Positions 1 to 64,000 of a DNA stretch of 64,000 nt are shown here, piece after piece. The position numbers and the translations under genes were made by a program. The notes under the pieces are model-generated. The model did not search any database, was not told the DNA's origin, and saw only the letters and a list, made by a program, of their open reading frames with translations. Where the stretch lies: assembly GCA_002898215.1 (NCBI GenBank), contig BEIF01000001.1, forward strand, positions 1,091,602-1,155,601, in the 5' to 3' direction. How positions within the stretch are numbered: position 1 is the first letter of the stretch; the number at the start of each line of letters is the position of its first letter. The stretch comes from a bacterium HR29 (GTDB lineage Bacteria > Chloroflexota > Dehalococcoidia > Tepidiformales > Tepidiformaceae).

Positions 1-1
1 A

Positions 2-490
2 GGGGGCGGCAGCAACGCCATCGGTCTCTTCCACCCCTTCCTCGACGACCCGGTGCGGCTGGTGGGCGTCGAGGCGGCCGGCGAAGGACTGCGTTCGGGG
101 AAGCATGCCGCCAGCCTCGTCGCCGGCCGGCCGGGCGTGCTGCACGGGACGAAGACGTACCTGCTCCAGGACGAGTGGGGGCAGATCCTTCCCACGCACA
201 GTATCTCCGCCGGCCTCGATTACCCCGGTGTCGGTCCGGAGCACGCCTGGCTGAAGACGAGCGAACGAGCGGAGTACGTCGCCGTCGACGACCGTCAGGC
301 GCTGGAGGGTTTCCTCGCCTTGACTCGGACCGAGGGCATCATTCCAGCGCTGGAGCCGGCGCACGCCGTCTACTGGGCCATCCAGTTGGCGCGGGAGTTG
401 GGTCCGGGTCGCGACATCCTCATCGGGTTGAGCGGGCGTGGTGACAAGGACATGCACACGGTCGCCGAGGCGCTGGGGGTGACCCTCTGA
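2..490 (+). CDS. trpB: tryptophan synthase beta chain, C-terminal part (5' truncated by window)
   Basis: C-terminal ~162 residues of TrpB, which condenses indole with serine using pyridoxal phosphate. The visible part begins in the GGGSNAIG phosphate-binding loop that holds the PLP phosphate. It continues through [15 protein letters not shown] and [17 protein letters not shown], and ends with the [11 protein letters not shown] tail typical of the beta subunit. The reading frame enters from before base 1, so an internal ATG at 53 is not the start. The TGA stop overlaps the proposed start of the next gene. trpA follows after one intervening gene, so this is a split trpB-trpA pair. Confidence 0.97.
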
Positions 491-1347
491 GCACGGAAAC
501 ACCACCGGCAACGGCGGGGGAGGCGCGCCGCCTGCCCGTCACGTGGGGGCTCGCCGGCGCCTTCATCGCCCTGGGCATCGGGTTGGCCTGGTACGCCGCG
601 ACCTCGGCCGCGACGGCCATCGCCGCGGAGGCGCTGGGATATGCGCTGCAGGCCCGAGACGTCGGAGACGTATTCGTGAAGTCCGCGTCGGTCGCCGAGT
701 ACGCCGACCGTCTCCTCGCCGCGCTCTCAGCCGGTGAGCCTCGCCCGGCCGTGCCCCACCTCCTGGCCGACCAGAACACGCTGCGCATCGGCTTCGCCTT
801 CACCCTCGTCTACCACGTCGGAATCGTGTGGATCGGCGCGCTGGCCGTGGCCCGAAGCCCGCGGGCGTTGTGGCGCGGCCTCGGGCTGCACCGGTTCCCC
901 CGGTCGACCTGGTGGATGGCACCGGTAGCGACCGTCGGCGCGTACACCGGCGTCGTGGCCTACAGCCTGCTCGCCGAAGCTTACGGGCTCGACGCGCTCG
1001 TCCCGGAGAGCACCGTGCCGTGGGAGATCACCCGGGAGGCGTCCACCCTGGCGTTGGCCGGAGCCGCGGCCGTGGTCGGTGCACCGGTGGCGGAGGAGCT
1101 GCTGTTCAGGGGGTACGTGTTCGGGGGGCTGGCGCGGCGGTGGGGGTTCTGGCCCGCCGCCCTCCTCTCGGGCGCCATCTTCTCGGCGAACCACCTCGAC
1201 CCCGGGAGCTTCCTCCCCTTCTGGGGCGTGGGCGTGCTTCTCGCCTGGCTCTTCTGGCGCACAGGCTCGCTCTGGGCGAGCATCGTGATGCATCTGTGCT
1301 TCAACGCCGTCAGCTTCGCCCTGCTGGCGTTGGGGGTCGCGACGTGA
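487..1347 (+). CDS. CPBP/CAAX-type intramembrane protease between trpB and trpA
   Basis: Multi-pass membrane protein of the CPBP (Abi/CAAX prenyl endopeptidase-like) family. The three family motifs are visible: EELLFRG (EExxxR), FSANH (FxxxH) and a late HLCFN (HxxxN). The C-terminal half is a run of hydrophobic helices. The first ATG/GTG/TTG in frame is TTG at 583, which would cut off part of a first hydrophobic helix. Reading from CTG at 487 gives [20 protein letters not shown] followed by a full helix, and places the start in a CTGA overlap with the trpB stop. I prefer 487, less certainly than the gene itself. The gene ends in a GTGA overlap with trpA. Substrate unknown. Confidence 0.85.
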
Positions 1348-2186
1348 GCGAGGAGAACCGTCTCCGGTCGGCCATCGAAGCGGCGAAGGGCGAGGGGCGC
1401 CCGGCCTTCATCGCCTACCTCACCGCCGGATATCCGACCCGGGCCGACACCGTTCCGCTCTTGCTCGCCCTCCAGGCCGGGGGAGCGGACATCGTCGAGC
1501 TCGGAGTCCCGTTCAGCGACCCGCTGGCCGACGGTACGACCATCCAGCGTGCGAACGAGGTCGCGCTGGCCCAAGGAGTCACCATCGAGGAGTGCTTCCG
1601 CTTCGCCGAGGAGGCCCGGACCGCCGGATTTCGGCTCCCGCTCATCTTCATGGGCTACTACAACCCCGTGCTGGCCTACGGCGAGCGGCGGACGGCGGCA
1701 CGCGCTCGCGACTCCGGCGTCGACGGCTTCATCGTCGTCGACCTCCCGCCGGAAGAAGCAGGGGATTTCCTCGGCGCCTGCCGCGCCTACGGGCGGCGGT
1801 TCATTCCCCTGGCAGCGCCCACGACCCCAGACGCGCGGATCCCCCTCCTCGCCTCGGTGACCGATGCCTTCCTGTACTGCGTGAGCGTGACGGGGGTCAC
1901 CGGGGCACGGGAGTCGCTACCTCCGGAACTGCCGGAGTTCGTGGCCCGGGTACGGCGGCAGACGACGCTCCCGCTCGCGGTCGGCTTCGGGATCTCCCGC
2001 CGGGAACACGTGGTCCGGGTGGGGGAGCTCGCAGATGCGGTTGTCGTCGGCTCTGCTATACTAGCGGCCATCGACGCGGCGGACGCGGAACAGCGTGCCG
2101 CCCGCCTGCAGGAGTACGTGGAGGATGTCACCGGCCGCCGGAGGGCAGATGGAGACGGCCCATCGCGACTGGGCGGGACGCCGTGA
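1344..2186 (+). CDS. trpA: tryptophan synthase alpha chain
   Basis: 280-residue TIM-barrel subunit that cleaves indole-3-glycerol phosphate to indole and glyceraldehyde 3-phosphate and channels indole to TrpB. Visible motifs are the N-terminal FIAYLTAGYP, the catalytic Glu in ADIVELGVPFSDPLADG, the second catalytic acid region in MGYYNPVLAYG, VDGFIVVDLPPEEA, and the phosphate-binding VGFGIS near the C-terminus. The GTG start lies in a GTGA overlap with the preceding membrane protease gene, so translation is probably coupled. Length is normal for the family. Confidence 0.97.
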   Translation: MSEENRLRSAIEAAKGEGRPAFIAYLTAGYPTRADTVPLLLALQAGGADIVELGVPFSDPLADGTTIQRANEVALAQGVTIEECFRFAEEARTAGFRLPLIFMGYYNPVLAYGERRTAARARDSGVDGFIVVDLPPEEAGDFLGACRAYGRRFIPLAAPTTPDARIPLLASVTDAFLYCVSVTGVTGARESLPPELPEFVARVRRQTTLPLAVGFGISRREHVVRVGELADAVVVGSAILAAIDAADAEQRAARLQEYVEDVTGRRRADGDGPSRLGGTP

Positions 2187-2308
2187 GGGCGCCGCCGAGC
2201 GCGTGGGCCGGGAGTACGGGTGCCCAGCGGCCGGGGGCTTTGGGCTCCTCGGCTAAGGCTGCATTTCCAACCCCGACCCAGGCATTCACGAAGGAGGAGT
2301 GAACCGCC

Positions 2309-2701
2309 ATGCCGGTTCGTGGCATCCGTGGCGCCACGACGGTCCCGCAGAACACGCGCGAAGCGATCATCGAGGCGACGCGCGAGCTGCTCCAGGTCAT
2401 GGTCGAGGCGAACGGGATCACGCCCGAGGACATCGCCTCGGCGTGGTTCACCACGACGCCCGACCTGAACGCGGAGTTCCCAGCCGTCGCCGCCCGGCAG
2501 ATGGGCTGGACCTTCGTGCCCCTCATGTGCTCCCACGAGATGGACGTGCCCGGGAGCCTGCGCATGTGCCTGCGGATCCTCCTCCACGTGAACACGGAGA
2601 AGAGCCCGCATGACATCCGCCACGTCTACCTGCGCGGGGCGCGCGTCCTTCGCCCCGATCTCGATGGCACCGCATCGTGCGAACCTTCAGCGAAGGAGTG
2701 A
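2309..2701 (+). CDS. aroH: chorismate mutase, AroH type
   Basis: 130-residue monofunctional chorismate mutase of the Bacillus AroH fold, which converts chorismate to prephenate for Phe/Tyr synthesis. It opens with VRGIRGATT. It has the conserved ELL..N.I.PEDI segment, the [16 protein letters not shown] stretch and the late [14 protein letters not shown] active-site strand. The start has a strong ribosome binding site (AAGGAGG at about 2290). DAHP synthase begins 7 bp after its stop, so the two shikimate-pathway enzymes are probably co-transcribed. The 122 bases upstream of aroH (2187-2308) show no gene or clear attenuator. Confidence 0.95.
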
Positions 2702-2708
2702 TGGAGAC

Positions 2709-3752
2709 ATGATCATCGTGCTGAGCCCGGAGGCCACCCCCGAGGACGTCGAATACATCATCGCCCGTATCGAAGCCACGGGCCGTCAGGCGCACCTTTC
2801 CGAAGGGACGGAGCGGCGCATCATCGGCGTCATCGGTCCCGATGCCCCCGAACTGCAGGACATGTTCGAAACGCTGCCGCACGTGGAGTCGGTGCACCGC
2901 GTGACGAAGCCGTATCGGCTCGTGGCGCGGGAGTTCCGTCCCGGTGGCACCGTCATCGACGTCGGCAAAGGCGTCCGCATCGGTGGCCCCGAGCTCGCCA
3001 TCATGGCCGGGCCCTGTTCGATCGAGAGCGAGGAGCAGCTCATGGCCACGGCGCGGGCCGTGAAAGCGGCGGGCGCGAACATCCTCCGCGGTGGGGCGTT
3101 CAAACCGCGCAGCTCTCCCTACTCCTTCCGCGGGCTCGGCGTCGAAGGCCTCAAACTGCTGCGGAAAGCGGGCGACGAAGTGGGCCTGCCCATCATCACC
3201 GAAGTCATGAGCGTCCGCGACGTGGAGCTCGTGGCCGAGTACGCCGACATCCTCCAGATCGGCGCCCGGAACATGCAGAACTTCATGCTCCTCGACGAGG
3301 TGGGGCGGATCGGCAAGCCGGTCATGCTGAAGCGGGCGCTATCGGGGCTCATCGAGGAGTGGCTGCTCGCCGCGGAGTACATCCTTTCCCAGGGGAATCC
3401 GCGAGTGATCCTCTGCGAGCGGGGCATCCGCACCTTCGAGACCTCGTACCGGAACACCTTCGACGTGAACGCCATCCCCCTGGTGAAGGAGCTCAGCCAC
3501 CTGCCCATCATCGCCGACCCGAGCCACGGCACGGGGAAGTGGGCGCTCGTGAAGCCGGTGGCGATGGCAGCCATCGCTGCAGGCGCCGACGGGCTGATGG
3601 TGGAGGTCCATCCGAACCCCGAACAGGCGCTGAGCGACGGCGCCCAGTCGTTGACATTCGAGCGGTTCGCGGAGATGATGCGTGCCGTCGCCCCGATCGC
3701 GGCAGCGGTCGAGAGGCCGCTCCCCCTGGTGGGTGCGCCTGCTGCCGGATAG
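2709..3752 (+). CDS. aroF: 3-deoxy-7-phosphoheptulonate (DAHP) synthase, type I-beta with N-terminal ACT-like domain
   Basis: 347-residue first enzyme of the shikimate pathway (PEP + erythrose 4-phosphate). Residues 1 to ~70 form a ferredoxin-like/ACT-type regulatory domain ([16 protein letters not shown]). The barrel begins near [16 protein letters not shown] and carries [44 protein letters not shown], and DPSHGTG. The last contains metal/substrate-binding residues. The start ATG follows an AAGGAG site in the last codons of aroH. The N-terminal domain suggests allosteric control by an aromatic end product, as in Thermotoga-type enzymes; this is inferred from family, not shown here. Confidence 0.95.
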
Positions 3753-3822
3753 GGTCGACGAGGGCCGAGAGGCCGTTCGGGCGAGCGCCCCGTGGCGGGG
3801 TGAGGGCAGCTCGTCGGAGGTC

Positions 3823-4566
3823 ATGCCGGAGATACGACTGCCCGTTTTCGCAGGTCCGCTCGAACTGCTGCTGCACCTCATCGAGCGGAACGACCTCGAC
3901 ATCACGGCGGTGTCGCTCGTCGCCGTCGCCGACCAGTACCTAGCGGCGATCCACCGGGACGGGAGCGTGGACACCGACGCCCTCGCCGAATTCGTCGCCA
4001 TCGGCGCGAAGCTCTTGTACCTGAAATCGCGCGCGCTGCTGCCGAGGCCGGCGGCCGAGGGCAGCAGCGCGCCCGCCTCCCTCGAGGACGACGCCGTCGG
4101 CGAGGAGCTCGTGGGGCTCCTCCACGAGTACCGCCGTTTCCGCCAGGCGGCCGAGGAGCTTGCCCGCCGGCAGGCGGCCGGCTTGCGGGTGTATCCGCGA
4201 CAAGCGCCACCGCCGGAGCTTCCCCCGGGGCCAGGCCTGGACGGCGTGACCCTCGAACGGCTGCGGCAGATCATGCTCGAGGTGCTGAACCGGAGGCCGG
4301 CCGCCGCAGTCCCCCGAGGAGTGGTCCGCCGGGACCCCGTAACGCTCGCTCAGCGTCTGGCCGATATTCGCGACCGGCTGACGCGGTTCGGGCGCCTCTC
4401 CTTCCGGGCGCTCGTCGCCGAGGCGCGCACGCGGCTCGAGGTCATCGTCTCCTTCTTCGCCGTGCTGGAGCTGTGGAAGAGCGGCGCCTGCGAGGTGCGG
4501 CAAGAGCGGCTCTGGGGCGACATCGAGCTGGTGGCGGCCGAGTCACTGCAGCCGGCGCACGCCTGA
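3823..4566 (+). CDS. scpA: segregation and condensation protein A (kleisin)
   Basis: 247-residue ScpA, the kleisin subunit of the bacterial SMC condensin that helps resolve replicated chromosomes. The start at 3823 gives the family N-terminus IRLPVFAGPLELLLHLIERNDLDI; the frame is open further upstream but that extension looks unlike ScpA. The middle has the AKLLYLKSRALLP segment. The C-terminus holds the winged-helix-like part ending in FFAVLELWKSGACEVRQ. scpB, usually the next gene, is absent here; ribF follows after ~108 bp. Confidence 0.93.
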   Translation: MPEIRLPVFAGPLELLLHLIERNDLDITAVSLVAVADQYLAAIHRDGSVDTDALAEFVAIGAKLLYLKSRALLPRPAAEGSSAPASLEDDAVGEELVGLLHEYRRFRQAAEELARRQAAGLRVYPRQAPPPELPPGPGLDGVTLERLRQIMLEVLNRRPAAAVPRGVVRRDPVTLAQRLADIRDRLTRFGRLSFRALVAEARTRLEVIVSFFAVLELWKSGACEVRQERLWGDIELVAAESLQPAHA

Positions 4567-4674
4567 CCTCCGCCGGGGCGCTCGCCGAACGACCGTCCTG
4601 GTCGCCCGGCTCGATTCCTCGTCGCTGGGCACGCTGGTAGGCTTGGTGGCGAAAGGCGTTCTCGAACACCGCGT

Positions 4675-5607
4675 ATGGCGATCCCAGCACTCACCCGGCA
4701 CCAGCTCGAGAGCGGCGCTCCAGGCCGTCCGACCGCGCTCACCATCGGCGTGCTCGACGGCGTCCACCTCGGCCACCGCGCCCTGCTCCAGCGGTTGAGG
4801 GAGGAGGCCCAGGCCCGGGGGCTCGCGCCGGGTGTCATCACCCTCCATCCGCACCCCCGAACGGTGCTGAACCCTCGTTTCCAGCCCAGCTACCTCACCT
4901 CGCTCGAGCAGCGTATCGAACTCCTCCGCGCCGCGGGGGCGGAATGGGTCATTCCGCTCACGTTCACCTCCGAAGTGGCCGAGGTCGAAGCCGAAGAGCT
5001 GGCGGCGGCCCTCGTCGAGAGCCTGCAGATGCGGCTGATGGTGCTCGGACCCGACGCCGCCTTCGGGCGGGGTGCACCGAGAGATGTCCCGGAACGGATG
5101 CGGCGGCTCGGCGCGGCCCTCGGGTTCGACGTCATCCAGATCGCGCCACTGATGGTCGAAGGGGAGCGGTGCTCCTCCTCGGCGATTCGAGCGGCCCTCC
5201 AGGCAGGCGACATGGAGCGGGTCACGCGCCTCCTCGGCCGTTACTACGAGCTGTCGGGCCCCGTCGTACGGGGATACGAGCGAGGGCGAACGCTCGGCTT
5301 CCCGACGGCGAACATCTCCATCGCCGCCGACCGTGCGTTGCCCGCGCTCGGCGTCTACGCCACTTGGGTGCGCGTGGGCGAGATGCGACTGCCCGGTGCC
5401 ACCAACATCGGCCGCCGCCCCACCTTCGAGCCCGGGCACATCACCATCGAGACCCACATCCTCGACTTCGAGGGCGACCTGTACGGCCATCGGATCGCCA
5501 TCGAGCTCGTGACGCGCATTCGGGAGGAGCGAGCGTTCGGCAGCATCGACGAGCTGCGCGAGCAGATCGCCCGCGACGTGACGCGCGTGCGCGAGGTGCT
5601 CCGGTGA
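4675..5607 (+). CDS. ribF: bifunctional riboflavin kinase / FAD synthetase
   Basis: 310-residue enzyme that makes FMN and then FAD. The N-terminal nucleotidyltransferase domain is marked by IGVLDGVHLGHR (usually GxFDGVHxGH), TLHPHPRTVL and the CSSSAIRAAL segment. The C-terminal kinase domain is marked by VVRGYERGRTLGFPTAN and GATNIGRRPTF, then HILDFEGDLYG. Starting at ATG 4675 keeps the whole first Rossmann strand. A possible -10 (TAGGCT, 4638-4643) lies upstream without a clear -35. The gene ends in a GTGA overlap with the proposed tyrS start. Confidence 0.95.
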   Translation: MAIPALTRHQLESGAPGRPTALTIGVLDGVHLGHRALLQRLREEAQARGLAPGVITLHPHPRTVLNPRFQPSYLTSLEQRIELLRAAGAEWVIPLTFTSEVAEVEAEELAAALVESLQMRLMVLGPDAAFGRGAPRDVPERMRRLGAALGFDVIQIAPLMVEGERCSSSAIRAALQAGDMERVTRLLGRYYELSGPVVRGYERGRTLGFPTANISIAADRALPALGVYATWVRVGEMRLPGATNIGRRPTFEPGHITIETHILDFEGDLYGHRIAIELVTRIREERAFGSIDELREQIARDVTRVREVLR

Positions 5608-6824
5608 GCGCGCGCCGGCGAATGGCACCGGTCGACGAGCAGCTCTTCGTCCTGATGAGCGGCGTCGACTACGGCGACCCCCATCTGTACACCGTGTTCG
5701 AACGGGAGCTGCGCGAGCGGCTCGAGGAGGATCGCCCGCTGCGCGTCTACCTGGGGGTCGACCCGACGGCCAGCTCGCTGACGCTCGGCCACACCGTGCC
5801 GCTGCGGAAGCTGCGGCAGTTCCAGGAGTTCGGGCACCACGCCATCTTCCTCATCGGGGATTACACCGCCCTCATCGGGGACCCGAGCGACAAGAACAAG
5901 CTCCGTCCGATGCTCACCCCCGAGGAGGTGAAACGGAACGAGGCGACGTACTTCGAGCAGGCGGCGAAGTTCCTCGACCCGGGACGGACGGAGGTGCGCC
6001 ACAATTCGGAGTGGCTGGCCGACCTGAAGCTGCTCGACGTCATCCGCCTCACCTCGAAATTCACGGTCGCCGAGATGCTGCGGCGGGAGACGTTCCGCAA
6101 GCGGTTCGAGGCGGGGGACGCCATCTTCCTGCACGAATTCCTCTACGCACTCATGCAGGGGTACGACGCCTACGCCCTGGCCTGCGACGTCCAGATCGGC
6201 GGCACCGAGCAGCTCTTCAACCTGATGGCAGGGCGGAAGATCCAGGAGGATGCGGGGCAGCGGCCCCACGTGCCGATCACGCTGCCCATCCTCGTGGGCA
6301 CCGACGGGAAGACGAAGATGTCGAAGTCGGCCGGCAACTACATCGGCATCGACGAGCCGCCCGAGGTGCAGTACGGGAAGGTGATGTCGCTGCCCGACGA
6401 GGTCCTGCCCGAGTACTTCGTGCTGGCCACAAACCTCGACCGCGCGCTCGTGGCCTCGATCATCGAAGGGCTCCGCAAGGGCGAGCGGAATCCGATGGAG
6501 GAGAAGAAGCGGTTGGCGCGGACGATCGTGGCTGAGTGTTGGGGCGAGGAGGCGGCCCGTCGCGCCGAAGCCTACTTCGAGCGGACGGTGCAGCGGAAGG
6601 AAGTCCCGGAGGATGCCCCGACGTTCCCCGTACGCGGGACGGAGACGCTGCTCGAGGTCATCGTTGCCGCGGGGCTGGCTCCCTCGAAGCGCGAGGCGAA
6701 GCGCCTCTTCCAACAGCGCGCGGTCACGGTCGACGGCCAGGTGGCGGAGGAGGGAGCCACGGCGAAGCCCGGAAGCGTCGTGCAGGTGGGCAAGCGCCGG
6801 TGGTTGCGCCTCGTCGAACCGTGA
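5604..6824 (+). CDS. tyrS: tyrosyl-tRNA synthetase
   Basis: 406-residue class Ic synthetase that charges tRNA-Tyr. It has YLGVDPTASSLTLGH with the HIGH-type signature, the specificity region YALMQGYDAYALACDVQIGG, KMSKS in GKTKMSKSAGN, and a C-terminal S4 RNA-binding domain (PSKREAKRLFQQRAVTVDG). The GGTEQLFNLMAGRKIQ segment resembles the TyrZ-like subgroup more than E. coli TyrS. GTG 5604 overlaps the ribF stop; ATG 5622 is an alternative start six codons later. Confidence 0.95.
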   Translation: MSARRRMAPVDEQLFVLMSGVDYGDPHLYTVFERELRERLEEDRPLRVYLGVDPTASSLTLGHTVPLRKLRQFQEFGHHAIFLIGDYTALIGDPSDKNKLRPMLTPEEVKRNEATYFEQAAKFLDPGRTEVRHNSEWLADLKLLDVIRLTSKFTVAEMLRRETFRKRFEAGDAIFLHEFLYALMQGYDAYALACDVQIGGTEQLFNLMAGRKIQEDAGQRPHVPITLPILVGTDGKTKMSKSAGNYIGIDEPPEVQYGKVMSLPDEVLPEYFVLATNLDRALVASIIEGLRKGERNPMEEKKRLARTIVAECWGEEAARRAEAYFERTVQRKEVPEDAPTFPVRGTETLLEVIVAAGLAPSKREAKRLFQQRAVTVDGQVAEEGATAKPGSVVQVGKRRWLRLVEP

Positions 6825-7040
6825 CGGCCATCGGTCACCGCCCGACACGCGCGGTGGCGGCTTTCCCCTGACACGCAGCCGTGGATGCATCCCCTCTGCC
6901 AGGAGGCTTCGTGCGAGCCTCCCTCACGCTCGCAATGGACAACCCTCGGCGACCTTGTAAGCATTGGCACGGCGAACTGTCTACGTCTCAAGCGGAGGAG
7001 CAGCACCGCCTTCGCTGCATCCACCCAAGGAGAAGAGAGC

Positions 7041-8405
7041 GTGAGGGACGGGGTAGTCGCACGGGCGGCGCTGGTGGTGCTCGTGGGAGGGATCGTGCTG
7101 GCGGCGTCCTGTTGGGGTGGAAGCGGCCCGCCGCAAACAGCGTGCGTGCCGCCTCCATCCGACCTGGTCGCTTGGTGGCCGTTCGACGAGACCTCGGGGA
7201 GCGTGGCGCACGACATCGCCGGGTTCCCGAACGACCTGACCTTCGTGGGCGCGGTCCTGCCGATACCGGGGAAGGTCGGCGGGTCCTGGGAGTTGGGGGC
7301 GTCGGGGGCGTTCGGGGACACGCCCTCCCAAGGAGACCTTCAGCTCGGTACCGGTAGCTTCACCATCGAGACGTGGGTGCAGCGCTCCGACACCTCATCG
7401 TCGCAGTCCGTTATCCTCCGCAAGCTTGCCTTTCCCTACCCGGTGGGATACTTGCTCGCAACGTGGGGCGGTCAGGCGTACCTGTTCAAGAGCGGAACGA
7501 ACCTGACGCCGCCCCCTCACAGCGCCCCGTTCGCAACCGGCGGGTGGCGCCACCTGGCGGTCACCGTCGACCGGAACGCAGACGTGGTGCGGTGGTACCT
7601 CGATGGCCAGCCGACGGGAACGGGCACCGCCACCGCGTTCTTCACCGGGGACCTGAACAACACCGAGCCGCTCGACGTGGGCACCTACGGCGCGACGATC
7701 GGGCTGGACGAGCTTTCGCTCTACAAGCGGGCGCTGAGCGCGAGCGAAATCCAGGCGATTTACCAGGCCGGGCCGAGCGGCAAGTGCAAACCTGCGGCGT
7801 CGACGGCGACCGCAGTGCCGCCGTTTCCAACGCTGGGCACCGGGGGAGCCACGGCCGTGCCACCGAAGGGCACGCCGACGCCGACCCCGACGCTTCCGCC
7901 CATTCCGACGCTGGCAATCACGGCGATGCCGCCGAAGGCCACTCCGACACCGACTTCGCCGAAAGCGACGCCCACCCCGCCGCCTTCCGTCGTGCTCACC
8001 ACGCCCACACCCACGATGACCCCGACCCCGACGCCAACGGCAACACCCACGCCGACGACACCTACGCCGACGCCGATCCCCGCGTGGACGCCGACCCCAA
8101 CGCCACCGCCCGTGGACGGGACGCTCTGCATCCAGAAGTTCTACGACGTGAACCAGAACGGCACCCAGAACGCGAACGAGCCGTTCCTGCCGGGGTGGAG
8201 CTTCACTGTCAGCCAGGGGAGCGCACCCCTGGGTCAGCTGACCACGGGTCCGAACGGTACGGCGTGCGTCAACCTGGCACCCGGGATGTACACAGTGTCG
8301 GAGGTCGGCCAGCCGGGCTGGTTCGCGACGACCCCGAACCCGCTGACCATCACCATCGGAAGCGGGCAAACGGTGACGGTGGCCTTCGGCAACGGGCGCC
8401 AATAG
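7041..8405 (+). CDS. LamG-domain lipoprotein with Thr-Pro linker and SdrD-B-like domain
   Basis: 454-residue predicted surface lipoprotein. It has a GTG start after an AGGAGAAGAG site, a short signal sequence and a lipobox LAASC. Residues ~45-250 look like a LamG/concanavalin-type jelly roll (LVAWWPFDETSG, FTIETWVQRSD, GLDELSLYKRALSASEIQAIY). Residues ~255-355 are a low-complexity TPTP linker. The last ~95 residues resemble a SpaA/SdrD-B prealbumin-like domain (CIQKFYDVNQNGTQNANEP, FTV, GMYTVSEV). Such proteins usually bind polysaccharide or display adhesive domains; the ligand is unknown. 6825-7040 upstream holds no gene I can support. Confidence 0.8.
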   Translation: MRDGVVARAALVVLVGGIVLAASCWGGSGPPQTACVPPPSDLVAWWPFDETSGSVAHDIAGFPNDLTFVGAVLPIPGKVGGSWELGASGAFGDTPSQGDLQLGTGSFTIETWVQRSDTSSSQSVILRKLAFPYPVGYLLATWGGQAYLFKSGTNLTPPPHSAPFATGGWRHLAVTVDRNADVVRWYLDGQPTGTGTATAFFTGDLNNTEPLDVGTYGATIGLDELSLYKRALSASEIQAIYQAGPSGKCKPAASTATAVPPFPTLGTGGATAVPPKGTPTPTPTLPPIPTLAITAMPPKATPTPTSPKATPTPPPSVVLTTPTPTMTPTPTPTATPTPTTPTPTPIPAWTPTPTPPPVDGTLCIQKFYDVNQNGTQNANEPFLPGWSFTVSQGSAPLGQLTTGPNGTACVNLAPGMYTVSEVGQPGWFATTPNPLTITIGSGQTVTVAFGNGRQ

Positions 8406-8473
8406 GAGGGAAGGAGTCGGGCGACGCGAGGCCGTTCGAGCGGGCCGAACAGCGAGCGGGATGCGGTTCACCC

Positions 8474-8502
8474 TTGAAGCGTGCTCCGTGCGCAGGTATG
8501 CT
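8474..8502 (+). promoter_or_regulatory. sigma-70-type promoter for the NTF2-like pair
   Basis: TTGAAG (8474-8479) and TATGCT (8497-8502) are separated by exactly 17 bases, upstream of the gene starting at 8539. The transcript would have a leader of about 30 bases with AAAGGAG before the ATG. Confidence 0.65.
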
Positions 8503-8538
8503 GCCGCCTGAATTTACCGACCGGAAAGGAGCATCTGG

Positions 8539-8814
8539 ATGGCAACGCTTCGCGAGACGGCCGAACGGCATGCCCGGGACATCATCGCCGGCAACATGGC
8601 CGCCCTCATGGGTGATTTCACGCCCAGCGGTCTGACGAAGGCGATGGCCCTGGCAGCCAATCCCATGACGGCGACGTCGTTCGAAATCAAGGAGCTCGGG
8701 AACGACGAGCTGGAGATCACCTACAGCGGGCCGAACGGGAGCCGAACCATCTGGAGCAAGTGGGTGCAGGTCGGCGACCGCTGGCAGATCGACGACCTGG
8801 CAGAGCGGAGCTGA
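8539..8814 (+). CDS. small NTF2-like/SnoaL-like hypothetical protein (first of a tandem pair)
   Basis: 91-residue protein with no signal peptide. The N-terminal helix (ETAERHARDIIAGNMAALMGD) is followed by beta-rich sequence ending WSKWVQVGDRWQIDDLAE. That layout fits a minimal cone-shaped NTF2-like fold, but no catalytic residues can be named. It is preceded by a good promoter and AAAGGAG. Its stop overlaps the start of the next gene, which has the same layout. Function unknown. Confidence 0.7.
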   Translation: MATLRETAERHARDIIAGNMAALMGDFTPSGLTKAMALAANPMTATSFEIKELGNDELEITYSGPNGSRTIWSKWVQVGDRWQIDDLAERS

Positions 8815-9167
8815 TGGCGCGAGAGGAGGCGCGGGCGGCGGCGGAACGCCTGGCGGCGTCCGCCGCCGCGGGTAACCTCGCCTCGGTCCTGGTGGACATC
8901 CTCCCGGAAGCGCTGCAGCAGTTCATGCAGGCGAACCCCGGTGCGGGCGGCCCTTTGGCGTCGGTGCCGGCTGTCGAGCGCTTCACTGTGGAGGACGCCG
9001 GCGGGACGGACGACGCGCCCGTTTTCCGCGTGACCTTCGAAGGAGCGGCGGGACGCGCCGTCCTCGACGCCACCTGGCTCCAGGTAGCCGGGCAGTGGAA
9101 GGTCACGAAGCTGGAGCTTGTTGCGGCGGAACGGCGGGAGCCGGGCACGGCAGGGCCGGGGGCTTGA
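8814..9167 (+). CDS. small NTF2-like/SnoaL-like hypothetical protein (second of a tandem pair)
   Basis: 117-residue protein starting in a TGATG overlap with its neighbour. It matches the same pattern: helix AAERLAASAAAGNLASVLVD, a middle section ending with RVTFEGAAGRAVLDATW, and the C-terminal strand WLQVAGQWKVTKLELV. The shared architecture suggests an old tandem duplication and possibly a heterodimer. No function can be assigned from sequence. Confidence 0.65.
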   Translation: MAREEARAAAERLAASAAAGNLASVLVDILPEALQQFMQANPGAGGPLASVPAVERFTVEDAGGTDDAPVFRVTFEGAAGRAVLDATWLQVAGQWKVTKLELVAAERREPGTAGPGA

Positions 9168-9211
9168 CGAGCGCGGTAGCATAGTCGCGAGCTCCCACGA
9201 GGGAGGCGACG

Positions 9212-9448
9212 ATGCGACGAGCACGGTTGGCGGCAGCCATTCTCGTGCCGTTCGTGGTGGCGGCGCTACCGCTGGCAGCCTGGACGCAGTTCCGCCCGGC
9301 CCCCGACACCCTCCGCGTCGTCGTGGCCGTGCCCCAGCCGCCCGCCCAAACCACCGTCTCGGAGGAGGAGCCGGCGAGCACCGCCCGGAGCGTGGGCGGA
9401 GCGATGGCCGAGGCGCTGACCGGGCTCGCCTGCGGCGGCCCATCGTAG
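9212..9448 (+). CDS. small exported hypothetical protein
   Basis: 78 residues with a clear N-terminal signal/anchor (RRARLAAAILVPFVVAALPLAAW) followed by a Pro/Ala-rich, probably unstructured tail. A GAGGGAGGCG ribosome binding site precedes the ATG. No domain recognised. 9449-9679 downstream has no supported gene, only a promoter for the recombinase. Confidence 0.5.
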   Translation: MRRARLAAAILVPFVVAALPLAAWTQFRPAPDTLRVVVAVPQPPAQTTVSEEEPASTARSVGGAMAEALTGLACGGPS

Positions 9449-9602
9449 TGCGGATTCCTCGAAGGCGCGCATGGGAAGTTCCGATGATGCGGGCGCTGAG
9501 CCCGGGAGGAGTTCCCCGTTCGGCGCGGCAGGCCCACTATGGAGTCGGAGCTGCCGCGGCCGCGAGCGAGAAAATCTTCACGAAAATCGCGCGGCGAGGC
9601 CA

Positions 9603-9631
9603 TGGACGAGCCCGGTGCCGGCTCATAGAAT
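9603..9631 (+). promoter_or_regulatory. promoter of the tyrosine recombinase gene
   Basis: TGGACG (9603-9608), a 17-base spacer, and TAGAAT (9626-9631). The start codon at 9680 lies about 40 bases beyond the expected transcription start, with GGTGACGGAG as ribosome binding site. Confidence 0.6.
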
Positions 9632-9679
9632 GGCGCCGCCCCGGAGCGACGCGGTACCCGCCGAACGAGGTGACGGAGA

Positions 9680-10585
9680 ATGGACGAGCAGATCGCCCAG
9701 TTCCTCAACTTCCTCGCCGTGGAGAAGAACGCCTCGGATAACACTATTTCGGCTTATCGGAACGATCTGCGACAGTTCAGCGATTATGTCTCGGCTTTGG
9801 ATGGCGCGAAGCAGCGCCGCTGGGACGACCTCACCACCGATGAGCTAACGGGATATGTGGCCGTCTTGCGGGAAAAGGGCTACAAGGACTCAACCATCGC
9901 CCGAAAGGTGGCGGCGATGAAGTCCTTCTTCGCTTTCCTGGCCGCCGAGGGCATCATCGACCGCGACCCGACGGAACAGCTGAAGTCGCCGCAGGTGGGC
10001 AAGGCTCTGCCGCGGGCTCTGACGCCGGAGGAGGTGGACGAGCTCCTGGAGCAGCCGGCGAAGCGGAACACGCCGGAGGCGCGGCGCGACAAGGCGATGC
10101 TCGAACTGCTCTACGCCACGGGCCTGCGCGTAAGCGAACTGGTGGCCCTCGACGTGACCGATGTCGCCCTCGAGAGCGACCCGGTGACCGTGCGCTCGGT
10201 GGGGAAAGGCGACCGGGAGCGAGTGTTGCCGCTCCCGCCCCGCGCTGTCGACGAGCTCCGGCACTACATGTTCCACGTGCGCCCCCGTCTGGTGCGCAAC
10301 CGACGGGAACTCGCCCTCTTCGTGAACCGGCGGGGAGAGCGTCTCACTCGTCAAGGGTTGTGGCTCATCCTGAAGAACTACGCGAAGGAGGCCGGCCTCG
10401 ACGAGAAGATCACGCCCCACACGCTTCGGCATACCTACGCCACCCACATGCTGTCGGGCGGTATGCCCCTACGCTACGTCCAGGAAACGCTGGGACACGC
10501 GAGCATCTCGACGACCCAGATTTACACGCACCTCACCGACCAACAGAAGCGGAAGCAGTACGACCAGGCGCACCCGCGAGCGTGA
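9680..10585 (+). CDS. xerD: tyrosine recombinase XerC/XerD
   Basis: 301-residue site-specific recombinase that resolves chromosome dimers at dif with FtsK. The N-terminal SAM-like DNA-binding domain (FLNFLAVEKNASDNTISAYRNDLRQF) precedes the catalytic domain. All catalytic residues are visible: Arg in ATGLRVSEL, Lys in VGKGDRER, the HxxR box in TPHTLRHTYATHML, His in LGHASISTTQIY, and the Tyr nucleophile of that last motif. No phage or integron genes are nearby, so the housekeeping Xer role is most likely. XerC cannot be separated from XerD here. Confidence 0.92.
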   Translation: MDEQIAQFLNFLAVEKNASDNTISAYRNDLRQFSDYVSALDGAKQRRWDDLTTDELTGYVAVLREKGYKDSTIARKVAAMKSFFAFLAAEGIIDRDPTEQLKSPQVGKALPRALTPEEVDELLEQPAKRNTPEARRDKAMLELLYATGLRVSELVALDVTDVALESDPVTVRSVGKGDRERVLPLPPRAVDELRHYMFHVRPRLVRNRRELALFVNRRGERLTRQGLWLILKNYAKEAGLDEKITPHTLRHTYATHMLSGGMPLRYVQETLGHASISTTQIYTHLTDQQKRKQYDQAHPRA

Positions 10586-10593
10586 GGACGGCG

Positions 10594-10622
10594 TGGACTG
10601 CGCCTCGACCCTGCCCTACCAT
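10594..10622 (+). promoter_or_regulatory. promoter of the yajC-secDF operon
   Basis: TGGACT (10594-10599), 17 bases, TACCAT (10617-10622). The same -35 hexamer is found in front of pyrE. A GTG codon at 10629 lies six bases after the -10 and opens a mini-ORF running to the yajC start. Confidence 0.6.
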
Positions 10623-10628
10623 CGGCTC

Positions 10629-10703
10629 GTGAAGGCGCTGCCCGTGCCGGCCGGGGCTGAGTCGCCGGCCTCGGGCCGCTGGGAGGTCGGGCCATGGCTG
10701 TGA
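10629..10703 (+). CDS. putative leaderless mini-ORF coupled to yajC
   Basis: A 24-codon frame from GTG 10629 to TGA 10701-10703. Its start is six bases after the -10 hexamer TACCAT, the spacing expected for a leaderless mRNA. Its stop forms TGATG with the yajC Met4 codon (10703). The peptide is Pro/Ala-rich and resembles nothing I know. It may act by delivering ribosomes to yajC rather than through its product. Confidence 0.3.
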   Translation: MKALPVPAGAESPASGRWEVGPWL

Positions 10704-11038
10704 TGTGGAGCGTCATCTTCTACACCGTGCTGGCGGTGGCAGCGTTCTACTTCATCCTCCTCCAGCCGGTTTTGAAGCAGCAGAAGGAGCGGAAGAAGGC
10801 CGTGGCCAGCCTCCGTATCGGCGACGAAGTGCTCACCACCGGCGGCATCATCGCCGAAGTGGTCGACGTCGTCTCGCTCCCCGATCGGCCCACCGAGCTC
10901 ATCCTCGAGATCGCCCCGGGGGTGCGCGTCCGGGCGCTGACCGAGGCGATCGAACGCCGCCTTTCGACGCTGGAGACCGTCGAGGAGGAGGCCGACGCCC
11001 TGCAGCCGAACGACGAGGCGGTGGGCCAGCGTGCGTAG
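10694..11038 (+). CDS. yajC: preprotein translocase auxiliary subunit YajC
   Basis: 114-residue single-span membrane protein that associates with SecDF at the Sec translocon. The N-terminal helix runs through VIFYTVLAVAAFYFILLQP. It is followed by the family pattern KQQKERKKAVASLRIGDEVLTTGGIIAEVV. GGGAGGTC precedes ATG 10694; ATG 10703 is an alternative. It overlaps the secD GTG start by 8 bp, making a yajC-secD-secF operon. Confidence 0.92.
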   Translation: MAVMWSVIFYTVLAVAAFYFILLQPVLKQQKERKKAVASLRIGDEVLTTGGIIAEVVDVVSLPDRPTELILEIAPGVRVRALTEAIERRLSTLETVEEEADALQPNDEAVGQRA

Positions 11039-12428
11039 TCCCGGCAACGTCGCGCTCTTCCTCTTCGTGCTCGCCCTCACGGCGTTCGCCATCGTCGTCG
11101 TGTGGCCGGGCGAGCCTTCGCGCTACCTCCCCGGTGACTTTTGGCCGAAGGGCCGGGGAATCGCCATCGGGGATTTCGAGCGCCGCGAGATGCGTCTCGG
11201 GCTCGACTTGCGGGGCGGGGCGCGCATCGTGCTCGAGGCAGCACCCCCGGAGGGATACGACGGCGACCTCCGCGCCGCCCTCGAGGTTGCGAAAGAAGTG
11301 ATCGAACGGCGGGTGAACGAGTTCGGCGTGAGCGAGGCGGAAGTCACGCTCGCCAGCGGCAACCGCATCGACGTTCAGGTGCCGGGGATGAGCGTGCCCG
11401 ACGCCGAACGGCTCATCGGACGGACGGCGCAGCTGGAGTTCCGGGTTTACGACGACCAGGGAAACCTCGTGCCCGCCACCGGCGTGGTGAACGGCCAGAC
11501 GCTGGTGATGAGCGGCCAGTACCTGAAGAACAACACCTACGTGACCCGCCAGGGAGCGACCTTCGCCGTGAACTTCGAGACGACGGGGGTCGGCGCGGAG
11601 CTGATGCGACAGATCACCACCCGCGCGCTCCAGTTCCCCGAAGGCGACCCGCGGAGGCAGCTTCTCGTCTTCCTCGACGACCAGCTCATCTCTAACGCGA
11701 CGGTCCAGGGCGTGATCGCCGAACAAGGCTCCATCACCGGGCTTGGGACCTTCACCGAGGCGAACGAGCTCTCGAAGCAGTTGAACGCCGGCGCCTTGCC
11801 CGTGCCCTTGCGCGTGGTGCAGTCGAGCGAGGTGAGCGCCACCCTGGGCGATGATTCGGTGCTGAAAACGGTGCGCGCCGGCGAAGTGGGGCTGATCGCC
11901 GTCGCCCTCTTCATGATCCTGTACTACCGGCTGCCGGGCATCCTCGCGGCCGCCGCGCTCGTGGTGTACACGTCGCTGGTGCTGCTCGTGTTCAAGCTCT
12001 GGCCGGTGACGCTGACGCTCTCCGGCATCGCGGCCTTCATCCTTTCGGTCGGCATGGCCGTGGATGCCAACATCCTCATCTTCGAGCGAATGAAGGAGGA
12101 GCTCCGCCGCGGCCGCAGCCTCAACGCCGCCATCGACACCGGCTTCCGGCGGGCGTGGCCCTCCATCCGGGATTCGAACGTCTCCACGCTCATCACCTGC
12201 GTGATCCTGTACTGGTTCGGTGACCAGTTCGGCGCCGCCCTGGTGAAGGGCTTCGCCCTCACACTCGCCATCGGCGTGCTGGTGAGCATGTTCTCCGCGA
12301 TCACGGTCACGCGAACCTTCCTGAAGATGGTCGTCGGTACGCCGGTCGGCCGGGCTGGGTGGCTCTTCAACGCCGAGGAGGTGAAGCGCCGCCCGCCGGC
12401 GCCTGCCCCGGCCGGGGGAGGGCAGTAG
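11031..12428 (+). CDS. secD: protein-export membrane protein SecD
   Basis: 465-residue proton-motive-force-driven component that helps pull and release proteins exported by SecYEG. It has one N-terminal helix, the GLDLRGGARIVLEA motif, and a periplasmic P1 region including VIERRVNEFGVSEAEV. The five-helix C-terminal half follows, with GLIAVALFMILYYRLPG and the AVDANILIFERMKEELRRG motif with its conserved Asp. GTG start inside yajC; the last base overlaps the secF GTG. Confidence 0.96.
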   Translation: MRSPGNVALFLFVLALTAFAIVVVWPGEPSRYLPGDFWPKGRGIAIGDFERREMRLGLDLRGGARIVLEAAPPEGYDGDLRAALEVAKEVIERRVNEFGVSEAEVTLASGNRIDVQVPGMSVPDAERLIGRTAQLEFRVYDDQGNLVPATGVVNGQTLVMSGQYLKNNTYVTRQGATFAVNFETTGVGAELMRQITTRALQFPEGDPRRQLLVFLDDQLISNATVQGVIAEQGSITGLGTFTEANELSKQLNAGALPVPLRVVQSSEVSATLGDDSVLKTVRAGEVGLIAVALFMILYYRLPGILAAAALVVYTSLVLLVFKLWPVTLTLSGIAAFILSVGMAVDANILIFERMKEELRRGRSLNAAIDTGFRRAWPSIRDSNVSTLITCVILYWFGDQFGAALVKGFALTLAIGVLVSMFSAITVTRTFLKMVVGTPVGRAGWLFNAEEVKRRPPAPAPAGGGQ

Positions 12429-13414
12429 TGTTCGACTTCTCCGGCAAGCGGTGGTGGTACCTCGGCATCTCGGCGCTCTTCGTCACGGCCGCCATCGTCC
12501 TGCTCGCGATTCCGCCCTCGCTGCGAGCGGGCATCGAGTTCACGTCGGGCTCCACCTTCACCCTCGAGTTCACGGAGCGGCCGGTGAGCGCGAGCGAGCT
12601 CCGGCAAGCGCTGGCGGAGCTCGGCCATCCCGAAGCACGCGTGCAAGGCGCCGGCGAGAACACGTACATCGTCCGCACGAAGCCCCTCGCGGGCGCCCCG
12701 GCGCTCACCGACGAGCCCGGCCCCGTGCCGCCGGGTGAGATCGACGAGATCCAGTCGGCCTTGGAGGCGCGCTTCGGCGACGTCCAGCGGCGGGACTTCG
12801 CTACCGTGACCGGGACGGTCTCGGCCGAGATCGGGCGGTATTCGGCCATCGCCGTCGCCGTCGCCGCCATCGCCATCCTGGTGTACATCTCGACGGCGTT
12901 CCGGAAGGTGCGCCGCCCGTGGCGCTACGGCACGGCCGCAGTGATCGCGCTCGTCCACGACGCGCTCATCGTGCTCGGGCTGTTCTCCCTGCTGGGGAAG
13001 GTTCGCGGTACGGAGGTGGACACCTCCTTCATCGTCGGGCTGCTCACGGTCATCGGCTTCTCCGTACACGACACCATCGTCGTGTTCGACCGCGTGCGCG
13101 AGAAGCTGGAGCACGACCCGTACCTGCCCTTCGAGGAGGCGGTCAACGCCAGCCTCACGGAGACGCTGGGACGGTCGCTCACGACCTCGCTCACGGTGAT
13201 CTTCACCATCGTCGCCATGCTGCTCATCGGAGGCGAAACGATCCGGAACTTCCTCCTGGTGCTGCTGGTGGGCATCGTGGCCGGCACCTACTCCAGCATC
13301 GGCGTGGCCTCGCAGCTCCTCGTGGCATGGGAGAACCGGGACCTGGTCCGCTTCTGGCGGAAGCTTCGGCGGCTCACCGAGGAGGAAGGCCAGCCAGCAG
13401 CGGAGGTGGCCTGA
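12428..13414 (+). CDS. secF: protein-export membrane protein SecF
   Basis: 328-residue partner of SecD. It has an N-terminal helix, the GIEFTSGSTFTLEF motif and a short external domain. A membrane block follows with ALVHDALIVLGLFSLLG and the SVHDTIVVFDRVREKLE motif; VHD and the Asp of VFDR are conserved proton-path residues. The GTG start overlaps the secD stop. The gene converges on herA with only 7 bases between the stops. Confidence 0.95.
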   Translation: MFDFSGKRWWYLGISALFVTAAIVLLAIPPSLRAGIEFTSGSTFTLEFTERPVSASELRQALAELGHPEARVQGAGENTYIVRTKPLAGAPALTDEPGPVPPGEIDEIQSALEARFGDVQRRDFATVTGTVSAEIGRYSAIAVAVAAIAILVYISTAFRKVRRPWRYGTAAVIALVHDALIVLGLFSLLGKVRGTEVDTSFIVGLLTVIGFSVHDTIVVFDRVREKLEHDPYLPFEEAVNASLTETLGRSLTTSLTVIFTIVAMLLIGGETIRNFLLVLLVGIVAGTYSSIGVASQLLVAWENRDLVRFWRKLRRLTEEEGQPAAEVA

Positions 13415-13421
13415 CGCGTCC

Positions 13422-15101
13422 TTACCCGTAAAGGCCCCCGGCCGGGCGCTCGGATGCCGCGAGCCGCTCCCGCAGTGTGGGCGAACGGAGGTTTTCGCCC
13501 GGCTTGCGGTCCGGCAAGAGTTCCGGCGGGCGGACAAGGATCGGCATCGGCACGGCGTGGCCGAAGATGAGCGCCTGCTGCTGGCTCTCGAGCGTAGCGA
13601 TGATCTGCCGCAGGTTCGCCCGGCCGACGACGCCACCGACCAACGCCTCGATGTCGGCCTCGCTGTCGAGTTGGAGAGCGATCTTCGTCCCGATTTGCGA
13701 GAGAACCTCCGGGTCGATCTGGCTCGGACGCTGGTCGATGACGAAGAGGGTCACGTTGTACTTCCGGAGCTCCCTCGCGATCTGGCCGAAGATGCTCTGC
13801 CCCGAAACGGAGCGGTCGAGGAACTTGTGGGCCTCTTCGATCACGATGACGAGCCGGTTGGGCGGCGGCTTTCGGGCGTCCGCGGTCGCCTCTTCGACTG
13901 CCTCGCGGTACCGCTCCCAAATCCGGCGGGAGAGCATGTTCGCGACCAACATGTAGCTGTCGAGGTTCCGCCCCTCTCTCCCGAACTGGATGACGACCGT
14001 GATGCCGCGGAGGAGCCGGCGAACGACCTCATCGAGCACTCCCTTGAACTGGCTGCTCCCTCGTTCGACGAAGGGGCGACGGGCGATCTTCCGCAGGCCT
14101 CGGCGGAGGTTTTCGAAGCTCGCCCCATGGATGCCGAGACGCTGGGCAACGTGGCTCCAGCGCACCTCCTCGGGCGGCTCGGCGCCGCGCCATGCCGCGG
14201 CGACCACTTCGGCCGAGGGTTCGTCCTCGAGCAGGAGGTCGACCCAGCGTTTCCCGAAACGGTCGGCCGCCGCGCGCCCCGCCTCGATGGCCAGGTCGGT
14301 GAAGTCCCCGACGCTGCGCAGGATCTCGATGTCGTCGACCTCGATGTCCTCGGTACCGATGACGATGCGCCCGTCCGCCTTGCGGACCGGGTCGACGGTG
14401 TACACCTCCACATGTTCCGGATGGAGGCCCTTGAGGGAGCGCCGCCTCCCCGTGCCGTCGCCCTGGAACTTCATGTACTCCCCGTAGTCGTCGTGCATGT
14501 CGAAAACGAGTGCGACGATGCGGTCGGAGGAAGCCTGGCCGCGCGAGTAGGCCGTCATCGCATCGAGGAGCTGGAGGGTGAGGACGGACTTCCCCGTCCC
14601 GCTCTTGCCGAATACCCCCACCGAGCGCTCGAAGAGCTTCTCGATGTCGACGGCCACGCGGCGGTCGTCCATCCCCAGGGGGCTTCCCACTTCCACTGCC
14701 GCGCGGTCGCCGACGGCGAAGGCGCGGTCGACGGTGGTCTGGTCGGCGCGGCGGGCGGGGGCGAAGTGGCGGGGGAGCCGCCGGGCGCGGGAGGAGGTAC
14801 CGTCGGCGCGGAGCTCGAGGTAGGGCGTGACCTCGATGGCGGTGTACACGCCTGTGTCGAGGAGCACCTCGCGGGCGAGGGCCGCAGCGGGGTCGTCGCC
14901 GAGTGGCGGCGGCCAGTTCGCCGGGCCCGACTCTGCGGCCTTGAGCACGACGTTGGTGACCATGCCGAGGATGGTCGTCTCCGGGTCGGCCGGGGCGATG
15001 ACGTACTCGCCGAGCGCCGCGGAGACGCCGGGATGGAGGCGCACCTGGATGGTGTCGGTAAGGGACCCCCCGATGACGACCCCGATGGTATCGCTCGTCA
15101 T
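13422..15101 (-). CDS. herA: HerA-type bipolar DNA helicase/translocase ATPase
   Basis: 559-residue FtsK/HerA-superfamily ATPase that pairs with the NurA nuclease for DNA end resection in archaea and some bacteria. The N-terminal ~150 residues fit a HAS-barrel (IGVVIGG, GEYVIAPADPE). Walker A is GVFGKSGTGKS (about 14585-14612) and Walker B is LVIVIEEAHKF (about 13825-13855). The HerA-specific QRPSQIDPEVLSQIGTKI and LDSEADIEALV stretches follow. ATG 15101 overlaps the stop of the middle gene (ATGA), so nurA, the unknown gene and herA are translated as a coupled set. Confidence 0.9.
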   Translation of the reverse strand: MTSDTIGVVIGGSLTDTIQVRLHPGVSAALGEYVIAPADPETTILGMVTNVVLKAAESGPANWPPPLGDDPAAALAREVLLDTGVYTAIEVTPYLELRADGTSSRARRLPRHFAPARRADQTTVDRAFAVGDRAAVEVGSPLGMDDRRVAVDIEKLFERSVGVFGKSGTGKSVLTLQLLDAMTAYSRGQASSDRIVALVFDMHDDYGEYMKFQGDGTGRRRSLKGLHPEHVEVYTVDPVRKADGRIVIGTEDIEVDDIEILRSVGDFTDLAIEAGRAAADRFGKRWVDLLLEDEPSAEVVAAAWRGAEPPEEVRWSHVAQRLGIHGASFENLRRGLRKIARRPFVERGSSQFKGVLDEVVRRLLRGITVVIQFGREGRNLDSYMLVANMLSRRIWERYREAVEEATADARKPPPNRLVIVIEEAHKFLDRSVSGQSIFGQIARELRKYNVTLFVIDQRPSQIDPEVLSQIGTKIALQLDSEADIEALVGGVVGRANLRQIIATLESQQQALIFGHAVPMPILVRPPELLPDRKPGENLRSPTLRERLAASERPAGGLYG

Positions 15102-15694
15102 ACGGCCATCCTCAAGATGGTGGTGAGGCGCGCTGGTTCGGCGCGGAGCAAGCGGGCGAGCTCCTTCCCTGCTTCGACGAGGAAGCTCCGGCCGTCGTCT
15201 CCGAAGGTAGCCCTGGCCGTGCGGATGGCCGCGCCGATGACGGCGTCGTCGCATTCCGAGGCGGCAAGCAGCAAGGGGAGGAAGCGCCCCCCAGCGGTGA
15301 GCGCCCGCGTCTCCTCGGGAGTCGCCGGTTCGACACGGGCGAGAAGGGGCGGCGGGAGCGGCGGAAGCAGCGGGACGGGCCCCCCGTCGGTCGCGTGCCC
15401 GCAGGCCACCACCCGCACGCGCGTGCGCAGGAGCTGGCGAATGTGCGGGTGGGCACGCATCACGTCGGCGGCCGATTGCCCAGGCTCACCGAGCGGCTGC
15501 AAGGGACGGGTCGGGTCCTCGGGTCCGCTCTCGACGTTGACGACCACGCCGAAGACGACGCAGGGCCCTTCGCGGACGGCGAGGATGGCCCCCAGCGGCG
15601 GTGGGTTCTCGACGTAGCGCGGATAGGAGCAGTCGAAGGCCCGCAGGCTGGCGGCGACGATGCGGAGGGGTTCTGGCTCTTCGAAGGCAGTCAT
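15098..15694 (-). CDS. uncharacterised protein encoded between nurA and herA
   Basis: 198-residue cytosolic protein. The first ~100 residues (PPPLGAILAVREGPCVVFGVVVNVESG) look like a small beta-barrel, reminiscent of the HAS-barrel N-terminus of HerA. The C-terminal half is helical (AAIRTARATFGDDGRSFLVE). No catalytic motif seen. It has ATGA overlaps at both ends, which ties it tightly to the nuclease-helicase pair. A role as accessory or adaptor subunit is inferred from position only. Confidence 0.75.
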   Translation of the reverse strand: MTAFEEPEPLRIVAASLRAFDCSYPRYVENPPPLGAILAVREGPCVVFGVVVNVESGPEDPTRPLQPLGEPGQSAADVMRAHPHIRQLLRTRVRVVACGHATDGGPVPLLPPLPPPLLARVEPATPEETRALTAGGRFLPLLLAASECDDAVIGAAIRTARATFGDDGRSFLVEAGKELARLLRAEPARLTTILRMAV

Positions 15695-16842
15695 ACGACG
15701 CGTCTCCGCTTGCTGCGCTGCTTGCCGGCTAGGGCGGTCGTGAACCCTGCACGGGCGGATTCCGCCTCGAGGAGGCGGGCGAACTGCTCGCGGTCGCGGG
15801 AGGAGATGACGGCGAGCTCGTGGGCCTCCTGGAGCGCGCGCGGATAGCCGCCGCAGTGGCGCGCTTGGTCGAGCAGAGCGCGGTGGAGGCGCGCCACGCG
15901 GGCCGGCTCGGCAGCCCAGGCGGGAAGCTCCACCCGGGCGAGGTCGTCATCGATGCGGAGGTAGAAGAAACACACCTCGTGGGCGGGGAACTGCTGCTCC
16001 ACCCGGCGCGTTCGTTCGCTGCGGGCCCGGAAGATGGCGGACCGCTGCCCCACCCCGAGGACACGGGCGAAGAGGACGGCATCGGCCCCCAGGGGTTCGG
16101 CCTCGGGAGCTCCGAAGGCGCGAAGGCTGTTCACGACGTCGGAGGCACGGCTGGCGGAGATGTACGCACCGAGGCTCACCCTGGGTCCGGCCGCTCGGAG
16201 CCGGTCGAGCGCGCGAGCGGTGCGGTCGCGGAGCTGGTCGCGAACCGCCTGCGGAATCTGGGGAGCGTCGAGGTCCCAGGGAAAGAGCGTGCCATCGAGC
16301 AGGGCGATGACGGCGCCGTGGCCGACGCGGCTGGACGCGAGCTCGGCGACAGCCTCGAGCTCCATTACGTCGCGGAGGAGGTTGATCCCCCCGCGCGACG
16401 GAGCGGCGTCGTCCGGTTCGTCGTCGCCGGCTTCCTCGCCCCCCGCGCCGGTTGGCCCGACGGTCGGCCGAGATTCGAGGAGCGGCTCGCCAGGCAGGCC
16501 GTAGGGCAGCGCCACCATCCCGACGTTGACCACCCAGCAGGGGACGGGCGCGAAGCGATCGGGGCTGATGGAGGAACCGTCGGCCGCGACGACCGTCCAG
16601 GGCTCGGAGGGCGGAGGGTCGAACGCAGCGCTAGGCGATTCTCCGGCGGACAAGGCGTACGGCTGCGCCGTCCCCTCCATCGCAGCCGCGATGCGCTGAT
16701 TGCCCGCCTCGGGGTCGGCCGCCCAACTGCGAAGGGCACGCAAGGCGGCCTCGGCCGCCGCCTCCGCACCGCGAACGGACTCGCGATAGCGGGCGATCAC
16801 GCCTGGGAGCTGCTCCGCCACCAGCTCGAAACGGAGGGTCAT
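15691..16842 (-). CDS. nurA: NurA-family DNA end-resection nuclease
   Basis: 383-residue protein with the NurA pattern. The metal-binding Asp lies in VVAADGSSI. LLDGTLF in the middle holds a second acidic site. The late segment HCGGYPRALQEAHELAVIS fits the terminal NurA motif. In the family this is a manganese-dependent nuclease that dimerises and sits on the HerA hexamer. ATG 16842 has AAGGAG five bases upstream and overlaps the stop of a 19-codon mini-ORF. An acidic insertion (about 16395-16440, EEAGDDEPDD) interrupts the core. Confidence 0.85.
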   Translation of the reverse strand: MTLRFELVAEQLPGVIARYRESVRGAEAAAEAALRALRSWAADPEAGNQRIAAAMEGTAQPYALSAGESPSAAFDPPPSEPWTVVAADGSSISPDRFAPVPCWVVNVGMVALPYGLPGEPLLESRPTVGPTGAGGEEAGDDEPDDAAPSRGGINLLRDVMELEAVAELASSRVGHGAVIALLDGTLFPWDLDAPQIPQAVRDQLRDRTARALDRLRAAGPRVSLGAYISASRASDVVNSLRAFGAPEAEPLGADAVLFARVLGVGQRSAIFRARSERTRRVEQQFPAHEVCFFYLRIDDDLARVELPAWAAEPARVARLHRALLDQARHCGGYPRALQEAHELAVISSRDREQFARLLEAESARAGFTTALAGKQRSKRRRVV

Positions 16843-16898
16843 GCGGTCTCCTTCGAACGAGCGAGGGAATGGCGCCGCAGCCGAAGCTGAATCCGCAT
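16839..16898 (-). CDS. putative leaderless mini-ORF coupled to nurA
   Basis: A 19-codon frame (MRIQLRLRRHSLARSKETA) whose ATG is exactly seven bases after a TACGAT -10 hexamer. Its TGA overlaps the nurA start as ATGA. The peptide is very basic. The nurA ribosome binding site AAGGAG lies inside its last codons. It could set nurA expression through translational coupling; it could also be chance. Confidence 0.35.
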   Translation of the reverse strand: MRIQLRLRRHSLARSKETA

Positions 16899-16905
16899 CG
16901 GGGTC

Positions 16906-16911
16906 ATCGTA
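16906..16911 (-). promoter_or_regulatory. -10 element upstream of the nurA-herA operon
   Basis: TACGAT on the minus strand. A TTGAGG hexamer lies 19 bases further up (16931-16936), a poor match in spacing. Transcription would start at or near the mini-ORF ATG. Confidence 0.45.
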
Positions 16912-16932
16912 GCACAGCGTCGGGACGCGCCC

Positions 16933-18105
16933 TCAATCGAGGGCCGCCGCGAGCCGGGCGACCGCTTCGCTGTGCAGGAGGCGCCCGCGCTCGGTGAGGC
17001 GCACCCGCCCGCCGGTAGCATCGAGAACGCCGGCAGCCCGCAGCTCCTCAACCGCAGGGCCGAAGCACTCCGCGAACGTGCGGCCGAAACGTGCGGCGAA
17101 CTCCTGCTCGCCGAATCCCTCCACCAGGCGCAAGCGGAGCGTCACCCAATCGAGGAGGGCGGTGCGGACACCGGGCCTCTCCCCGCGGGCCACCGCCGGC
17201 CGTCCCGACATCGCCCCCGCACCGCGGCTGGACAGGAGCGCGGCGATGTACGCTCGCGGATGGGCGATGGTCTCGTAGCGGACGCCCCCCACGTATCCGT
17301 GGGCTCCCGCACCGACGCCCAGATACTCCCCGTCCGTCCAGTAGCAAAGATTATGTCGCGAAATTCCCCCGGGGCGAGCCCAGTTCGAGAGCTCGTACTG
17401 CGCGAAGCCCCGCTCGGCGAGCAGCTCGGCCGCGAGCTCGTACTGGTCGGCCGTGGAGTCGGCCTCGGGAAGGCGAACCAGGCCAGCCGTCACCCAACGG
17501 GCGAGGCGCGTTCCTTCCTCGACGGTGAGGGCGTAGCAGGAAACGTGGTCGATGGGGAGCGAGGCGGCGCGCTCCACGGTCGCCCGCCAGGAGGCGAGCG
17601 TTTGGCCCGGGAGCCCGTACATGAGGTCCACGTTCACGTGTTCGAACCCCGCGCAGCGGGCTGCGAGCACCGCGGCGGCGGCAGCCTCGGGCGAGTGGAC
17701 GCGGTCGAGAAACTGGAGGTCGCTCGGGTCGAAGCTCTGCACCCCGAAGGAGACGCGGCTGAAGCCGGCGCGGACGAGGGCCGGGAGATAGCCGTCGGGC
17801 ATGGTCGCAGGGTTGGCCTCGAGGCCCACCTCGACATCGGGGTCCCAATCGCCGGCAAGCGCGCGGACGGCATCGAGGATCGCCGCCAGGCTCGCCGGGG
17901 GCGTGTCGCCGGGAGTGCCGCCGCCGAAGTACACCGACACCACGCGCCGTTCGCCGAGGAGGTCGCGCCAGGAGTCCAGGTCGGCCAGGAGCGCATCGAA
18001 GTAAAGCGGTTCGAGCGCCGAGCGTCCGCCGTAGGCGTTGAAGTCGCAGTAGTGACACTTCAGGAAGCAGAACGGGATGTGGACGTAGACGGCGAGCGGC
18101 TTCAT
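16933..18105 (-). CDS. hemW: radical SAM heme chaperone HemW-like protein
   Basis: 390-residue radical SAM protein (formerly called oxygen-independent coproporphyrinogen oxidase-like). The N-terminus has YVHIPFCFLKCHYCDF with the Cx3Cx2C cluster motif. Next come VSVYFGGGTPGDTP, LEANPATMP, FSRVSFGVQSFD, VNVDLMYGLPGQT, and the HemN C-terminal region (GVGAGAHGYVGG). HemW proteins deliver heme; true HemN has an extra N-terminal part absent here. ATG 18105 overlaps the GDPD-like stop (ATGA). It is the last gene of a four-gene overlapping operon. Confidence 0.88.
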   Translation of the reverse strand: MKPLAVYVHIPFCFLKCHYCDFNAYGGRSALEPLYFDALLADLDSWRDLLGERRVVSVYFGGGTPGDTPPASLAAILDAVRALAGDWDPDVEVGLEANPATMPDGYLPALVRAGFSRVSFGVQSFDPSDLQFLDRVHSPEAAAAAVLAARCAGFEHVNVDLMYGLPGQTLASWRATVERAASLPIDHVSCYALTVEEGTRLARWVTAGLVRLPEADSTADQYELAAELLAERGFAQYELSNWARPGGISRHNLCYWTDGEYLGVGAGAHGYVGGVRYETIAHPRAYIAALLSSRGAGAMSGRPAVARGERPGVRTALLDWVTLRLRLVEGFGEQEFAARFGRTFAECFGPAVEELRAAGVLDATGGRVRLTERGRLLHSEAVARLAAALD

Positions 18106-18809
18106 CGCTTGGCCTCGGGCCCGGCATCGAACAAGGCGCGCAGCTCGGCGACGCGGTGCGTCGTGATGCCGTCCACACCCCAGGATGCCAGTTCCGCAGC
18201 CCGTTCGGGAGCGTCGACCGTCCAAGCGACGACCGCCATCTCGAGTTCGTGCGCCCGCGCGACTGCCGCCGGCGTGAGCAGGGACTCCCGGCAGGAGATG
18301 CCAGCCGCCAAATGGTCGCGCTCGGCGACGGAGAGGGCGAGGTCGAGCTTCGGTTCGGCGTCGACGGAGTAGAGCAGCACCGCGCCCGGGAGGCGACGAC
18401 CGACGCTGCGGAGGATGTGCCACCACTGGGAGGAGATGACCAGGCACCGAGGCGGGGCCGCTCCCGCAGCACGGGCAAGGAGGTCGGCGGCCGGCGTGCC
18501 GCCGTTCTTCAGGTCCAGGAAGAGGCCGGCCGACCCGTCGGTCCGCTCGAAGAGCTCCTCGAGGCCGACAGGACGGCGCGGCGGAAGGCGCAGGTACCAG
18601 CGCTCGAACAGGAGCGGAAGGCCATGCAGCCGTCGTTCATGGCGGGCTTCGAAGCGGCCGTTCCGAAACCACAAGTCGACTTCGACGTAGTCCGCCCCGG
18701 CGCGCACCGCTTCGGCAAGCGCCTGGCGCGAGTTCCCTGCTCCGTGGGCGATGATGGCGGGCCGCCCATCGGGCCGGGGGAAGCGGGGCCGTCGGGTGAT
18801 GCCCGCCAT
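18102..18809 (-). CDS. glycerophosphodiester phosphodiesterase-like protein
   Basis: 235-residue GDPD-type TIM barrel. AIIAHGAGNS stands where HRG is usual. ADYVEVDLWFRNGRFEARHERR gives the ExD and His positions, FLDLKNG follows, and AVVAWTVD and GVDGITTH close the barrel. The Arg of the HRG motif is replaced, so catalysis on glycerophosphodiesters is uncertain. Stop and start overlap the neighbours on both sides. The Crp/FNR regulator directly upstream may control it. Confidence 0.8.
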   Translation of the reverse strand: MAGITRRPRFPRPDGRPAIIAHGAGNSRQALAEAVRAGADYVEVDLWFRNGRFEARHERRLHGLPLLFERWYLRLPPRRPVGLEELFERTDGSAGLFLDLKNGGTPAADLLARAAGAAPPRCLVISSQWWHILRSVGRRLPGAVLLYSVDAEPKLDLALSVAERDHLAAGISCRESLLTPAAVARAHELEMAVVAWTVDAPERAAELASWGVDGITTHRVAELRALFDAGPEAKR

Positions 18810-19579
18810 CAGGTGGCGGCAGGCCTCGGGTTCGATTGGGGCGGATGCCGAGGCGACACGTGGACGACGCCGGCGGCGATGTCCTCGAGCAGGGAGCGAT
18901 CGATGAGCCGATACCCTCCAGGCTCCGGAGCGATGGCTCCCATGCCCACGAAACGGGAGAGGAGGGCGGTGACGGTCTCCCGCGTGGTGCCGATGGAGTT
19001 CGCGATCTCCTGGTGGGTGAGGCCGAGACGGATGACGCTGCCTTCGGCCCGTTCGAAGAGGAAATCGGCGAGGCGGGCGGCCACCGGCTTCGAGACGATG
19101 GCAGTGAGGGCGCGCTGGAGGACGGCCAGCCGGCGGGCCATCAGCTCCACCATGGCGAGGCCGAGCCGCGGCGACTGCTGGAGGACGTGGAGGAAATCCT
19201 CCCAGGAGATGGCGAGACACACCGTGTCCTCCAGCGCCTGCGCCGAGGCGATCCGCTCGCCGTTCTCCACGATGGAGTGATCGCCGACGAGGCCGCCCCG
19301 TCCGACGACGTCGACGATCACCTCCTTGCCGTTCTCGGCGATGTGGAAGAGCTTCACCCTCCCCTTCAGCACGAGGAAGACCCGCTCGGGGGGCTGCCCG
19401 GCGGCGAACAGCACCTCGCGGGCGCGGAACCGGCGTTCGGTGAGGAGAGGGATGAGCCGTTCGAGCTCTTCGTCGCTGAGGACCGAGAGTACCTTGCTGA
19501 GCTGGCGCAGGTACCAGGCGATGGAACGCTGGAGGGCCTCCTTCCGGCGGGTGCGGGAGGGTGGGGTGGGGGTGGTCAT
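18809..19579 (-). CDS. Crp/FNR-family transcriptional regulator
   Basis: 256-residue regulator. The cyclic-nucleotide-binding-type barrel includes RAREVLFAAGQPPERVFLVLKGRVKL and IVDVVGRGGLVGDHSI. A dimer helix follows, then a C-terminal winged helix with recognition region LTHQEIANSIGTTRETVTALLSRF. No N-terminal Cys set for an iron-sulfur cluster is seen, so it is not a classical FNR oxygen sensor. The ATG overlaps the stop of the SirB1-like gene. Ligand unknown. Confidence 0.92.
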   Translation of the reverse strand: MTTPTPPSRTRRKEALQRSIAWYLRQLSKVLSVLSDEELERLIPLLTERRFRAREVLFAAGQPPERVFLVLKGRVKLFHIAENGKEVIVDVVGRGGLVGDHSIVENGERIASAQALEDTVCLAISWEDFLHVLQQSPRLGLAMVELMARRLAVLQRALTAIVSKPVAARLADFLFERAEGSVIRLGLTHQEIANSIGTTRETVTALLSRFVGMGAIAPEPGGYRLIDRSLLEDIAAGVVHVSPRHPPQSNPRPAAT

Positions 19580-20415
19580 GGGTTCTCCTCCGTGCGGCCG
19601 AGGCGGGCGCGGAGGTGGGCCAGGAGACGGAGAGCGCCGGGGCGCACCGATTCCGCCCGCACCCCTCCGGCGTACGTCTCCAGGTCGGCAAGCGCCGCCT
19701 CGAAGTTCCCCAGGCGGTAATGGAGCATGCCACGCTCGCCGTACAGCGAGACGTTCCACGGTTCGAGCGTGATGGCGAGCTCGTCGGCCATGAGCCAGCG
19801 CTGGAGGTCGGAACGCTCGCGGTAGGCGGCGCGCAGGTTCGCCAGCATTCGCTGCAGGATTTGCCGGCGGGTCACGGCACAGAGGTACATCTGCGGCGAG
19901 GCTCCTCCCAAATCGAGGGCGGCGAGGCGGGCGAGGAGCTCCGCCTCATCGAGCCGTACCCCCTGGTGGAAGGGATCGAGGTAGATGGGCTCGGCGGGGT
20001 CGCCGCAACGGACGAGGAAGTGACCGGGGAAGCCCACGCCGTCACAGCGCAGCCCCACGCGGCGCGCAACTTCCATGTAGACGAGCGAGAGCGTGATGGG
20101 TATCCCGCTGCGGCGGTCGATGACCCGGTCGAGGTAGCTGTTCGCCGGATCCCCGTAGTCGAGCGAGTTGCCGTGAAAGCCGAGCACGTGGAAGAGCTGC
20201 CAGTCGATCGCCTGGCAGAGCTCCTCCGGGTCGCATCGACTGCCGGCATGGTCGAGGACCTCCTCGGCCCAGCGGTCGAGGAGCCGGCTGTACGGCTCCG
20301 GGTCGAGGTCGGGGTTCCCAAGCCTCGCGATGACCATGGCGGCGCCGAAGAGGTCGACGGCGTGGTCCGGGCCCCGAATCGCCTGCTCGAACGCTTCCAC
20401 CAACGAGTGGACCAT
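19576..20415 (-). CDS. SirB1-family transglutaminase-like protein with TPR region
   Basis: 279-residue member of the SirB1/transglutaminase-like family. The signature is complete: FHGNSLDYGDPANSYLD, VIDRRSGIPITLSLVYMEVARRVGL and GVGFPGHFLVR. A TPR-like C-terminus contains GMLHYRLGNFEAALADLE. Biochemical role unknown in general. ATG 20415 is chosen because TATCCT sits seven bases before it, which suggests a leaderless transcript; a longer frame exists up to 20505. It heads the operon with crp, GDPD and hemW. Confidence 0.85.
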   Translation of the reverse strand: MVHSLVEAFEQAIRGPDHAVDLFGAAMVIARLGNPDLDPEPYSRLLDRWAEEVLDHAGSRCDPEELCQAIDWQLFHVLGFHGNSLDYGDPANSYLDRVIDRRSGIPITLSLVYMEVARRVGLRCDGVGFPGHFLVRCGDPAEPIYLDPFHQGVRLDEAELLARLAALDLGGASPQMYLCAVTRRQILQRMLANLRAAYRERSDLQRWLMADELAITLEPWNVSLYGERGMLHYRLGNFEAALADLETYAGGVRAESVRPGALRLLAHLRARLGRTEENP

Positions 20416-20422
20416 CGCTCCC

Positions 20423-20428
20423 AGGATA
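20423..20428 (-). promoter_or_regulatory. -10 element, leaderless start of the SirB1-like operon
   Basis: TATCCT on the minus strand, then GGGAGCG (7 bases), then ATG 20415. It mirrors the divergent promoter of the next gene, with the same hexamer and spacing. No -35 match. Confidence 0.55.
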
Positions 20429-20478
20429 TACGAAGGCCCGTTATCCGGTCGGGCGGAGAGCTCTCCCTTCCCAGCCGG

Positions 20479-20484
20479 TATCCT
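20479..20484 (+). promoter_or_regulatory. -10 element, leaderless start of the metallo-beta-lactamase gene
   Basis: TATCCT, seven bases, then ATG 20492. Predicted transcription start coincides with the start codon. Confidence 0.55.
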
Positions 20485-20491
20485 TGCTGCG

Positions 20492-21385
20492 ATGGAGCCG
20501 GGCATCCGCCGTTACCGGGTTGGCGACTTCGACATCGCCGTCGTCTCCGACGGGACGATGCGGCTCGACGGAGGTGCGGTCTTCGGGATCGTGCCGCGCG
20601 TCCTCTGGGAACCGGTCGTCGGGCCCGAGAACGTCGACAGCCAGCATCGGGTCCCGCTGGGCCTGAACTGCATGCTCGTCCGGCGGGGGGAGCACCTCCT
20701 CCTGGTGGAGACGGGCCTCGGGAACAAGCTCGAAGGGGCCATGCGCGAGAAGGTGTTTCCCGGGGATTACGGCTACCTCATCGAGCGGCTGGCGGCCCTC
20801 GGCGTTCGGCCCGAAGACGTGACTGCCGTGGCAAACACGCACCTTCACGCCGACCACTGCGGCTGGAACACCGTTCGAAGAGGGAACGACCTCGTGCCGA
20901 CCTTCCCGCGGGCTCGCTACTACGTGCAACGGGGCGAATTCGAAGTGGCGATGCACCCGAACGAGCGGACGCGCGCGACCTACCTGGCGGAGAACTTCGA
21001 GCCACTCGTGCGGACGGGGCAGCTGGAACTGGTCGAGGGCGAGGCGGAGATCATTCCGGGAGTGCGATTCCTGCCCACGCCAGGACACACGGCCGACCAC
21101 GCATCGATCGTCCTCTCCTCGCGAGGGGAGACGGCCATCTATACGGGCGACCTCGTCCACCACCAGGTGCAGCTCGAGCGGCCAGCTTGGATCGCTGCGT
21201 TCGACATCCTCCCCTTGGTGAGCCTCGAGACGAAGAAGCGCCTGGCGGAGCGCGCCGTTCGAGAGCGGGCGCTCCTCATCTGCGTGCACAACGCCTTTCC
21301 GGGCGTCGGCCGGCTTGTGGAGCGGGATGGGGTACGCCGATTCGTCCCCGAGCCAGGCTTGACGGAGCCAGAACCGGCTCCGTAA
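20492..21385 (+). CDS. metallo-beta-lactamase-fold hydrolase
   Basis: 297-residue MBL-fold protein. It carries the zinc motif NTHLHADHCGWN (HxHxDH), a later His in TPGHTADHASI, and the bridging Asp in IYTGDLVHH. The arrangement is like AHL lactonase/quinoprotein-associated MBL enzymes, but substrate cannot be told. The last codons form an 8-bp perfect inverted repeat (21362-21369 with 21376-21383) that could act as a weak terminator; no T-run follows. Confidence 0.88.
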   Translation: MEPGIRRYRVGDFDIAVVSDGTMRLDGGAVFGIVPRVLWEPVVGPENVDSQHRVPLGLNCMLVRRGEHLLLVETGLGNKLEGAMREKVFPGDYGYLIERLAALGVRPEDVTAVANTHLHADHCGWNTVRRGNDLVPTFPRARYYVQRGEFEVAMHPNERTRATYLAENFEPLVRTGQLELVEGEAEIIPGVRFLPTPGHTADHASIVLSSRGETAIYTGDLVHHQVQLERPAWIAAFDILPLVSLETKKRLAERAVRERALLICVHNAFPGVGRLVERDGVRRFVPEPGLTEPEPAP

Positions 21386-21440
21386 TCCCGATCCGAGACG
21401 CTTCCTGCACCATCGACCCGCGCTGCGGAGGGAGAAGGCG

Positions 21441-22001
21441 ATGAGCATTCCCAGCCTCTACGACCTGATGTCGTACACGCCGCGGTGGCCAGCCGTCCGC
21501 GAACTGAACCTGAACGATGAATGGCGGGCGCGCTGGGTCGAAGAGGACACCTTGCCGCCCGGAGCCCCGGTGCTCTTCGCCTACGGCGCGGTCTTCTGCG
21601 GCGACCGCGGCTATGCCGTGCGCCCGGCGGGGAGCGACCAGCCGTGGGGCGCGCTCGAAGTGGCCGTGACGCTGGGTGAGGACCCGGCGGCGGCCGTCGC
21701 CGCTGCTGCGAAGGAGCGGACCGGTGCCGAGGGCGCGCGAACCGTGCTCGTCGGGTTCCTCGAATGCAAGGCCACGAGCCAGAACCCGGATTTCCCGGCG
21801 GGGACGCTCACCGTTCGGCCGCTCTACGTGGTGGCGGCACGGGAGGTGGGTGACCTGCCGGAGGGCTCGGCCTGGGAGCGGCGGCGCTTCCCGATCTCCG
21901 ATTACCTGCGAGCCCTCCGGACTCGATATCCGGAGCTCGACGCCTACTTCGGCGAGGCAGGGCAGCGGTACCTGGTGCTGCGGTCGAAGGGGGAAGCCTG
22001 A
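21441..22001 (+). CDS. degenerate Nudix-like protein
   Basis: 186 residues with a Nudix-like layout. Where the Nudix box should be, the sequence reads GALEVAVTLGEDPAAAVAAAAKERTGAE. The spacing and first Gly/Glu are kept, but the REUXEE core has become AAKERTG, so metal-dependent pyrophosphatase activity is doubtful. The start has GGAGGGAGAAGG upstream. It may be a ligand-binding or regulatory derivative. Assignment rests on pattern only. Confidence 0.55.
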   Translation: MSIPSLYDLMSYTPRWPAVRELNLNDEWRARWVEEDTLPPGAPVLFAYGAVFCGDRGYAVRPAGSDQPWGALEVAVTLGEDPAAAVAAAAKERTGAEGARTVLVGFLECKATSQNPDFPAGTLTVRPLYVVAAREVGDLPEGSAWERRRFPISDYLRALRTRYPELDAYFGEAGQRYLVLRSKGEA

Positions 22002-22010
22002 GCCGACGCC

Positions 22011-22835
22011 TCAGCGTTCGCCGTAGATGCGGGTGAGAAACTCGTAGAGCGCCGGGTCGTAGAGCCGCAGCCAGCCCCTGTCCCGGTGTCCGGCGGGGTC
22101 GGCAGAAGCGAAGAAGGCTTGGGTCCCTTCGGCGAAGTACTCGTTCGAGTTCGTCGAAGCGTACTCTCCCTCGTACAGTCCGGCGCGCATCGCGTCGGCG
22201 TAGAGGTATCGCACCTCCAGATGCTCCTCGGGCGAAAGACCCCAGGAGTCGACGAGGTGGCCGAGCTCGTGGAAGAGGATGTTCAAGCCGCGACAGGGGC
22301 CGGAGCGCACGCCGAGAAGGTCGCGCTCCTCGACGGTGGCGACGGGATAATCGCCGGCGGCATCGGCGACGCCGCACACGTCTTCGAGGAAGGCAGCATC
22401 ATCCCCCCGCAGGCAGCGGAATTCCGGCAGGTCGAGAACCGAGCGGCCGGCGGGCACGATGATGACGTAGGCTCCCGCTTCGGCGAGCGCCAGCTCGAGG
22501 TCGTTCCGGGCGAACACGCGCCGGATCGTCTCCTCCGCTACCCGGAAAGCCTCCGGGTCGACGTCGGCCGTGCCCACGATGGCGATCCCCGCCGCTTCGG
22601 CGATCTGGGTGTACTCGGGGTGGAAGGTGCGCCGCTCGCCCGGCTCCGGGGAGCGGAGGAGGCGGGTGCAAACATCGCCTGGCTCGCGCACCGCCGCTTC
22701 CGGTGTGGGCGCGGCGAAGAAGGCGACCGGCCCGCGGATGGAGGGGCCGGCGACAGCGATGGCGGCGGCGACGGCGACGGAGGTCAAAAGCGCAGCCGCG
22801 AGCGGCCAGAAGGTGGGCTCCCGGAGGAGGCGCAC
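22011..22835 (-). CDS. secreted/membrane-anchored HExxH zinc metallopeptidase-like protein
   Basis: 274 residues. An N-terminal hydrophobic helix (about residues 10-30) acts as signal or anchor. The zinc motif HELGHLVDSWG sits near residue 190. NSNEYFAEGTQAFF ~45 residues later offers a Glu as third ligand (gluzincin arrangement). Four Cys before the active site (VCTRLL, FRCLRG, DVCGV, GPCRG) could form disulfides outside the membrane. GTG start six bases after a CATGCT hexamer. Substrate unknown; it is not clearly any MEROPS family I can name. Confidence 0.7.
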   Translation of the reverse strand: MRLLREPTFWPLAAALLTSVAVAAAIAVAGPSIRGPVAFFAAPTPEAAVREPGDVCTRLLRSPEPGERRTFHPEYTQIAEAAGIAIVGTADVDPEAFRVAEETIRRVFARNDLELALAEAGAYVIIVPAGRSVLDLPEFRCLRGDDAAFLEDVCGVADAAGDYPVATVEERDLLGVRSGPCRGLNILFHELGHLVDSWGLSPEEHLEVRYLYADAMRAGLYEGEYASTNSNEYFAEGTQAFFASADPAGHRDRGWLRLYDPALYEFLTRIYGER

Positions 22836-22841
22836 GGTAGG

Positions 22842-22847
22842 AGCATG
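22842..22847 (-). promoter_or_regulatory. possible -10 element, leaderless start of the HExxH protein gene
   Basis: CATGCT on the minus strand, six bases, then GTG 22835. First base departs from TANNNT; weak. Confidence 0.3.
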
Positions 22848-22893
22848 GGTGATTCCGGGCGGGGCAGCAACCCGGTGCCGCCCCGCCGCTTCC

Positions 22894-23622
22894 TTAGTCG
22901 CTCTCGAGCCCCCAGCGCACCGTCACCTGGACGGAAATCGACGTCGTTCCCGGCTCGATGGGCGTGGCGACATCCGCGGCCGGCGCGCCACCGCGGCCGA
23001 GCTCCTTCGGTGTGGGCGGTGCCGACACGACCTCGTCGATCGTCACGGGTGCCCCGAGCCGCACCCCCGCGAGGGCGGCCAACTGCTCGGCTTTACGGCG
23101 GGCGTCGTTCATCGCTGCTTCCCGGGCCCGCTCCAGAACGGCATCCCGGTCCTCGACGTCGAAGGAGATCCCCTGCAGACGGGCAGCATCGCCACCCGCT
23201 TCCACCGCCGCGTCGAGGATTTCGCTCACCCGGGCGAGGTCACGCACCTTGATTTCCACCATGTTCGTGAACGTGTAACCGACGATGCGCGGCGCGCCCC
23301 GCTCCGGGTACTCGTACACCGGGTAGATGGCGAGCGCCGTCGTCTGGATGTCGCGTTCGGCGACACCGCGATCCTTCGCGGCCCGGATGATGGCGTTGGC
23401 GGCGGCGGCAGCGGCTTCCCGGGCCTCGCCAACCGTCGTCCGCTGCACCTCGACCCCGATGCCGATGCGCGCGATATCGGGCTCGGTGACGATCTCGCCG
23501 ATGCCGGTGACGGTCAGGCCCGTTTGTTCGTTGGCCGGCACCACCACCGTCGTTTCGTCGCCGCAGGCAGCGGCAGCGAAGAGGAAGGCGGCGAGGAGCA
23601 CGGTTAGAGTGAGAGGGCGCAT
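22894..23622 (-). CDS. SIMPL-domain (DUF541) lipoprotein
   Basis: 242 residues with a lipoprotein signal (LLAAFLFAAAAC, Cys at ~20), then a SIMPL domain. Visible pattern: LTVTGIGEIVTEPDIARIGIGVE, RGVAERDIQTTALAIYPVY, YTFTNMVEIKVRDL, and ARRKAEQLAALAGVRLG. Family members are envelope proteins often linked to stress. It starts directly after the anti-sigma gene stop (TGA then ATG), so it is the third gene of the sigma operon and may be an output or sensor of it. Confidence 0.88.
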   Translation of the reverse strand: MRPLTLTVLLAAFLFAAAACGDETTVVVPANEQTGLTVTGIGEIVTEPDIARIGIGVEVQRTTVGEAREAAAAAANAIIRAAKDRGVAERDIQTTALAIYPVYEYPERGAPRIVGYTFTNMVEIKVRDLARVSEILDAAVEAGGDAARLQGISFDVEDRDAVLERAREAAMNDARRKAEQLAALAGVRLGAPVTIDEVVSAPPTPKELGRGGAPAADVATPIEPGTTSISVQVTVRWGLESD

Positions 23623-24429
23623 TCAGGTCCTCCGCGAAAGGATGAAGGTGAGTGCCGTTGCTGCCGCGGTGACGATCCCGGCGGCGATGGCGAAGGGGAG
23701 CGGATCGAAGGGGCGCTCGCCGGTCGCTTTCGGCGCCGCGAGCGAAGCCCCTGGCGGCGGAGCTTCCTCCACCGCGTGGTCGTGGACCGCTGCTGGCGTG
23801 CCCGGGGAAGCCTCGGGAACGGGCGTTCCCTCGGTGGTCCGAACGTCAGGCGTCACGGCTGGGCCGAGGTAGCCGCCGTCCACGGGCGGGGATTGGCCCG
23901 CCGCGGCTACGTCGGAGGGTTCCGCCATCGGGGTCTGGCCAGGGCTGGGCGAGGATGCCACCACGGGCGGCGCGTGGTACGGCGAACCGGCCGCGGGTGC
24001 CTCGCCGCGCCCGTCCGGTTGGACACTCTCGGCGGCGCCGCCGGCCCCTCGATGCTCCTCGGGCGCGGCCGGCGGAGTCCTCTCCAGCGTGAACTGGAGC
24101 GTCAGGAGGACGCCGAAGGCGATGGCGCCCGCGAGGGCGAACGCCTGCGCCGCGAGCGTGGCGGCACGCCAAGCCAGCGCTGGGCGGGCCTCCCCACCCC
24201 GTCGCTCCACCATCGCCGGAGTGAGGAGGAAGCTTCGCGGAAGGGGAGGGCCCTCCAAGCTTCCGAGGAACGCCCGCACCTGGCGGAGCTCTTCGAGCTC
24301 CGCGCGGCAGCGGCCACACCTCGCCAGGTGGCGTTCCAAGCGGGCGCGCTGGCGTTCCGAAAGGGCGCCGTCGGCAGCCTCGTCGACGAGACGGCTCCAG
24401 CGGCGGTGCCCGAATGGCAAGAGGTTCAT
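23623..24429 (-). CDS. anti-sigma factor with zinc-finger (ZAS/zf-HC2) domain
   Basis: 268-residue membrane protein. The N-terminal cytoplasmic anti-sigma domain carries HLARCGRCRAEL (HxxxCxxC). A transmembrane helix follows near residues 95-115, then a long Pro/Glu/Ala-rich extracytoplasmic segment. A second hydrophobic helix (FAIAAGIVTAAATALTFI) and a basic tail end the protein. It should hold the adjacent ECF sigma factor until a signal acts. Start overlaps the sigma gene stop (ATGA). Confidence 0.88.
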   Translation of the reverse strand: MNLLPFGHRRWSRLVDEAADGALSERQRARLERHLARCGRCRAELEELRQVRAFLGSLEGPPLPRSFLLTPAMVERRGGEARPALAWRAATLAAQAFALAGAIAFGVLLTLQFTLERTPPAAPEEHRGAGGAAESVQPDGRGEAPAAGSPYHAPPVVASSPSPGQTPMAEPSDVAAAGQSPPVDGGYLGPAVTPDVRTTEGTPVPEASPGTPAAVHDHAVEEAPPPGASLAAPKATGERPFDPLPFAIAAGIVTAAATALTFILSRRT

Positions 24430-25040
24430 ACCGTTCCTCGACCTTCACGACGTTCTTCGAGCCCGAAAAGTTCCGCCTGGGCGAGGAGGAGCTCCCGCAG
24501 GCGGCGGCGCGCTCGGAAGAGTCGGCTCTTCACCGTTCCGACCGGTTCGCCGAGGACGCGCGACGCCTCCTCGTACCCGTAACCCTGGACGTCGATGAGG
24601 ACCACGACCGCGCGCTGTTCGAACGGCAGCTCCAGGAGCGCCTGTTGGAGCGCAGACCGGCGGGCCCGCTGCTCCGCTGCGGTGACGGGGTCCTCCGCGA
24701 CGGTGTCCGTGCGAGTTCGTTCGGCGGCGCTGGTCTGCGCCTCGAGGGAGAGCGCCGGGCGGCGACGGCGGGCACGGAGCTGGTCCTTGGCCTGATTGGC
24801 GGCGATGCGCAGCAGCCACGCGCGGACGCTACCGCTGCGGAAGCCATGAAGGGCGCGGAAGGCGGCGATGAACGTTTCTTGGGTCGCGTCCTCGGCGGCG
24901 GTTCGCTCGCCCAACAATCGATAGGTCACGGCGTAGACGGCGCTCTGGTGGCGCTCGACGAGCCTGTTGAAGGCGTCCAGGCTGCCGTTCTTCGAAAGTA
25001 GGACCAGCTCCTCGTCGGTGAGATCGCCGATGCCGCTCAT
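24426..25040 (-). CDS. ECF-family RNA polymerase sigma factor (RpoE-like)
   Basis: 204 residues with regions 2 and 4 only. Region 2 contains FNRLVERHQSAVYAVTYRLLGERTAAEDATQETFIAAF; region 4 contains QALLELPFEQRAVVVLIDVQGYGYEEASRVLGEPVGTVKSRLFRARRRL split over two helices. The linker is longer and more charged than usual. It leads an operon with its zinc-finger anti-sigma and a SIMPL lipoprotein. ATG 25040 follows TACCCT by eight bases, so its own transcript may be leaderless. Confidence 0.93.
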   Translation of the reverse strand: MSGIGDLTDEELVLLSKNGSLDAFNRLVERHQSAVYAVTYRLLGERTAAEDATQETFIAAFRALHGFRSGSVRAWLLRIAANQAKDQLRARRRRPALSLEAQTSAAERTRTDTVAEDPVTAAEQRARRSALQQALLELPFEQRAVVVLIDVQGYGYEEASRVLGEPVGTVKSRLFRARRRLRELLLAQAELFGLEERREGRGTV

Positions 25041-25048
25041 TGCTGGCG

Positions 25049-25054
25049 AGGGTA
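25049..25054 (-). promoter_or_regulatory. -10-like element before the ECF sigma gene
   Basis: TACCCT on the minus strand, eight bases before ATG 25040. No typical ECF (AAC/CGTC) pair was recognised, so autoregulation is not supported by sequence. Confidence 0.35.
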
Positions 25055-25113
25055 GGTCAACGCTGGGAAAGATGCGACCACCGCTTCGAAATCGGGCGCC
25101 GGGGAGGCTGTGA

Positions 25114-25119
25114 TACGCT
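25114..25119 (+). promoter_or_regulatory. extended -10 element before the large lepB
   Basis: TG-A-TACGCT (TGn extended -10, hexamer 25114-25119). ATG codons follow at 25123 and 25129; only the second lies downstream of the expected transcription start. Confidence 0.4.
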
Positions 25120-25128
25120 GAGATGACG

Positions 25129-28100
25129 ATGCCGCGCCGAGACGATCCGTTCGAGGAACGCCCGGAGGAGGAACAGCAGCAGGAGGACGGGTGGTATTTC
25201 GACCTGCCGAGCGGCGCCTGGGACCGGACCCGTCAGGTGCACCGGCAGCTTCGCGAGCAGCTCCTCCAGGGAGAGGGCCGACGCGAGGAGAAGGTCGAGC
25301 GCGACCCGTTCACCGGCCTCCCCGTCGAGAAGCCGAAGGGGCTGTTCGGACGGTTCCGCCGGCGGAAGCCGCGACTCCCCGAGGACCTCGAGCGCGAACT
25401 GAAGATCCGGGAGCAGCAGAAGCGAGGCAAGCGCTCCGCCGAGGAGGGTGACTGGTCGACCGAGGGAGCGGCGTTCGCCATCGACCGTCTCCGCGACGAG
25501 GCACCGCTCATCGTTCGGCCCACCGCCCCACCACCCCCGCCTCCCGAGCCGGAGACCGAGGCCCCTGTTTCACGCTGGGAGCAGATCTTCGGTGGCGTGG
25601 AGGAGACGGAAAGCCCCCTCGAGGCGATGCGGCGGTGGGCCCGAGGCGAACGTCTGGGACCGGCCGAGCCGTCCATAGCCGAGGAGCCCCCTCGGGACGA
25701 GGACGTGGGCGCTCCGGAGGAGGCGGAAGAGGAGCCGGACCCGATCATCGAGTTCATGAGCCACGAGCTCGCGCGGAGGGCGCGCGCACGGTGGGAGCAG
25801 GAGCATCCTGCGGAGCCGCTCGCGACCTTCACCGAGGAGAGCGAAGGGGAGCCGGAGGAGGAACACGCGCCGGAGCGGGAGCCGCTCCCCTTCGCGCGGG
25901 CCGACGAGGCCGCGGAGGCGCAGCCGCCACGGCAGATGCGCTGGGAGGATGCGTTCGGCAAGCCCGCCAGTGAAGAGGAGGGCTTCGAGGCGATGCGCCG
26001 CTGGGCGCGCGGCGAGCCCCTCGCCCACGGCGCGGGCTGGGAACGGTTCGAGAGCCGCCAGGCCGCGGCTTCCGACCGGGAGCCGGACGAGCCCCGCCCC
26101 GTGGATGCACCGCCGGCCGAGCCCCGGCGGCGGAGCGTTTTCGGACGGCTCTTCGGCAGGGGCGGCCAACCAGCGCCCGAGCCGTCCGTAGAGACATCGC
26201 TCGAAACGTGGGCCCGCGAGACGGAGCCCGCTGCCGAAGCCGAAGCGGCCGACGAGGAAGGCGCGGGGTGGGCGCCTGTCGAGAGGAACGCGCAGGCTCC
26301 GGCGTGGGAGGCGGCGGGGTTCGAGGACTCGACTGACCTCGAGTGGCAGACGGAAGTTGTCGAGGTGCCAGCCGAAGAGGAGCCGGACAGCGTCACATCG
26401 ATACTCGAAGAGGAAGGCTGGAGCTGGGACCCCGAGCCGGTTCCCCAGCTCTCCTCCGAGCTGCCGACGGGGAACGCAGCGGCCACGGCCGCCGCGGAGA
26501 CCCCGAGCTGGGAGGCGTGGGACTTCGACGCAGAGACCGCCCACTCCGAAGTCGCCGCCGAGGAGCCGCCGCGCGCGGCCTCGTCCGTCGAAGCCCCGGA
26601 CTCCTCCGAGCCTGCGGTATCCGACTGGAGCGCTGGCGGGCAAGCATCGCGCCCCTCGGCGCCCGACGAGGGTGCCGACAGCGCCCTGCCCCTGGCGTGG
26701 GACTGGTCCGACTTCGAAGCGGAGGGGGCGGACGCCACGGCGGAGGCCGAGGCGCGGAGGTCCACGGAGGAGCCCGAAGCCGCGACCCCCTGGGAGTGGT
26801 TCGAGGCTGCCGTCCAGGAGGAGCCGGCCGCGGGACCGCCGCAAGCCGAGCCCGCCGCGGCCGGCGAGGAGCGCCAGGCCGGCGACCGCTCCTGGTGGGA
26901 CGTGTTCGACACGGCCACGGGTGAGCCCACCAAAGAGGCCCCGTCCGCCGGCGAGTGGGAGCATTCGGCACCTCCCGAGAGGGACGCTCAGGCCCCGGCG
27001 GAGCCGGCAGCAGCCGCGGAGGCCGCACCGAGTGCCGATACGGGCGACGAGCTGCTCGCGGCCTGGGACCAGATCGCCGCCGAGAGCGGCGTCGACCCCT
27101 CGGCCCCGCCACCGCCGCCGATCCGGAGCTCGGCTTTCCGGCGGCCTTCCCCGTGGGAGATGGCCGGCCGGCACGCGGAGACGCCGCCGGGCGAAAGCGC
27201 TGTTGACGAAGCGGACGAGAGCGGCCCTGCCTCGGCGCGCGAGGAACCCCAGCCCGCCGCCGAGGAGCCGGTCTGGGTGCCGGCGGAGTCGGAGGGGAAA
27301 GACGAGGAGGACATCATCCTGAAGGCGTTCGAGGCGCACGCCGCAGCCGCCCCCGAGGAAGCGGAGGCGGAGCCCGCCCCCGTCAGCGAGGGGAGGCGGC
27401 GGCTTTCCCTGCGCGACCTCCTCGGCGAGGACGCCGACGACCTCCTCGCCGCAGCCGACGAGGCGGACGAGCCCGTCTCCTTCGCGCAGACCCACGGCTG
27501 GATGCCCCAATCCGCTTCGGGCCGCCTCGAGCGCGATGAATGGACGCCGGTCGGGTTCGAATCGGAGGCAACGCCCTTCGAGACGCCCGTCCCGACGGAA
27601 GCCGAAACTGCCCAATCAGCTCCGCGGAGGCGAGTGAACTGGGTGCGGGAGGTCGTGGAGATCGGCCTCATGGCCGTCCTCCTCTTCCTCTGCATCCGGG
27701 CTACGTTTCAGAACTTCCAAGTCGATGGCACGTCGATGTACCCGACGCTCGTCGACGGGGAGTTCCTGCTCGTGAACAAGCTCGCATACCAGACGATCGA
27801 CCTGGAGCGCCTGAGCACCTTCCTGCCCTTCATCGACCCGGGCGACGACGGGAAGGTGTACGTCTTCGGTCCGCCCCAACGGGGCGACATCGTCGTCTTC
27901 CGCGACCCCACGAACCCCTCGGTGGACCTGATCAAGCGGATCATCGCCTTGCCGGGCGAGAAGGTCGAAATCGCGGACGGGAAGGTGTACATCAACGACC
28001 GCCTGCTGGAAGAGCCGTACGTGCAGGGCCAGTGGTTCGGCGACCGGCCAGCGGCCATCGTCCCCCAGGGCCACTACTTCGTGTTGGGCGACAACCGCGA

Positions 28101-28272
28101 TAACAGCAAGGACAGCCGCAGCCCGCAGATCGGCTACGTTCCGGAGGACCTGATCATCGGGAAGGCCATCATCACTCTCTGGCCGCGCGACCGTTTCGGC
28201 CTGGCGCCGAACGACGGCGGACGTCTCCTCGACGAAGCGCCGTCCGCCCAGAGCGCCAGGCACGTGGACTGA
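25129..28272 (+). CDS. lepB: signal peptidase I with a giant acidic, Trp-rich N-terminal extension
   Basis: 1047 residues. The C-terminal ~210 are a normal type I signal peptidase: one transmembrane helix (VVEIGLMAVLLFLCIRATF), the Ser nucleophile in VDGTSMYPTL (~869), the Lys base in VDLIKRIIALPGE (~936) and GDNRDNSKDSR. Ahead of the helix lie ~830 residues rich in Glu, Ala and Pro, predicted to be cytoplasmic and mostly disordered. Trp recurs in acidic settings (RWEQIFGG, RWEDAFGK, SWEAWDFD, AWDWSDF, PWEWFEA, WWDVFD). Two ~27-residue copies containing EAMRRWARGE are exactly 366 bases apart (25576 and 25942). Basic FGRF/FGRLF motifs occur near residues 72 and 337. The frame is uninterrupted. 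Typical LepB is 170-330 residues. Confidence 0.9.
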   Translation: MPRRDDPFEERPEEEQQQEDGWYFDLPSGAWDRTRQVHRQLREQLLQGEGRREEKVERDPFTGLPVEKPKGLFGRFRRRKPRLPEDLERELKIREQQKRGKRSAEEGDWSTEGAAFAIDRLRDEAPLIVRPTAPPPPPPEPETEAPVSRWEQIFGGVEETESPLEAMRRWARGERLGPAEPSIAEEPPRDEDVGAPEEAEEEPDPIIEFMSHELARRARARWEQEHPAEPLATFTEESEGEPEEEHAPEREPLPFARADEAAEAQPPRQMRWEDAFGKPASEEEGFEAMRRWARGEPLAHGAGWERFESRQAAASDREPDEPRPVDAPPAEPRRRSVFGRLFGRGGQPAPEPSVETSLETWARETEPAAEAEAADEEGAGWAPVERNAQAPAWEAAGFEDSTDLEWQTEVVEVPAEEEPDSVTSILEEEGWSWDPEPVPQLSSELPTGNAAATAAAETPSWEAWDFDAETAHSEVAAEEPPRAASSVEAPDSSEPAVSDWSAGGQASRPSAPDEGADSALPLAWDWSDFEAEGADATAEAEARRSTEEPEAATPWEWFEAAVQEEPAAGPPQAEPAAAGEERQAGDRSWWDVFDTATGEPTKEAPSAGEWEHSAPPERDAQAPAEPAAAAEAAPSADTGDELLAAWDQIAAESGVDPSAPPPPPIRSSAFRRPSPWEMAGRHAETPPGESAVDEADESGPASAREEPQPAAEEPVWVPAESEGKDEEDIILKAFEAHAAAAPEEAEAEPAPVSEGRRRLSLRDLLGEDADDLLAAADEADEPVSFAQTHGWMPQSASGRLERDEWTPVGFESEATPFETPVPTEAETAQSAPRRRVNWVREVVEIGLMAVLLFLCIRATFQNFQVDGTSMYPTLVDGEFLLVNKLAYQTIDLERLSTFLPFIDPGDDGKVYVFGPPQRGDIVVFRDPTNPSVDLIKRIIALPGEKVEIADGKVYINDRLLEEPYVQGQWFGDRPAAIVPQGHYFVLGDNRDNSKDSRSPQIGYVPEDLIIGKAIITLWPRDRFGLAPNDGGRLLDEAPSAQSARHVD
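25576..26028 (+). repeat. direct protein-level repeat inside the lepB extension (two units, period 366 bp)
   Basis: Unit 1 at about 25573-25662 and unit 2 at about 25939-26028. Both read RWE(Q/D)xFG, an acidic stretch, then EAMRRWARGExL. The identical 122-codon period of both the WE and EAMRRWARGE parts argues for duplication of a longer segment. Confidence 0.7.
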
Positions 28273-28293
28273 ACCCCGGCCGGAGCGTACAGT
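28265..28293 (+). promoter_or_regulatory. promoter of pyrE with leaderless start
   Basis: TGGACT (28265-28270), 17 bases, TACAGT (28288-28293), seven bases, GTG 28301. The -35 lies in the last codons of lepB. The hexamer pair closely matches the yajC promoter. Confidence 0.65.
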
Positions 28294-28300
28294 CGCCACC

Positions 28301-28861
28301 GTGACTTTGGATGCACTGGCGCTGCTCGAGGGGCGCGGGGCGGTGCTGCGCGGGCACTTCGTCCTCACCAGCGGCCGCCATTCCGACACGTTCATCGAGA
28401 AGTTCCGCCTCCTCCAGTGGCCCGATGTGACCGAAGCGCTCTGCCGAAGGGTCGCGGCCGCCCTGGCATCGACGGCACCGACCTGCGTCGCAGGTCCCAC
28501 GACGGGCGGCGTCATCGTCGCCTACGAAACGGCGCGGCAGCTCGGTGTGCGGGCGCTCGTGGCCGAGCGGAGGGAGCACGGCCCGGGCCGCGAATTCCGG
28601 CGCGGCTTCGAGCTGGGGCCGGACGACCGCTGCCTCGTCGTCGACGATGTGCTGACGACGGGCGGTTCCCTGCGGGAAGTGCTCGCCGCGGTGCGAGAGC
28701 GCGGGGCGGCCATCGCCGGCGTCGGCGTCCTCGTCGACCGTACCGGAGGCGGAACCGATTTCGGGGTTCCCTTCGCCTCGGCCCTGGCCCTCACGGTGCA
28801 ATCGTGGGAGCCGAACGCCTGTCCCCTCTGCCGCGAGGGCATTCCGGCAACGGAAACGTAA
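28301..28861 (+). CDS. pyrE: orotate phosphoribosyltransferase
   Basis: 186-residue enzyme joining orotate and PRPP to OMP in pyrimidine synthesis. It has GHFVLTSGRHSDTF, GPTTGGVIVAYETAR, the flexible-loop AERREHGPGREF and the PRPP motif CLVVDDVLTTGGSLREV. The C-terminal CPLCREG Cys pair occurs in a subgroup of bacterial PyrE proteins. GTG start inferred as leaderless. No other pyr genes are adjacent. Confidence 0.93.
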   Translation: MTLDALALLEGRGAVLRGHFVLTSGRHSDTFIEKFRLLQWPDVTEALCRRVAAALASTAPTCVAGPTTGGVIVAYETARQLGVRALVAERREHGPGREFRRGFELGPDDRCLVVDDVLTTGGSLREVLAAVRERGAAIAGVGVLVDRTGGGTDFGVPFASALALTVQSWEPNACPLCREGIPATET

Positions 28862-28893
28862 GGGGGCTGTCCTCGGGCGTTGCACGGCGATCG

Positions 28894-28899
28894 TACAAT
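28894..28899 (+). promoter_or_regulatory. -10 element, leaderless start of the DinB-like gene
   Basis: TACAAT, six bases, GTG 28906. No -35 match at 16-18 bases. Confidence 0.5.
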
Positions 28900-28905
28900 C
28901 GCCAC

Positions 28906-29412
28906 GTGCGCGCCCTGAGGCCGGCCGGCAGCGACCCCCGCTTCCTGGTGAAGGCGCTCTCCGAAGCATCGGGCGAGCTGAGGGAGCTACTGGAGAGCGT
29001 CCCCCGGAGCCAGCTCCACCGCAGGGGCGCCCCGCCCGACGAAGACTGGACGCTCGCCACCCTCGCCTACCACCTCTGCGAGGTCGAAGAAGGCGTCGGC
29101 CGCCAGCTGGGCGTTCTCCTCACCGCCCGCGAGCCGGTGATCCCCCACGTGGACCTCGATGACATCCCCGATCCCGAACTGGCCCGGGAGGTCGACGCCA
29201 CCGAGTTGGTGGAGCGGTTCGGATGGACGCGTCGGCGGACAACCTACGTGTTGTGGGACCTGGACGACCGCGACTGGCAACGAGCCGGAATCCACCCCTA
29301 CCGCGGGCGGGTGACGGTTGCCGACCTGGCTCGGGAGCTGTACCAGCACGACCTGGAGCACCTCTGGCAGGCCCGGCGGATGACCGAATCGCTGGCGAGC
29401 GCACGGCCGTGA
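28906..29412 (+). CDS. DinB-superfamily protein
   Basis: 168-residue four-helix-bundle protein of the DinB/YfiT type. The metal-ligand His positions are visible in LATLAYHLCEVEEG and LARELYQHDLEHLWQARRM. Members are often thiol transferases or of unknown role. GTG start is supported by the -10 spacing. The stop overlaps the folP GTG (GTGA), so the two are co-translated. Confidence 0.8.
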   Translation: MRALRPAGSDPRFLVKALSEASGELRELLESVPRSQLHRRGAPPDEDWTLATLAYHLCEVEEGVGRQLGVLLTAREPVIPHVDLDDIPDPELAREVDATELVERFGWTRRRTTYVLWDLDDRDWQRAGIHPYRGRVTVADLARELYQHDLEHLWQARRMTESLASARP

Positions 29413-30620
29413 CCGTTGGCCCCCGGTTCCGCCTCGTTCCCCCGGAGGCGCTGCGCTGGAGCGCAGGAGGCGAGGCCCCCTGGCTCGCGGAGTTCGGGAC
29501 CGATCTCGAGGCCGTGGTGCGCGCCACCGCGTCGCTCGGGCTGAGGTGCGCGCTCGAAGGGGAGCGCGTGCGGTTGATGGCGCCCCGCTCGGCCCTCGAG
29601 GCCCTGCGGGACGAGCTCGCCCGGCGAGGCGCCAAAGGGGCGACGGAGGCGCTCGCCCGCGCTCTCGAGCCAGTACGGGTCTGGCGACTCCGGGGAATCG
29701 ACTTCCCGCTCGACCGGCCCATCGTGATGGGCATCGTGAACGCCACCGACGACTCGTTCTCCGGCGACGGCGTCGGCCGCGACCCCGCCCGAGCCATCGA
29801 ACGGGGCATCGCGCTGGCCGAGGCAGGAGCGGACATCATCGACGTCGGTGGGGAGTCGGCGCGAGCCGACCGGCCTCAGGCCGATCCGCGGGAAGAGGGG
29901 ACGCTCGTCGCCCAGGTCGCGGAAGGGCTCGCCGCGCACGGTATCGCAGTTTCCGTGGACACGTACAAACCCGAGGTCGCTCAGGCCGCCTTGGCAGCGG
30001 GGGCCGTGCTGGTGAACGACATCAGCGGCTTGACGCTCGGTACGGGCGCCGCCGAAGCGGCACGGGCCGTCGGCGCGGGGTACGTGCTCAACTTCTCGTA
30101 CGAGCGCCCCAAACGCCGGCCGAACCCCCCGCCGCAGTACACCGACGTCGTGCTCGAAACGCTGGCCTGGCTCGAGTCCCGTCTCCCGCAGCTCTGGCGA
30201 CTGGGCCTGGCTCCGGAACAGGTCGCCATCGACCCGGGGATCGCCTTCGGAAAGAGCCACGACGAGGACCTCCAGGTGCTCCGGCGGCTCGGGGAGTTCA
30301 CTTCGTTCGGCCTCCCGCTCCTGCTCGCCCACTCGCGGAAGAACTTCATCGGCAGCGCGACCGGGCGGCCTCCCGACGACCGTGACCTGGAGACCCACGT
30401 CGTAACGGCGTTCGCCTACTGGCACGGAGCCCGCATCTTCCGGGTACACGATGTCGCCGGGGCACGACGGGCGCTGGCCATGGCCGAGGCCTTGGCCAGC
30501 CGCCCGCCGGGAGCCTTCGCGCCCGACGCCGGGAGCTGGCCTTGGGCCCGCGACGCGCGCGCCCCTCACGCCGCCGGGCCGGGTGCGGCCACACCGCCCC
30601 CACCAGGCCAGCGATGGTAG
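29409..30620 (+). CDS. folP: dihydropteroate synthase, variant with N-terminal extension
   Basis: 403 residues. The DHPS barrel begins near residue 95: IVMGIVNATDDSFSGDG (usually N-T-PDSFSDGG), ADIIDVGGESARAD, VSVDTYKPEV, LVNDISG, AIDPGIAFGKSHDED, HSRKNFIGSATG and RVHDVAGARRA. About 90 residues precede it and ~40 Pro/Ala-rich residues follow. The altered pterin loop places it in a divergent DHPS branch. It may still make dihydropteroate from p-aminobenzoate; other folate genes are not nearby. It stops one base before the opposing gene's stop. Confidence 0.85.
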   Translation: MTVGPRFRLVPPEALRWSAGGEAPWLAEFGTDLEAVVRATASLGLRCALEGERVRLMAPRSALEALRDELARRGAKGATEALARALEPVRVWRLRGIDFPLDRPIVMGIVNATDDSFSGDGVGRDPARAIERGIALAEAGADIIDVGGESARADRPQADPREEGTLVAQVAEGLAAHGIAVSVDTYKPEVAQAALAAGAVLVNDISGLTLGTGAAEAARAVGAGYVLNFSYERPKRRPNPPPQYTDVVLETLAWLESRLPQLWRLGLAPEQVAIDPGIAFGKSHDEDLQVLRRLGEFTSFGLPLLLAHSRKNFIGSATGRPPDDRDLETHVVTAFAYWHGARIFRVHDVAGARRALAMAEALASRPPGAFAPDAGSWPWARDARAPHAAGPGAATPPPPGQRW

Positions 30621-30621
30621 G

Positions 30622-31407
30622 CTACCGGGTGGCCGCCTCGAGCTCCGGGTACCGTGGCCAGGCCCCGACGCCCTCGATCCACCACGAGGGCGTGGCGATG
30701 GCTGCATCGCGGGCCAGCTCGTACACCGCCCCTGCGGTCGTATCGACGATCAGCAGCGCGTACTCCGTGCCGGAACGGTAACGGGATGCCAGGACCCACC
30801 GGCCATCGGGCGACCAGCCGGTAAGCATGACGGGGGTCCCTCCCGGGAAATGGGCCACCTCCCGCCGGCCCTCTCCGGCGAAGACGTAGAGGCGCGAATC
30901 TCCGAAGTCGAGCCAGGCGATGCGGCCGTCCGGCCCCATGATGCCCTCCGGCCCTCCGGAGACCGTACGCTCGCTCACGGCGATGCCGGTAGGCCGCAGG
31001 CTCCCGTCGGCAAGGCTCACGACGACCCACTGCGGTTCGAAGGGAGTCGGGACGGGAGGGATCGCAGTGGGCGGAGCGGGGACCGGGGAGGGAGCAGGTA
31101 GCCCGCCCGTGCGCATCGCCAAGGCCACGGCACCGGCTTCCATCCAGGCGACAGCGCTCACGGAGAAGGGCGGAACGCAGGTGGACTCCTCAGCGGATGC
31201 CCCCGACGCCTCGGCGATGACGAGGCATCCGTCGCTTCGGAGGTAGGCGATACGGCCGGGGATGTCCGGATTCGGGCGGTCGCGGAGCGACGGGAACTCC
31301 GAGCCTCGGCTGACGCCGGCCGTGAGGGCGAGGAGCGCGGCGATGGCGATGGCAGCGACCGCAGCGATGACTCCCGCCGTGTAGAGCAGGTCACGCCTCG
31401 TGCGCAT
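30622..31407 (-). CDS. membrane-anchored TolB/WD40-like beta-propeller protein
   Basis: 261 residues. A basic N-terminus and one transmembrane helix (LLYTAGVIAAVAAIAIAALLAL) are followed by an extracytoplasmic domain. It has propeller-type strands (GRIAYLRSDGCLVIAEA, GPDGRIAWLDFGDSRLYVF, TGWSPDGRWVLASRYRSG) interrupted by a Pro-rich linker. ATG 31407 lies within the last 17 bases of the upstream DUF2157 gene. Function unknown. Confidence 0.7.
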   Translation of the reverse strand: MRTRRDLLYTAGVIAAVAAIAIAALLALTAGVSRGSEFPSLRDRPNPDIPGRIAYLRSDGCLVIAEASGASAEESTCVPPFSVSAVAWMEAGAVALAMRTGGLPAPSPVPAPPTAIPPVPTPFEPQWVVVSLADGSLRPTGIAVSERTVSGGPEGIMGPDGRIAWLDFGDSRLYVFAGEGRREVAHFPGGTPVMLTGWSPDGRWVLASRYRSGTEYALLIVDTTAGAVYELARDAAIATPSWWIEGVGAWPRYPELEAATR

Positions 31408-32347
31408 CGGGCGCCCTCCGCCCCGGCGCAAGGAATCGAGCGAGGAGGAGAACGGCGCCGAGCACGACAGCGCCGGAGAGGATGAGGGCAACGGGGGCGC
31501 CGAGCTCCTCTTCGAAGTACTCGAAGATGATGTCCACCAACCCGACGAAGAGGCCGATCGTCGCCACGGCCGTGAGCGCTACCGAACGGCGAACGGCCGA
31601 CCAGGCGAGGAGGAGGACGGCGAGACCCACGGTCGCCGTTTCCGCCCAGAGCACCTCCCCCTCCAGACCGGCCATGAAAGCGCCGAAGAGGCAGAGCCCG
31701 GCGAAGGCCGGACGCGCCACCCGTTCGGGTACGGCGAGCCCGAGCTCCGCGAGGACGAACCCGAGGACGCCCGCAGCGAGCACGCCCAGCCCTTCGTCCC
31801 CAGGCCCGGCGACGTCCCGCCATGCGCCCGCGGCGAAGCCGAACGCGCCGAGTGCGCCAGCGAGCCCGAGCACCGTGAGCGGATGCGGCTGGAGGGCCCA
31901 CACGAGCAGGACGGCGCCGAGCGCGGCTCCGGAGCCCGCGAGCCCCACGACCCGGTCCGAAGCGCCGGCCTCGTTGGCGATGACGGCCACCGTGCCGCCC
32001 ACGAGGGCAGAGGCGACCACCCATGCCACCCGCGCCGCGCGGTGTAGCGGCTCGCCAGACGAGCGCATCAGCCCGAAGCCGAGCGCAAACCCCAGGAGAG
32101 ACGGCAGCGCCACGACCAGGATGCGCGCCCAGGAAGCAAGCCCCTCCCAGCTCTGGGCGATGAGGGCGAACACGCCGACCGAGGCGAGGGCAACGCCGAG
32201 ATAGGCGAGCACCTCGAAAGCGAATTCGCGGGTGGGCGAACGGGCTGCCCGTCGCTCACGCTCGAAGCTGGCGATCCTCGCCGCCGTGCCGCTATCGAGG
32301 AGGCCGGCGGCCTGCCACCGCTCGAGGTCCTCTTCCAGCCTCGACAT
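31391..32347 (-). CDS. DUF2157-type multi-pass membrane protein
   Basis: 318 residues. The N-terminal helical cytoplasmic head (LEEDLERWQAAGLLDSGTAARIASFERER) is typical of DUF2157. About ten hydrophobic helices follow. No transport motif was recognised. ATG 32347 is preceded by TACTGT at seven bases. Overlaps the following propeller gene by 17 bp, so the pair is one operon. Confidence 0.8.
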   Translation of the reverse strand: MSRLEEDLERWQAAGLLDSGTAARIASFERERRAARSPTREFAFEVLAYLGVALASVGVFALIAQSWEGLASWARILVVALPSLLGFALGFGLMRSSGEPLHRAARVAWVVASALVGGTVAVIANEAGASDRVVGLAGSGAALGAVLLVWALQPHPLTVLGLAGALGAFGFAAGAWRDVAGPGDEGLGVLAAGVLGFVLAELGLAVPERVARPAFAGLCLFGAFMAGLEGEVLWAETATVGLAVLLLAWSAVRRSVALTAVATIGLFVGLVDIIFEYFEEELGAPVALILSGAVVLGAVLLLARFLAPGRRAPDAHEA

Positions 32348-32354
32348 CGGGCGA

Positions 32355-32360
32355 ACAGTA
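32355..32360 (-). promoter_or_regulatory. -10 element, leaderless start of the DUF2157 gene
   Basis: TACTGT on the minus strand, seven bases, ATG 32347. Confidence 0.5.
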
Positions 32361-32395
32361 CCACATGAGTGGAACGCGCCGCAACCGGGATTCGC

Positions 32396-33343
32396 TCATC
32401 GAGGAGAAGCGCCTAATCGTTCGTGCACCGCAGAGCGCACCGCCGCTGCCATCTCGACATTCTCGAGCAACGAATCCTGCACCATGATGAGGTTGAGGTG
32501 GTCGGCGCCCTCGCCGACGTACGGAAGGAGGAAGTCGGCAACATCCTCGATGGTTCCGTACGGGGTGGTGCGCTCGAACCGTTCGAAGGGGATGCGGTAG
32601 GTGGCTTCCATCGCAGCAGCGACGCGGGCGCGGGCTTCCTCGCGGGAGGGGGCGACGCTGCACCAGAACTGCATGCCAAACGAAAGGTGCGCAGGATCCC
32701 TGCCTGCGGCCACGGCCTCCTCACGGACGCGGGCCCGCGCAGTCGCGAATCGCTCGGGGGTGAACCAGATCCCGATGTACCCATCGCCAAGGCGCCCCGC
32801 ACGGCGCCACGCCGCCTCGCTCCGACCTCCGACGAGGATCGGGATGGGGCGGAGCGGCTTCGGGTACACCGTCACGCCGCGGAGCTGGAAATGCCGCCCC
32901 GCGTACGTTACGTCATCTTCGCTCCACAGGCGGCGGAGGATGGCAATGGCTTCGTCGGCTCGGCGCCCTCGGGTTCGGGGGTCCACTCCACAGCTCTCGA
33001 ACTCGTGGGGATCTTCGCCGCCGACGCCGACACCGAACACGAACCGCCCCATGGAGAGCTGGTCGAGCTGGGCGCACTGCAGCGCCACCGGCACGGGATG
33101 GCGTAGCGGCAGGAGGTAGACCGAGGTACGCAGCTCGATTCGCTCCGTGACCGCGGCGATGGCCGTCAGGGTGACGAGGCCGTCGTTGCCGAACCCGTAG
33201 AAAGTGACGTGGTCTCCCACGACGACCGCGTCGAGCCCCAGCGCTTCCGCTCGCCGCGCGGCTTCCAGCGTCTCCTGGCCGGTGACGCCGATGCGGACGT
33301 CCCAGCTGCGAACGAGAACACCCACCTTCGGGAGTTGGGGCAT
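32396..33343 (-). CDS. LLM-class F420/FMN-dependent oxidoreductase
   Basis: 315-residue luciferase-like TIM barrel. It has RRAEALGLDAVVVGDHVTFYGF, ELRTSVYLLPLRHPVPVALQCAQLDQLSMGRF split over two strands, FGVGVGGEDPHEFE and PIPILVGGRSEAAWRRAGRLGDGYI. The family uses F420 or FMN; the GRSEAAxRRxGRLGDGY pattern is common in F420 users. CCGGAGGTAGG serves as ribosome binding site. Substrate unknown. Confidence 0.88.
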   Translation of the reverse strand: MPQLPKVGVLVRSWDVRIGVTGQETLEAARRAEALGLDAVVVGDHVTFYGFGNDGLVTLTAIAAVTERIELRTSVYLLPLRHPVPVALQCAQLDQLSMGRFVFGVGVGGEDPHEFESCGVDPRTRGRRADEAIAILRRLWSEDDVTYAGRHFQLRGVTVYPKPLRPIPILVGGRSEAAWRRAGRLGDGYIGIWFTPERFATARARVREEAVAAGRDPAHLSFGMQFWCSVAPSREEARARVAAAMEATYRIPFERFERTTPYGTIEDVADFLLPYVGEGADHLNLIMVQDSLLENVEMAAAVRSAVHERLGASPR

Positions 33344-33441
33344 CGCCTACCTCCGGGGCAGCCGCTCGCCCGGTGAGCGGCGTTCGTTAACACTGGCGTG
33401 TGACGCTTACGATGAGTGACCACCGATGGAGAGCGTACCCG

Positions 33442-34152
33442 ATGAGCGAACGCGCGGCCCGCAGCCCGATGGTCTTCGACCAGGCATTCCTGACCGACGT
33501 CGAGGGCGTCACGGAGGTCCTGCTCGTGCGGCACGCGGAACAGTTCGTGGCTGATTGGCGGAACGGGCCTGTCGGGGACATCTTCGACCCGCCGCTTTCG
33601 GAACGGGGAGCGCAGCAGGCGCGGCTGGTGGGTCTGCGGTTCGCGGCGGAGACCGTGCACGCCGTCTATAGCAGCCCCCTTCGGCGAGCGCTCGACACGG
33701 CTCGGGAGATCGCCCGCCATCACCGCCTCGAGCCGAAGGTGCTCGACGACCTGCGAGAGGTGGAGATCTTCCGGGATTTACCGAAGGAGAAGCCCGCGGT
33801 CGAAGTCCTGGGAGAAGCGCTGCTGCGGGGGATACGAGCGCGGATGCTGCGTGAGCGGAAGTGGGACGTCTACCCCTACTCCGAATCCAGCTACGAATTC
33901 CGGAAGCGAACCGTGAACGCCATCGAGTCCATCATCGCCGAGAACGAGGGGAAACGGGTCGTGGTCGTTTGCCACGGGGGCGTCATCAACGCCTACGTGG
34001 GGCACATCATCGGCGTGGAGTACGACATGTTCTTCCGGCCGGCGCACACCTCGGTGAACATCGTCGCCGCCGGCGACGGAATTCGAGCGTTGCACTGCTT
34101 GAACGACGTCCATCACCTCCGCACCCCCGAGGGAAGCTTCGTCTCGCATTGA
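33442..34152 (+). CDS. histidine phosphatase superfamily (phosphoglycerate mutase-like) protein
   Basis: 236 residues. Catalytic RHAE lies in EVLLVRHAEQF, the second Arg in VYSSPLRRALDTA, and the second His in VVVVCHGGVINAYVGH. A ~45-residue insertion separates the halves. ATG 33442 has GGAGA nine bases upstream; GTG 33400 and ATG 33412 are in frame but fall at or before a possible -10 (TACGAT, 33408-33413). Substrate unknown. Confidence 0.88.
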   Translation: MSERAARSPMVFDQAFLTDVEGVTEVLLVRHAEQFVADWRNGPVGDIFDPPLSERGAQQARLVGLRFAAETVHAVYSSPLRRALDTAREIARHHRLEPKVLDDLREVEIFRDLPKEKPAVEVLGEALLRGIRARMLRERKWDVYPYSESSYEFRKRTVNAIESIIAENEGKRVVVVCHGGVINAYVGHIIGVEYDMFFRPAHTSVNIVAAGDGIRALHCLNDVHHLRTPEGSFVSH

Positions 34153-34241
34153 CCGAAGCGCGAAGGCTGCGCGCCCGTTAGGATGAGGGACGCGCCCGAC
34201 CGGGACGGCGGGCAGCCTTCACTGTTCGGAGTACGCACACC

Positions 34242-35006
34242 ATGCCTGTCGCTGACTTCTCGCTCGCGGGGAAGGTCGCCATCGTTACCGGCGGCAGCCG
34301 CGGCATCGGCCGAGCCATCGCCATCGCCCTGGCCGAGGCGGGGGCCGACGTCGTCGTGGCGGCGCGGAAGCCGGAATCGCTCGAGGAGACGGTCGCCGAG
34401 ATCGCCAAGACCGGCCGCCGGGCTCTCGCCGTTCCGACCAACGTCCGCGAGACCGAAGCGTTGCGCAACCTCGTCGCCGAAACGAAGCGGCAGTTCGGTC
34501 GGCTCGACATCCTCGTCAACAACGCCGCCACCAACCCCGTCTTCGGGCCCATCGCCAAGCTGGAGGAGCGGACCTGGGACACCATCATGAACACGAACGT
34601 GAAGGCGGCGTGGCTCCTCTCCACGTTCGCCCGAGAGGTGATGCTCGAGAACGGTGGCGGCAGCATCGTGAACGTGAGCTCCACCGGCGGGCTGCGAGCC
34701 TCCCTGGGGCTGGGCTGCTACTCGGTCTCGAAGGCGGCGCTCATCATGCTCACCCAGGTGCTCGCGAAGGAGTGGGGTCCGGAAGGAATCCGGGTGAACT
34801 GCGTGGCACCGGGTCTCATCAAGACCGAGTTCTCGCGGGCGCTCTGGGAGAACGAGCAGATCCTGCAAACCACGGTGTCCCAGAACCCGCTCCGCCGGAT
34901 CGGCTTCGCCGAGGAAGTCGCGGGGGCGGTGGTGTACTTCGCCTCCCCTGCATCCTCCTACACGAACGGCCAGACCCTCGTCATCGACGGGGGCGGGCTG
35001 GCCTGA
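34242..35006 (+). CDS. short-chain dehydrogenase/reductase
   Basis: 254-residue classical SDR. It has the NAD(P) motif TGGSRGIGRA, NNAA in LDILVNNAATNP, the catalytic Ser in VNVSSTGGL, YSVSK (YxxxK), VAPGLIKTEF and the C-terminal TNGQTLVIDGGG. AARKPE after strand beta-2 favours NADP. Substrate unknown; resembles DHRS4/FabG-type proteins. Confidence 0.9.
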   Translation: MPVADFSLAGKVAIVTGGSRGIGRAIAIALAEAGADVVVAARKPESLEETVAEIAKTGRRALAVPTNVRETEALRNLVAETKRQFGRLDILVNNAATNPVFGPIAKLEERTWDTIMNTNVKAAWLLSTFAREVMLENGGGSIVNVSSTGGLRASLGLGCYSVSKAALIMLTQVLAKEWGPEGIRVNCVAPGLIKTEFSRALWENEQILQTTVSQNPLRRIGFAEEVAGAVVYFASPASSYTNGQTLVIDGGGLA

Positions 35007-35019
35007 AGGGGGTGGTCGG

Positions 35020-35208
35020 GTGGCGAGATGGCCGCGCGCGCTGGGGCGGGTGGCGGCCGGCTGGGGCGCCGGCACCGCCCGCCGCAGCGCGCGCATTGCC
35101 CGACGGGCGGCGGTGACGGCGGCCGTGGCCGCCGCCGTCGCCGCCGCCCTGGTGGTGCTCGATGCCCTGTTGCTCGAGGACGACGACCGCTCCGACGGAG
35201 GCAGGTGA
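35020..35208 (+). CDS. putative small Ala-rich membrane peptide
   Basis: 62 codons from GTG 35020, 13 bases after the SDR stop, with AAGGGGG before it. The N-terminus is Arg-rich, the Ala/Val stretch could be one membrane helix, and the tail is acidic. High-GC shadow frames can look like this; weakly supported. Confidence 0.35.
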   Translation: MARWPRALGRVAAGWGAGTARRSARIARRAAVTAAVAAAVAAALVVLDALLLEDDDRSDGGR

Positions 35209-35221
35209 CGGGAACGCCCTC

Positions 35222-35668
35222 TTAGCGCCGCGCCCAGATCTTGCGGCGCTCCCAGCAGTGCTGGCAGACGCTCTTCGGCTCCTCGCGCCGCCGGTACCCG
35301 TCGAACACGGGGTAGAGCCGCTCCTCGAGATGCTCCGGGCAGAACTGGCCCTGGCAGAGGGAGCAGACGTACCCCCACCGGCCTTCGCAGCCGTCAACGC
35401 CGCACACGCCCGCCCGATTCCGCTCTGCCACGAAGGCGCGATACCCGAGGTGCCGCTGGAGGTCGTCCCACTTCTCCCGACACTCCCGCCGAGCGCACAC
35501 CGCCTCGTGTTCGGCAAGGAAGTACGCGTGCCCATCGCAGAAGTGCCGGGCGCAGTACTGGCAGACGTGGGCGGCCTGTTCGGAGCATCGGGAGAACAGC
35601 CCGCCGACTTGGCAGCGGAGGCTGGCCGCAGAGCGACCGTTGACCGAACGCGAGACCATCGACGCCAT
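35222..35668 (-). CDS. Cys/His-rich zinc-finger protein with two AN1-like modules
   Basis: 148 residues with at least 14 Cys in ordered pairs. VCQYCARHFCDGHAYF and VCSLCQGQFCPEHLEE share CxxCxxxxCxxH, as in AN1-type fingers. CARREC, CGVDGCEG and a C-terminal CQHCWERR add more pairs. It probably binds several zinc ions. No enzymatic motif. It follows the YncE-like gene by 24 bases on the same strand. Confidence 0.75.
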   Translation of the reverse strand: MASMVSRSVNGRSAASLRCQVGGLFSRCSEQAAHVCQYCARHFCDGHAYFLAEHEAVCARRECREKWDDLQRHLGYRAFVAERNRAGVCGVDGCEGRWGYVCSLCQGQFCPEHLEERLYPVFDGYRRREEPKSVCQHCWERRKIWARR

Positions 35669-35692
35669 GCTGCGACGGAGGAGGCTACGGGG

Positions 35693-36652
35693 TCAACGGC
35701 CGACCCACAGGCAGGCGCCAGGGCCGCCCCGCACGGCGTACTCAGCCACAGCCGTGCCGCTGGCAACGTCCAGCACGAGCAGGCGATCGTCGCCAGTGGC
35801 CGTCACCGCGAGGTAGCGTCCGTCGGGGGAGCGGCAGAGCCCGTCGGGGAGTTGCCCGACGCGCACCCGCCAGACGAGCTCTCCATCGGCCACGCGGTAG
35901 ACTGCAGCCTGGCCACTCCCGCTGAGGGCGACCGCCGCCAGCCCCTCCCCGAGGTCAGCAACTCGGACGGGCCGTGGCCCGACAGGCACGATGCGGGCGG
36001 CACCGGGCTCGGCGAGCGGCACGAACGCCAGGGCTCCCGCCTCGGTGAGCGCGGCGGCGAGAGCGCTGCCCACGACGGCTACGGATTCGGGCATCCCGCC
36101 TGGAGCCGTGACGACGCCCTCCCCGATCCTCCGCACCGTTCCGGAGCGACTTTCTGCGACGAAAAGGTCGCCGGCGAAGGACGCCAGTGCATGGGGCGTT
36201 TCGCCGACCCGCCAGCGACGGCGCTCGGCGAGGGTCACCGGGTCGATGGCAACGACCTCCTCCGCGCGGTCGAGCGAGACGGCGAGCTGCCCCTCCCACC
36301 AGGCGATGCCGTGGGGTTCGCCGGGAAGACGGAGGGTGCGCAACAGGGCCAGGCTTGGGAGCTGGACCTCCGCGAGAAGGTCGGCCCGGCCGAGGGTCAC
36401 GTATACCCGATCGCCGACGATGAGGAGCTCGTGCGCCGCGCCCGGAAGGACCACGCTCCGCTGCCCGCCTGTGCCCACGTCGAGGGCGACGAGCGCCGGC
36501 TCCCGAAGCGTCGCGACCAGGACCGTGCCTTCGGGCGGAGGGAGCGGCCGCCCCGACGGCTGTCGGGAGGAATCCCGCGCCCAGACGATGGCGAGCAGCA
36601 TCACCGGGATGATGGCCAGGGTCGCGAGGCGTCCGAGCTGTTGCGCGCGCAT
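35693..36652 (-). CDS. YncE-like exported beta-propeller protein
   Basis: 319 residues. An N-terminal hydrophobic signal/anchor (LATLAIIPVMLLAIVWA) precedes repeated ~40-residue blades: VLVATLREPALVALDVGTG, GEPHGIAWWEGQLAVSLD, GETPHALASFAGDLFVAES, SPDGRYLAVTATGDDRLLVLDV. Probably a seven-bladed extracytoplasmic propeller. ATG 36652 is 50 bases after flgE and may be read through from the flagellar operon; a link to motility is not shown. Confidence 0.78.
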   Translation of the reverse strand: MRAQQLGRLATLAIIPVMLLAIVWARDSSRQPSGRPLPPPEGTVLVATLREPALVALDVGTGGQRSVVLPGAAHELLIVGDRVYVTLGRADLLAEVQLPSLALLRTLRLPGEPHGIAWWEGQLAVSLDRAEEVVAIDPVTLAERRRWRVGETPHALASFAGDLFVAESRSGTVRRIGEGVVTAPGGMPESVAVVGSALAAALTEAGALAFVPLAEPGAARIVPVGPRPVRVADLGEGLAAVALSGSGQAAVYRVADGELVWRVRVGQLPDGLCRSPDGRYLAVTATGDDRLLVLDVASGTAVAEYAVRGGPGACLWVGR

Positions 36653-36702
36653 GGGCCCTTTGGCCGGGGGCGAGGGCCGTTGCGCCCTCGCCCCCGAACG
36701 CA

Positions 36703-37965
36703 TCAGCGGATGATGTTCACCAGATCCTGAAGCATCTGGTCGGTGGCGGTGATGACGCGCGAGTTCGCCTGGAAGCCGCGCTGGGCGAGGATCATGTTGG
36801 TGAACTGCTGGGCGAGGTCGACGTTCGACGCCTCGAGGGTGCCCGTCTGGACCACACCGCGGCCACCGGTGTTCGGAGGCCCGATGATGGGGTCTCCGGA
36901 GGCGGAGCTGGGGCTCCAGAGGTTCTGGCCGGCACGCTGGAGGCCGCCGGGGTTGACGAAGTTGGCGAGGGCGATCTGGCCGATGACGCGGTTGGCGCCA
37001 TTGGAGTAGATGCCGGAGATCTCGCCGCTCGAGCCGACGGCGAAGCTGACAAGCGTCCCTGCCGGGAAGCCGTCCTGGTTCGTCATGGTGAGCTGGCTCT
37101 GCCCACCGAACTGGGTCACGCCGAGGAAGTTCACCGTGAACTCGAGGGGGACGGCCGCATCGGTGGGAAGGGTTCCCAGGCTGAACTCCAGGAGGCCGTC
37201 GTTGGGGTTGGTGAGCGCGCCCGTCGTGTTGTCGAAGACGAGCTGGCTCGGCGAGGGCGTGACGCTCACGAGCGGAGTGGCGGGGTCGCCGTCGTCGTCG
37301 TAGTAGGCGGTGACGTTCCACGTGTTGGGAGCGGCGTCCTTCTCGAACTCGATGCGGACGGAATGCGGGTTGCCGAGGGAATCGTAGACGGTCACGGTGG
37401 TGGTGACGGTGGCGCCGGCGGCGGTGCCCGCGTCGAGGTTTCCGGCCAACGTCATCTGCGTGGTTTGCTGGGCGCTGATGCGAGTGCCGAAGGGGATCTC
37501 CAGCGGTACGAGCGGGCCCTCGGTATCGATGGCGCCGGTAGCGTCGGCCATCCAGCCCATCACCCGGAGGCCGTTCGAGGGGTTGATGAGCCCACCGTCG
37601 ACACCGATGTCGAAGGCGCCATCGCGCGTGTAGTAGTAACGCTGGCCGTCGAAGACGACGAAGAATCCGTCGCCTTGGATGGCGAAGTCAGTCAGCTTCC
37701 CCGTCGACTGGAGGGAGCCTTGGGTCATGATGTTGTCGATGCCCCCCAAGGTCATGCCGAGGCCCACCTGGGCGGGGTTCACGCCGCCGCGCCCCTGCTG
37801 AGGGGAGCTCGCGCCGCGAAGCTGCTGCGAAAGGATGTCCTGGAAGGTGATGCGACTGGCTTTGAAGGCCGTCGTGTTCACGTTGGCGATGTTGTTTCCG
37901 GCGACGTCCATGAAGGTCATGTGGTTGCGAAGGCCGGAGATGGCGGCGAAGAGGGAGCGCATCAT
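36703..37965 (-). CDS. flgE: flagellar hook protein FlgE
   Basis: 420 residues. N-terminal flagellar rod/hook motif MRSLFAAISGLRNHMTFMDVAGNNIANVNTTAFK, GNLDAG and the VYDSLGNPHSVRIEFE domain follow. The C-terminal helix ends NVDLAQQFTNMILAQRGFQANSRVITATDQML. It polymerises into the hook outside the cell. ATG 37965 (MM) has AGGAGG upstream. It is the last gene of this flagellar run. Confidence 0.95.
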   Translation of the reverse strand: MMRSLFAAISGLRNHMTFMDVAGNNIANVNTTAFKASRITFQDILSQQLRGASSPQQGRGGVNPAQVGLGMTLGGIDNIMTQGSLQSTGKLTDFAIQGDGFFVVFDGQRYYYTRDGAFDIGVDGGLINPSNGLRVMGWMADATGAIDTEGPLVPLEIPFGTRISAQQTTQMTLAGNLDAGTAAGATVTTTVTVYDSLGNPHSVRIEFEKDAAPNTWNVTAYYDDDGDPATPLVSVTPSPSQLVFDNTTGALTNPNDGLLEFSLGTLPTDAAVPLEFTVNFLGVTQFGGQSQLTMTNQDGFPAGTLVSFAVGSSGEISGIYSNGANRVIGQIALANFVNPGGLQRAGQNLWSPSSASGDPIIGPPNTGGRGVVQTGTLEASNVDLAQQFTNMILAQRGFQANSRVITATDQMLQDLVNIIR

Positions 37966-38035
37966 GGGGGGAAGGCACCTCCTGCGGTGATCGTCTCGGG
38001 CCCTCCGGCGCGGCGGACCGGGCCCAGGCTCGGAT

Positions 38036-38398
38036 TCAGGCGATGACGACGCTGTCGATGTTCGTGAAAACCCGTTCGGCACCTCCTTCACGGTGATTGA
38101 GCGCAGTTACGACCGTCCGCTGGCGGACGTCGACGACGAAAGCGAGCTCGTCGAGGACCACGACGGCTTGGCGGGCGCCCTTCGCCGCGGCCGACTCGAC
38201 GGCGTTCGCGAGGCGAGCGCCCCGCGCCGGGTCGAGCTGCAGGTCGCGACGCTCGATGCGGCGCTGCGCGTGCCGGCTGAACTCGAGCCGGCGGACGGCG
38301 AGGTCCAGCTCTGCCCCGAAGCTGCCCGTGCGCGCGGGCGCGGCCGGCGCGCTGTGAGCGGGAAAAGCCGGGAGCGACGAGTCGAGCCGCACGCGCAT
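38036..38398 (-). CDS. flagellar operon protein (TIGR02530-like)
   Basis: 120 residues. The family's pattern is clear: EFSRHAQRRIERRDLQLDPARGARL, AAAKGARQAVVVLDELAFVVDV and TVVTALN, ending VFTNIDSVVIA. Members sit between flgD and flgE in many flagellar operons, exactly as here. Role unknown, possibly hook assembly. Confidence 0.85.
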   Translation of the reverse strand: MRVRLDSSLPAFPAHSAPAAPARTGSFGAELDLAVRRLEFSRHAQRRIERRDLQLDPARGARLANAVESAAAKGARQAVVVLDELAFVVDVRQRTVVTALNHREGGAERVFTNIDSVVIA

Positions 38399-38400
38399 CG

Positions 38401-38952
38401 CTACCGCACCTCGACAACGGAGAAGAGGTCGACGACCTTGCTTCCGATGAGGAGCATCGGGACGCCGTCAGGCCCGACGACCACCCGGTCGACGACCCCG
38501 CGCACCTCGCGCCCGACGTTCTGCACGTCCTCGGCCGCCGCCTTCACGCGCTCGTCCGCGTTCACCTGCTCCCGTTGGGCGGAGGTGAGCTGGGCGAACG
38601 GTGCGCCGAAGAGCTCGCGGGCCACCAGGTCGCGCACGACGTCGATGGCGACGCTTTGGCGGCCGACGACCTCGCGGCCGATGAGGCCAGCGGCGGCGGT
38701 GAGCTCGGAGATCCCCTGCATCGCCTTCATGCCCTCGGCGACGATGCGCATCTGGTTCAAGGCCTCGAACTGGGCCATCTGGGCGATGAAGTCGGTGTCG
38801 CTCTGAGGGTCGAGGGGATTCTGGTTCCGAAGCTGGGCCACGATGAGCTTCAGGAAATCCACCTGGTCGATGCCCTGCTCGGAGACCCCGTTCGACGGCT
38901 GGTAGGTGGCGTTTCGGAGAGCGGTGACCGGGTCGACCTGGAACGTGGACAT
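38401..38952 (-). CDS. flgD: flagellar hook capping protein FlgD
   Basis: 183 residues. The FlgD signature is VDFLKLIVAQLRNQNPLDPQSDTDFIAQMAQFEALNQM. The C-terminal part is shortened compared with enteric FlgD. ATG 38952 is preferred over GTG 38958 because AGGAGG lies eight bases before it. It caps the growing hook. 6-12 bases after fliK. Confidence 0.93.
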   Translation of the reverse strand: MSTFQVDPVTALRNATYQPSNGVSEQGIDQVDFLKLIVAQLRNQNPLDPQSDTDFIAQMAQFEALNQMRIVAEGMKAMQGISELTAAAGLIGREVVGRQSVAIDVVRDLVARELFGAPFAQLTSAQREQVNADERVKAAAEDVQNVGREVRGVVDRVVVGPDGVPMLLIGSKVVDLFSVVEVR

Positions 38953-38964
38953 GCGCACAACCTC

Positions 38965-40452
38965 CTACGCCCAGGCCACGAGGCGGCCATCCGGGTTGTA
39001 GGCGAGCCTCGCCCGCCGCTGGAGGGGCGACACAGGCCGCGATTCGATGCCGAGAAGGGCACCGAAGCTCCCGTCGGCGCGAATTGGGGGCTCGTGCCCC
39101 TGTCCGCTGCGCCTACCGGTGCCGTTACCCGCGAGGTCGATGGCAAGCCCGGCGAGGGCGAGACCCCGCTGGCCGAGCTGCGCCTCGAAGGCAGCCCGGT
39201 GCGCCACGAAGAGCTGGAGCGTTTCGGGGCGGTCCACTCGAACGTCGATGTGGAGTCCGTCGGCGCCGCGTTGGATACGGATGACGACGTCGCCGAGCTC
39301 GGGCGGGTCGAGCTGGATGCGGGCCTCGCTGCCCTGCCGGTCGAGCTCGACGACGGCATCGACGACGGGGCGCAGCGGCTCCGGCAGCGTCGCTGCCTCC
39401 GGCAGGGTGGCGCCGGTTTCGTCGCTCGCCGCCGGCGCGGAGCTGTGCGCCCCGGCCGGCGGGGTGCTGCCAGGAGCGGCGACGGAACGTTGCACCGCGG
39501 AGTGCTCGTCGGCGTGGGCGCGCGCCTCCTCCGCCGCACGGGGAAGGCCGCGGGCGCCGCGCTCCGTCGGGGGAAGCGCCTGTACGAGGTCCCGCACCTC
39601 GGGCCCGCGGCCGGGCCGCGTCCCGTGCTCCGGGCGTCCCTCTCCTCCCACAGGGGCGTGCGAGTGGGGTTCGGACATCCGCGCGCTCCCGACGGTGCGG
39701 ACCGCGCGCGAATCGCCAGCGGGCGGCCCCGGAGGCGGTGGCTCCGGCGCCGGGGCGTCCGTTGTCGGAAGGAACGAGGTCTCGCCCTCGGCCTTGGAAA
39801 GGAGGAGCGCTCCCGACGCGCCCTCGGGGCGTTCGGCCGGCGGTGGGGTCTCTCCTCGGTCGCTCAGCGGGAGCTCTGCCCTCTCACCATCCGAGGACGG
39901 CCGCAGCGGCGGGGATTCCGCTCGGATGTTCCCCCCGGCCTCCGGCACTTCGTCCCCGAGTGCGCCCCCACTCCCGTCGGGCAGCCCCGACCCTGGCCCA
40001 GTCGCGGGCGAGGGGCCCTCCGCCAGCGTCCCACGCCCCGCCAGCTCGGAGACGGCACCGCTGGGAAGGGCGGCCGCGAACAGCCGGCGCGCAGCGGGCT
40101 CGGCACTATTCCCGGTCAGACCCGAGGAGGGTGGCGCGCCCTGGGGCACTTCCGACGAGCTGATGGCGAGGGCAGGCACGGGCGATAGGAGGACGGAGAC
40201 GGCCGCCACAGGCCCGGTACCGTCCCCTTCCTTCTGGGCGGTGCCTTCAGGGTTGGCGTCCGCGGGCGCCGAAACGGGGACGCTCCCTTCGCTCTCGCCC
40301 TCGGAGGGCAGGAGGCCAAGGATGAGGGTGGCGAAGGAGCTGCCCGCGATCGTCCCGCCCCACGGGAGGTGCAGCGGGACAGAGGCCGGGGAAGCGACGT
40401 CGGGCGAAGTGACTACGGGAGGAGGAGCGAATGCAACGAGCGGTGCGTCCAT
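38965..40452 (-). CDS. fliK: flagellar hook-length control protein FliK
   Basis: 495 residues. The N-terminal ~370 are low-complexity Pro/Ala/Glu/Ser, as expected for the molecular ruler. The C-terminal switch domain is recognised by VELDRQGSEARIQLDPPELGDVVIRI and RVDRPETLQLFVAHRAAFEAQLGQRGLAL. It signals the export gate to stop hook growth. Start overlaps the fliE stop by one base. Confidence 0.88.
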   Translation of the reverse strand: MDAPLVAFAPPPVVTSPDVASPASVPLHLPWGGTIAGSSFATLILGLLPSEGESEGSVPVSAPADANPEGTAQKEGDGTGPVAAVSVLLSPVPALAISSSEVPQGAPPSSGLTGNSAEPAARRLFAAALPSGAVSELAGRGTLAEGPSPATGPGSGLPDGSGGALGDEVPEAGGNIRAESPPLRPSSDGERAELPLSDRGETPPPAERPEGASGALLLSKAEGETSFLPTTDAPAPEPPPPGPPAGDSRAVRTVGSARMSEPHSHAPVGGEGRPEHGTRPGRGPEVRDLVQALPPTERGARGLPRAAEEARAHADEHSAVQRSVAAPGSTPPAGAHSSAPAASDETGATLPEAATLPEPLRPVVDAVVELDRQGSEARIQLDPPELGDVVIRIQRGADGLHIDVRVDRPETLQLFVAHRAAFEAQLGQRGLALAGLAIDLAGNGTGRRSGQGHEPPIRADGSFGALLGIESRPVSPLQRRARLAYNPDGRLVAWA

Positions 40453-40742
40453 CAGATCTGCATCCTGGCGATGTCCTGATACGCCTCGACCACCTTGTTC
40501 CGCACCTCGGTTGCGAGGCTCACGGCAAGGCTCTCCATTTCGAGGGCGATCATCACGTCGTGCAGCTCCACGTCCTGGCCGGCGGCGAGGGCTTCGACCT
40601 TCGCGTTCGCGGTGTCGCTGACGGCCTGGAGCTGCTGGAGCGCTCGGCCGAGCAGCTCGGCGAAGCCCACCGAACCGGCAGTCTTGTCACGTGTTCCAGC
40701 CTGAACCTGGGTGAGGGCGTTCTGAATCCGGCCGATCTCCAT
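40452..40742 (-). CDS. fliE: flagellar hook-basal body protein FliE
   Basis: 96 residues, joining the MS ring to the rod. Signature: FAELLGRALQQLQAVSDTANAKVEALAAGQDVELHDVMIALEMESLA and VRNKVVEAYQDIARMQI at the C-terminus (shown in pieces of one continuous match). Ends in a TGATG overlap with fliK. Confidence 0.93.
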   Translation of the reverse strand: MEIGRIQNALTQVQAGTRDKTAGSVGFAELLGRALQQLQAVSDTANAKVEALAAGQDVELHDVMIALEMESLAVSLATEVRNKVVEAYQDIARMQI

Positions 40743-40779
40743 GCTTCACACCTCCACGTCCCGATGAGGCCCGGGTAGT

Positions 40780-41220
40780 TCACCGATTGCCGATGTCGAG
40801 CGCCCGGAGCGCCATCTGCTTGATGGCGTTCAGAACCGTCGCGTTCGCCTGGTAGGAACGGTTCGCCGAAACGAGGTCGGTCATCTCGGTCACCAGGTCG
40901 ACGTTCGGGAGCTCCACGTAGCCATCGGCGTTGGCGTCGGGATGCGCGGGGTCGTACACCTGACGGGTCGGCGTGACGGCGTCGATGCCGACCTGGGTGA
41001 GGACGACCCCTGCGGTGGGCGCGCCAGTGAACCGGCGGATGAAGGCGGCGAACGGGACCTGGTCCGCCGAAGCGAAGCGGACGACGTGGCGGAGATAGGG
41101 GCCGCCTTCGGGGGTTCGGGTTGTGTCGATGTTGGCGACGTTCGCGCTCACGACGTCCATGCGTACCCGCTGGGCGGTGAGGCCGGACGTAATCGCGGAA
41201 ATGGTGCTGACGAAGCCCAT
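40780..41220 (-). CDS. flgC: flagellar basal-body rod protein FlgC
   Basis: 146 residues. N-terminal VSTISAITSGLTAQRVRMDVVSANVANIDT, the middle PNVDLVTEMTDLVSANRSYQANATV and C-terminal helix MALRALDIGN are typical of FlgC. A GAGAGGAGG site precedes the ATG. Part of the proximal rod with FlgB. Confidence 0.94.
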   Translation of the reverse strand: MGFVSTISAITSGLTAQRVRMDVVSANVANIDTTRTPEGGPYLRHVVRFASADQVPFAAFIRRFTGAPTAGVVLTQVGIDAVTPTRQVYDPAHPDANADGYVELPNVDLVTEMTDLVSANRSYQANATVLNAIKQMALRALDIGNR

Positions 41221-41233
41221 GGCATGCCTCCTC

Positions 41234-41632
41234 TCAGGCGCCGCGGATCACGTTCCGCAGTTGGGCGAACTTGTGGCTGATTGCCGTCGCCGCAGCCTGG
41301 TAGCGGGCCTGCGTTTCGAAGAGCAGGACCATCTCCTGGTCGATGTCGACGGTGTTGGCGTCGAGGCGGGAGCTGGCGAGTCGCTGGGCGGCCTGCAGCG
41401 AGAGCCCACCAGCGGAGGGAGGCGTCGCGATGTGACGCGGGTCGGTGACGGCGAGGGTTTGGCGGGCCGTTCCGAGCTCCCGCTGGAGGGCAGCTTCGAA
41501 GTCGACCACCTTCCGCTGGTACCCGGGGGTGTCGATGTTCGCGATGTTGTCGGCGATGGCCTGGCGGCGCTGGGCGAGCCCGTCGAGCCAGGCGGAGATG
41601 GTCTCGAAGGCGCGGTCGCCGAAGATACGCAT
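41234..41632 (-). CDS. flgB: flagellar basal-body rod protein FlgB
   Basis: 132 residues: RRQAIADNIANIDTPGYQRKVVDFEAAL near the N-terminus, then NTVDIDQEMVLLFETQARYQAAATAI. ATG 41632 overlaps the fliJ stop by one base. The placement of flgB-flgC-fliE after fliJ differs from the usual flgBC-fliE-fliFGHIJ order. Confidence 0.94.
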   Translation of the reverse strand: MRIFGDRAFETISAWLDGLAQRRQAIADNIANIDTPGYQRKVVDFEAALQRELGTARQTLAVTDPRHIATPPSAGGLSLQAAQRLASSRLDANTVDIDQEMVLLFETQARYQAAATAISHKFAQLRNVIRGA

Positions 41633-42102
41633 CAATCCTCCTCCTCGTCGCTGTGTCCGCCGCGGGCGCGCCACCAGCGGACCGTGGCGAACTCGTCGAG
41701 CCGCTCCATGGCGCGGCGGCGCTCATCCTGGAGCCAGAGGGCACGGCGGCGTTCGAAGAGCAGCTCGAGCGCCCGGCGCTCCCTCCGCCGGTCGAGGAGC
41801 TCGGCCAGGCGTTGGCGCTCTAGCTCGCGGGCGTGCGCCAGCGCTGCGGCCTGCGCCTCGGCCAGGCGGAGCAGCTGACGCCCATGGGCCTGGCCCGTGA
41901 CGAGCAGCTCGAGCTCGACCGTCCCGCTCCGGGGAGCCCCTCCCTCGCGGAGCAAGGCTTCCCGCGCGGAACGGGTGGCCGCCAACCGTTCGGCGCGCAC
42001 GATTGCCGCGCGGCGGGCCTCGGCCAGCGACCGTTCCGCGACACGTTCGAGGCGCTCGCGGTAGGAGACGAGGCGGGCGATTCGCCGCAAAGACCGCTTC
42101 AT
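41632..42102 (-). CDS. fliJ: FliJ-like flagellar export chaperone
   Basis: 156 residues, almost entirely charged coiled coil (Arg/Glu/Ala-rich heptads such as [23 protein letters not shown]). Identity rests on position directly after fliI, size and coiled-coil nature, all as in FliJ. In the family it contacts the FliI ring and export gate. ATG 42102 overlaps the fliI stop (ATGA). Confidence 0.8.
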   Translation of the reverse strand: MKRSLRRIARLVSYRERLERVAERSLAEARRAAIVRAERLAATRSAREALLREGGAPRSGTVELELLVTGQAHGRQLLRLAEAQAAALAHARELERQRLAELLDRRRERRALELLFERRRALWLQDERRRAMERLDEFATVRWWRARGGHSDEEED

Positions 42103-43445
42103 GCGGCATCCCTCCACTCCGCCTCGGCTGCGCCGGAGCCGTGGGGCCCACCGGCGAGCTCGAGGAGCCGTTCGACGGCTGCCTCGAAGGGGGTCAGGTC
42201 ATCCGGCCTCTGACGCAGGTATCCCTCGATCTCGCCGCGGAGCGCGATCGCCTGGTCGACGCGGGAGTCCGCACCGCGGACGTATGCACCGATGGCGATG
42301 AGGTCGCGGGCTTCTTCGTAGGCAGCCAGCAGCCCGCGCAGCCGCGTCGCCGCAGCGAGATGCTCCGACGAGGCGACCTTCGCCGCCAGGCGGGAGACGC
42401 TGGCGAGGACGTCGATGGGCGGGTAATGGCCAGCGTTGGCGAGGGGGCGGGAAAGGACGATGTGCCCGTCCAGGGTGGCGCGGGCCAGGTCGGCGATGGG
42501 TTCGTCGAGGTCGTCACCGTCGACGAGGACGGTGTAGATGGCCGTGATGGTGCCCCGCGCCGAGGGCCCTGCGCGCTCCACGAGCTGGGGCAGAACCGAG
42601 AACACCGAGGGAGGATATCCGCGCGTCGTGGGCGGCTCTCCGGCGGCCAGGCCGATCTCCCGCTGGGCCATCGCCACGCGAGTGAGCGAGTCGAACAGCA
42701 GGAGCACGTCGAGCCCTTCGTCGCGGAATCCCTCGGCGATGGCGGTCGCGACCTTGGCAGCCCCCAGCCGCATAGCGGGCGGATTGTCGCTGGTGGAGGC
42801 CACCACGACGCAGCGGGAGAGGGCATCGGGCCCGAGGTCGTGGTCGATGAACTCCCGCACCTCGCGGCCGCGCTCACCGATCAGGGCCAGCACGGTGACG
42901 TCGGCCGCGGTGCCCCGCGCCAGCATGCCGAGGAGGGTGCTCTTGCCCACGCCGGAGCCGGCGAAGATGCCGACGCGCTGGCCACGGCCCAAGGTGAGGA
43001 ACCCGTCCACCGCGCGCACGCCCGTAGGGAGCGGCCTGCGGATGGGCGGACGCTGGAGTGCGGGCGGTGGCGCGGCGTCGGCCGGAACCCAGCGGAGGAA
43101 GCGAGGAAGGGGTCGGCCATCGAGAGGTCGGCCAAGCCCGTCGAGCACGCGCCCCACCAGGGCCTCGCCGACCGGCGCCTCGAGCCCGCGGCCCAGCGCC
43201 TGGACGCGGGCACCGACTTCGATTCCGCCCCGTTCCAGCACCGTCACCCGCGCCGAAGCGGTGCGGGTGCCGGCAGCCTGAGCGGTGAGCGGGCGTCCGG
43301 CCGGGTCGGCGATGGCGACGAGCTCGTCCGGGAGCAGCGGAACGCCGCGGACGGTCACCGTGTCGCCGAGGACGGCGGCCACCGTCCCCTCGCGGCGGAA
43401 GAGGGGGGTGCGCGCGATGGCATCGAAGAGGCGCTCCACCGTCAC
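42099..43445 (-). CDS. fliI: flagellum-specific ATPase FliI
   Basis: 448 residues, F1-beta-like type III export ATPase. It has Walker A GIFAGSGVGKSTLLGML, IGERGREVREFI, Walker B GLDVLLLFDSLTRVAMAQREIGLAAGEPP in two stretches, and GYPPSVFSVLPQLVERAG. GTG 43445 lies in a GTGA overlap with fliH. It energises export of rod, hook and filament proteins with FliH and FliJ. Confidence 0.95.
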   Translation of the reverse strand: MTVERLFDAIARTPLFRREGTVAAVLGDTVTVRGVPLLPDELVAIADPAGRPLTAQAAGTRTASARVTVLERGGIEVGARVQALGRGLEAPVGEALVGRVLDGLGRPLDGRPLPRFLRWVPADAAPPPALQRPPIRRPLPTGVRAVDGFLTLGRGQRVGIFAGSGVGKSTLLGMLARGTAADVTVLALIGERGREVREFIDHDLGPDALSRCVVVASTSDNPPAMRLGAAKVATAIAEGFRDEGLDVLLLFDSLTRVAMAQREIGLAAGEPPTTRGYPPSVFSVLPQLVERAGPSARGTITAIYTVLVDGDDLDEPIADLARATLDGHIVLSRPLANAGHYPPIDVLASVSRLAAKVASSEHLAAATRLRGLLAAYEEARDLIAIGAYVRGADSRVDQAIALRGEIEGYLRQRPDDLTPFEAAVERLLELAGGPHGSGAAEAEWRDAA

Positions 43446-44149
43446 GGTGTCCACCCCCCAACCGCGCGGTGGAGCGCCTCGGATAGGCTGCCGAGGCGCG
43501 CATCGAGCGTGGCGTCGATCGTCCCGCCCTCGAGGTCGACGATGCAGCCCCCAAGCTCGACCGCGCTGTGCGGGCGCACGTACCGTCCCAGGTCGCCGAG
43601 GGCGGCTTCGACCTGGCCAGCGATGGACGGATGGACTCGGACGGAGAGGAGCTGCTCGGACGGCGCCAGTCGGAGGGCTTCTTCGCAAAGGGCGATGGTC
43701 GACTCGGGGTGGGCGTCGTACCAATCGGAGACGATGCGCCGGACTGCAAGCTCCACCGCACGCGCGACGACCGCGAGGGACTGCGAAGCGATCTGATCGC
43801 GAATCCGCTTCCCTTCTTGTGCGGCGGCGCGGACGAGCTCCAGGTGTGCCGCGAATTCGGCTTCGACTTCGGCCCGGGCTGCAGCCGCTCCTTCCGCGTA
43901 CCCCTGCCGACGGGCCTCGTCGCGCACCGCTTCGACACCTGCGACGAGTTCGGCCGCACGGCGTTCGGCGGCAGCGATGATGTCCGCTGCGCGGCGCTCG
44001 GCGGCAGCCACGATGTCGGCAGCGGTCGCCAGGGGAGCGTCGAGGGGGGCGATGTCGACGAGGGCAGAGCTGTTCACGCCAACGACGACCTCGCCCTGGG
44101 GCGGAGCAGCTCTGAGGAGCCGGGTGCGGCGGCTAGACGACGAGCTCAT
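43442..44149 (-). CDS. fliH: flagellar assembly protein FliH
   Basis: 235 residues. The central Ala/Glu/Arg coiled-coil (AAERRAADIIAAAERRAAEL) is an 11-residue repeat. The C-terminal FliH/V-ATPase-E-like domain includes AVELAVRRIVSDW, VRVHPS and GGCIVDLEGGTIDATLDARL. It regulates FliI. The ATG lies 17 bases inside the end of fliG. Confidence 0.9.
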   Translation of the reverse strand: MSSSSSRRTRLLRAAPPQGEVVVGVNSSALVDIAPLDAPLATAADIVAAAERRAADIIAAAERRAAELVAGVEAVRDEARRQGYAEGAAAARAEVEAEFAAHLELVRAAAQEGKRIRDQIASQSLAVVARAVELAVRRIVSDWYDAHPESTIALCEEALRLAPSEQLLSVRVHPSIAGQVEAALGDLGRYVRPHSAVELGGCIVDLEGGTIDATLDARLGSLSEALHRAVGGWTP

Positions 44150-45149
44150 CGTCGCCTCCGCGAGCAATCACGATCTCTTCGGCTTCGTCGAGCCGGCGGA
44201 TGATCTCGACGATGCGCGCTTGGGCCTCTTCGACTTGGCGCAGCCGGACGGGGCCCATCGCCTCCATGTCCTCGCGGAGCATGGCGGCCGCGCGCTGGGA
44301 CATGTTGCGGAGGATGGCCTCCTTCACGTTTTCGGGCGTGGCCTTGAGCGCAAGTGCCAGGTCGCGCACCTCCACTTCGCGAAGGATGCGCTGGATGGAG
44401 CGATCGTCGAGCTGGGCGATGTTCTCGAAGACGAACATGCGCTTCTTCACCTGCTCGGCGATCTCGGGTGCGTTGTCCTCGAGAGCCTCGATGATGGTCT
44501 TCTCCGTGAGCCGGCTGGTGTGCTTGAGCACGTTCACCAGCGTTTCGATGCCACCTACCGCGCGGAGCTCGCGGGACGGCTGCAGGACGGACGAGAGCTT
44601 CCGTCTGATGACGGTCTCGACCTCGGCCAGCACGTCCGGGCTGGCACGCTCCATGGCGGCGATGCGTTCGGCAACATCGGCGGCAAGGTCGGGCTCGAGG
44701 GCGGAAAGCACCTGGGCGGCCTTCTCCGGCTGGAGGAAGCAGAGCAAGAGCGCGATGGTTTGCGGGTGCTCGTTGACGAGGAAGTGAGTGAGCTGCTGCG
44801 CGTTCAGATGGCGGAGGAAGCCGAACGGCACGGAGGGGGAGGCGGCCGAGAGGCGGTCGATGAGCTGAGACGCCTTCTCCTCCCCAAGCGCGAGGCGGAG
44901 GAGCTCCTCGGCGTACTCCAGCCCGCCGAGGGAGATGACGTTCCGGGCCACGGCCGCCTCTTGGAACTCCTCGAGCACTGCGCGCCGCTGCTCGGGCCGG
45001 AGCTCGCCCAGGGCGGAGATCTCCCAGGTGAGCTGTTCGATGTCGTCGTCGCTGAGGTGGCGCAGCACCTCGGCCGAGCGCTCCTTGCCGAGGGTGATGA
45101 GGAGCGCCGCAGCCTTTCGCCGCCCGGTGAGACGGTCCTCGCGGGCCAC
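44133..45149 (-). CDS. fliG: flagellar motor switch protein FliG
   Basis: 338 residues. It has N-terminal AALLITLGKERSAEVLRHLSDDDIEQLTWEI, EHPQTIALLLCFLQPEKAAQVL, and the C-terminal torque domain with FVFENIAQLDDRSIQRILREV. That domain provides the charged helix that meets the stator. Two bases after fliF. Confidence 0.96.
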   Translation of the reverse strand: MAREDRLTGRRKAAALLITLGKERSAEVLRHLSDDDIEQLTWEISALGELRPEQRRAVLEEFQEAAVARNVISLGGLEYAEELLRLALGEEKASQLIDRLSAASPSVPFGFLRHLNAQQLTHFLVNEHPQTIALLLCFLQPEKAAQVLSALEPDLAADVAERIAAMERASPDVLAEVETVIRRKLSSVLQPSRELRAVGGIETLVNVLKHTSRLTEKTIIEALEDNAPEIAEQVKKRMFVFENIAQLDDRSIQRILREVEVRDLALALKATPENVKEAILRNMSQRAAAMLREDMEAMGPVRLRQVEEAQARIVEIIRRLDEAEEIVIARGGDDELVV

Positions 45150-45151
45150 CC

Positions 45152-46708
45152 TCAGGCACCCTCCTCACGCAGCCAGGTCTGGACGACGTCGGCCACAGCC
45201 CGAGGATTCGTCGCGGCGAGCTTCAGCACCCGCTCTTCGGTGGGGTCGGGCAGGGGATGGAGCTCGGGCGGCGGGGCCACGGACGGCGGCGGTTCCACGG
45301 AGGCCGTCACCCGGGACTGCGGAAGCGTTCGCAGCCACGCCTGCTGACGCTTGGCGAGGGAACGGGCCAACAGCATCACGAGGATGAAGGCGAGCACGAC
45401 CGCCAGGACGGGCAGCACGTAACGGACGTACTGGAGGTATTGGGCGAAGGCCGACCCGCTTTCGAAGACGTAGGCCTCGCGCACGCTGGCGTCGAACGGC
45501 AGACGGGTGACGGAGAGGGTATCGCCGCGCGTTTGGTCGAGCCCCACCGCCGCGGCAACGGCGCTCATGATGGCGGACTCCTGGACAGCGGGGACGCTCT
45601 CGTCGAGCACGACCGACACGCTGAGCCGCTCGACGCGGCCGGGGGCGCGGACCGTGGTGGTCGTCGTGCGCGAGATCTCGTTGTTGACCGTCGTTTCGGT
45701 GCGGGTGTACTCGCTGTTCCCCGTGGCGTTCGTCCCTGGGCCGGCGTTCGGGCCCCCGTTCGCGCCCGTGCCAGGGACGTTGCCAATCGTGAGGTTCGTG
45801 CCCGTGAACGTCTCCGTGACCGTCGATTGGCTCCGGACGACGGCCTCCTCCGCGGGGGCGAATTGGTCCGAGGTCTCGGTGACGGCATCGAAGTTCAGGA
45901 GGGCGCGGACCGTGACGGCGCTGCGGCCCGGGCCGACGATCTTGGCCAGCGTGTTCTCCAAGTCGCGCTGGAGTGCGAGCTCGTACTGGCGCTGCAGTTC
46001 GAGCTGCGTCGTGGTGGCGCCCGAAACGAAGCTGCCCTCGGCGGCGGCACCGTCGTAGAGCACCCTCCCGCTCTGGTCGATGACGGTGATGTGCTTCGGC
46101 TCCAGCCCCTGCACCGAGTTCGCGACCAGGTTCACGATGCCGTGGACCTGCTCCTCGGAGAGCGACGCACCCGGTCGGAGTTGGAGGAGGACGCTCGCCG
46201 TCGCGGGCTTCTCGTCCTCTCGGAAGAGGGCTTCCTCCGGGATGTTGATGTGCACCCGACTCGCCCGAACGGCATCGAGGGTGTTGATCGAGCGGGCGAG
46301 CTCGCCCTCGAGCGCGCGGCGGAAGTTCACCTTCTGTTCGAAGTCGGTGACGCCGAACTTCGTCTCGTCGAAGAGCTCGAAGCCCACTCCCCCGCCCTTG
46401 GGGAGCCCCGCCTGGGCGAGCTTGATGCGCACTTCGGCGACTTTGTTCGCCGGGACGGCGACGCTCGCGCCACCGGCGCCGATCTCGTAGGGAATGCCCT
46501 CTTTCTCGAGCTGGTCGGCGATGGCCGCCGAGTCCTCGGGTGCGAGGCCGCTGTAGGCGACGACGAGGTTGGGCTTCCGGGAGAGGGTGAAGACGTAGAC
46601 GACGGCGACGATGGTGACGGCCGCCAGCCCGGCGACGGCGAGCTGCCGGCCACGCGTCAGGCTGTTCCACCAATCGCGGAGCGAGGCGAGCGAGAGGCCT
46701 TGCTGCAA
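45152..46708 (-). CDS. fliF: flagellar MS-ring protein FliF
   Basis: 518 residues. First transmembrane helix LAVAGLAAVTIVAVVYVF, then YSGLAPEDSAAIADQLEKEGIPYEI, VRIKLAQAGLPKGGGVGFELFD, ARVHINIPEEALF-type RBM sequence and KHITVIDQSGRVLYDG. A second helix near the C-terminus precedes the FliG-binding tail VADVVQTWLREEGA. TTG 46708 is favoured because AGGTGG lies five bases before it; GTG 46717 is an alternative. Leads the flagellar operon; no convincing promoter seen. Confidence 0.94.
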   Translation of the reverse strand: MQQGLSLASLRDWWNSLTRGRQLAVAGLAAVTIVAVVYVFTLSRKPNLVVAYSGLAPEDSAAIADQLEKEGIPYEIGAGGASVAVPANKVAEVRIKLAQAGLPKGGGVGFELFDETKFGVTDFEQKVNFRRALEGELARSINTLDAVRASRVHINIPEEALFREDEKPATASVLLQLRPGASLSEEQVHGIVNLVANSVQGLEPKHITVIDQSGRVLYDGAAAEGSFVSGATTTQLELQRQYELALQRDLENTLAKIVGPGRSAVTVRALLNFDAVTETSDQFAPAEEAVVRSQSTVTETFTGTNLTIGNVPGTGANGGPNAGPGTNATGNSEYTRTETTVNNEISRTTTTTVRAPGRVERLSVSVVLDESVPAVQESAIMSAVAAAVGLDQTRGDTLSVTRLPFDASVREAYVFESGSAFAQYLQYVRYVLPVLAVVLAFILVMLLARSLAKRQQAWLRTLPQSRVTASVEPPPSVAPPPELHPLPDPTEERVLKLAATNPRAVADVVQTWLREEGA

Positions 46709-46858
46709 TGCGACCACCTGCTGCCGTGCTGACCCCAGGCTAGGCAGCGACCGGCGGCGCTCCGTATTGGCAATTCCCCGATTTCGCCGTGAGGAACACG
46801 TGGAGCCCCGGGAACGAATCCCCGATCTTGGACCCCGCGACCGCGAGCCGAAGCGCGG

Positions 46859-46887
46859 TTTACGCCCTGCGCCGCCTGGGCTATCGT
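46859..46887 (+). promoter_or_regulatory. promoter of the MaoC-type dehydratase operon
   Basis: TTTACG (46859-46864), 17 bases, TATCGT (46882-46887). GTG 46923 follows with AAGGGAGGAGAG as ribosome binding site. Confidence 0.55.
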
Positions 46888-46922
46888 TGCAGCGCAACTC
46901 GCCAAGGAAGGGAGGAGAGACC

Positions 46923-47423
46923 GTGACGGAGTCAGCGACTCCTTCGCTGGGGCTCGTGACCGATGAGCTCCGGGCCGCGATCGGCAAGGAGAGCGAGCCC
47001 TGGACGGTCGAGGTCGACAAGACCTCGATCCGCATGTTCGCCCGCGCCGTGGGCCACACCGACCCCGTCTACTACGACGAGGAGGCGGCGAAGGCCGCCG
47101 GCTACCGCAGCCTGCCAGCACCGCCGGGGTACCTGGGAACTCCCGTCTACAACCCGAAGACGAGCGACGCCTTCGGCGGCCGGCGGATGAACCTGCCGCA
47201 GCCCGGGCGCCCGCTCCACCGGGTGCTGAACGGTGGGACCGAGATCGAGTACTTCGACGACATCTGCGCCGGCGACGTGCTCACGGCCACGTCGTACCTC
47301 GCCGACGTCCAGGAACGGCGGGGCAGCATCGGTGACATGCTGATCATGACCATGAAGACGGTGTACCGGAACCAGGAAGGAAAGGTCGTCGCCATCATGA
47401 CCGGGACGACCATTCGGTACTGA
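46923..47423 (+). CDS. MaoC-family dehydratase, N-terminal-type (FAS1-like) subunit
   Basis: 166-residue hot-dog-fold protein: VEVDKTSIRMFARAVGHTDPVYYDEEAAKAAGYRSLPAPPGYLGT, then LNGGTEIEYFDDICAGDVLTATSYL. This is the substrate-binding half of two-subunit enoyl-CoA/acyl-ACP hydratases. GTG start with a strong ribosome binding site. The next gene supplies the catalytic half. Confidence 0.88.
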   Translation: MTESATPSLGLVTDELRAAIGKESEPWTVEVDKTSIRMFARAVGHTDPVYYDEEAAKAAGYRSLPAPPGYLGTPVYNPKTSDAFGGRRMNLPQPGRPLHRVLNGGTEIEYFDDICAGDVLTATSYLADVQERRGSIGDMLIMTMKTVYRNQEGKVVAIMTGTTIRY

Positions 47424-47442
47424 GGCGAGAAGGGAGAGAACG

Positions 47443-47862
47443 ATGGGCGCGCGCTGGAGCGAAGTGTACGAAGGGATGGAGATCCCGCCGCTGAAGAAGA
47501 ACTGCAGCACGCAGCAGCTGGTGATGTGGGCGGCCGCGTCGGGCGACTTCTATCAGATTCATTACGACAAGGACTTCGCCCTCGCGACCGGCCTGAAGAA
47601 CATCATCGTCCACGGAGCGTTGAAGCACGCCTTCCTCGGCCAGCTGCTCCACGACTGGATCGGCAACGAAGGCCGCATCAAGCGCTTCGGCTGCAGCTAC
47701 CGCGGGATGGATTACCCCAACCAGGACATCATCTGCCGGGGCGTCGTCACCCGGAAGTACGAGAAGGACGGCGAGAAGCTCGTCGACCTCGAGATCTGGA
47801 CCGAGAACCCGGAGGGGCAGAAGACCTCGCCCGGTTCGGCCACCGTGCGGCTTCCTGACTAG
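47443..47862 (+). CDS. MaoC-family dehydratase, catalytic subunit
   Basis: 139 residues. The R-hydratase motif is present as WAAASGDFYQIHYDKDFALATGLKNIIVHGAL (catalytic Asp and His) and continues AFLGQLLHDWIG. With the previous gene it should form a heterodimeric (3R)-hydroxyacyl hydratase, acting in beta-oxidation or steroid/fatty-acid pathways. Substrate unknown. Confidence 0.88.
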   Translation: MGARWSEVYEGMEIPPLKKNCSTQQLVMWAAASGDFYQIHYDKDFALATGLKNIIVHGALKHAFLGQLLHDWIGNEGRIKRFGCSYRGMDYPNQDIICRGVVTRKYEKDGEKLVDLEIWTENPEGQKTSPGSATVRLPD

Positions 47863-47874
47863 GGCGCAGCCGCC

Positions 47875-48851
47875 GTGGGCAACCTTCTCGAAGGGAAAGT
47901 CATCGCCATGACAGGGGCAGGGCGCGGCATCGGCGGGAGTGCGCCCTGCTGGCCGCCTCCGAAGGCGCCCGGGTCGTCGTCAACGACCCGGGCGTCAATC
48001 CGGACGGTACCGGTCACGACCAGGGTCCCGCCGAACAGGTCGTCGAGGAGATCCGCAAGATGGGCGGCGAGGCCGTCCCTAACTTCGCCGACGTCTCAAC
48101 CATGGAAGGCGGCGAGAGCGTCATCCGCACCGCTCTCGATACCTGGGGGCGGCTCGACGGCCTGGTGAACCTGGCGGCCATCCTCCGCGATCGGATGATT
48201 TTCAACATGACCGAAGAGGAGTGGGACGACGTCATCCGCGTCGACCTGAAGGGGCACTTCACGACGATCAAGCCGGCCTCGGTGCTCTTCCGTCAGCAGC
48301 GGTACGGGCGGATCGTCAACTTCTCCTCCGTCTCCGGGCTCCAGGGGAACTCGGGTCAGGCGAACTACGGGGCGGCGAAAGCCGGCGTAGCGGGCCTGAC
48401 GCGGGTCGTGGCGCGCGACCTCGGTCGGTACGGGGTGACCTGCAACGCTATCGCCCCCGGGGCACAGACCCGTCTCACAGCGACGGTTCCCCAGCAAGCG
48501 CGGGAGGTTCGCGCCCAGCGGGGCATCGCCGGCGCGGGCACGGCCGTGCCGGCGGCCGCCAACCGGGCAGCGGAGGAGGCGGCCGCGATGCGCACGCCAG
48601 ACATGGTGGCGCCGATGACCATCTACCTCCTCCTCGACGAGGCCTGGAACATCAACGGCCGCATCTTCCAGGTGGCGGGGGGCCACATCGGCCTGCTGGC
48701 CGACCTGTATCCACCCTTCCGCAACATCTACAAGCACGGGAAGTGGACGCTCGACGAGCTACGGATGCTGGTGCCGACGCAGCTCATGGCCGGCATCCCG
48801 AATCCCGCCCCGCCGGCAGAGGACATCCGCATCCCCGGGAGGGACTTCTGA
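47875..48851 (+). pseudogene. short-chain dehydrogenase/reductase with a frameshift near its start
   Basis: GTG 47875 opens with LEGKVIAMTGAGRGIGG, then the frame is lost. One base appears missing after 47934: inserting a single C restores GIGRECALLAASEGARVVVNDPG in the frame that stays open to 48851. That frame contains LDGLVNLAAILRD, NFSSVSGL and NYGAAKAGV (Tyr-Lys pair), giving a full SDR of ~325 residues. Either a recent pseudogene, a programmed shift, or a sequencing error in GC-rich DNA. It completes a dehydratase-dehydrogenase set resembling the modules of multifunctional beta-oxidation enzymes. Confidence 0.8.
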
Positions 48852-48854
48852 GGG

Positions 48855-48881
48855 GGCGCCGGGGCCGATCACCCCGGCGCC
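48855..48881 (+). terminator. strong hairpin after the SDR gene
   Basis: Perfect 10-bp stem GGCGCCGGGG (48855-48864) and CCCCGGCGCC (48872-48881) with a 7-base loop, four bases after the stop. Followed by GCTCTTCC, only a weak T-run. Confidence 0.55.
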
Positions 48882-48898
48882 GCTCTTCCATGCTCCGG

Positions 48899-48904
48899 TA
48901 GACT
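48899..48904 (+). promoter_or_regulatory. -10 element, leaderless start of a small membrane protein gene
   Basis: TAGACT, seven bases, ATG 48912, right after the hairpin. Confidence 0.5.
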
Positions 48905-48911
48905 GGGAGCG

Positions 48912-49169
48912 ATGGGTTTCTACCACGGCCGAGGCTCGGAGCCCCCGCCGGGAAGCTGGCGGGAAACGTTCGCCATCATCGGCATCGTCTTCCGGACGCT
49001 GGCGGTGCCGCTCGCGATCCTGTTCGGCGCAATGGCGGGGCTCTTCCTGCTCTTCTGGCTCTTCACCATCCATCCGCTGGCAGCGGGGGGCCTCGTCGCG
49101 CTGGGCCTTGCCGTGCTCGGAGCGCGCGCCTTCTGGGAGTGGCGCCACCCTCCGGAGCTCCCCCGATGA
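48912..49169 (+). CDS. small two-helix membrane protein
   Basis: 85 residues with two hydrophobic helices (FAIIGIVFRTLAVPLAILFGAMAGLFLLFWLF as a long first span, then GGLVALGLAVLGARAF). No known domain. Its stop overlaps the yggS ATG, so it leads the yggS-proC-yggT operon. Confidence 0.65.
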   Translation: MGFYHGRGSEPPPGSWRETFAIIGIVFRTLAVPLAILFGAMAGLFLLFWLFTIHPLAAGGLVALGLAVLGARAFWEWRHPPELPR

Positions 49170-49864
49170 GCAGCATCCTGTCGCCGTCGGTCGAGGCGGT
49201 TATCGCCGCGAACGTCGCCCGCATCCGCCAACGCATCGCCGACGCGTGCGCCCGGGCCGGTCGCGACCCCGCCGAGGTAGTACTGGTGGCCGTAACGAAG
49301 GGGAAAAGCCTCGCTGCGGTGGCCGCCCTTGCCCGAGCCGGGGTCTTCGACATCGGCGAGAACCGCGTCCAGGAAGGCGAAGCCAAACGTCGAGCGGCGG
49401 AGCTGGCCGGCCTTGCCGGGCTCCGCTGGCATCTCGTCGGACACCTGCAGCGGAACAAGGCGGCCCGGGCGCTGCGGACCTTCCACGTGCTCCACGGCAT
49501 CGACAGCGCCGCGGCCCTCGAAGCGCTGGCCCGGCGGGCCACGGAACCGGTGCCCGTCTTCCTCGAGGTGAACGTGGCTGGGGAGCCTTCGAAACACGGC
49601 TGCGCCCCGGAGGCGCTTCCCACGCTCGTCGAAACCGCACGCCGCCTCCCCGCCATCCGGCTCGAGGGGTTGATGACCGTCGCCCCCGTCGCCGATGATC
49701 CCGAGGACGTGCGGCCGGTGTTCCGGGAATTGCGCCCTCTTGCACAGGAGTTCGGCCTGACGAAACTCTCGATGGGGATGTCGGGCGACTTCGAGGTCGC
49801 GATTGAAGAGGGAGCGACGCACGTGCGCCTCGGACGTGCTCTGTTCGAAGGAGCCATCCCGTGA
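49166..49864 (+). CDS. yggS: PLP homeostasis protein (YggS/PROSC family)
   Basis: 232-residue PLP-binding alanine-racemase-like barrel. It has VLVAVTKGKS with the PLP Lys, IGENRVQEG, WHLVGHLQRNKA, NVAGEPSKHG, GLMTVAP and LSMGMSGDFEVAIEEGATHVRLG. Controls free PLP and amino-acid pools. ATG 49166 in an ATGA overlap; GTGA overlap with proC. The yggS-proC-yggT order is a widely conserved cluster. Confidence 0.93.
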   Translation: MSSILSPSVEAVIAANVARIRQRIADACARAGRDPAEVVLVAVTKGKSLAAVAALARAGVFDIGENRVQEGEAKRRAAELAGLAGLRWHLVGHLQRNKAARALRTFHVLHGIDSAAALEALARRATEPVPVFLEVNVAGEPSKHGCAPEALPTLVETARRLPAIRLEGLMTVAPVADDPEDVRPVFRELRPLAQEFGLTKLSMGMSGDFEVAIEEGATHVRLGRALFEGAIP

Positions 49865-50652
49865 GGCTGGTCATCGTGGGTGGCGGCATCATGGGCGAGG
49901 CGCTCCTGGCGGCGGCGTTGCGCCAGCGTGTCGTCGAGCCGCAGGACGTCACCGTCTGCGAACTGGTGGAACATCGGCGGCTGCAGCTCCGCAGTGAGTA
50001 CGGCGTCGAGACGACCGAGGCCTGCGAAGGGCCGATCCGCCAAGCCGATGTCGTGGTCGTCGCGGTGAAGCCGCAGGACATCGGGGGAGTCCACGGAGCG
50101 CTGCGGGACGACGCCCTGCTCGTCTCCATTGCTGCCGGGGTGCCGATGCGCCGGCTTGCCACCCACTTCGAGCACCGCCGTATCGTGCGGGTGATGCCGA
50201 ACACCCCGGCGGCCGCGGGCGCCGGCATGAGCGTCTGGACCTGCACCGAGGACGTGACGCCCGAACAGCGGAGCTTCGTGAGCCGATTGCTCGGCGCTCT
50301 GGGCCGGGAGCTGTACGTAAGCGATGAGCGGAAGATCGACATGGCTACCGCGGTCAGCGGTAGCGGCCCCGCGTACGTGTTCCTGTTCGCCGAAGCGTTG
50401 ATCGAAGGGGCGGTGGGGATCGGCCTGCCGCGGAACCAAGCGGAGGAGCTGGTGTGGCAGACGATCCTCGGGGCCGCCGTCTACGCGCAGCAGGCAGGGA
50501 AGAGCGCCGCCGACCTCCGCGCCATGGTCACCTCGCCGGCGGGAACGACCGCCGCCGGCTTGCTGGCGATGGAACGCGCCGCCTTCCGCGCCGCCGTTAT
50601 CGATGCCGTCCGTGCGGCCTACCAACGGGCGCTGGAACTGGGCGAAGGCTGA
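49861..50652 (+). CDS. proC: pyrroline-5-carboxylate reductase
   Basis: 263 residues, last step of proline synthesis. N-terminal Rossmann motif [11 protein letters not shown], the NADP contact [23 protein letters not shown] and the signature [28 protein letters not shown], then [14 protein letters not shown] start overlaps yggS stop; its stop overlaps the first yggT ATG. Confidence 0.94.
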
Positions 50653-50912
50653 TGGACCCGGCGATCGCCGCGCTCTTTCGAGTCTTTCTGTACGCGCTCA
50701 TCGTGGCCATCGTTCTGCGGGCGATCCTGAGCTGGTTCCCGCTCGACCCGCGGACTCCGTACTACCAGTTCCTGATCCGGGTCACCGAGCCCCTGCTCGA
50801 GCCGGTACGACGCGTGCTTCCCCGCCTCGGGATGATCGACCTGAGCCCCATGGTGGTTCTCCTCCTCCTGTTCCTCATGGTGAACGTGGTCGAGCGCCTC
50901 GCGTCGGGGTGA
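50652..50912 (+). CDS. yggT: YggT-family membrane protein, copy 1
   Basis: 86 residues, two hydrophobic helices around the family motif [35 protein letters not shown] and [12 protein letters not shown]. Role uncertain; linked to osmotic tolerance or cell-division sites in other bacteria. Coupled to proC by TGATG. Confidence 0.88.
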
Positions 50913-50966
50913 GCAGCGGGCCCGCCTCTGATACGATGGGCGAAGGACCTCGAGGTCGGTGCGCCG

Positions 50967-51227
50967 ATGGACCCGTACGTCGCCCAGTTCACCGTGACCT
51001 TCCTGCAGATCCTCACCTGGGCGATCATTGCGCGGGCGTTAATGAGCTGGCTTCCCATCGACCCTTCGAGCTCGCTCTACCAGCTGCTGTTCCGGGTGAC
51101 CGAGCCGATTATCGAACCGATCCGGCGCGTGCTGCCGCCGATGGGCTTCATCGACCTCAGCCCGCTGGCGGCGATCCTGCTCTTGTGGATGATGCAGTCC
51201 CTGGTAGTGAACCTAACGGCGGCGTGA
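50967..51227 (+). CDS. yggT: YggT-family membrane protein, copy 2
   Basis: 86 residues, same length as copy 1 and collinear: RALMSWLPIDPSSSLYQLLFRVTEPIIEPIRRVLPPMG, then IDLSPLAAILLL. A tandem duplicate, 54 bases after copy 1. A TACGAT hexamer in the gap (about 50929-50934) could drive it separately. Confidence 0.88.
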   Translation: MDPYVAQFTVTFLQILTWAIIARALMSWLPIDPSSSLYQLLFRVTEPIIEPIRRVLPPMGFIDLSPLAAILLLWMMQSLVVNLTAA

Positions 51228-51278
51228 AGGTTGCCCGCCTAGCCCGAAGCCGGCCGCGGTGCGAGACTCCATGACAGG

Positions 51279-52226
51279 ATGCGCGCGAACGCCCAAGCGC
51301 CGGCTGTCGAAGCGCGGGGCGTCGTCTTCGCGTACGGCGGGCGCCGGGCGCTGGACGGATTGACCCTCGAGGTGCCGCGAGGGAGCATCTTCGGGCTCCT
51401 TGGGCCCAACGGAAGCGGGAAGAGCACGTTCCTCTCCCTCGTCGCCGAAATGCGCCCGCCGCCGGAGGGAAGCTTACGGGTACTGGGCGAGCCTCCCCGA
51501 CGGGCGTTACGCCGGCGGGTGGGCGTCGTCTTCCAGGAGAACTCCCTCGACCCCCTGATGACGCCCCGGGAAGTGCTCGGCCTCTTCGCCCGGCTCTACG
51601 GGCTCCGGAAGGAGGAGGCCCGCGACCGGGCCGAGCGCCTGCTGGCGGCGGTTGGCCTCGCCGAGCGAGCCGACGACCGCATCGACACCCTTTCCGGCGG
51701 CATGCGGCGCCGGCTCGAGGCAGCGCGGGCGCTCCTCCACGAACCGGACCTTTTGGTATTGGACGAGCCGACGACCGGGGTCGACGCCGCCGAGCGGCAG
51801 GCGTTCTGGGCCCTCGCGTTGGAGGCCCGTGAGCGCGGCACCACCGTCCTGTTCGCCACGAACGACTTGGCCGAGGCCGACGCCGTCTGCGAGCTCGCCG
51901 CCTTCGTCCGCGACGGCCGCGTGGTCGCCTGCGGGACGCCGGCCGAGCTGAAACGGGGCCTCCGAGGGGAGACGGTGGTGGTGGACTGGAGGGACCCCAG
52001 CGAGGAGGAGCTCGCGGCGCTCGGAGCGCTGCCGGAGGCGGGCGAAGTTGTGCGCGACGGAGACACCGTGCGCGTCTCGACCGACGACGCGAGCGTCCTT
52101 GTGCCGAAGCTGTTCGCCCTGGCCGGGCGTCGCATCACCAGCGTCCAGATTCACCCGACCACGCTCGCCGACGCCTACTTCGCCCACGTAGGCGGCCGTG
52201 TTCGCGAGCGGGAGGGGATCGGCTGA
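51279..52226 (+). CDS. ABC transporter ATP-binding protein (drug/ABC-2 exporter type)
   Basis: 315 residues. Walker A LLGPNGSGKST, Q-loop GVVFQENSLDPLMT, signature TLSGGMRRRLEAARAL, Walker B LLVLDEPTTG, and H-loop region (FATNDL, with Asn where His is usual). A C-terminal DUF4162-like extension follows. Works with the adjacent permease, whose ATG overlaps its stop. Exported compound unknown. Confidence 0.92.
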   Translation: MRANAQAPAVEARGVVFAYGGRRALDGLTLEVPRGSIFGLLGPNGSGKSTFLSLVAEMRPPPEGSLRVLGEPPRRALRRRVGVVFQENSLDPLMTPREVLGLFARLYGLRKEEARDRAERLLAAVGLAERADDRIDTLSGGMRRRLEAARALLHEPDLLVLDEPTTGVDAAERQAFWALALEARERGTTVLFATNDLAEADAVCELAAFVRDGRVVACGTPAELKRGLRGETVVVDWRDPSEEELAALGALPEAGEVVRDGDTVRVSTDDASVLVPKLFALAGRRITSVQIHPTTLADAYFAHVGGRVREREGIG

Positions 52227-53005
52227 TGGGAGCGGTACTGGCGCTCGCCGTGCGCGACCTGCGGGGAGTGCTCCGCTCTCGCTCCCAGCTCTACTCCTCG
52301 ATGCTGACGCCGCTGCTCATCCTCCTCTTCCTGGGTACGGGCGTGTCCCACGGGCTGGAGCCGGCGAACCTTCCCGCAGGCGACTTCACCGCCTACCTCG
52401 TCGCAGGGGTGGTGGTGATGACCTCGGTGTTCTCATCAACCTTCAGCAGCGCTTCCTACTACCGCGACCGGGACACGGGGATGTTGCGGGCGCTCCTCGT
52501 GACCCCGCGCCACCCGCGGGCGATCGTCCTGGGGAAATCGCTGGCGGGAGTGGCGATTGGCTCCCTGCAAGCGATGGTCGTACTCGCCCTCGCCGCGCCG
52601 TTTTCCGACCTGGGCTGGCAGTACGGCTACGTACGGGGCGCACTGCTGGCCCTCGGCGTCGTCGTTGCCCTCAACCTCCTGCTGGGCGGGCTGGCACAGG
52701 CCCTGGCAACCCGAATCCAAACGATGCAGGGTTTCCACCTGGTGATGAACCTCGCCCTCTTCCCGCTTCTCTTCTTCTCGGGGGCCTTCTTCCCCATCCG
52801 CGACCTGCCGGTATGGCTCGAAGGGCTCGCGCTGGCGAACCCGCTCACCTACGCGGTCGATGCGTTGCACGTCGCCGTCTACGCCAACGATTCGAGCGAG
52901 TTCCTCGGGTTGTGGATAGACCTGCCCGTCATTGGCGGGTTGGCGGTCGCGGCATACGCCGCGGGGTTGGCGCGGATGCCACGCCCCACCTGGTCGGGGC
53001 GTTGA
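52226..53005 (+). CDS. ABC-2 type transporter permease
   Basis: 259 residues with six predicted helices. It shows the ABC-2 pattern: N-terminal RDLRGVLRSRSQLYSSMLTPLLILLFLG, the cytoplasmic turn YRDRDTGMLRALLVTPRHPRAIVLGKSL, and FFPIRDLPVWLEGLALANPLTYAVDAL. Partner of the preceding ATPase; the two are translationally coupled. Converges on rplT. Confidence 0.92.
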   Translation: MGAVLALAVRDLRGVLRSRSQLYSSMLTPLLILLFLGTGVSHGLEPANLPAGDFTAYLVAGVVVMTSVFSSTFSSASYYRDRDTGMLRALLVTPRHPRAIVLGKSLAGVAIGSLQAMVVLALAAPFSDLGWQYGYVRGALLALGVVVALNLLLGGLAQALATRIQTMQGFHLVMNLALFPLLFFSGAFFPIRDLPVWLEGLALANPLTYAVDALHVAVYANDSSEFLGLWIDLPVIGGLAVAAYAAGLARMPRPTWSGR

Positions 53006-53075
53006 TCGCCGCAGCCAGAACGAACGTGTGCCCGCCGCGAGGGAGGCAGGCGCGTCCGCGGAGACGGAGGTGGCG

Positions 53076-53438
53076 TCAGCCCGCAGCGAGGGCGGCCTTC
53101 GCCCGCTCGACGACGGCGTCGAACGCCTGGGGGCGGGCAACCGCAAGGTCGGCAAGGCTCTTGCGATCGAGCTCGATGCCCGCCTTGCGCAGGCCGTGCA
53201 TCAGCCGGCTGTAGCTCAGCCCCCGCTGCCGCGCGGCCGCGTTGATGCGGACGATCCAGAGCGAGCGGAAGTCGCCCTTCCGGTCCTTCCGGTTGATGTA
53301 GCTGTACCGGAGGGCATGGAGCATGCTCTCGTTGGCGCGCCGGAAGATGCGGTGGCGCTGACCTCGATGTCCCTTCGTGAGGGCGAGGATCTTCTTGTGT
53401 CGGCGACGAGCGGTGACGCCTCGTTTCACGCGGCTCAT
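53076..53438 (-). CDS. rplT: 50S ribosomal protein L20
   Basis: 120 residues. Opens with [24 protein letters not shown] and contains [26 protein letters not shown] and [10 protein letters not shown]. Binds 23S rRNA and is needed for early 50S assembly. Last gene of infC-rpmI-rplT; L20-mediated feedback is known for this operon in other bacteria. Confidence 0.98.
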
Positions 53439-53456
53439 GGGCGAACTCCTCGGGAC

Positions 53457-53651
53457 TCAGACGCCGAGGACCCGGCGAATCTTCTTCGCCTGACCCGGCG
53501 CCACAGGGAAGGTGCGGCTGTACTTGCGGAGGACGGCGGGGCGCTTCTTGCGGCGCATGTGGTTCCGGTTGCCGTACATGCGCACGAGTTTGCCGGTTCC
53601 GGTGAGGCGGAACCGGGAAGCAGCACCCTTGTGAGTCTTCAGCTTCGGCAC
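53457..53651 (-). CDS. rpmI: 50S ribosomal protein L35
   Basis: 64 residues from GTG 53651: PKLKTHKGAASRFRLTGTGKLVR, then NHMRRKKRPAVLRKY. Length and sequence are standard; the frame is open upstream, but only this start gives the family N-terminus. Four bases after infC. Confidence 0.97.
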   Translation of the reverse strand: MPKLKTHKGAASRFRLTGTGKLVRMYGNRNHMRRKKRPAVLRKYSRTFPVAPGQAKKIRRVLGV

Positions 53652-53655
53652 GGTC

Positions 53656-54306
53656 TCACTCCTCGTGTGCGGCGGCGACTGGCGGTTCGCCGGAATCCGC
53701 GGATGGCTGTTCCGCCGCCTTGGCTGCAGCTTCGGCTTCGCGAGCGCGGGCGGCGAGCTTCTTCTTGTCGGGAGCAAGGATCACCGACATGTTCCGCCCT
53801 TCGAGCGCCGCCGGCTTCTCGACGCTAGCGATAGTTTCCAACCTCGCGACGACACGGTCGAGCAGGTTCTTGCCGATCTGGGGGTGGGTGATCTCACGGC
53901 CTCGGAACATCACCGTCACCTTCACCTTGTCGCCGCCGAGCAGGAGCTTTTCGGCCGTGCGGACTTTGAAGTCGAAATCGTGGTCGTCGATCTTCGGCTT
54001 CATGCGCACTTCGCGCAGCTCGACGTGCTGTTGGTGCTTCCGGGCCTCCCGCTCACGCTTCGACTGCTCGTACTTGTACCGCCCAAAGTCCATGAGGCGG
54101 GCGACGGGCGGGTTGGCGTTCGCGGCGACCTCCACCAGGTCGACCTGGCGCTCACGCGCCATGGCGAGCGCTTCCGACGTCTTCACGATGCCGATTTGGC
54201 GGCCATCCTCGTCGATGAGACGGACTTCAGGGGCGCGGATGCGCTCGTTGACGCGGGGCTCGGGAGCGGGGGGTTTCGGCGGCGCTTTGGTTCGTCGCTT
54301 CCTCAA
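53656..54306 (-). CDS. infC: translation initiation factor IF-3
   Basis: 216 residues. N-domain: PRVNERIRAPEVRLIDEDGRQIGIV, ARERQVDLVEVAANANPPVARLMDFGRYKYEQ. C-domain: KVKVTVMFRGREITHPQIG. A Glu/Ala-rich tail of ~25 residues extends past the usual end. The only plausible start is TTG 54306; infC often uses a non-canonical start codon, which IF3 itself discriminates against. Confidence 0.96.
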   Translation of the reverse strand: MRKRRTKAPPKPPAPEPRVNERIRAPEVRLIDEDGRQIGIVKTSEALAMARERQVDLVEVAANANPPVARLMDFGRYKYEQSKREREARKHQQHVELREVRMKPKIDDHDFDFKVRTAEKLLLGGDKVKVTVMFRGREITHPQIGKNLLDRVVARLETIASVEKPAALEGRNMSVILAPDKKKLAARAREAEAAAKAAEQPSADSGEPPVAAAHEE

Positions 54307-54403
54307 TCCTGCCGTCTATCCTTCTGCTGCGTTCCGCTTCACGCGAGTGTCGATGATACCAGGAGGCCGCCCCCCGTGTATATGCGGGAACGGCCCGGCT
54401 CCG

Positions 54404-54409
54404 TAGTAT
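54404..54409 (+). promoter_or_regulatory. -10 element, leaderless start of galU
   Basis: TAGTAT, seven bases, ATG 54417. An in-frame ATG at 54408 lies inside the hexamer and so is probably not transcribed. Confidence 0.5.
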
Positions 54410-54416
54410 GGCGGAC

Positions 54417-55301
54417 ATGAAGCCCGTGCGGACAGCGGTCATCCTCGCGGCCGGGCTCGGCACCCGGATGCTCCCGGCCACGAAAGCGGTTCCGAAGGAG
54501 CTGCTCCCCGTCTTCGATACCCCGCTCATCCAGCTCACGGTCGAAGAGGCGGTCGCCTCCGGAATCAGGCGCGTGGTGTTCGTCATCGCCGAAGGGAAGG
54601 AAGCGATCCGCGAGCACTTCGCGCCGAACGGGCGCGTGGTGCGCTGGCTGCGGGAGCGTGGACAGCATGCGCTCGCCGAGGTGGTGGAGCGCCCGGCTCA
54701 CCTCGCCGAGTACGTGTTCGCCTGGCAGGACGCCCCGCTGGGAATCGCCCACGCGGTCCGCTGCGCCCGGGAGCACATCGCCGGCGAGCCGTTCCTCCTA
54801 ATGTTCCCCGACGACCTCATCCTCTCGCAGCGCCCGTGCGCCGCGCAGCTCATCGAGGCGTACGAGCGCACCGGGGGCACCGTCATCGCCGTCCACGAGG
54901 TCCCGCCGGCCGACATCCCCCAGTACGGGATCGTGGCTCCGGACGGCGAGGGGAACCCGGTTCGGCTTCGGGGCGTTGTAGAGAAACCGCCCGCCGAGCG
55001 CGCGCCATCGAACCTCGGGATCGTCGGACGGTACGTCCTCTCGGACACCATCCTGGACCACATCGAGCGGATCAAACCGGGGGCCGGTGGCGAGCTCCAG
55101 ATCACCGACGCCATCGCCAGCCAGATCGCGGCCGGCGAGCCGGTCCACGCCCTTCGGTACGAAGGGGAGCGGTTCGACACAGGCAGGCCAGCGGGCTGGC
55201 TCGCAGCCTCTGTGGCGGTCGCCCTCCGCCGGCCGGACGCGCGGCCCCTCGTGGCGGCACACTTGGCACGGCTGCTTGGTGAACAGGTGCGCTCACCGTG
55301 A
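54417..55301 (+). CDS. galU: UTP-glucose-1-phosphate uridylyltransferase
   Basis: 294 residues. N-terminal AVILAAGLGTRMLPATKAVPKELLPV (UTP site), QDAPLGIAHAV, MFPDDLI, GVVEKPP, SNLGIVGRYVL and RFDTGRPAGW. Makes UDP-glucose for envelope polysaccharides. ATG 54417 is favoured by the -10 spacing and by the family N-terminus. The stop overlaps the next gene (GTGA). Confidence 0.94.
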   Translation: MKPVRTAVILAAGLGTRMLPATKAVPKELLPVFDTPLIQLTVEEAVASGIRRVVFVIAEGKEAIREHFAPNGRVVRWLRERGQHALAEVVERPAHLAEYVFAWQDAPLGIAHAVRCAREHIAGEPFLLMFPDDLILSQRPCAAQLIEAYERTGGTVIAVHEVPPADIPQYGIVAPDGEGNPVRLRGVVEKPPAERAPSNLGIVGRYVLSDTILDHIERIKPGAGGELQITDAIASQIAAGEPVHALRYEGERFDTGRPAGWLAASVAVALRRPDARPLVAAHLARLLGEQVRSP

Positions 55302-56653
55302 GGCTGCTTTCCATCGGCTGTCCCCTCCCCAACCCCGAAGTGGATAACTACAGCGTCTTCTCCGCGCCCTCGTACTGCGACTACGACGCCGTGCTCGTCG
55401 ACCCGGAAAGCATCACGGCGGCCGCGCGGCGTTTGCTGGAAGAGAACGCGGAGTTCATGGCACACGACGGGCGAATCGTGGTGAACGGTGCCACGACCGC
55501 CGCCGCCGTGTCGGCCGCCGACCAGGTGCGGCGCCGCTTCGACGAGACGGAGCGGCTGCTGGCCAACGGCGGCACGGTGATCGTCCTTGCCCGTCCGAAC
55601 GCGGTGCAGAGCGGGATCATCGGCTTCGAAGGGCTGGACCGTTACTCGTGGCTCCCGGCCCCGCCGGGGACCGGGTGGGGCCCGCCGCTCCTGCGACCCG
55701 GAGAAGGGCAGACCATCCGCATCGCCGACGAGGCGCACCCGCTCGCCGGCCTCCTACGGGAGTACCGGAGCGAGTTCGTCTGGCGCGCCTGGTTCGACGA
55801 ACGCCAACCCGGCTTCCGCGAGCACGGACGCGTGATCGCCCGCGGCGGGTCGGACGTGCCCATCGCCTGTGAGTTTCGGGTGCTTGCCGGGAAAGTGGCT
55901 TTCGTCCCTGTGCTGAAGGAGAGCACCGGCCCGCAACGGATGAAGATCGCCCAGTCGGTCGTCGACGCGGTGCGGGTCTTCGCCGGCCATGCGCCGGAGC
56001 TGCAACCGCCGTACTGGGCGCGAAGCCTGGCCCTGCCGGGCCTCGAGCAGCTGGAGGCGGAGCTCGAGGCAGCGGAAGCTGAGTTGAGGCGGGCCTCGGC
56101 CGCGACGGAGGCCGTTCGCGAACGGTACCGGGATCTGGTCGCGCTGCGACAGCTCGTCTGGGGAGACCCACGGCTCTTCGCCGACGCCGTGCGTCGAGCC
56201 TTGGAGATCCTCGGGTTCGCGGTCACGAGCCCGGCGGGGGAGCCGCTGGAGGTGAGCGGCGAAGAGGGTACCGCGCTGGTGGAGACGGAGAGCGCGGCCC
56301 AGGAGGTTGTCGAGTGGCCGTACATCCGGCTCCAGCGTCGGCTGGAGCAGCGGCTCCTCGAGAAGGGGGAACGGTTGAAGGGAATCGTGGCGGTGAACGG
56401 GTTCCGTACCGACGCGCCGGAACAGCGGAAGCAGCAGTTCACCGAGCCGCTTCGCATCGCCTGCGAGAACTACCGCTACACCCTGGTGACGGGCACCACG
56501 CTCTTCGCGATGGTGCAGCGGGCGCTCGGCGGGGCGAGCGAAGCCGAGCTCGCGGCGATGCGGAGGCGCCTGTTCCGGTGGGCGGGGGCAATCCCGCCGG
56601 AAGCGGCGCTTGGAGCCTCGGCAGGCGAGGAGCCCGCGGGGCCGCTCTTCTGA
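55298..56653 (+). CDS. uncharacterised protein with possible PD-(D/E)XK-like C-terminal domain
   Basis: 451 residues, cytosolic. The N-terminal ~220 residues have alternating strands and helices (YDAVLVDPESI, DGRIVVNGATT, GGTVIVLARPN). A coiled-coil of Glu/Ala/Leu covers about 250-285. The C-terminal ~150 contain ILGFAVTSP, TALVETESAAQEV and GIVAVNGFRTD, a layout seen in restriction-endonuclease-like folds. Start in a GTGA overlap with galU. I do not recognise a named family; nuclease activity is only a possibility. Confidence 0.7.
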   Translation: MRLLSIGCPLPNPEVDNYSVFSAPSYCDYDAVLVDPESITAAARRLLEENAEFMAHDGRIVVNGATTAAAVSAADQVRRRFDETERLLANGGTVIVLARPNAVQSGIIGFEGLDRYSWLPAPPGTGWGPPLLRPGEGQTIRIADEAHPLAGLLREYRSEFVWRAWFDERQPGFREHGRVIARGGSDVPIACEFRVLAGKVAFVPVLKESTGPQRMKIAQSVVDAVRVFAGHAPELQPPYWARSLALPGLEQLEAELEAAEAELRRASAATEAVRERYRDLVALRQLVWGDPRLFADAVRRALEILGFAVTSPAGEPLEVSGEEGTALVETESAAQEVVEWPYIRLQRRLEQRLLEKGERLKGIVAVNGFRTDAPEQRKQQFTEPLRIACENYRYTLVTGTTLFAMVQRALGGASEAELAAMRRRLFRWAGAIPPEAALGASAGEEPAGPLF

Positions 56654-56659
56654 CGCGAC

Positions 56660-57028
56660 TCAGCCAGTCGTGGCCGCGAAGCCGTAGGCGAGGGCACCGT
56701 CGCCGAAGACGGCCGCGTAGGGCCGGCCGACGATTCGCTCCTCCAGATAGGCGAGCTGCTCCTCGCTCGAGACCGCGTAGGCGACGCGCAGCCCCGCACC
56801 TTCCCAGCGAGCGGGGTCGAGGAGGTCGGCCACCGCCTCCGGCTCGACGAGACCGTCGAGGATGAAGAGGATCCCGGTTCGGGGAGCCTCCGCCCGGAGG
56901 GCCTCGATGCGTTCGCGGGCGGCAGCGAGGCTCTCGGCCGGGGCGTTCCCTCGGAGGGAGACGACGACGACCGAACCGCCGGACCAGACGAGCGCTTCCT
57001 GACCCGGAGCTGTGGTGAGGTCGGTCAT
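56660..57028 (-). CDS. hypothetical protein
   Basis: 122 residues, single alpha/beta domain: VWSGGSVVVVSLRGNAPAE, a helix, GILFILDGLVEPEAV and the tail YAAVFGDGALAYGFA. No motif recognised. It converges on the galU-linked gene with 6 bases between stops. Confidence 0.55.
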   Translation of the reverse strand: MTDLTTAPGQEALVWSGGSVVVVSLRGNAPAESLAAARERIEALRAEAPRTGILFILDGLVEPEAVADLLDPARWEGAGLRVAYAVSSEEQLAYLEERIVGRPYAAVFGDGALAYGFAATTG

Positions 57029-57067
57029 GGCCGTATCTTGCGCGGGGAAGCGACAGTTGTCGATAGC

Positions 57068-57313
57068 CTACCCGTTCGATTCCGGGAAGGTGACGCAGGT
57101 GGTGGTGCTTTCGACCCCCTCGATGGTTCGGATGCGCTTGCTGATGACCGCCGGAACATCGGTGAGGTTCGGCACCTCGACGACGGCGATGATGTCGTAC
57201 GGTCCCATCACCTGATACACCTCCGCGATGCCCTCGGCGCCGCGGAGCGCGTGGAAGACGTCGAGGGTCTTCGCCGGGTCGACCACGATGAGGACGAACG
57301 CTTTGACGGCCAT
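57068..57313 (-). CDS. Lrp/AsnC ligand-binding (RAM) domain protein without DNA-binding domain
   Basis: 81 residues equal to the effector domain of Lrp/AsnC regulators: AFVLIVVDPAKTLDVFHALRG, VYQVMGPYDIIAVVEVP, IRTIEGVESTTTCVTF. The helix-turn-helix is absent, as in stand-alone RAM proteins that form ligand-binding oligomers. Good ribosome binding site (AAGGGAGGT). Confidence 0.88.
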   Translation of the reverse strand: MAVKAFVLIVVDPAKTLDVFHALRGAEGIAEVYQVMGPYDIIAVVEVPNLTDVPAVISKRIRTIEGVESTTTCVTFPESNG

Positions 57314-57339
57314 CGAGCGGGACCTCCTTCCCTGGTACG

Positions 57340-59163
57340 TCAGTCACGAAGCCTGAGAACGGCCATGAACGCCTCCTGCGGAATCTCCACGTGGCCGACG
57401 CGCTTCATGCGCTTCTTCCCTTCGGCCTGCCGCTCGAGGAGCTTCCGCTTCCGGGTGACATCGCCGCCGTAACACTTCGCCAGCACGTTCTTGCGCAAGG
57501 CACGGATGGTTTCGCGGGCAATGATACGCCCGCCGATGGCTGCCTGGATCGGCACATCGAAAAGCTGCCGCGGGATCAGCTCCTTCAGCTTCGTCACCAG
57601 CTTGCGGCCTTCGGCCTGCGCCTTCGACCGGTGGGTGATGAGCGACAATGCATCGACCGGGACGCCGTTGACGAGGATGTCGACCTTCACCAGGTCAGCC
57701 GAGCGGTACTCGCTGATCTGGTAATCGAGGCTGGCGTACCCTTGCGTGGACCCTTTCAGCTCGTCGTAGAAGTCGACGAGGATTTCGGCCATCGGGAGGG
57801 CGTATTCGAGCAGTACCCTCGCCTCGCCAGGGGTGACGTCGTCCTCGGGCTCGAGGTACTCCATGCGCAGGAACTCGCCGCGGCGCTTCGTGACGAGCTC
57901 CATGACCGCACCCACGAACCGGCTCGGCGTGACGATGTCGACCTTCGCCCACGGTTCGCGGATATCGGCGATGCGCGATGGGTCGGGAAGGTCCGCCGGC
58001 CGGTCGACGACGATTTCCTGGCCGTTCGTAAGGAGGACCCGGTACTCCACGCTCGGGGCCGTGATGAGCAGCTCGAGTCCGAACTCGCGCTCCAACCGCT
58101 CGGCGACGATCTCCATATGGAGGAGGCCGAGGAACCCGCAGCGGAAGCCGTGCCCCAGAGCGGCGCTCGATTCCGGCTCGTAGACGAGGGCCGCATCGTT
58201 GAGGGCGAGCTTCGCCAACGCCTCGCGGAGCTCCTGGTAGTTGTCCGGGTTCGTGGGGTAGATCCCGGCGAAGACCATCGGCTTGGCGCGCCGGTACCCC
58301 GGCAGCGGCTCCGGCGCGGGGTTAGCGAGGAGGGTGATGGTGTCCCCCACGCGGCAATCGGCGACGTCCTTGAGGCCCGTCGCCACGTATCCCACTTCGC
58401 CGCATTCGAGGGCGGGCAGGGGCGTCATCCGCGGGCTGAAGATGCCGAATTCGAGGGGTTCGAAGGCGACGCCGGTCTGCATCAACAGGAGCTGGTCGCG
58501 GCCCGACATCCGGCCATCGAAGACCCGGACATGAGCCACGACACCCTTGTACGAATCCCACTTCGAGTCGAAGATGAGCGCCTTCAGGGGACCGGCGGGG
58601 TTGCCCTTCGGCGGAGGGATGCGGAGGCGGATCGCTTCGAGGATTTCATCGATGCCGATCCCTTCCTTGGCGCTGGCGAAGATCATCTCCTCGCGGGTGA
58701 ACCCCACCACCCGCTCCAGTTCGTGGGCAACGCGCTCCGGCTCGGCATGGGGGAGGTCGATCTTGTTGATGACCGGAATGAGGGCGAGGTCCTGCTCCAT
58801 CGCCATGTACAGGTTGGCGAGGGTCTGCGCCTCGATCCCCTGGGAGGCATCGACGACGACGAGCGCCCCCTCGCAGGCTGCCAGGGAGCGCGACACCTCG
58901 TAGGTGAAGTCGACGTGCCCGGGGGTATCGATGAGGTTGTACTCGTACTCGGTGCCGTCGGGCGCCACGTACCGCATCCGCGCCGCAGCCGCCTTGATCG
59001 TGATCCCCTTCTCCCGCTCCAGCTCCATCGAATCGAGGACCTGCTCCTGCATCTCCCGCGGACTGATGGTTCCCGTCCGCTCGAGGAGGCGGTCGGCAAG
59101 GGTCGACTTCCCGTGGTCGATGTGGGCGATGATGCAGAAGTTGCGGATCCGCGACTGCTCCAC
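57340..59163 (-). CDS. lepA: elongation factor 4 (LepA)
   Basis: 607-residue ribosomal back-translocase GTPase. G1 [11 protein letters not shown]3 DTPGHVDF, G4 NKIDLP; domains II-V follow with [14 protein letters not shown] and the LepA-specific C-terminal [25 protein letters not shown] 59163 gives the usual N-terminus ([10 protein letters not shown]). GATACT lies six bases before it. Confidence 0.97.
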
Positions 59164-59169
59164 GCTCCG

Positions 59170-59175
59170 AGTATC
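59170..59175 (-). promoter_or_regulatory. possible -10 element, leaderless start of lepA
   Basis: GATACT on the minus strand, six bases before GTG 59163. First base departs from TANNNT. Confidence 0.35.
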
Positions 59176-59241
59176 GCATGCGCGGGCCAACACGCTCCGA
59201 CGGGGACGGCTCGGCCGCGAGACGTGTTCACCGACCGCCGC

Positions 59242-59247
59242 CATACT
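59242..59247 (+). promoter_or_regulatory. possible -10 element before the GPH transporter
   Basis: CATACT, eight bases, ATG 59256. Divergent from the lepA element. Confidence 0.35.
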
Positions 59248-59255
59248 GCGCGGTG

Positions 59256-60656
59256 ATGGCCGGCGCTGCACCGAGCTCCGCCCTCACGCCCCCTCGCCTC
59301 CCCGCGCGGACGAGGCTCGGGTACGCCTTCGGATCCATCGCCGGGAACGCCGTGAGCCAGGCGTGGGGGCTGTGGTTGCTGTACTTCTACGCCCCGCCGG
59401 CCGACGCAACGGTGACGGGCAAAGTCCCCGATGTGTGGGGGATCGACGCCCGGGTGTTCCTCGGCGGCTTGCTGACCGCCGCCCGAGTCCTCGAAGCCTT
59501 CGATGACCCCCTCGTGGGGTATTGGACGGACCGAACGTCAAGCCGCTGGGGGCGGCGCCTGCCGTTCGTCGTTGCGGCGACACCGCTTTGGGCAGCCGGT
59601 TTCGTGCTCCTGTTCCTCCCGCCCTTTGAAGGAACGTCCCTGGGGAACGCCGCGTACCTCTTCGTGGCGGCGATGTTCTTCTACCTGTTCAGCAATCTCG
59701 CTGGCGCGCCGCTGGAGGCGTTGCTACCCACGCTCGCCAAGCGCCACGACGATCGGCTCTCCATCGCGACCTGGCAACTCCTCTTCGGCGTCACTGGTGC
59801 GGTGCTCGGGCTGTCCATCAGCTCCCTGGTGGTCGACCTCGCCGGGTTCCCGGCCATGGCCGCCACCGTCGGGGGGACAGCGCTCCTCGTGCGGGGTGCC
59901 ACCGTGGCCGCGATCTGGCGGTACGCGAAGGAGGATGCCCAGCCCGCCGCGCCGGGTCTTCGGAGGGCGCTTCGCGAGACGTTCTCGAACCCGCAGTTCC
60001 TTGCCTACCTCCCGAGCTTCGTGCTCTTCCAGACGGGACTGCAGATGCTGACGGGCGTCCTGCCCTTCTACGTCGATGCCGTCCTCCACGACGTGAAGCT
60101 CTTCGGGCGGACAGGCGCGGAGCACACAGGGACCTTCACCTTCCTGCTGACGGCCACCGTCATCGCCGGCATCGTGGCCGCGTTCCCGCTCTATCGGCGA
60201 GCCGCCCAGCGGAGAGGGAAGGCCTGGGCGTACCGGGCGGCCATGGCTGCCTCGGCGGGGGCCTTTCCCCTGCTCGCCTTCGCCGGCTTCCTACCGGCCG
60301 TGCCGTCGCTGGTGCAGGCCATCCTCATCGTCTTCGGCGCGGGCATGGCCACTGCTGGGGTGTTCATGTTCCCCAACATCCTCACGGCGGACATCGTCGA
60401 CCACGACGCGCAGCGCACGGGCACACGCCGGGAAGCGATGTTCTACGGTTCGCAGAACATGCTCGAGAAGATGGCCACCGCCTTCTCTCCGTTCCTGCTG
60501 GCCCTCGCGCTGTCGGCGGGGGACTCCCCCGAAAACCCGACGGGCGTGCGGATCACCGGCCCTCTGGCAGGTGCGCTGGTGGCGCTCGCCTTCGTCAGCT
60601 TCCGCCGGTACAGCCTCGCACCCGAGCTCGAGGAGCGGAGAGCAGCCCGTTCCTGA
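59256..60656 (+). CDS. GPH/MFS-family sugar:cation symporter-like transporter
   Basis: 466 residues, about 12 hydrophobic helices. Motifs of the glycoside-pentoside-hexuronide group: [30 protein letters not shown] with the GxxxDR-type loop, [14 protein letters not shown], and [28 protein letters not shown]. Substrate could be a sugar or another small solute. Confidence 0.88.
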
Positions 60657-60677
60657 GCCGTGTGCGAAGATGGAGCC

Positions 60678-61169
60678 ATGGACCCCGCCCCTGCCGCGGA
60701 CGTGCGCCATCAGGCAGCGGCCCGCCTCGAACGGGATTTTGCCGAGCTGTGGGGAGTCCTACAGGCCGCCGCGGCGGTGAGCGTGCGGGATGCACGCCGC
60801 GGACAAGCCGCGAAGATCGCAGCGGCATATCTGGCCGCCCGCGGTCGGCTGGCCATCGCGGCCTTCGACGACCTGGAGCAAGGGCGGAGGCCGGTGCTCT
60901 TCGGCATCCGCGACGAAGGGCTGCGGGCGATGGCGCCGTACGCCACCATCGAGCTCCCGCTCGACGCTGTGCTGCGCTGGCTGAAGGCCGTGCACGAGCG
61001 TCTCGTCGAGCGAGTCCGTGCCTCGGACCCGGCCTGGTGGGAGGAGGGCCGTGCGCCCCTCGGCGCCGACGGCCTCGCGGCTGCGCTGGGCGTCGGCGCC
61101 GAGGGGGTGACGATGTACGCGGCGGCCGCCGCCGAGCTGCGCCGCCAGGTCGCCGACGCCGCCTCGTAG
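60678..61169 (+). CDS. hypothetical helical protein
   Basis: 163 residues, mostly helical and Ala/Arg-rich: AAARLERDFAELWGVLQAAAAVSV, then RAMAPYATIELPLDAVLRWLKAVHERLVERV. No domain recognised. ATG 60678 lies 22 bases after the transporter stop. Confidence 0.55.
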   Translation: MDPAPAADVRHQAAARLERDFAELWGVLQAAAAVSVRDARRGQAAKIAAAYLAARGRLAIAAFDDLEQGRRPVLFGIRDEGLRAMAPYATIELPLDAVLRWLKAVHERLVERVRASDPAWWEEGRAPLGADGLAAALGVGAEGVTMYAAAAAELRRQVADAAS

Positions 61170-61272
61170 GAGAGCCGACCGGCTCCTGGGACCGTCCGCC
61201 CGAGGGTTCGTACGGCCGGCGCATGCTACCCTCGCCCCGACACCAATCACCAGCCAGCGGAGAGGAACGCCG

Positions 61273-62214
61273 ATGCCACGGAAGAAGGTCACCATCGTCG
61301 GCGCCGGAATGACGGGCGGCGCCATGGCCCAGCGCCTCATCGAGCGGGACATCTGCGACGTCGTGCTCCAGGACGACCCGCAGTACGCGGGAACGATGCA
61401 TCACGGCAAGGCCCTCGACGAAGGCCAAGCGGCCGCGTGGGAGGGGTTTTCGGCGCGTCTCACCGCGACCGACGGCTGGGAGGAAACCGCCGATTCCGAC
61501 GTCGTGGTCATCACCGCCGGCGCACCGCGGAAGCCGGGGCAAAGCCGCGAGGAGCTCCTCAATAACAACGCGGCCATCGTGCGGGCCAAGGCCGAGGCGG
61601 CAGCGAAGTACTCGCCGAACGCCGTCATCATCGTCTTCTCGAACCCGATGGACGCCATGTGTCACGTGGCGATGAAGGCCTCGGGTTTTCCCCGGGAGCG
61701 GGTCATCGGCCAGGGCGGGATGCTCGACAGCGCCCGATACCGTTACTTCGTGGCCCAGGCGCTGGGCGTGTCGCCGCTCGATGTGCACGGCTACGTCATC
61801 GGCGGCCACACCGACACGACGATGGTGCCCGTGGTCTCGCAGACCCGGGTCGGCGGGATACCGCTTACGGATCTCCTCCCGAAGGACCAGATCGACGCCA
61901 TCGTCGCCCGGACGATGCGCGGCGGCGCCGAAATCGGCGAGCTGTACAAGACGGGGAGCGCGTACTTCGCCCCGTCCGCGGCCACGATCGCCATGGTCGA
62001 GGCCATCCTGCTCGACCAGCGGCGTCTGATGCCCTGTTCCGTCTACCACCAGGGCGAATACGGCATCCACGACGTCTTTTCGGGCACCATCTGCCAGCTC
62101 GGCGAGGGCGGCGTCCAGCGGACGTTCGAACTGCCGCTGACCGACGAGGAGCGAGAGAAGGTCATCGCCGCGGCGAACGCGACGAAGGAGCTGCTCAAGC
62201 TCCTAGCCGAGTGA
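61273..62214 (+). CDS. mdh: malate dehydrogenase (LDH-like type)
   Basis: 313 residues. NAD motif VTIVGAGMTGGAMAQRL with Asp after strand 2 (QDDP) for NAD. VVVITAGAPRKPGQSREELL, VFSNPMDAM, the catalytic His region VIGGHTDTTMVP and the substrate Arg in MLDSARYRYF are visible. Converts malate and oxaloacetate. CGGAGAGG ribosome binding site. Its last 12 bases overlap the opposing argH. Confidence 0.93.
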   Translation: MPRKKVTIVGAGMTGGAMAQRLIERDICDVVLQDDPQYAGTMHHGKALDEGQAAAWEGFSARLTATDGWEETADSDVVVITAGAPRKPGQSREELLNNNAAIVRAKAEAAAKYSPNAVIIVFSNPMDAMCHVAMKASGFPRERVIGQGGMLDSARYRYFVAQALGVSPLDVHGYVIGGHTDTTMVPVVSQTRVGGIPLTDLLPKDQIDAIVARTMRGGAEIGELYKTGSAYFAPSAATIAMVEAILLDQRRLMPCSVYHQGEYGIHDVFSGTICQLGEGGVQRTFELPLTDEEREKVIAAANATKELLKLLAE

Positions 62215-63585
62215 CGGCGGAGCGACCTCGGCGCGAATCGCAGCCACCGCCTCGCGGACGCGGCGCGGGGCCGTTCCTCCGGGAAGGTCCCGCGCCGCGA
62301 GGGCCGCGTCGACGGTGATGCCGAGGACATCGGCCTCGAAGAGTTCGCTTTCGGCGCGGTAGGCCTCGAGCGGCAGATCGGCGAGGTCGCATCCGCGACG
62401 CTCCGCCTCCCGGACGAGGCGTCCGACGATTTCGTGAGCCTGCCGGAAGGGCACCCCTTTGCGGACGAGGTAATCGGCGACATCGGTCGCCAGGACGAAG
62501 CCGGAGCCGGCCGCCTGGCGCATCCGGTCGAGGTCGAACCGCAGCTCCGGGAGCATCGCCGCGAAGATGTCGAGCGTGGCCAGCAGCGTCGCAGCGGCGG
62601 CCTTGGCGGCGCGCTTGTCCTCTTGGAGGTCCCGGTTGTAGGCGAGCGGCAGGGCCTTCACGACCATGAGGAGGTTCACCAGCTCCCCCACGACACGCCC
62701 GCTCCGGGCTCGCGCCAGCTCGGCAACGTCCGGGTTCCGCTTCTGGGGCATCATGCTCGACCCGGTGGAGAACGCGTCGGGTAAGTGCACGAACCCGAAC
62801 TCGACCGTGGACCAGAGCACGACCTCCTCGGCGAGCCGCGACAGGTGGAGCTGGGCGATGGCGCAAGCAGCCAGGAATTCGAGGAAGACATCCCGGTCCC
62901 CGACCGCGTCGAGGCTGTTGCGGCTCACCGCCGAGAACCCGAGCTCGCGGGCGACGAACTCCCGGTCGAGCGGGTAGGGGCTCCCGGCGAGCGCCCCCGA
63001 GCCCAGCGGCATCACATCGATCCGGCGGCGGGCATCGAGGAACCGTGCGCGGTCGCGAAGGAGCATCTCGGCGTAGGCCACCAGGTGATGGCCCAGGGTC
63101 ACCGGCTGCGCCCGCTGGAGGTGGGTGTAGCCCGGCATGGGGTCGGCGGCATGGCGCTCGGCCAACTCCGCGAGGACGAGGATGAGCCGCTCGATGGCCC
63201 GGACGATGGCATCGGTGCGGTCACGAAGGAGGAGGCGATTGAGCAGCGCCACCTGGTCGTTGCGGGAGCGTGCGGTGTGCAGCTTGCCCGCCACCGGGCC
63301 GATCTTCTCGCGGAGGAGGACCTCCACGTGGGTGTGGATGTCCTCCAGCTCAGGACGCCACGTCACCCGGCCCGCCCGGAAGTCCTCGAGAACCGCCTCG
63401 AGGCCGGCCACAATCCGGTCCGCTTCCTCCTGGGGAATGATGCCCTGCTTTCCGAGCATGCGGGCATGGGCGATGGAGCCCGCGATATCGAACTCGTACA
63501 GGTCGGCGTCATCGCCGGCGGTGTACTCCTGCACGAGCGGGTCCATCTCGCCTTCGAATCGGCCGCCCCAAGTCCGCTGCGCCAT
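62203..63585 (-). CDS. argH: argininosuccinate lyase
   Basis: 460-residue fumarase-superfamily enzyme, final step of arginine synthesis. RTWGGRFEGEMDP, EDIHTHVEVLLREKIG, HTARSRNDQVAL, MPGYTHLQRAQPVTLGHHL and the signature GSSMMPQKRNPDVAEL. ATG 63585 gives the family N-terminus; ATG 63594 is an alternative. No argG nearby. Confidence 0.95.
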   Translation of the reverse strand: MAQRTWGGRFEGEMDPLVQEYTAGDDADLYEFDIAGSIAHARMLGKQGIIPQEEADRIVAGLEAVLEDFRAGRVTWRPELEDIHTHVEVLLREKIGPVAGKLHTARSRNDQVALLNRLLLRDRTDAIVRAIERLILVLAELAERHAADPMPGYTHLQRAQPVTLGHHLVAYAEMLLRDRARFLDARRRIDVMPLGSGALAGSPYPLDREFVARELGFSAVSRNSLDAVGDRDVFLEFLAACAIAQLHLSRLAEEVVLWSTVEFGFVHLPDAFSTGSSMMPQKRNPDVAELARARSGRVVGELVNLLMVVKALPLAYNRDLQEDKRAAKAAAATLLATLDIFAAMLPELRFDLDRMRQAAGSGFVLATDVADYLVRKGVPFRQAHEIVGRLVREAERRGCDLADLPLEAYRAESELFEADVLGITVDAALAARDLPGGTAPRRVREAVAAIRAEVAPPSLG

Positions 63586-63651
63586 GGAGCCCATGGTGGC
63601 ATGGGCCGCGCACGCGAACAATCCACGAACGATGCTAGCGGCGACGCTCGG

Positions 63652-63657
63652 TACAAT
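63652..63657 (+). promoter_or_regulatory. -10 element, leaderless start of glgP
   Basis: TACAAT, six bases, ATG 63664. Same hexamer and spacing as at the DinB-like gene. Confidence 0.55.
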
Positions 63658-63663
63658 CGCCCC

Positions 63664-64000
63664 ATGCGCCTGCGAGCCCCGAGGACGCTATTCGTCGAGC
63701 GCCGACTACCCCCCGAGCTTGCACCGTTGGCAGACCTCGCCCGCGACCTGTGGTGGTCGTGGCACCCGGAAGCGCGCGAGCTCTTCGAGCGTCTCGACCC
63801 GGCCCTCTGGGAGGCGACGGGCCACAACCCCTACCGCCTCCTCCAGGTCGTGGGCGAGGAGCGGCTCCGAGCGGCCGCCGCCGACGTGGGCTACGTGGCT
63901 CAGCTCCAGGCGGCAGCAAGGGCGCACGCGAGCCAACTCGACGCTCCCGCAGCCGACGCCCTCCCGGGCCGCCAGCCCTACGAGGTGGTGGCGTACTTCT
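63664..64000 (+). CDS. glgP: alpha-glucan/glycogen phosphorylase, N-terminal part (3' truncated by window)
   Basis: First 112 residues of a DUF3417-type alpha-glucan phosphorylase: LADLARDLWWSWHPEARELFERLDPALWEATGHNPYRLLQ. These PLP enzymes release glucose 1-phosphate from glycogen or maltodextrin. The catalytic part is beyond the window. Confidence 0.85.
   Translation, partial: MRLRAPRTLFVERRLPPELAPLADLARDLWWSWHPEARELFERLDPALWEATGHNPYRLLQVVGEERLRAAAADVGYVAQLQAAARAHASQLDAPAADALPGRQPYEVVAYF

Follow-up and report, generated by a model that had tools for sequence, protein, structure and literature searches.

Signal peptidase I is usually regarded as a small stand-alone enzyme that reaches its substrates by diffusion. 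In Gram-positive-like single-TM enzymes of the SpsB and EF3073 type, a short cytoplasmic segment precedes the transmembrane (TM) helix. In Bacillus, signal peptidase carries out the site-1 cleavage of RsiV and RsiP (PMC4183432, PMC8844934). The disordered half of another enzyme, RNase E, scaffolds partners and condensates (PMC10412687, PMC12510024), and ligands of the kinesin light chain TPR domain carry Trp-acidic motifs (PMC6214655, PMC5450233). Here, we analysed a window (the whole stretch of DNA under study, 64,000 nt) from a Tepidiformaceae bacterium (Chloroflexota, Dehalococcoidia) containing a lepB open reading frame (ORF) of 1049 codons. Judged by its sequence, the encoded protein serves this organism as its main signal peptidase I and is fused at its N terminus to a long, predicted disordered chain that would act as a scaffold. 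A sequence-only reading had described an unbroken frame with a LepB domain behind a giant extension; the frame is indeed uninterrupted, and the observation as a whole was confirmed by the ORF, the catalytic domain and homologues across the family.

The catalytic domain, Ser/Lys dyad, TM helix and fold resemble those of SpsB and EF3073, whereas the segment before the TM helix spans ~836 residues with conserved short motifs. As in RNase E (degradosome, BR-bodies), an enzyme is joined to a long disordered region with microdomains in variable linkers and membrane association; however, the enzyme is a different one, the extension is N-terminal and the sequences are unrelated. Searches of Pfam, NCBIfam and PDB revealed no domain in the extension and hence nothing that would place it in the RNase E scaffold family; in the Pfam and PDB sequence searches, no match fell within aa 1–826. 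In the profile search against PDB, the top-scoring entry for the extension was an engineered coiled coil of NEMO (E 0.59), which we discarded as a chance match. Like kinesin light chain ligands and the DPW motifs of eukaryotic adaptors, the extension places Trp between acidic residues within a disordered chain, a short-motif resemblance only that we regard as a lead. Similar to the RsiV/RsiP systems, a membrane anti-sigma/ECF sigma factor pair is encoded beside lepB; cleavage is known there, whereas here there is gene adjacency alone, which is also seen beside short LepB proteins. The open-licence literature yielded no paper on a signal peptidase I whose cytoplasmic side carries a long disordered chain, and the long-extension LepB appears to be a new form of a known enzyme family. 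The features of the locus are listed in the table.

Table. Features of the extended lepB locus (window positions; aa, residues of the 1049-aa protein).
Feature	Position	Strand	Remark
Anti-sigma factor, zf-HC2 zinc finger	23623..24429	-	
ECF sigma factor gene, divergent	24426..25040	-	adjoins lepB in every extension-bearing locus whose contig extends to it
Divergent intergenic region	25041..25122	.	family-conserved boxes GTAGGTCAATC..CTGTAAAGGGCGA; GGGGAGGCTRTGRTACnCTGATG
lepB ORF with extension, 1049 aa	25123..28272	+	second conserved ATG at 25129
Disordered, acidic, Trp-rich cytoplasmic extension (predicted), aa 1-836	25123..27630	+	
Island 1, N-terminal GWYFDLPSGAWDRTRQVHRQLREQLL, aa 23-48	25189..25266	+	nearly invariant in family; predicted helix 32-52
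Basic motif 1 KPKGLFGRFRRRK, aa 70-82	25330..25368	+	
DWSTE island, aa 110-114	25450..25464	+	
RWxxxF...MRRWARG module, copy 1, aa 151-175	25573..25647	+	
RWxxxF...MRRWARG module, copy 2, aa 273-297	25939..26013	+	122 aa beyond copy 1
GWERFE, aa 305-310	26035..26052	+	aligns with family motif P-E-F-L-K-P-F-D-W-E
Basic motif 2 RRRSVFGRLFGR, aa 335-346	26125..26160	+	
Trp-punctuated acidic/Ala/Pro-rich region, aa 363-720	26209..27282	+	tandem Trp-unit arrays here in several relatives
EEDIILKAFEAHAA island, aa 728-741	27304..27345	+	predicted helix 730-740
LSLRDLLGEDADDLLAAA island, aa 762-779	27406..27459	+	predicted helix 771-779
FAQTHGWMPQS island, aa 787-797	27481..27513	+	family motif RLxGWAPQR
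TM helix, ~aa 842-862	27646..27708	+	hydropathy, model
Signal peptidase I (S26) region, PF10502 match aa 843-1020	27649..28182	+	Ser871, Lys938
pyrE, conserved downstream neighbour	28301..28861	+	

The LepB domain is complete, as had been proposed: it matched PF10502 (E 1e-46; 159.5 bits against a cut-off of 22.9) and TIGR02227 (signal peptidase I; 158.6 bits against a cut-off of 47), and the catalytic dyad of Ser871 (SMYPT box) and Lys938 (LIKR box) was invariant in 10 sequences. Foldseek matched it to EF3073, SpsB and E. coli LepB. A hydropathy peak at residue 844 and a model helix at 833–862 indicate one TM segment preceding the catalytic domain, and hydropathy analysis detected none within aa 1–836. 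Given this one TM helix and the way in which single-TM signal peptidases are known to be oriented, residues 1 to ~836 probably lie on the cytoplasmic side. The protein is the sole full-length S26 match in its genome. Elsewhere in the genome there are two small S26-like matches (G000:C1:1450222-1456697, L064); one is partial, and the other lies in a 162-aa frame that looks like a minimal form of signal peptidase or a processing protease.

The extension, which across the family is four to eight times the size of the enzyme, is Ala/Pro-rich in the window's protein, with 30 Trp (3.6%), 24% Asp plus Glu and a net charge of ~-118. It contains no Cys, like the extensions of 11 other proteins examined. 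In the AF2 model (built with only 10 orthologue sequences), 774 of the 1049 residues have a pLDDT under 50, and short helices are predicted at 32–52, 87–101, 165–173, 207–227, 287–295, 643–655, 730–740 and 771–779, several of which fall on conserved islands. The description of the extension as disordered, acidic and Trp-punctuated therefore agrees with the prediction, in which pLDDT is mostly below 50 over aa 1–836, and with the composition. The Trp residues were also said to be regularly placed; their spacing is not significantly regular (CV 0.75 versus 0.94 for random placement, one-sided p ~0.095). The associated W-[E/D]-x-F motif is found in its exact form only three times (306, 557, 592), but acidic residues are enriched at Trp +1 (15 of 30, against a background of 24%). 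Among abundant residues, Trp is the one most often conserved (12 of 30; odds ratio 6.9, p 8e-6). Both of the basic FGRF/FGRLF motifs that had been noticed are present, as KGLFGRFRRRK (aa 72–82) and RRRSVFGRLFGR. The reported repeat with a 122-residue period is real, but it comprises a single module present twice (SRWEQIFG..LEAMRRWARGE at 150–176 and MRWEDAFG..FEAMRRWARGE at 272–298).

About ten short islands are common to the genera in similar order, with fast-evolving linkers between them. The family alignment comprises the blocks GWYFDLPxGAWERQExKNRxLR, basic GLFGxxRK, WSTE, RWxxxF...MRxWAxG, PxEFLKPFDWE, GRLFGRK, WxPEP, DDPWAxF, DDPWAAVAxASGY..YRG, DDDVxLRAFEAHA, LLGxDAxDLVxE and SFxRLxGWAPQR. 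Motif counts far exceed the shuffled expectation: MRxW occurs 1–4 times per orthologue versus 0.01 expected after shuffling, and WYFDLP..AW and AFExHA are each found once in 12 of 12 full proteins. Between close Tepidiforma species, omega was 0.014–0.069 for hand-picked islands, 0.065–0.114 for LepB and 0.51–0.61 for linkers. As the hand-picked set is partly circular, we redefined the islands from conservation in ten other genera only; positions that 7 or more of the ten genera keep had an omega of 0.06–0.24 versus 0.41–0.59 elsewhere, a smaller contrast. Both the Trp motifs and the basic motifs are conserved across genera; conserved Trp motifs in related species had been named as a sign of function. 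Because dN/dS is below 1 overall and far below 1 in the islands, we conclude from these comparisons that the extension is translated and under purifying selection.

Upstream of the ORF, the start context is conserved among relatives. The sequence-only reading had placed the start at the second ATG; M1 and M3 are both invariant in the 10-sequence alignment, with both ATGs (MxM) kept in relatives, so either may be the start. In the intergenic region (25041–25123) and upstream of the relatives' genes (L042, L044–L055), most relatives have a TGRTACnCT box that stops 1 nt short of the first ATG. This box would suit an extended -10 element, with leaderless initiation from the second ATG; alternatively, it could be a translational signal.

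To determine the distribution of the extension, we searched each of 38 genomes from 18 genera of Tepidiformaceae (including Tepidiforma flava) individually, most of the relatives being MAGs with contigs ending inside repeats. Homologous extensions, ~800–1600 aa where complete, were found in 15 of the 18 genera, and the comparison of lepB lengths that had been suggested accordingly revealed long extensions with retained Trp motifs. Short LepB proteins occur in members of genera g17 and g12 (open frames of 264–308 residues), and G012 (g8) has a tail of ~100 residues without the islands, indicating that, in this lineage, the signal peptidase can work without the extension. Among the matches listed in ~350 other Chloroflexota genomes there was no extension of comparable length: the longest LepB-containing open frame among the matches listed was 646 in ~190 other genomes of the class and 575 in a further sample of the phylum. 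Class relatives frequently have Pro/Glu-rich LepB tails of 30–200 residues, a plausible starting point of the extension. The N-terminal motif gave one good match per genome, and every contig with it in a collection of 84,980 species was a Chloroflexota/Dehalococcoidia record or a bacterium bin. No other protein bearing the LepB extension was found in the organism's own genome or in four relatives.

Several genera carry different Trp-centred tandem units of 16–37 aa in 2.5–17 copies: PWWE (32–35 aa), SWFEQD (30 aa), FAWEPP (16 aa) and a three-Trp unit (37 aa). In every array that stays wholly inside the reading frame, the period is divisible by 3; the window's own protein has no such array. In Tepidiforma, 1-nt frameshifts were seen beside G/C runs within Trp arrays (L041 of G026, L043 of G024); WWE units carry on in the shifted frame, leaving the repeat coding intact. 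In a third assembly, an ambiguous base lies upstream of the Trp array (L047 of G022). We considered phase variation, but these irregularities are more probably errors made when the repeats were sequenced or assembled. In G014 and G017, which represent two genera, the extension forms its own ORF that ends in a common FRFTSxxDxR tail and is followed after ~30–80 nt by a short-tailed LepB ORF. In the LepB tree, these two and the fused G010 are nested inside the extension-bearing group, although the G010–G014 node is weak, and G000 clusters with the extension-bearing G013, G019 and G020. As G014 and G017 are nested among fused relatives, the split looks derived, and the extension appears to be a separable unit that stays with lepB. 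A tandem duplication of lepB is present in L055 (G011:C22:43732-45234), with the extended copy followed directly by a second LepB that has a tail of only ~90 residues. Tepidiforma and genus g3 also encode a second LepB, LepB2 (L063, L060, L122–L125), with RRWAPQHG and NWLP motifs. Like the extended LepB it has a Trp-containing cytoplasmic tail, and RRWAPQHG resembles the WAPQ island; in contrast, this tail has only ~110 residues, lies at an unlinked locus and lacks the remaining islands.

Overall, the best explanation, which we rate as having an even chance of being correct, is that LepB anchors a multivalent docking scaffold, with docking inferred and partners putative. Because the tail motifs are kept about as strictly as the enzyme, the enzyme probably doubles as a membrane docking platform. 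One TM helix would hold LepB in the membrane, and the extension would reach into the cytosol, where the islands (short Trp/acidic helices and the two Phe/Leu-basic motifs) may serve as docking sites. The docked partners would be cytosolic or membrane-peripheral proteins, most plausibly of protein export, kept beside the protease. The Trp units would add avidity, which would account for the separate expansion of their copy number in several genera, and through the two basic motifs (GLFG and GRLFGR) the chain may attach to the membrane again. This working principle would be like that of the disordered scaffold half of RNase E, on a protease instead. The multivalent docking suggested by the sequence-only reading is partly supported: translation, predicted disorder, topology and conserved motifs speak for it and repeated Trp-centred units fit multivalency, but the Trp residues are not significantly regular in their spacing. 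The short LepB proteins of g17, g12 and G012 count against a scaffold, as do several family consensus islands (DDPWA, LKPFDWE) that the protein encoded in the window either lacks or shows only weakly.

An annotation artefact, in which translation would begin shortly ahead of the LepB domain and the preceding frame would be open by chance in a GC-rich genome, would have to be considered given 70% GC and the long chance open frames that other frames also hold here. Nonetheless, amino-acid motifs kept over 15 genera, an omega well below 1, the conserved start context, repeat periods in frame and a stand-alone extension ORF in two genera make this hardly credible; motif conservation, dN/dS and start context effectively rule it out. 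If the extension is real, it might merely space or solubilise the enzyme as an acidic brush that binds nothing specific. Fast-evolving, low-complexity linkers of variable length with an omega of 0.4–0.6 and the tandem arrays would fit such a passive role, and some of the length may indeed be passive; as the islands are under LepB-like constraint and Trp is selectively conserved, we consider a wholly passive extension improbable. Alternatively, Trp/acidic stickers could bind the GLFGxxRK/GRLFGR motifs of neighbouring chains, gathering LepB into membrane clusters (condensates) without recruiting other proteins. The sticker-and-spacer make-up (3–5% Trp in most proteins, strongly negative charge, two basic patches) and the variation in Trp repeat number between species are consistent with such self-association, but the strictness of WYFDLPxGAW, AFExHA and LLGxDAxxL exceeds what generic stickers need, and we regard it as unlikely.

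The neighbourhood of lepB raises a further alternative. Gene order is conserved, with SIMPL, anti-sigma and ECF sigma genes all on the minus strand and lepB, pyrE, DinB and folP on the plus strand. A predicted secreted metallopeptidase-like protein is encoded at 22011–22835 (-), with a weak, below-cut-off match to an ATLF/M90 peptidase fold. The extension could couple LepB to the sigma/anti-sigma pair in envelope stress, for instance by keeping the anti-sigma factor in place to be cleaved, for which Bacillus RsiV and RsiP provide a precedent (PMC4183432, PMC8844934). In line with this, the synteny and the divergent promoter region are conserved, and nearly all extension-bearing genomes that include the contig possess the sigma orthologue; the short-LepB clade lacks it genome-wide, apart from a weaker paralogue-level match in G030. 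However, class relatives pair the sigma/anti-sigma genes with a short-tailed LepB and G012 has the sigma gene with its ~100-residue tail, which breaks a strict co-occurrence of extension and sigma factor; co-absence of the two may also be one event. Because the sigma gene adjoins short LepB proteins too, we keep such coupling as a rival only, and a rather doubtful one. In a bolder form of the docking scaffold, which we put forward tentatively as possible but not probable, the disordered platform of LepB would cluster export, ribosome–nascent-chain or envelope-stress proteins, with Trp repeats tuning its valency and the platform split off as its own gene in one lineage.

Together, the retention of 800–1600 disordered residues on LepB, with motifs constrained about as strongly as the catalytic domain, points to an undescribed cytosolic organisation of late secretion. 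If true, the export hub would correspond, in bacterial secretion, to the degradosome of RNase E. The cultured species Tepidiforma flava and T. thermophila, together with the natural split version, make the scaffold idea testable in this family.
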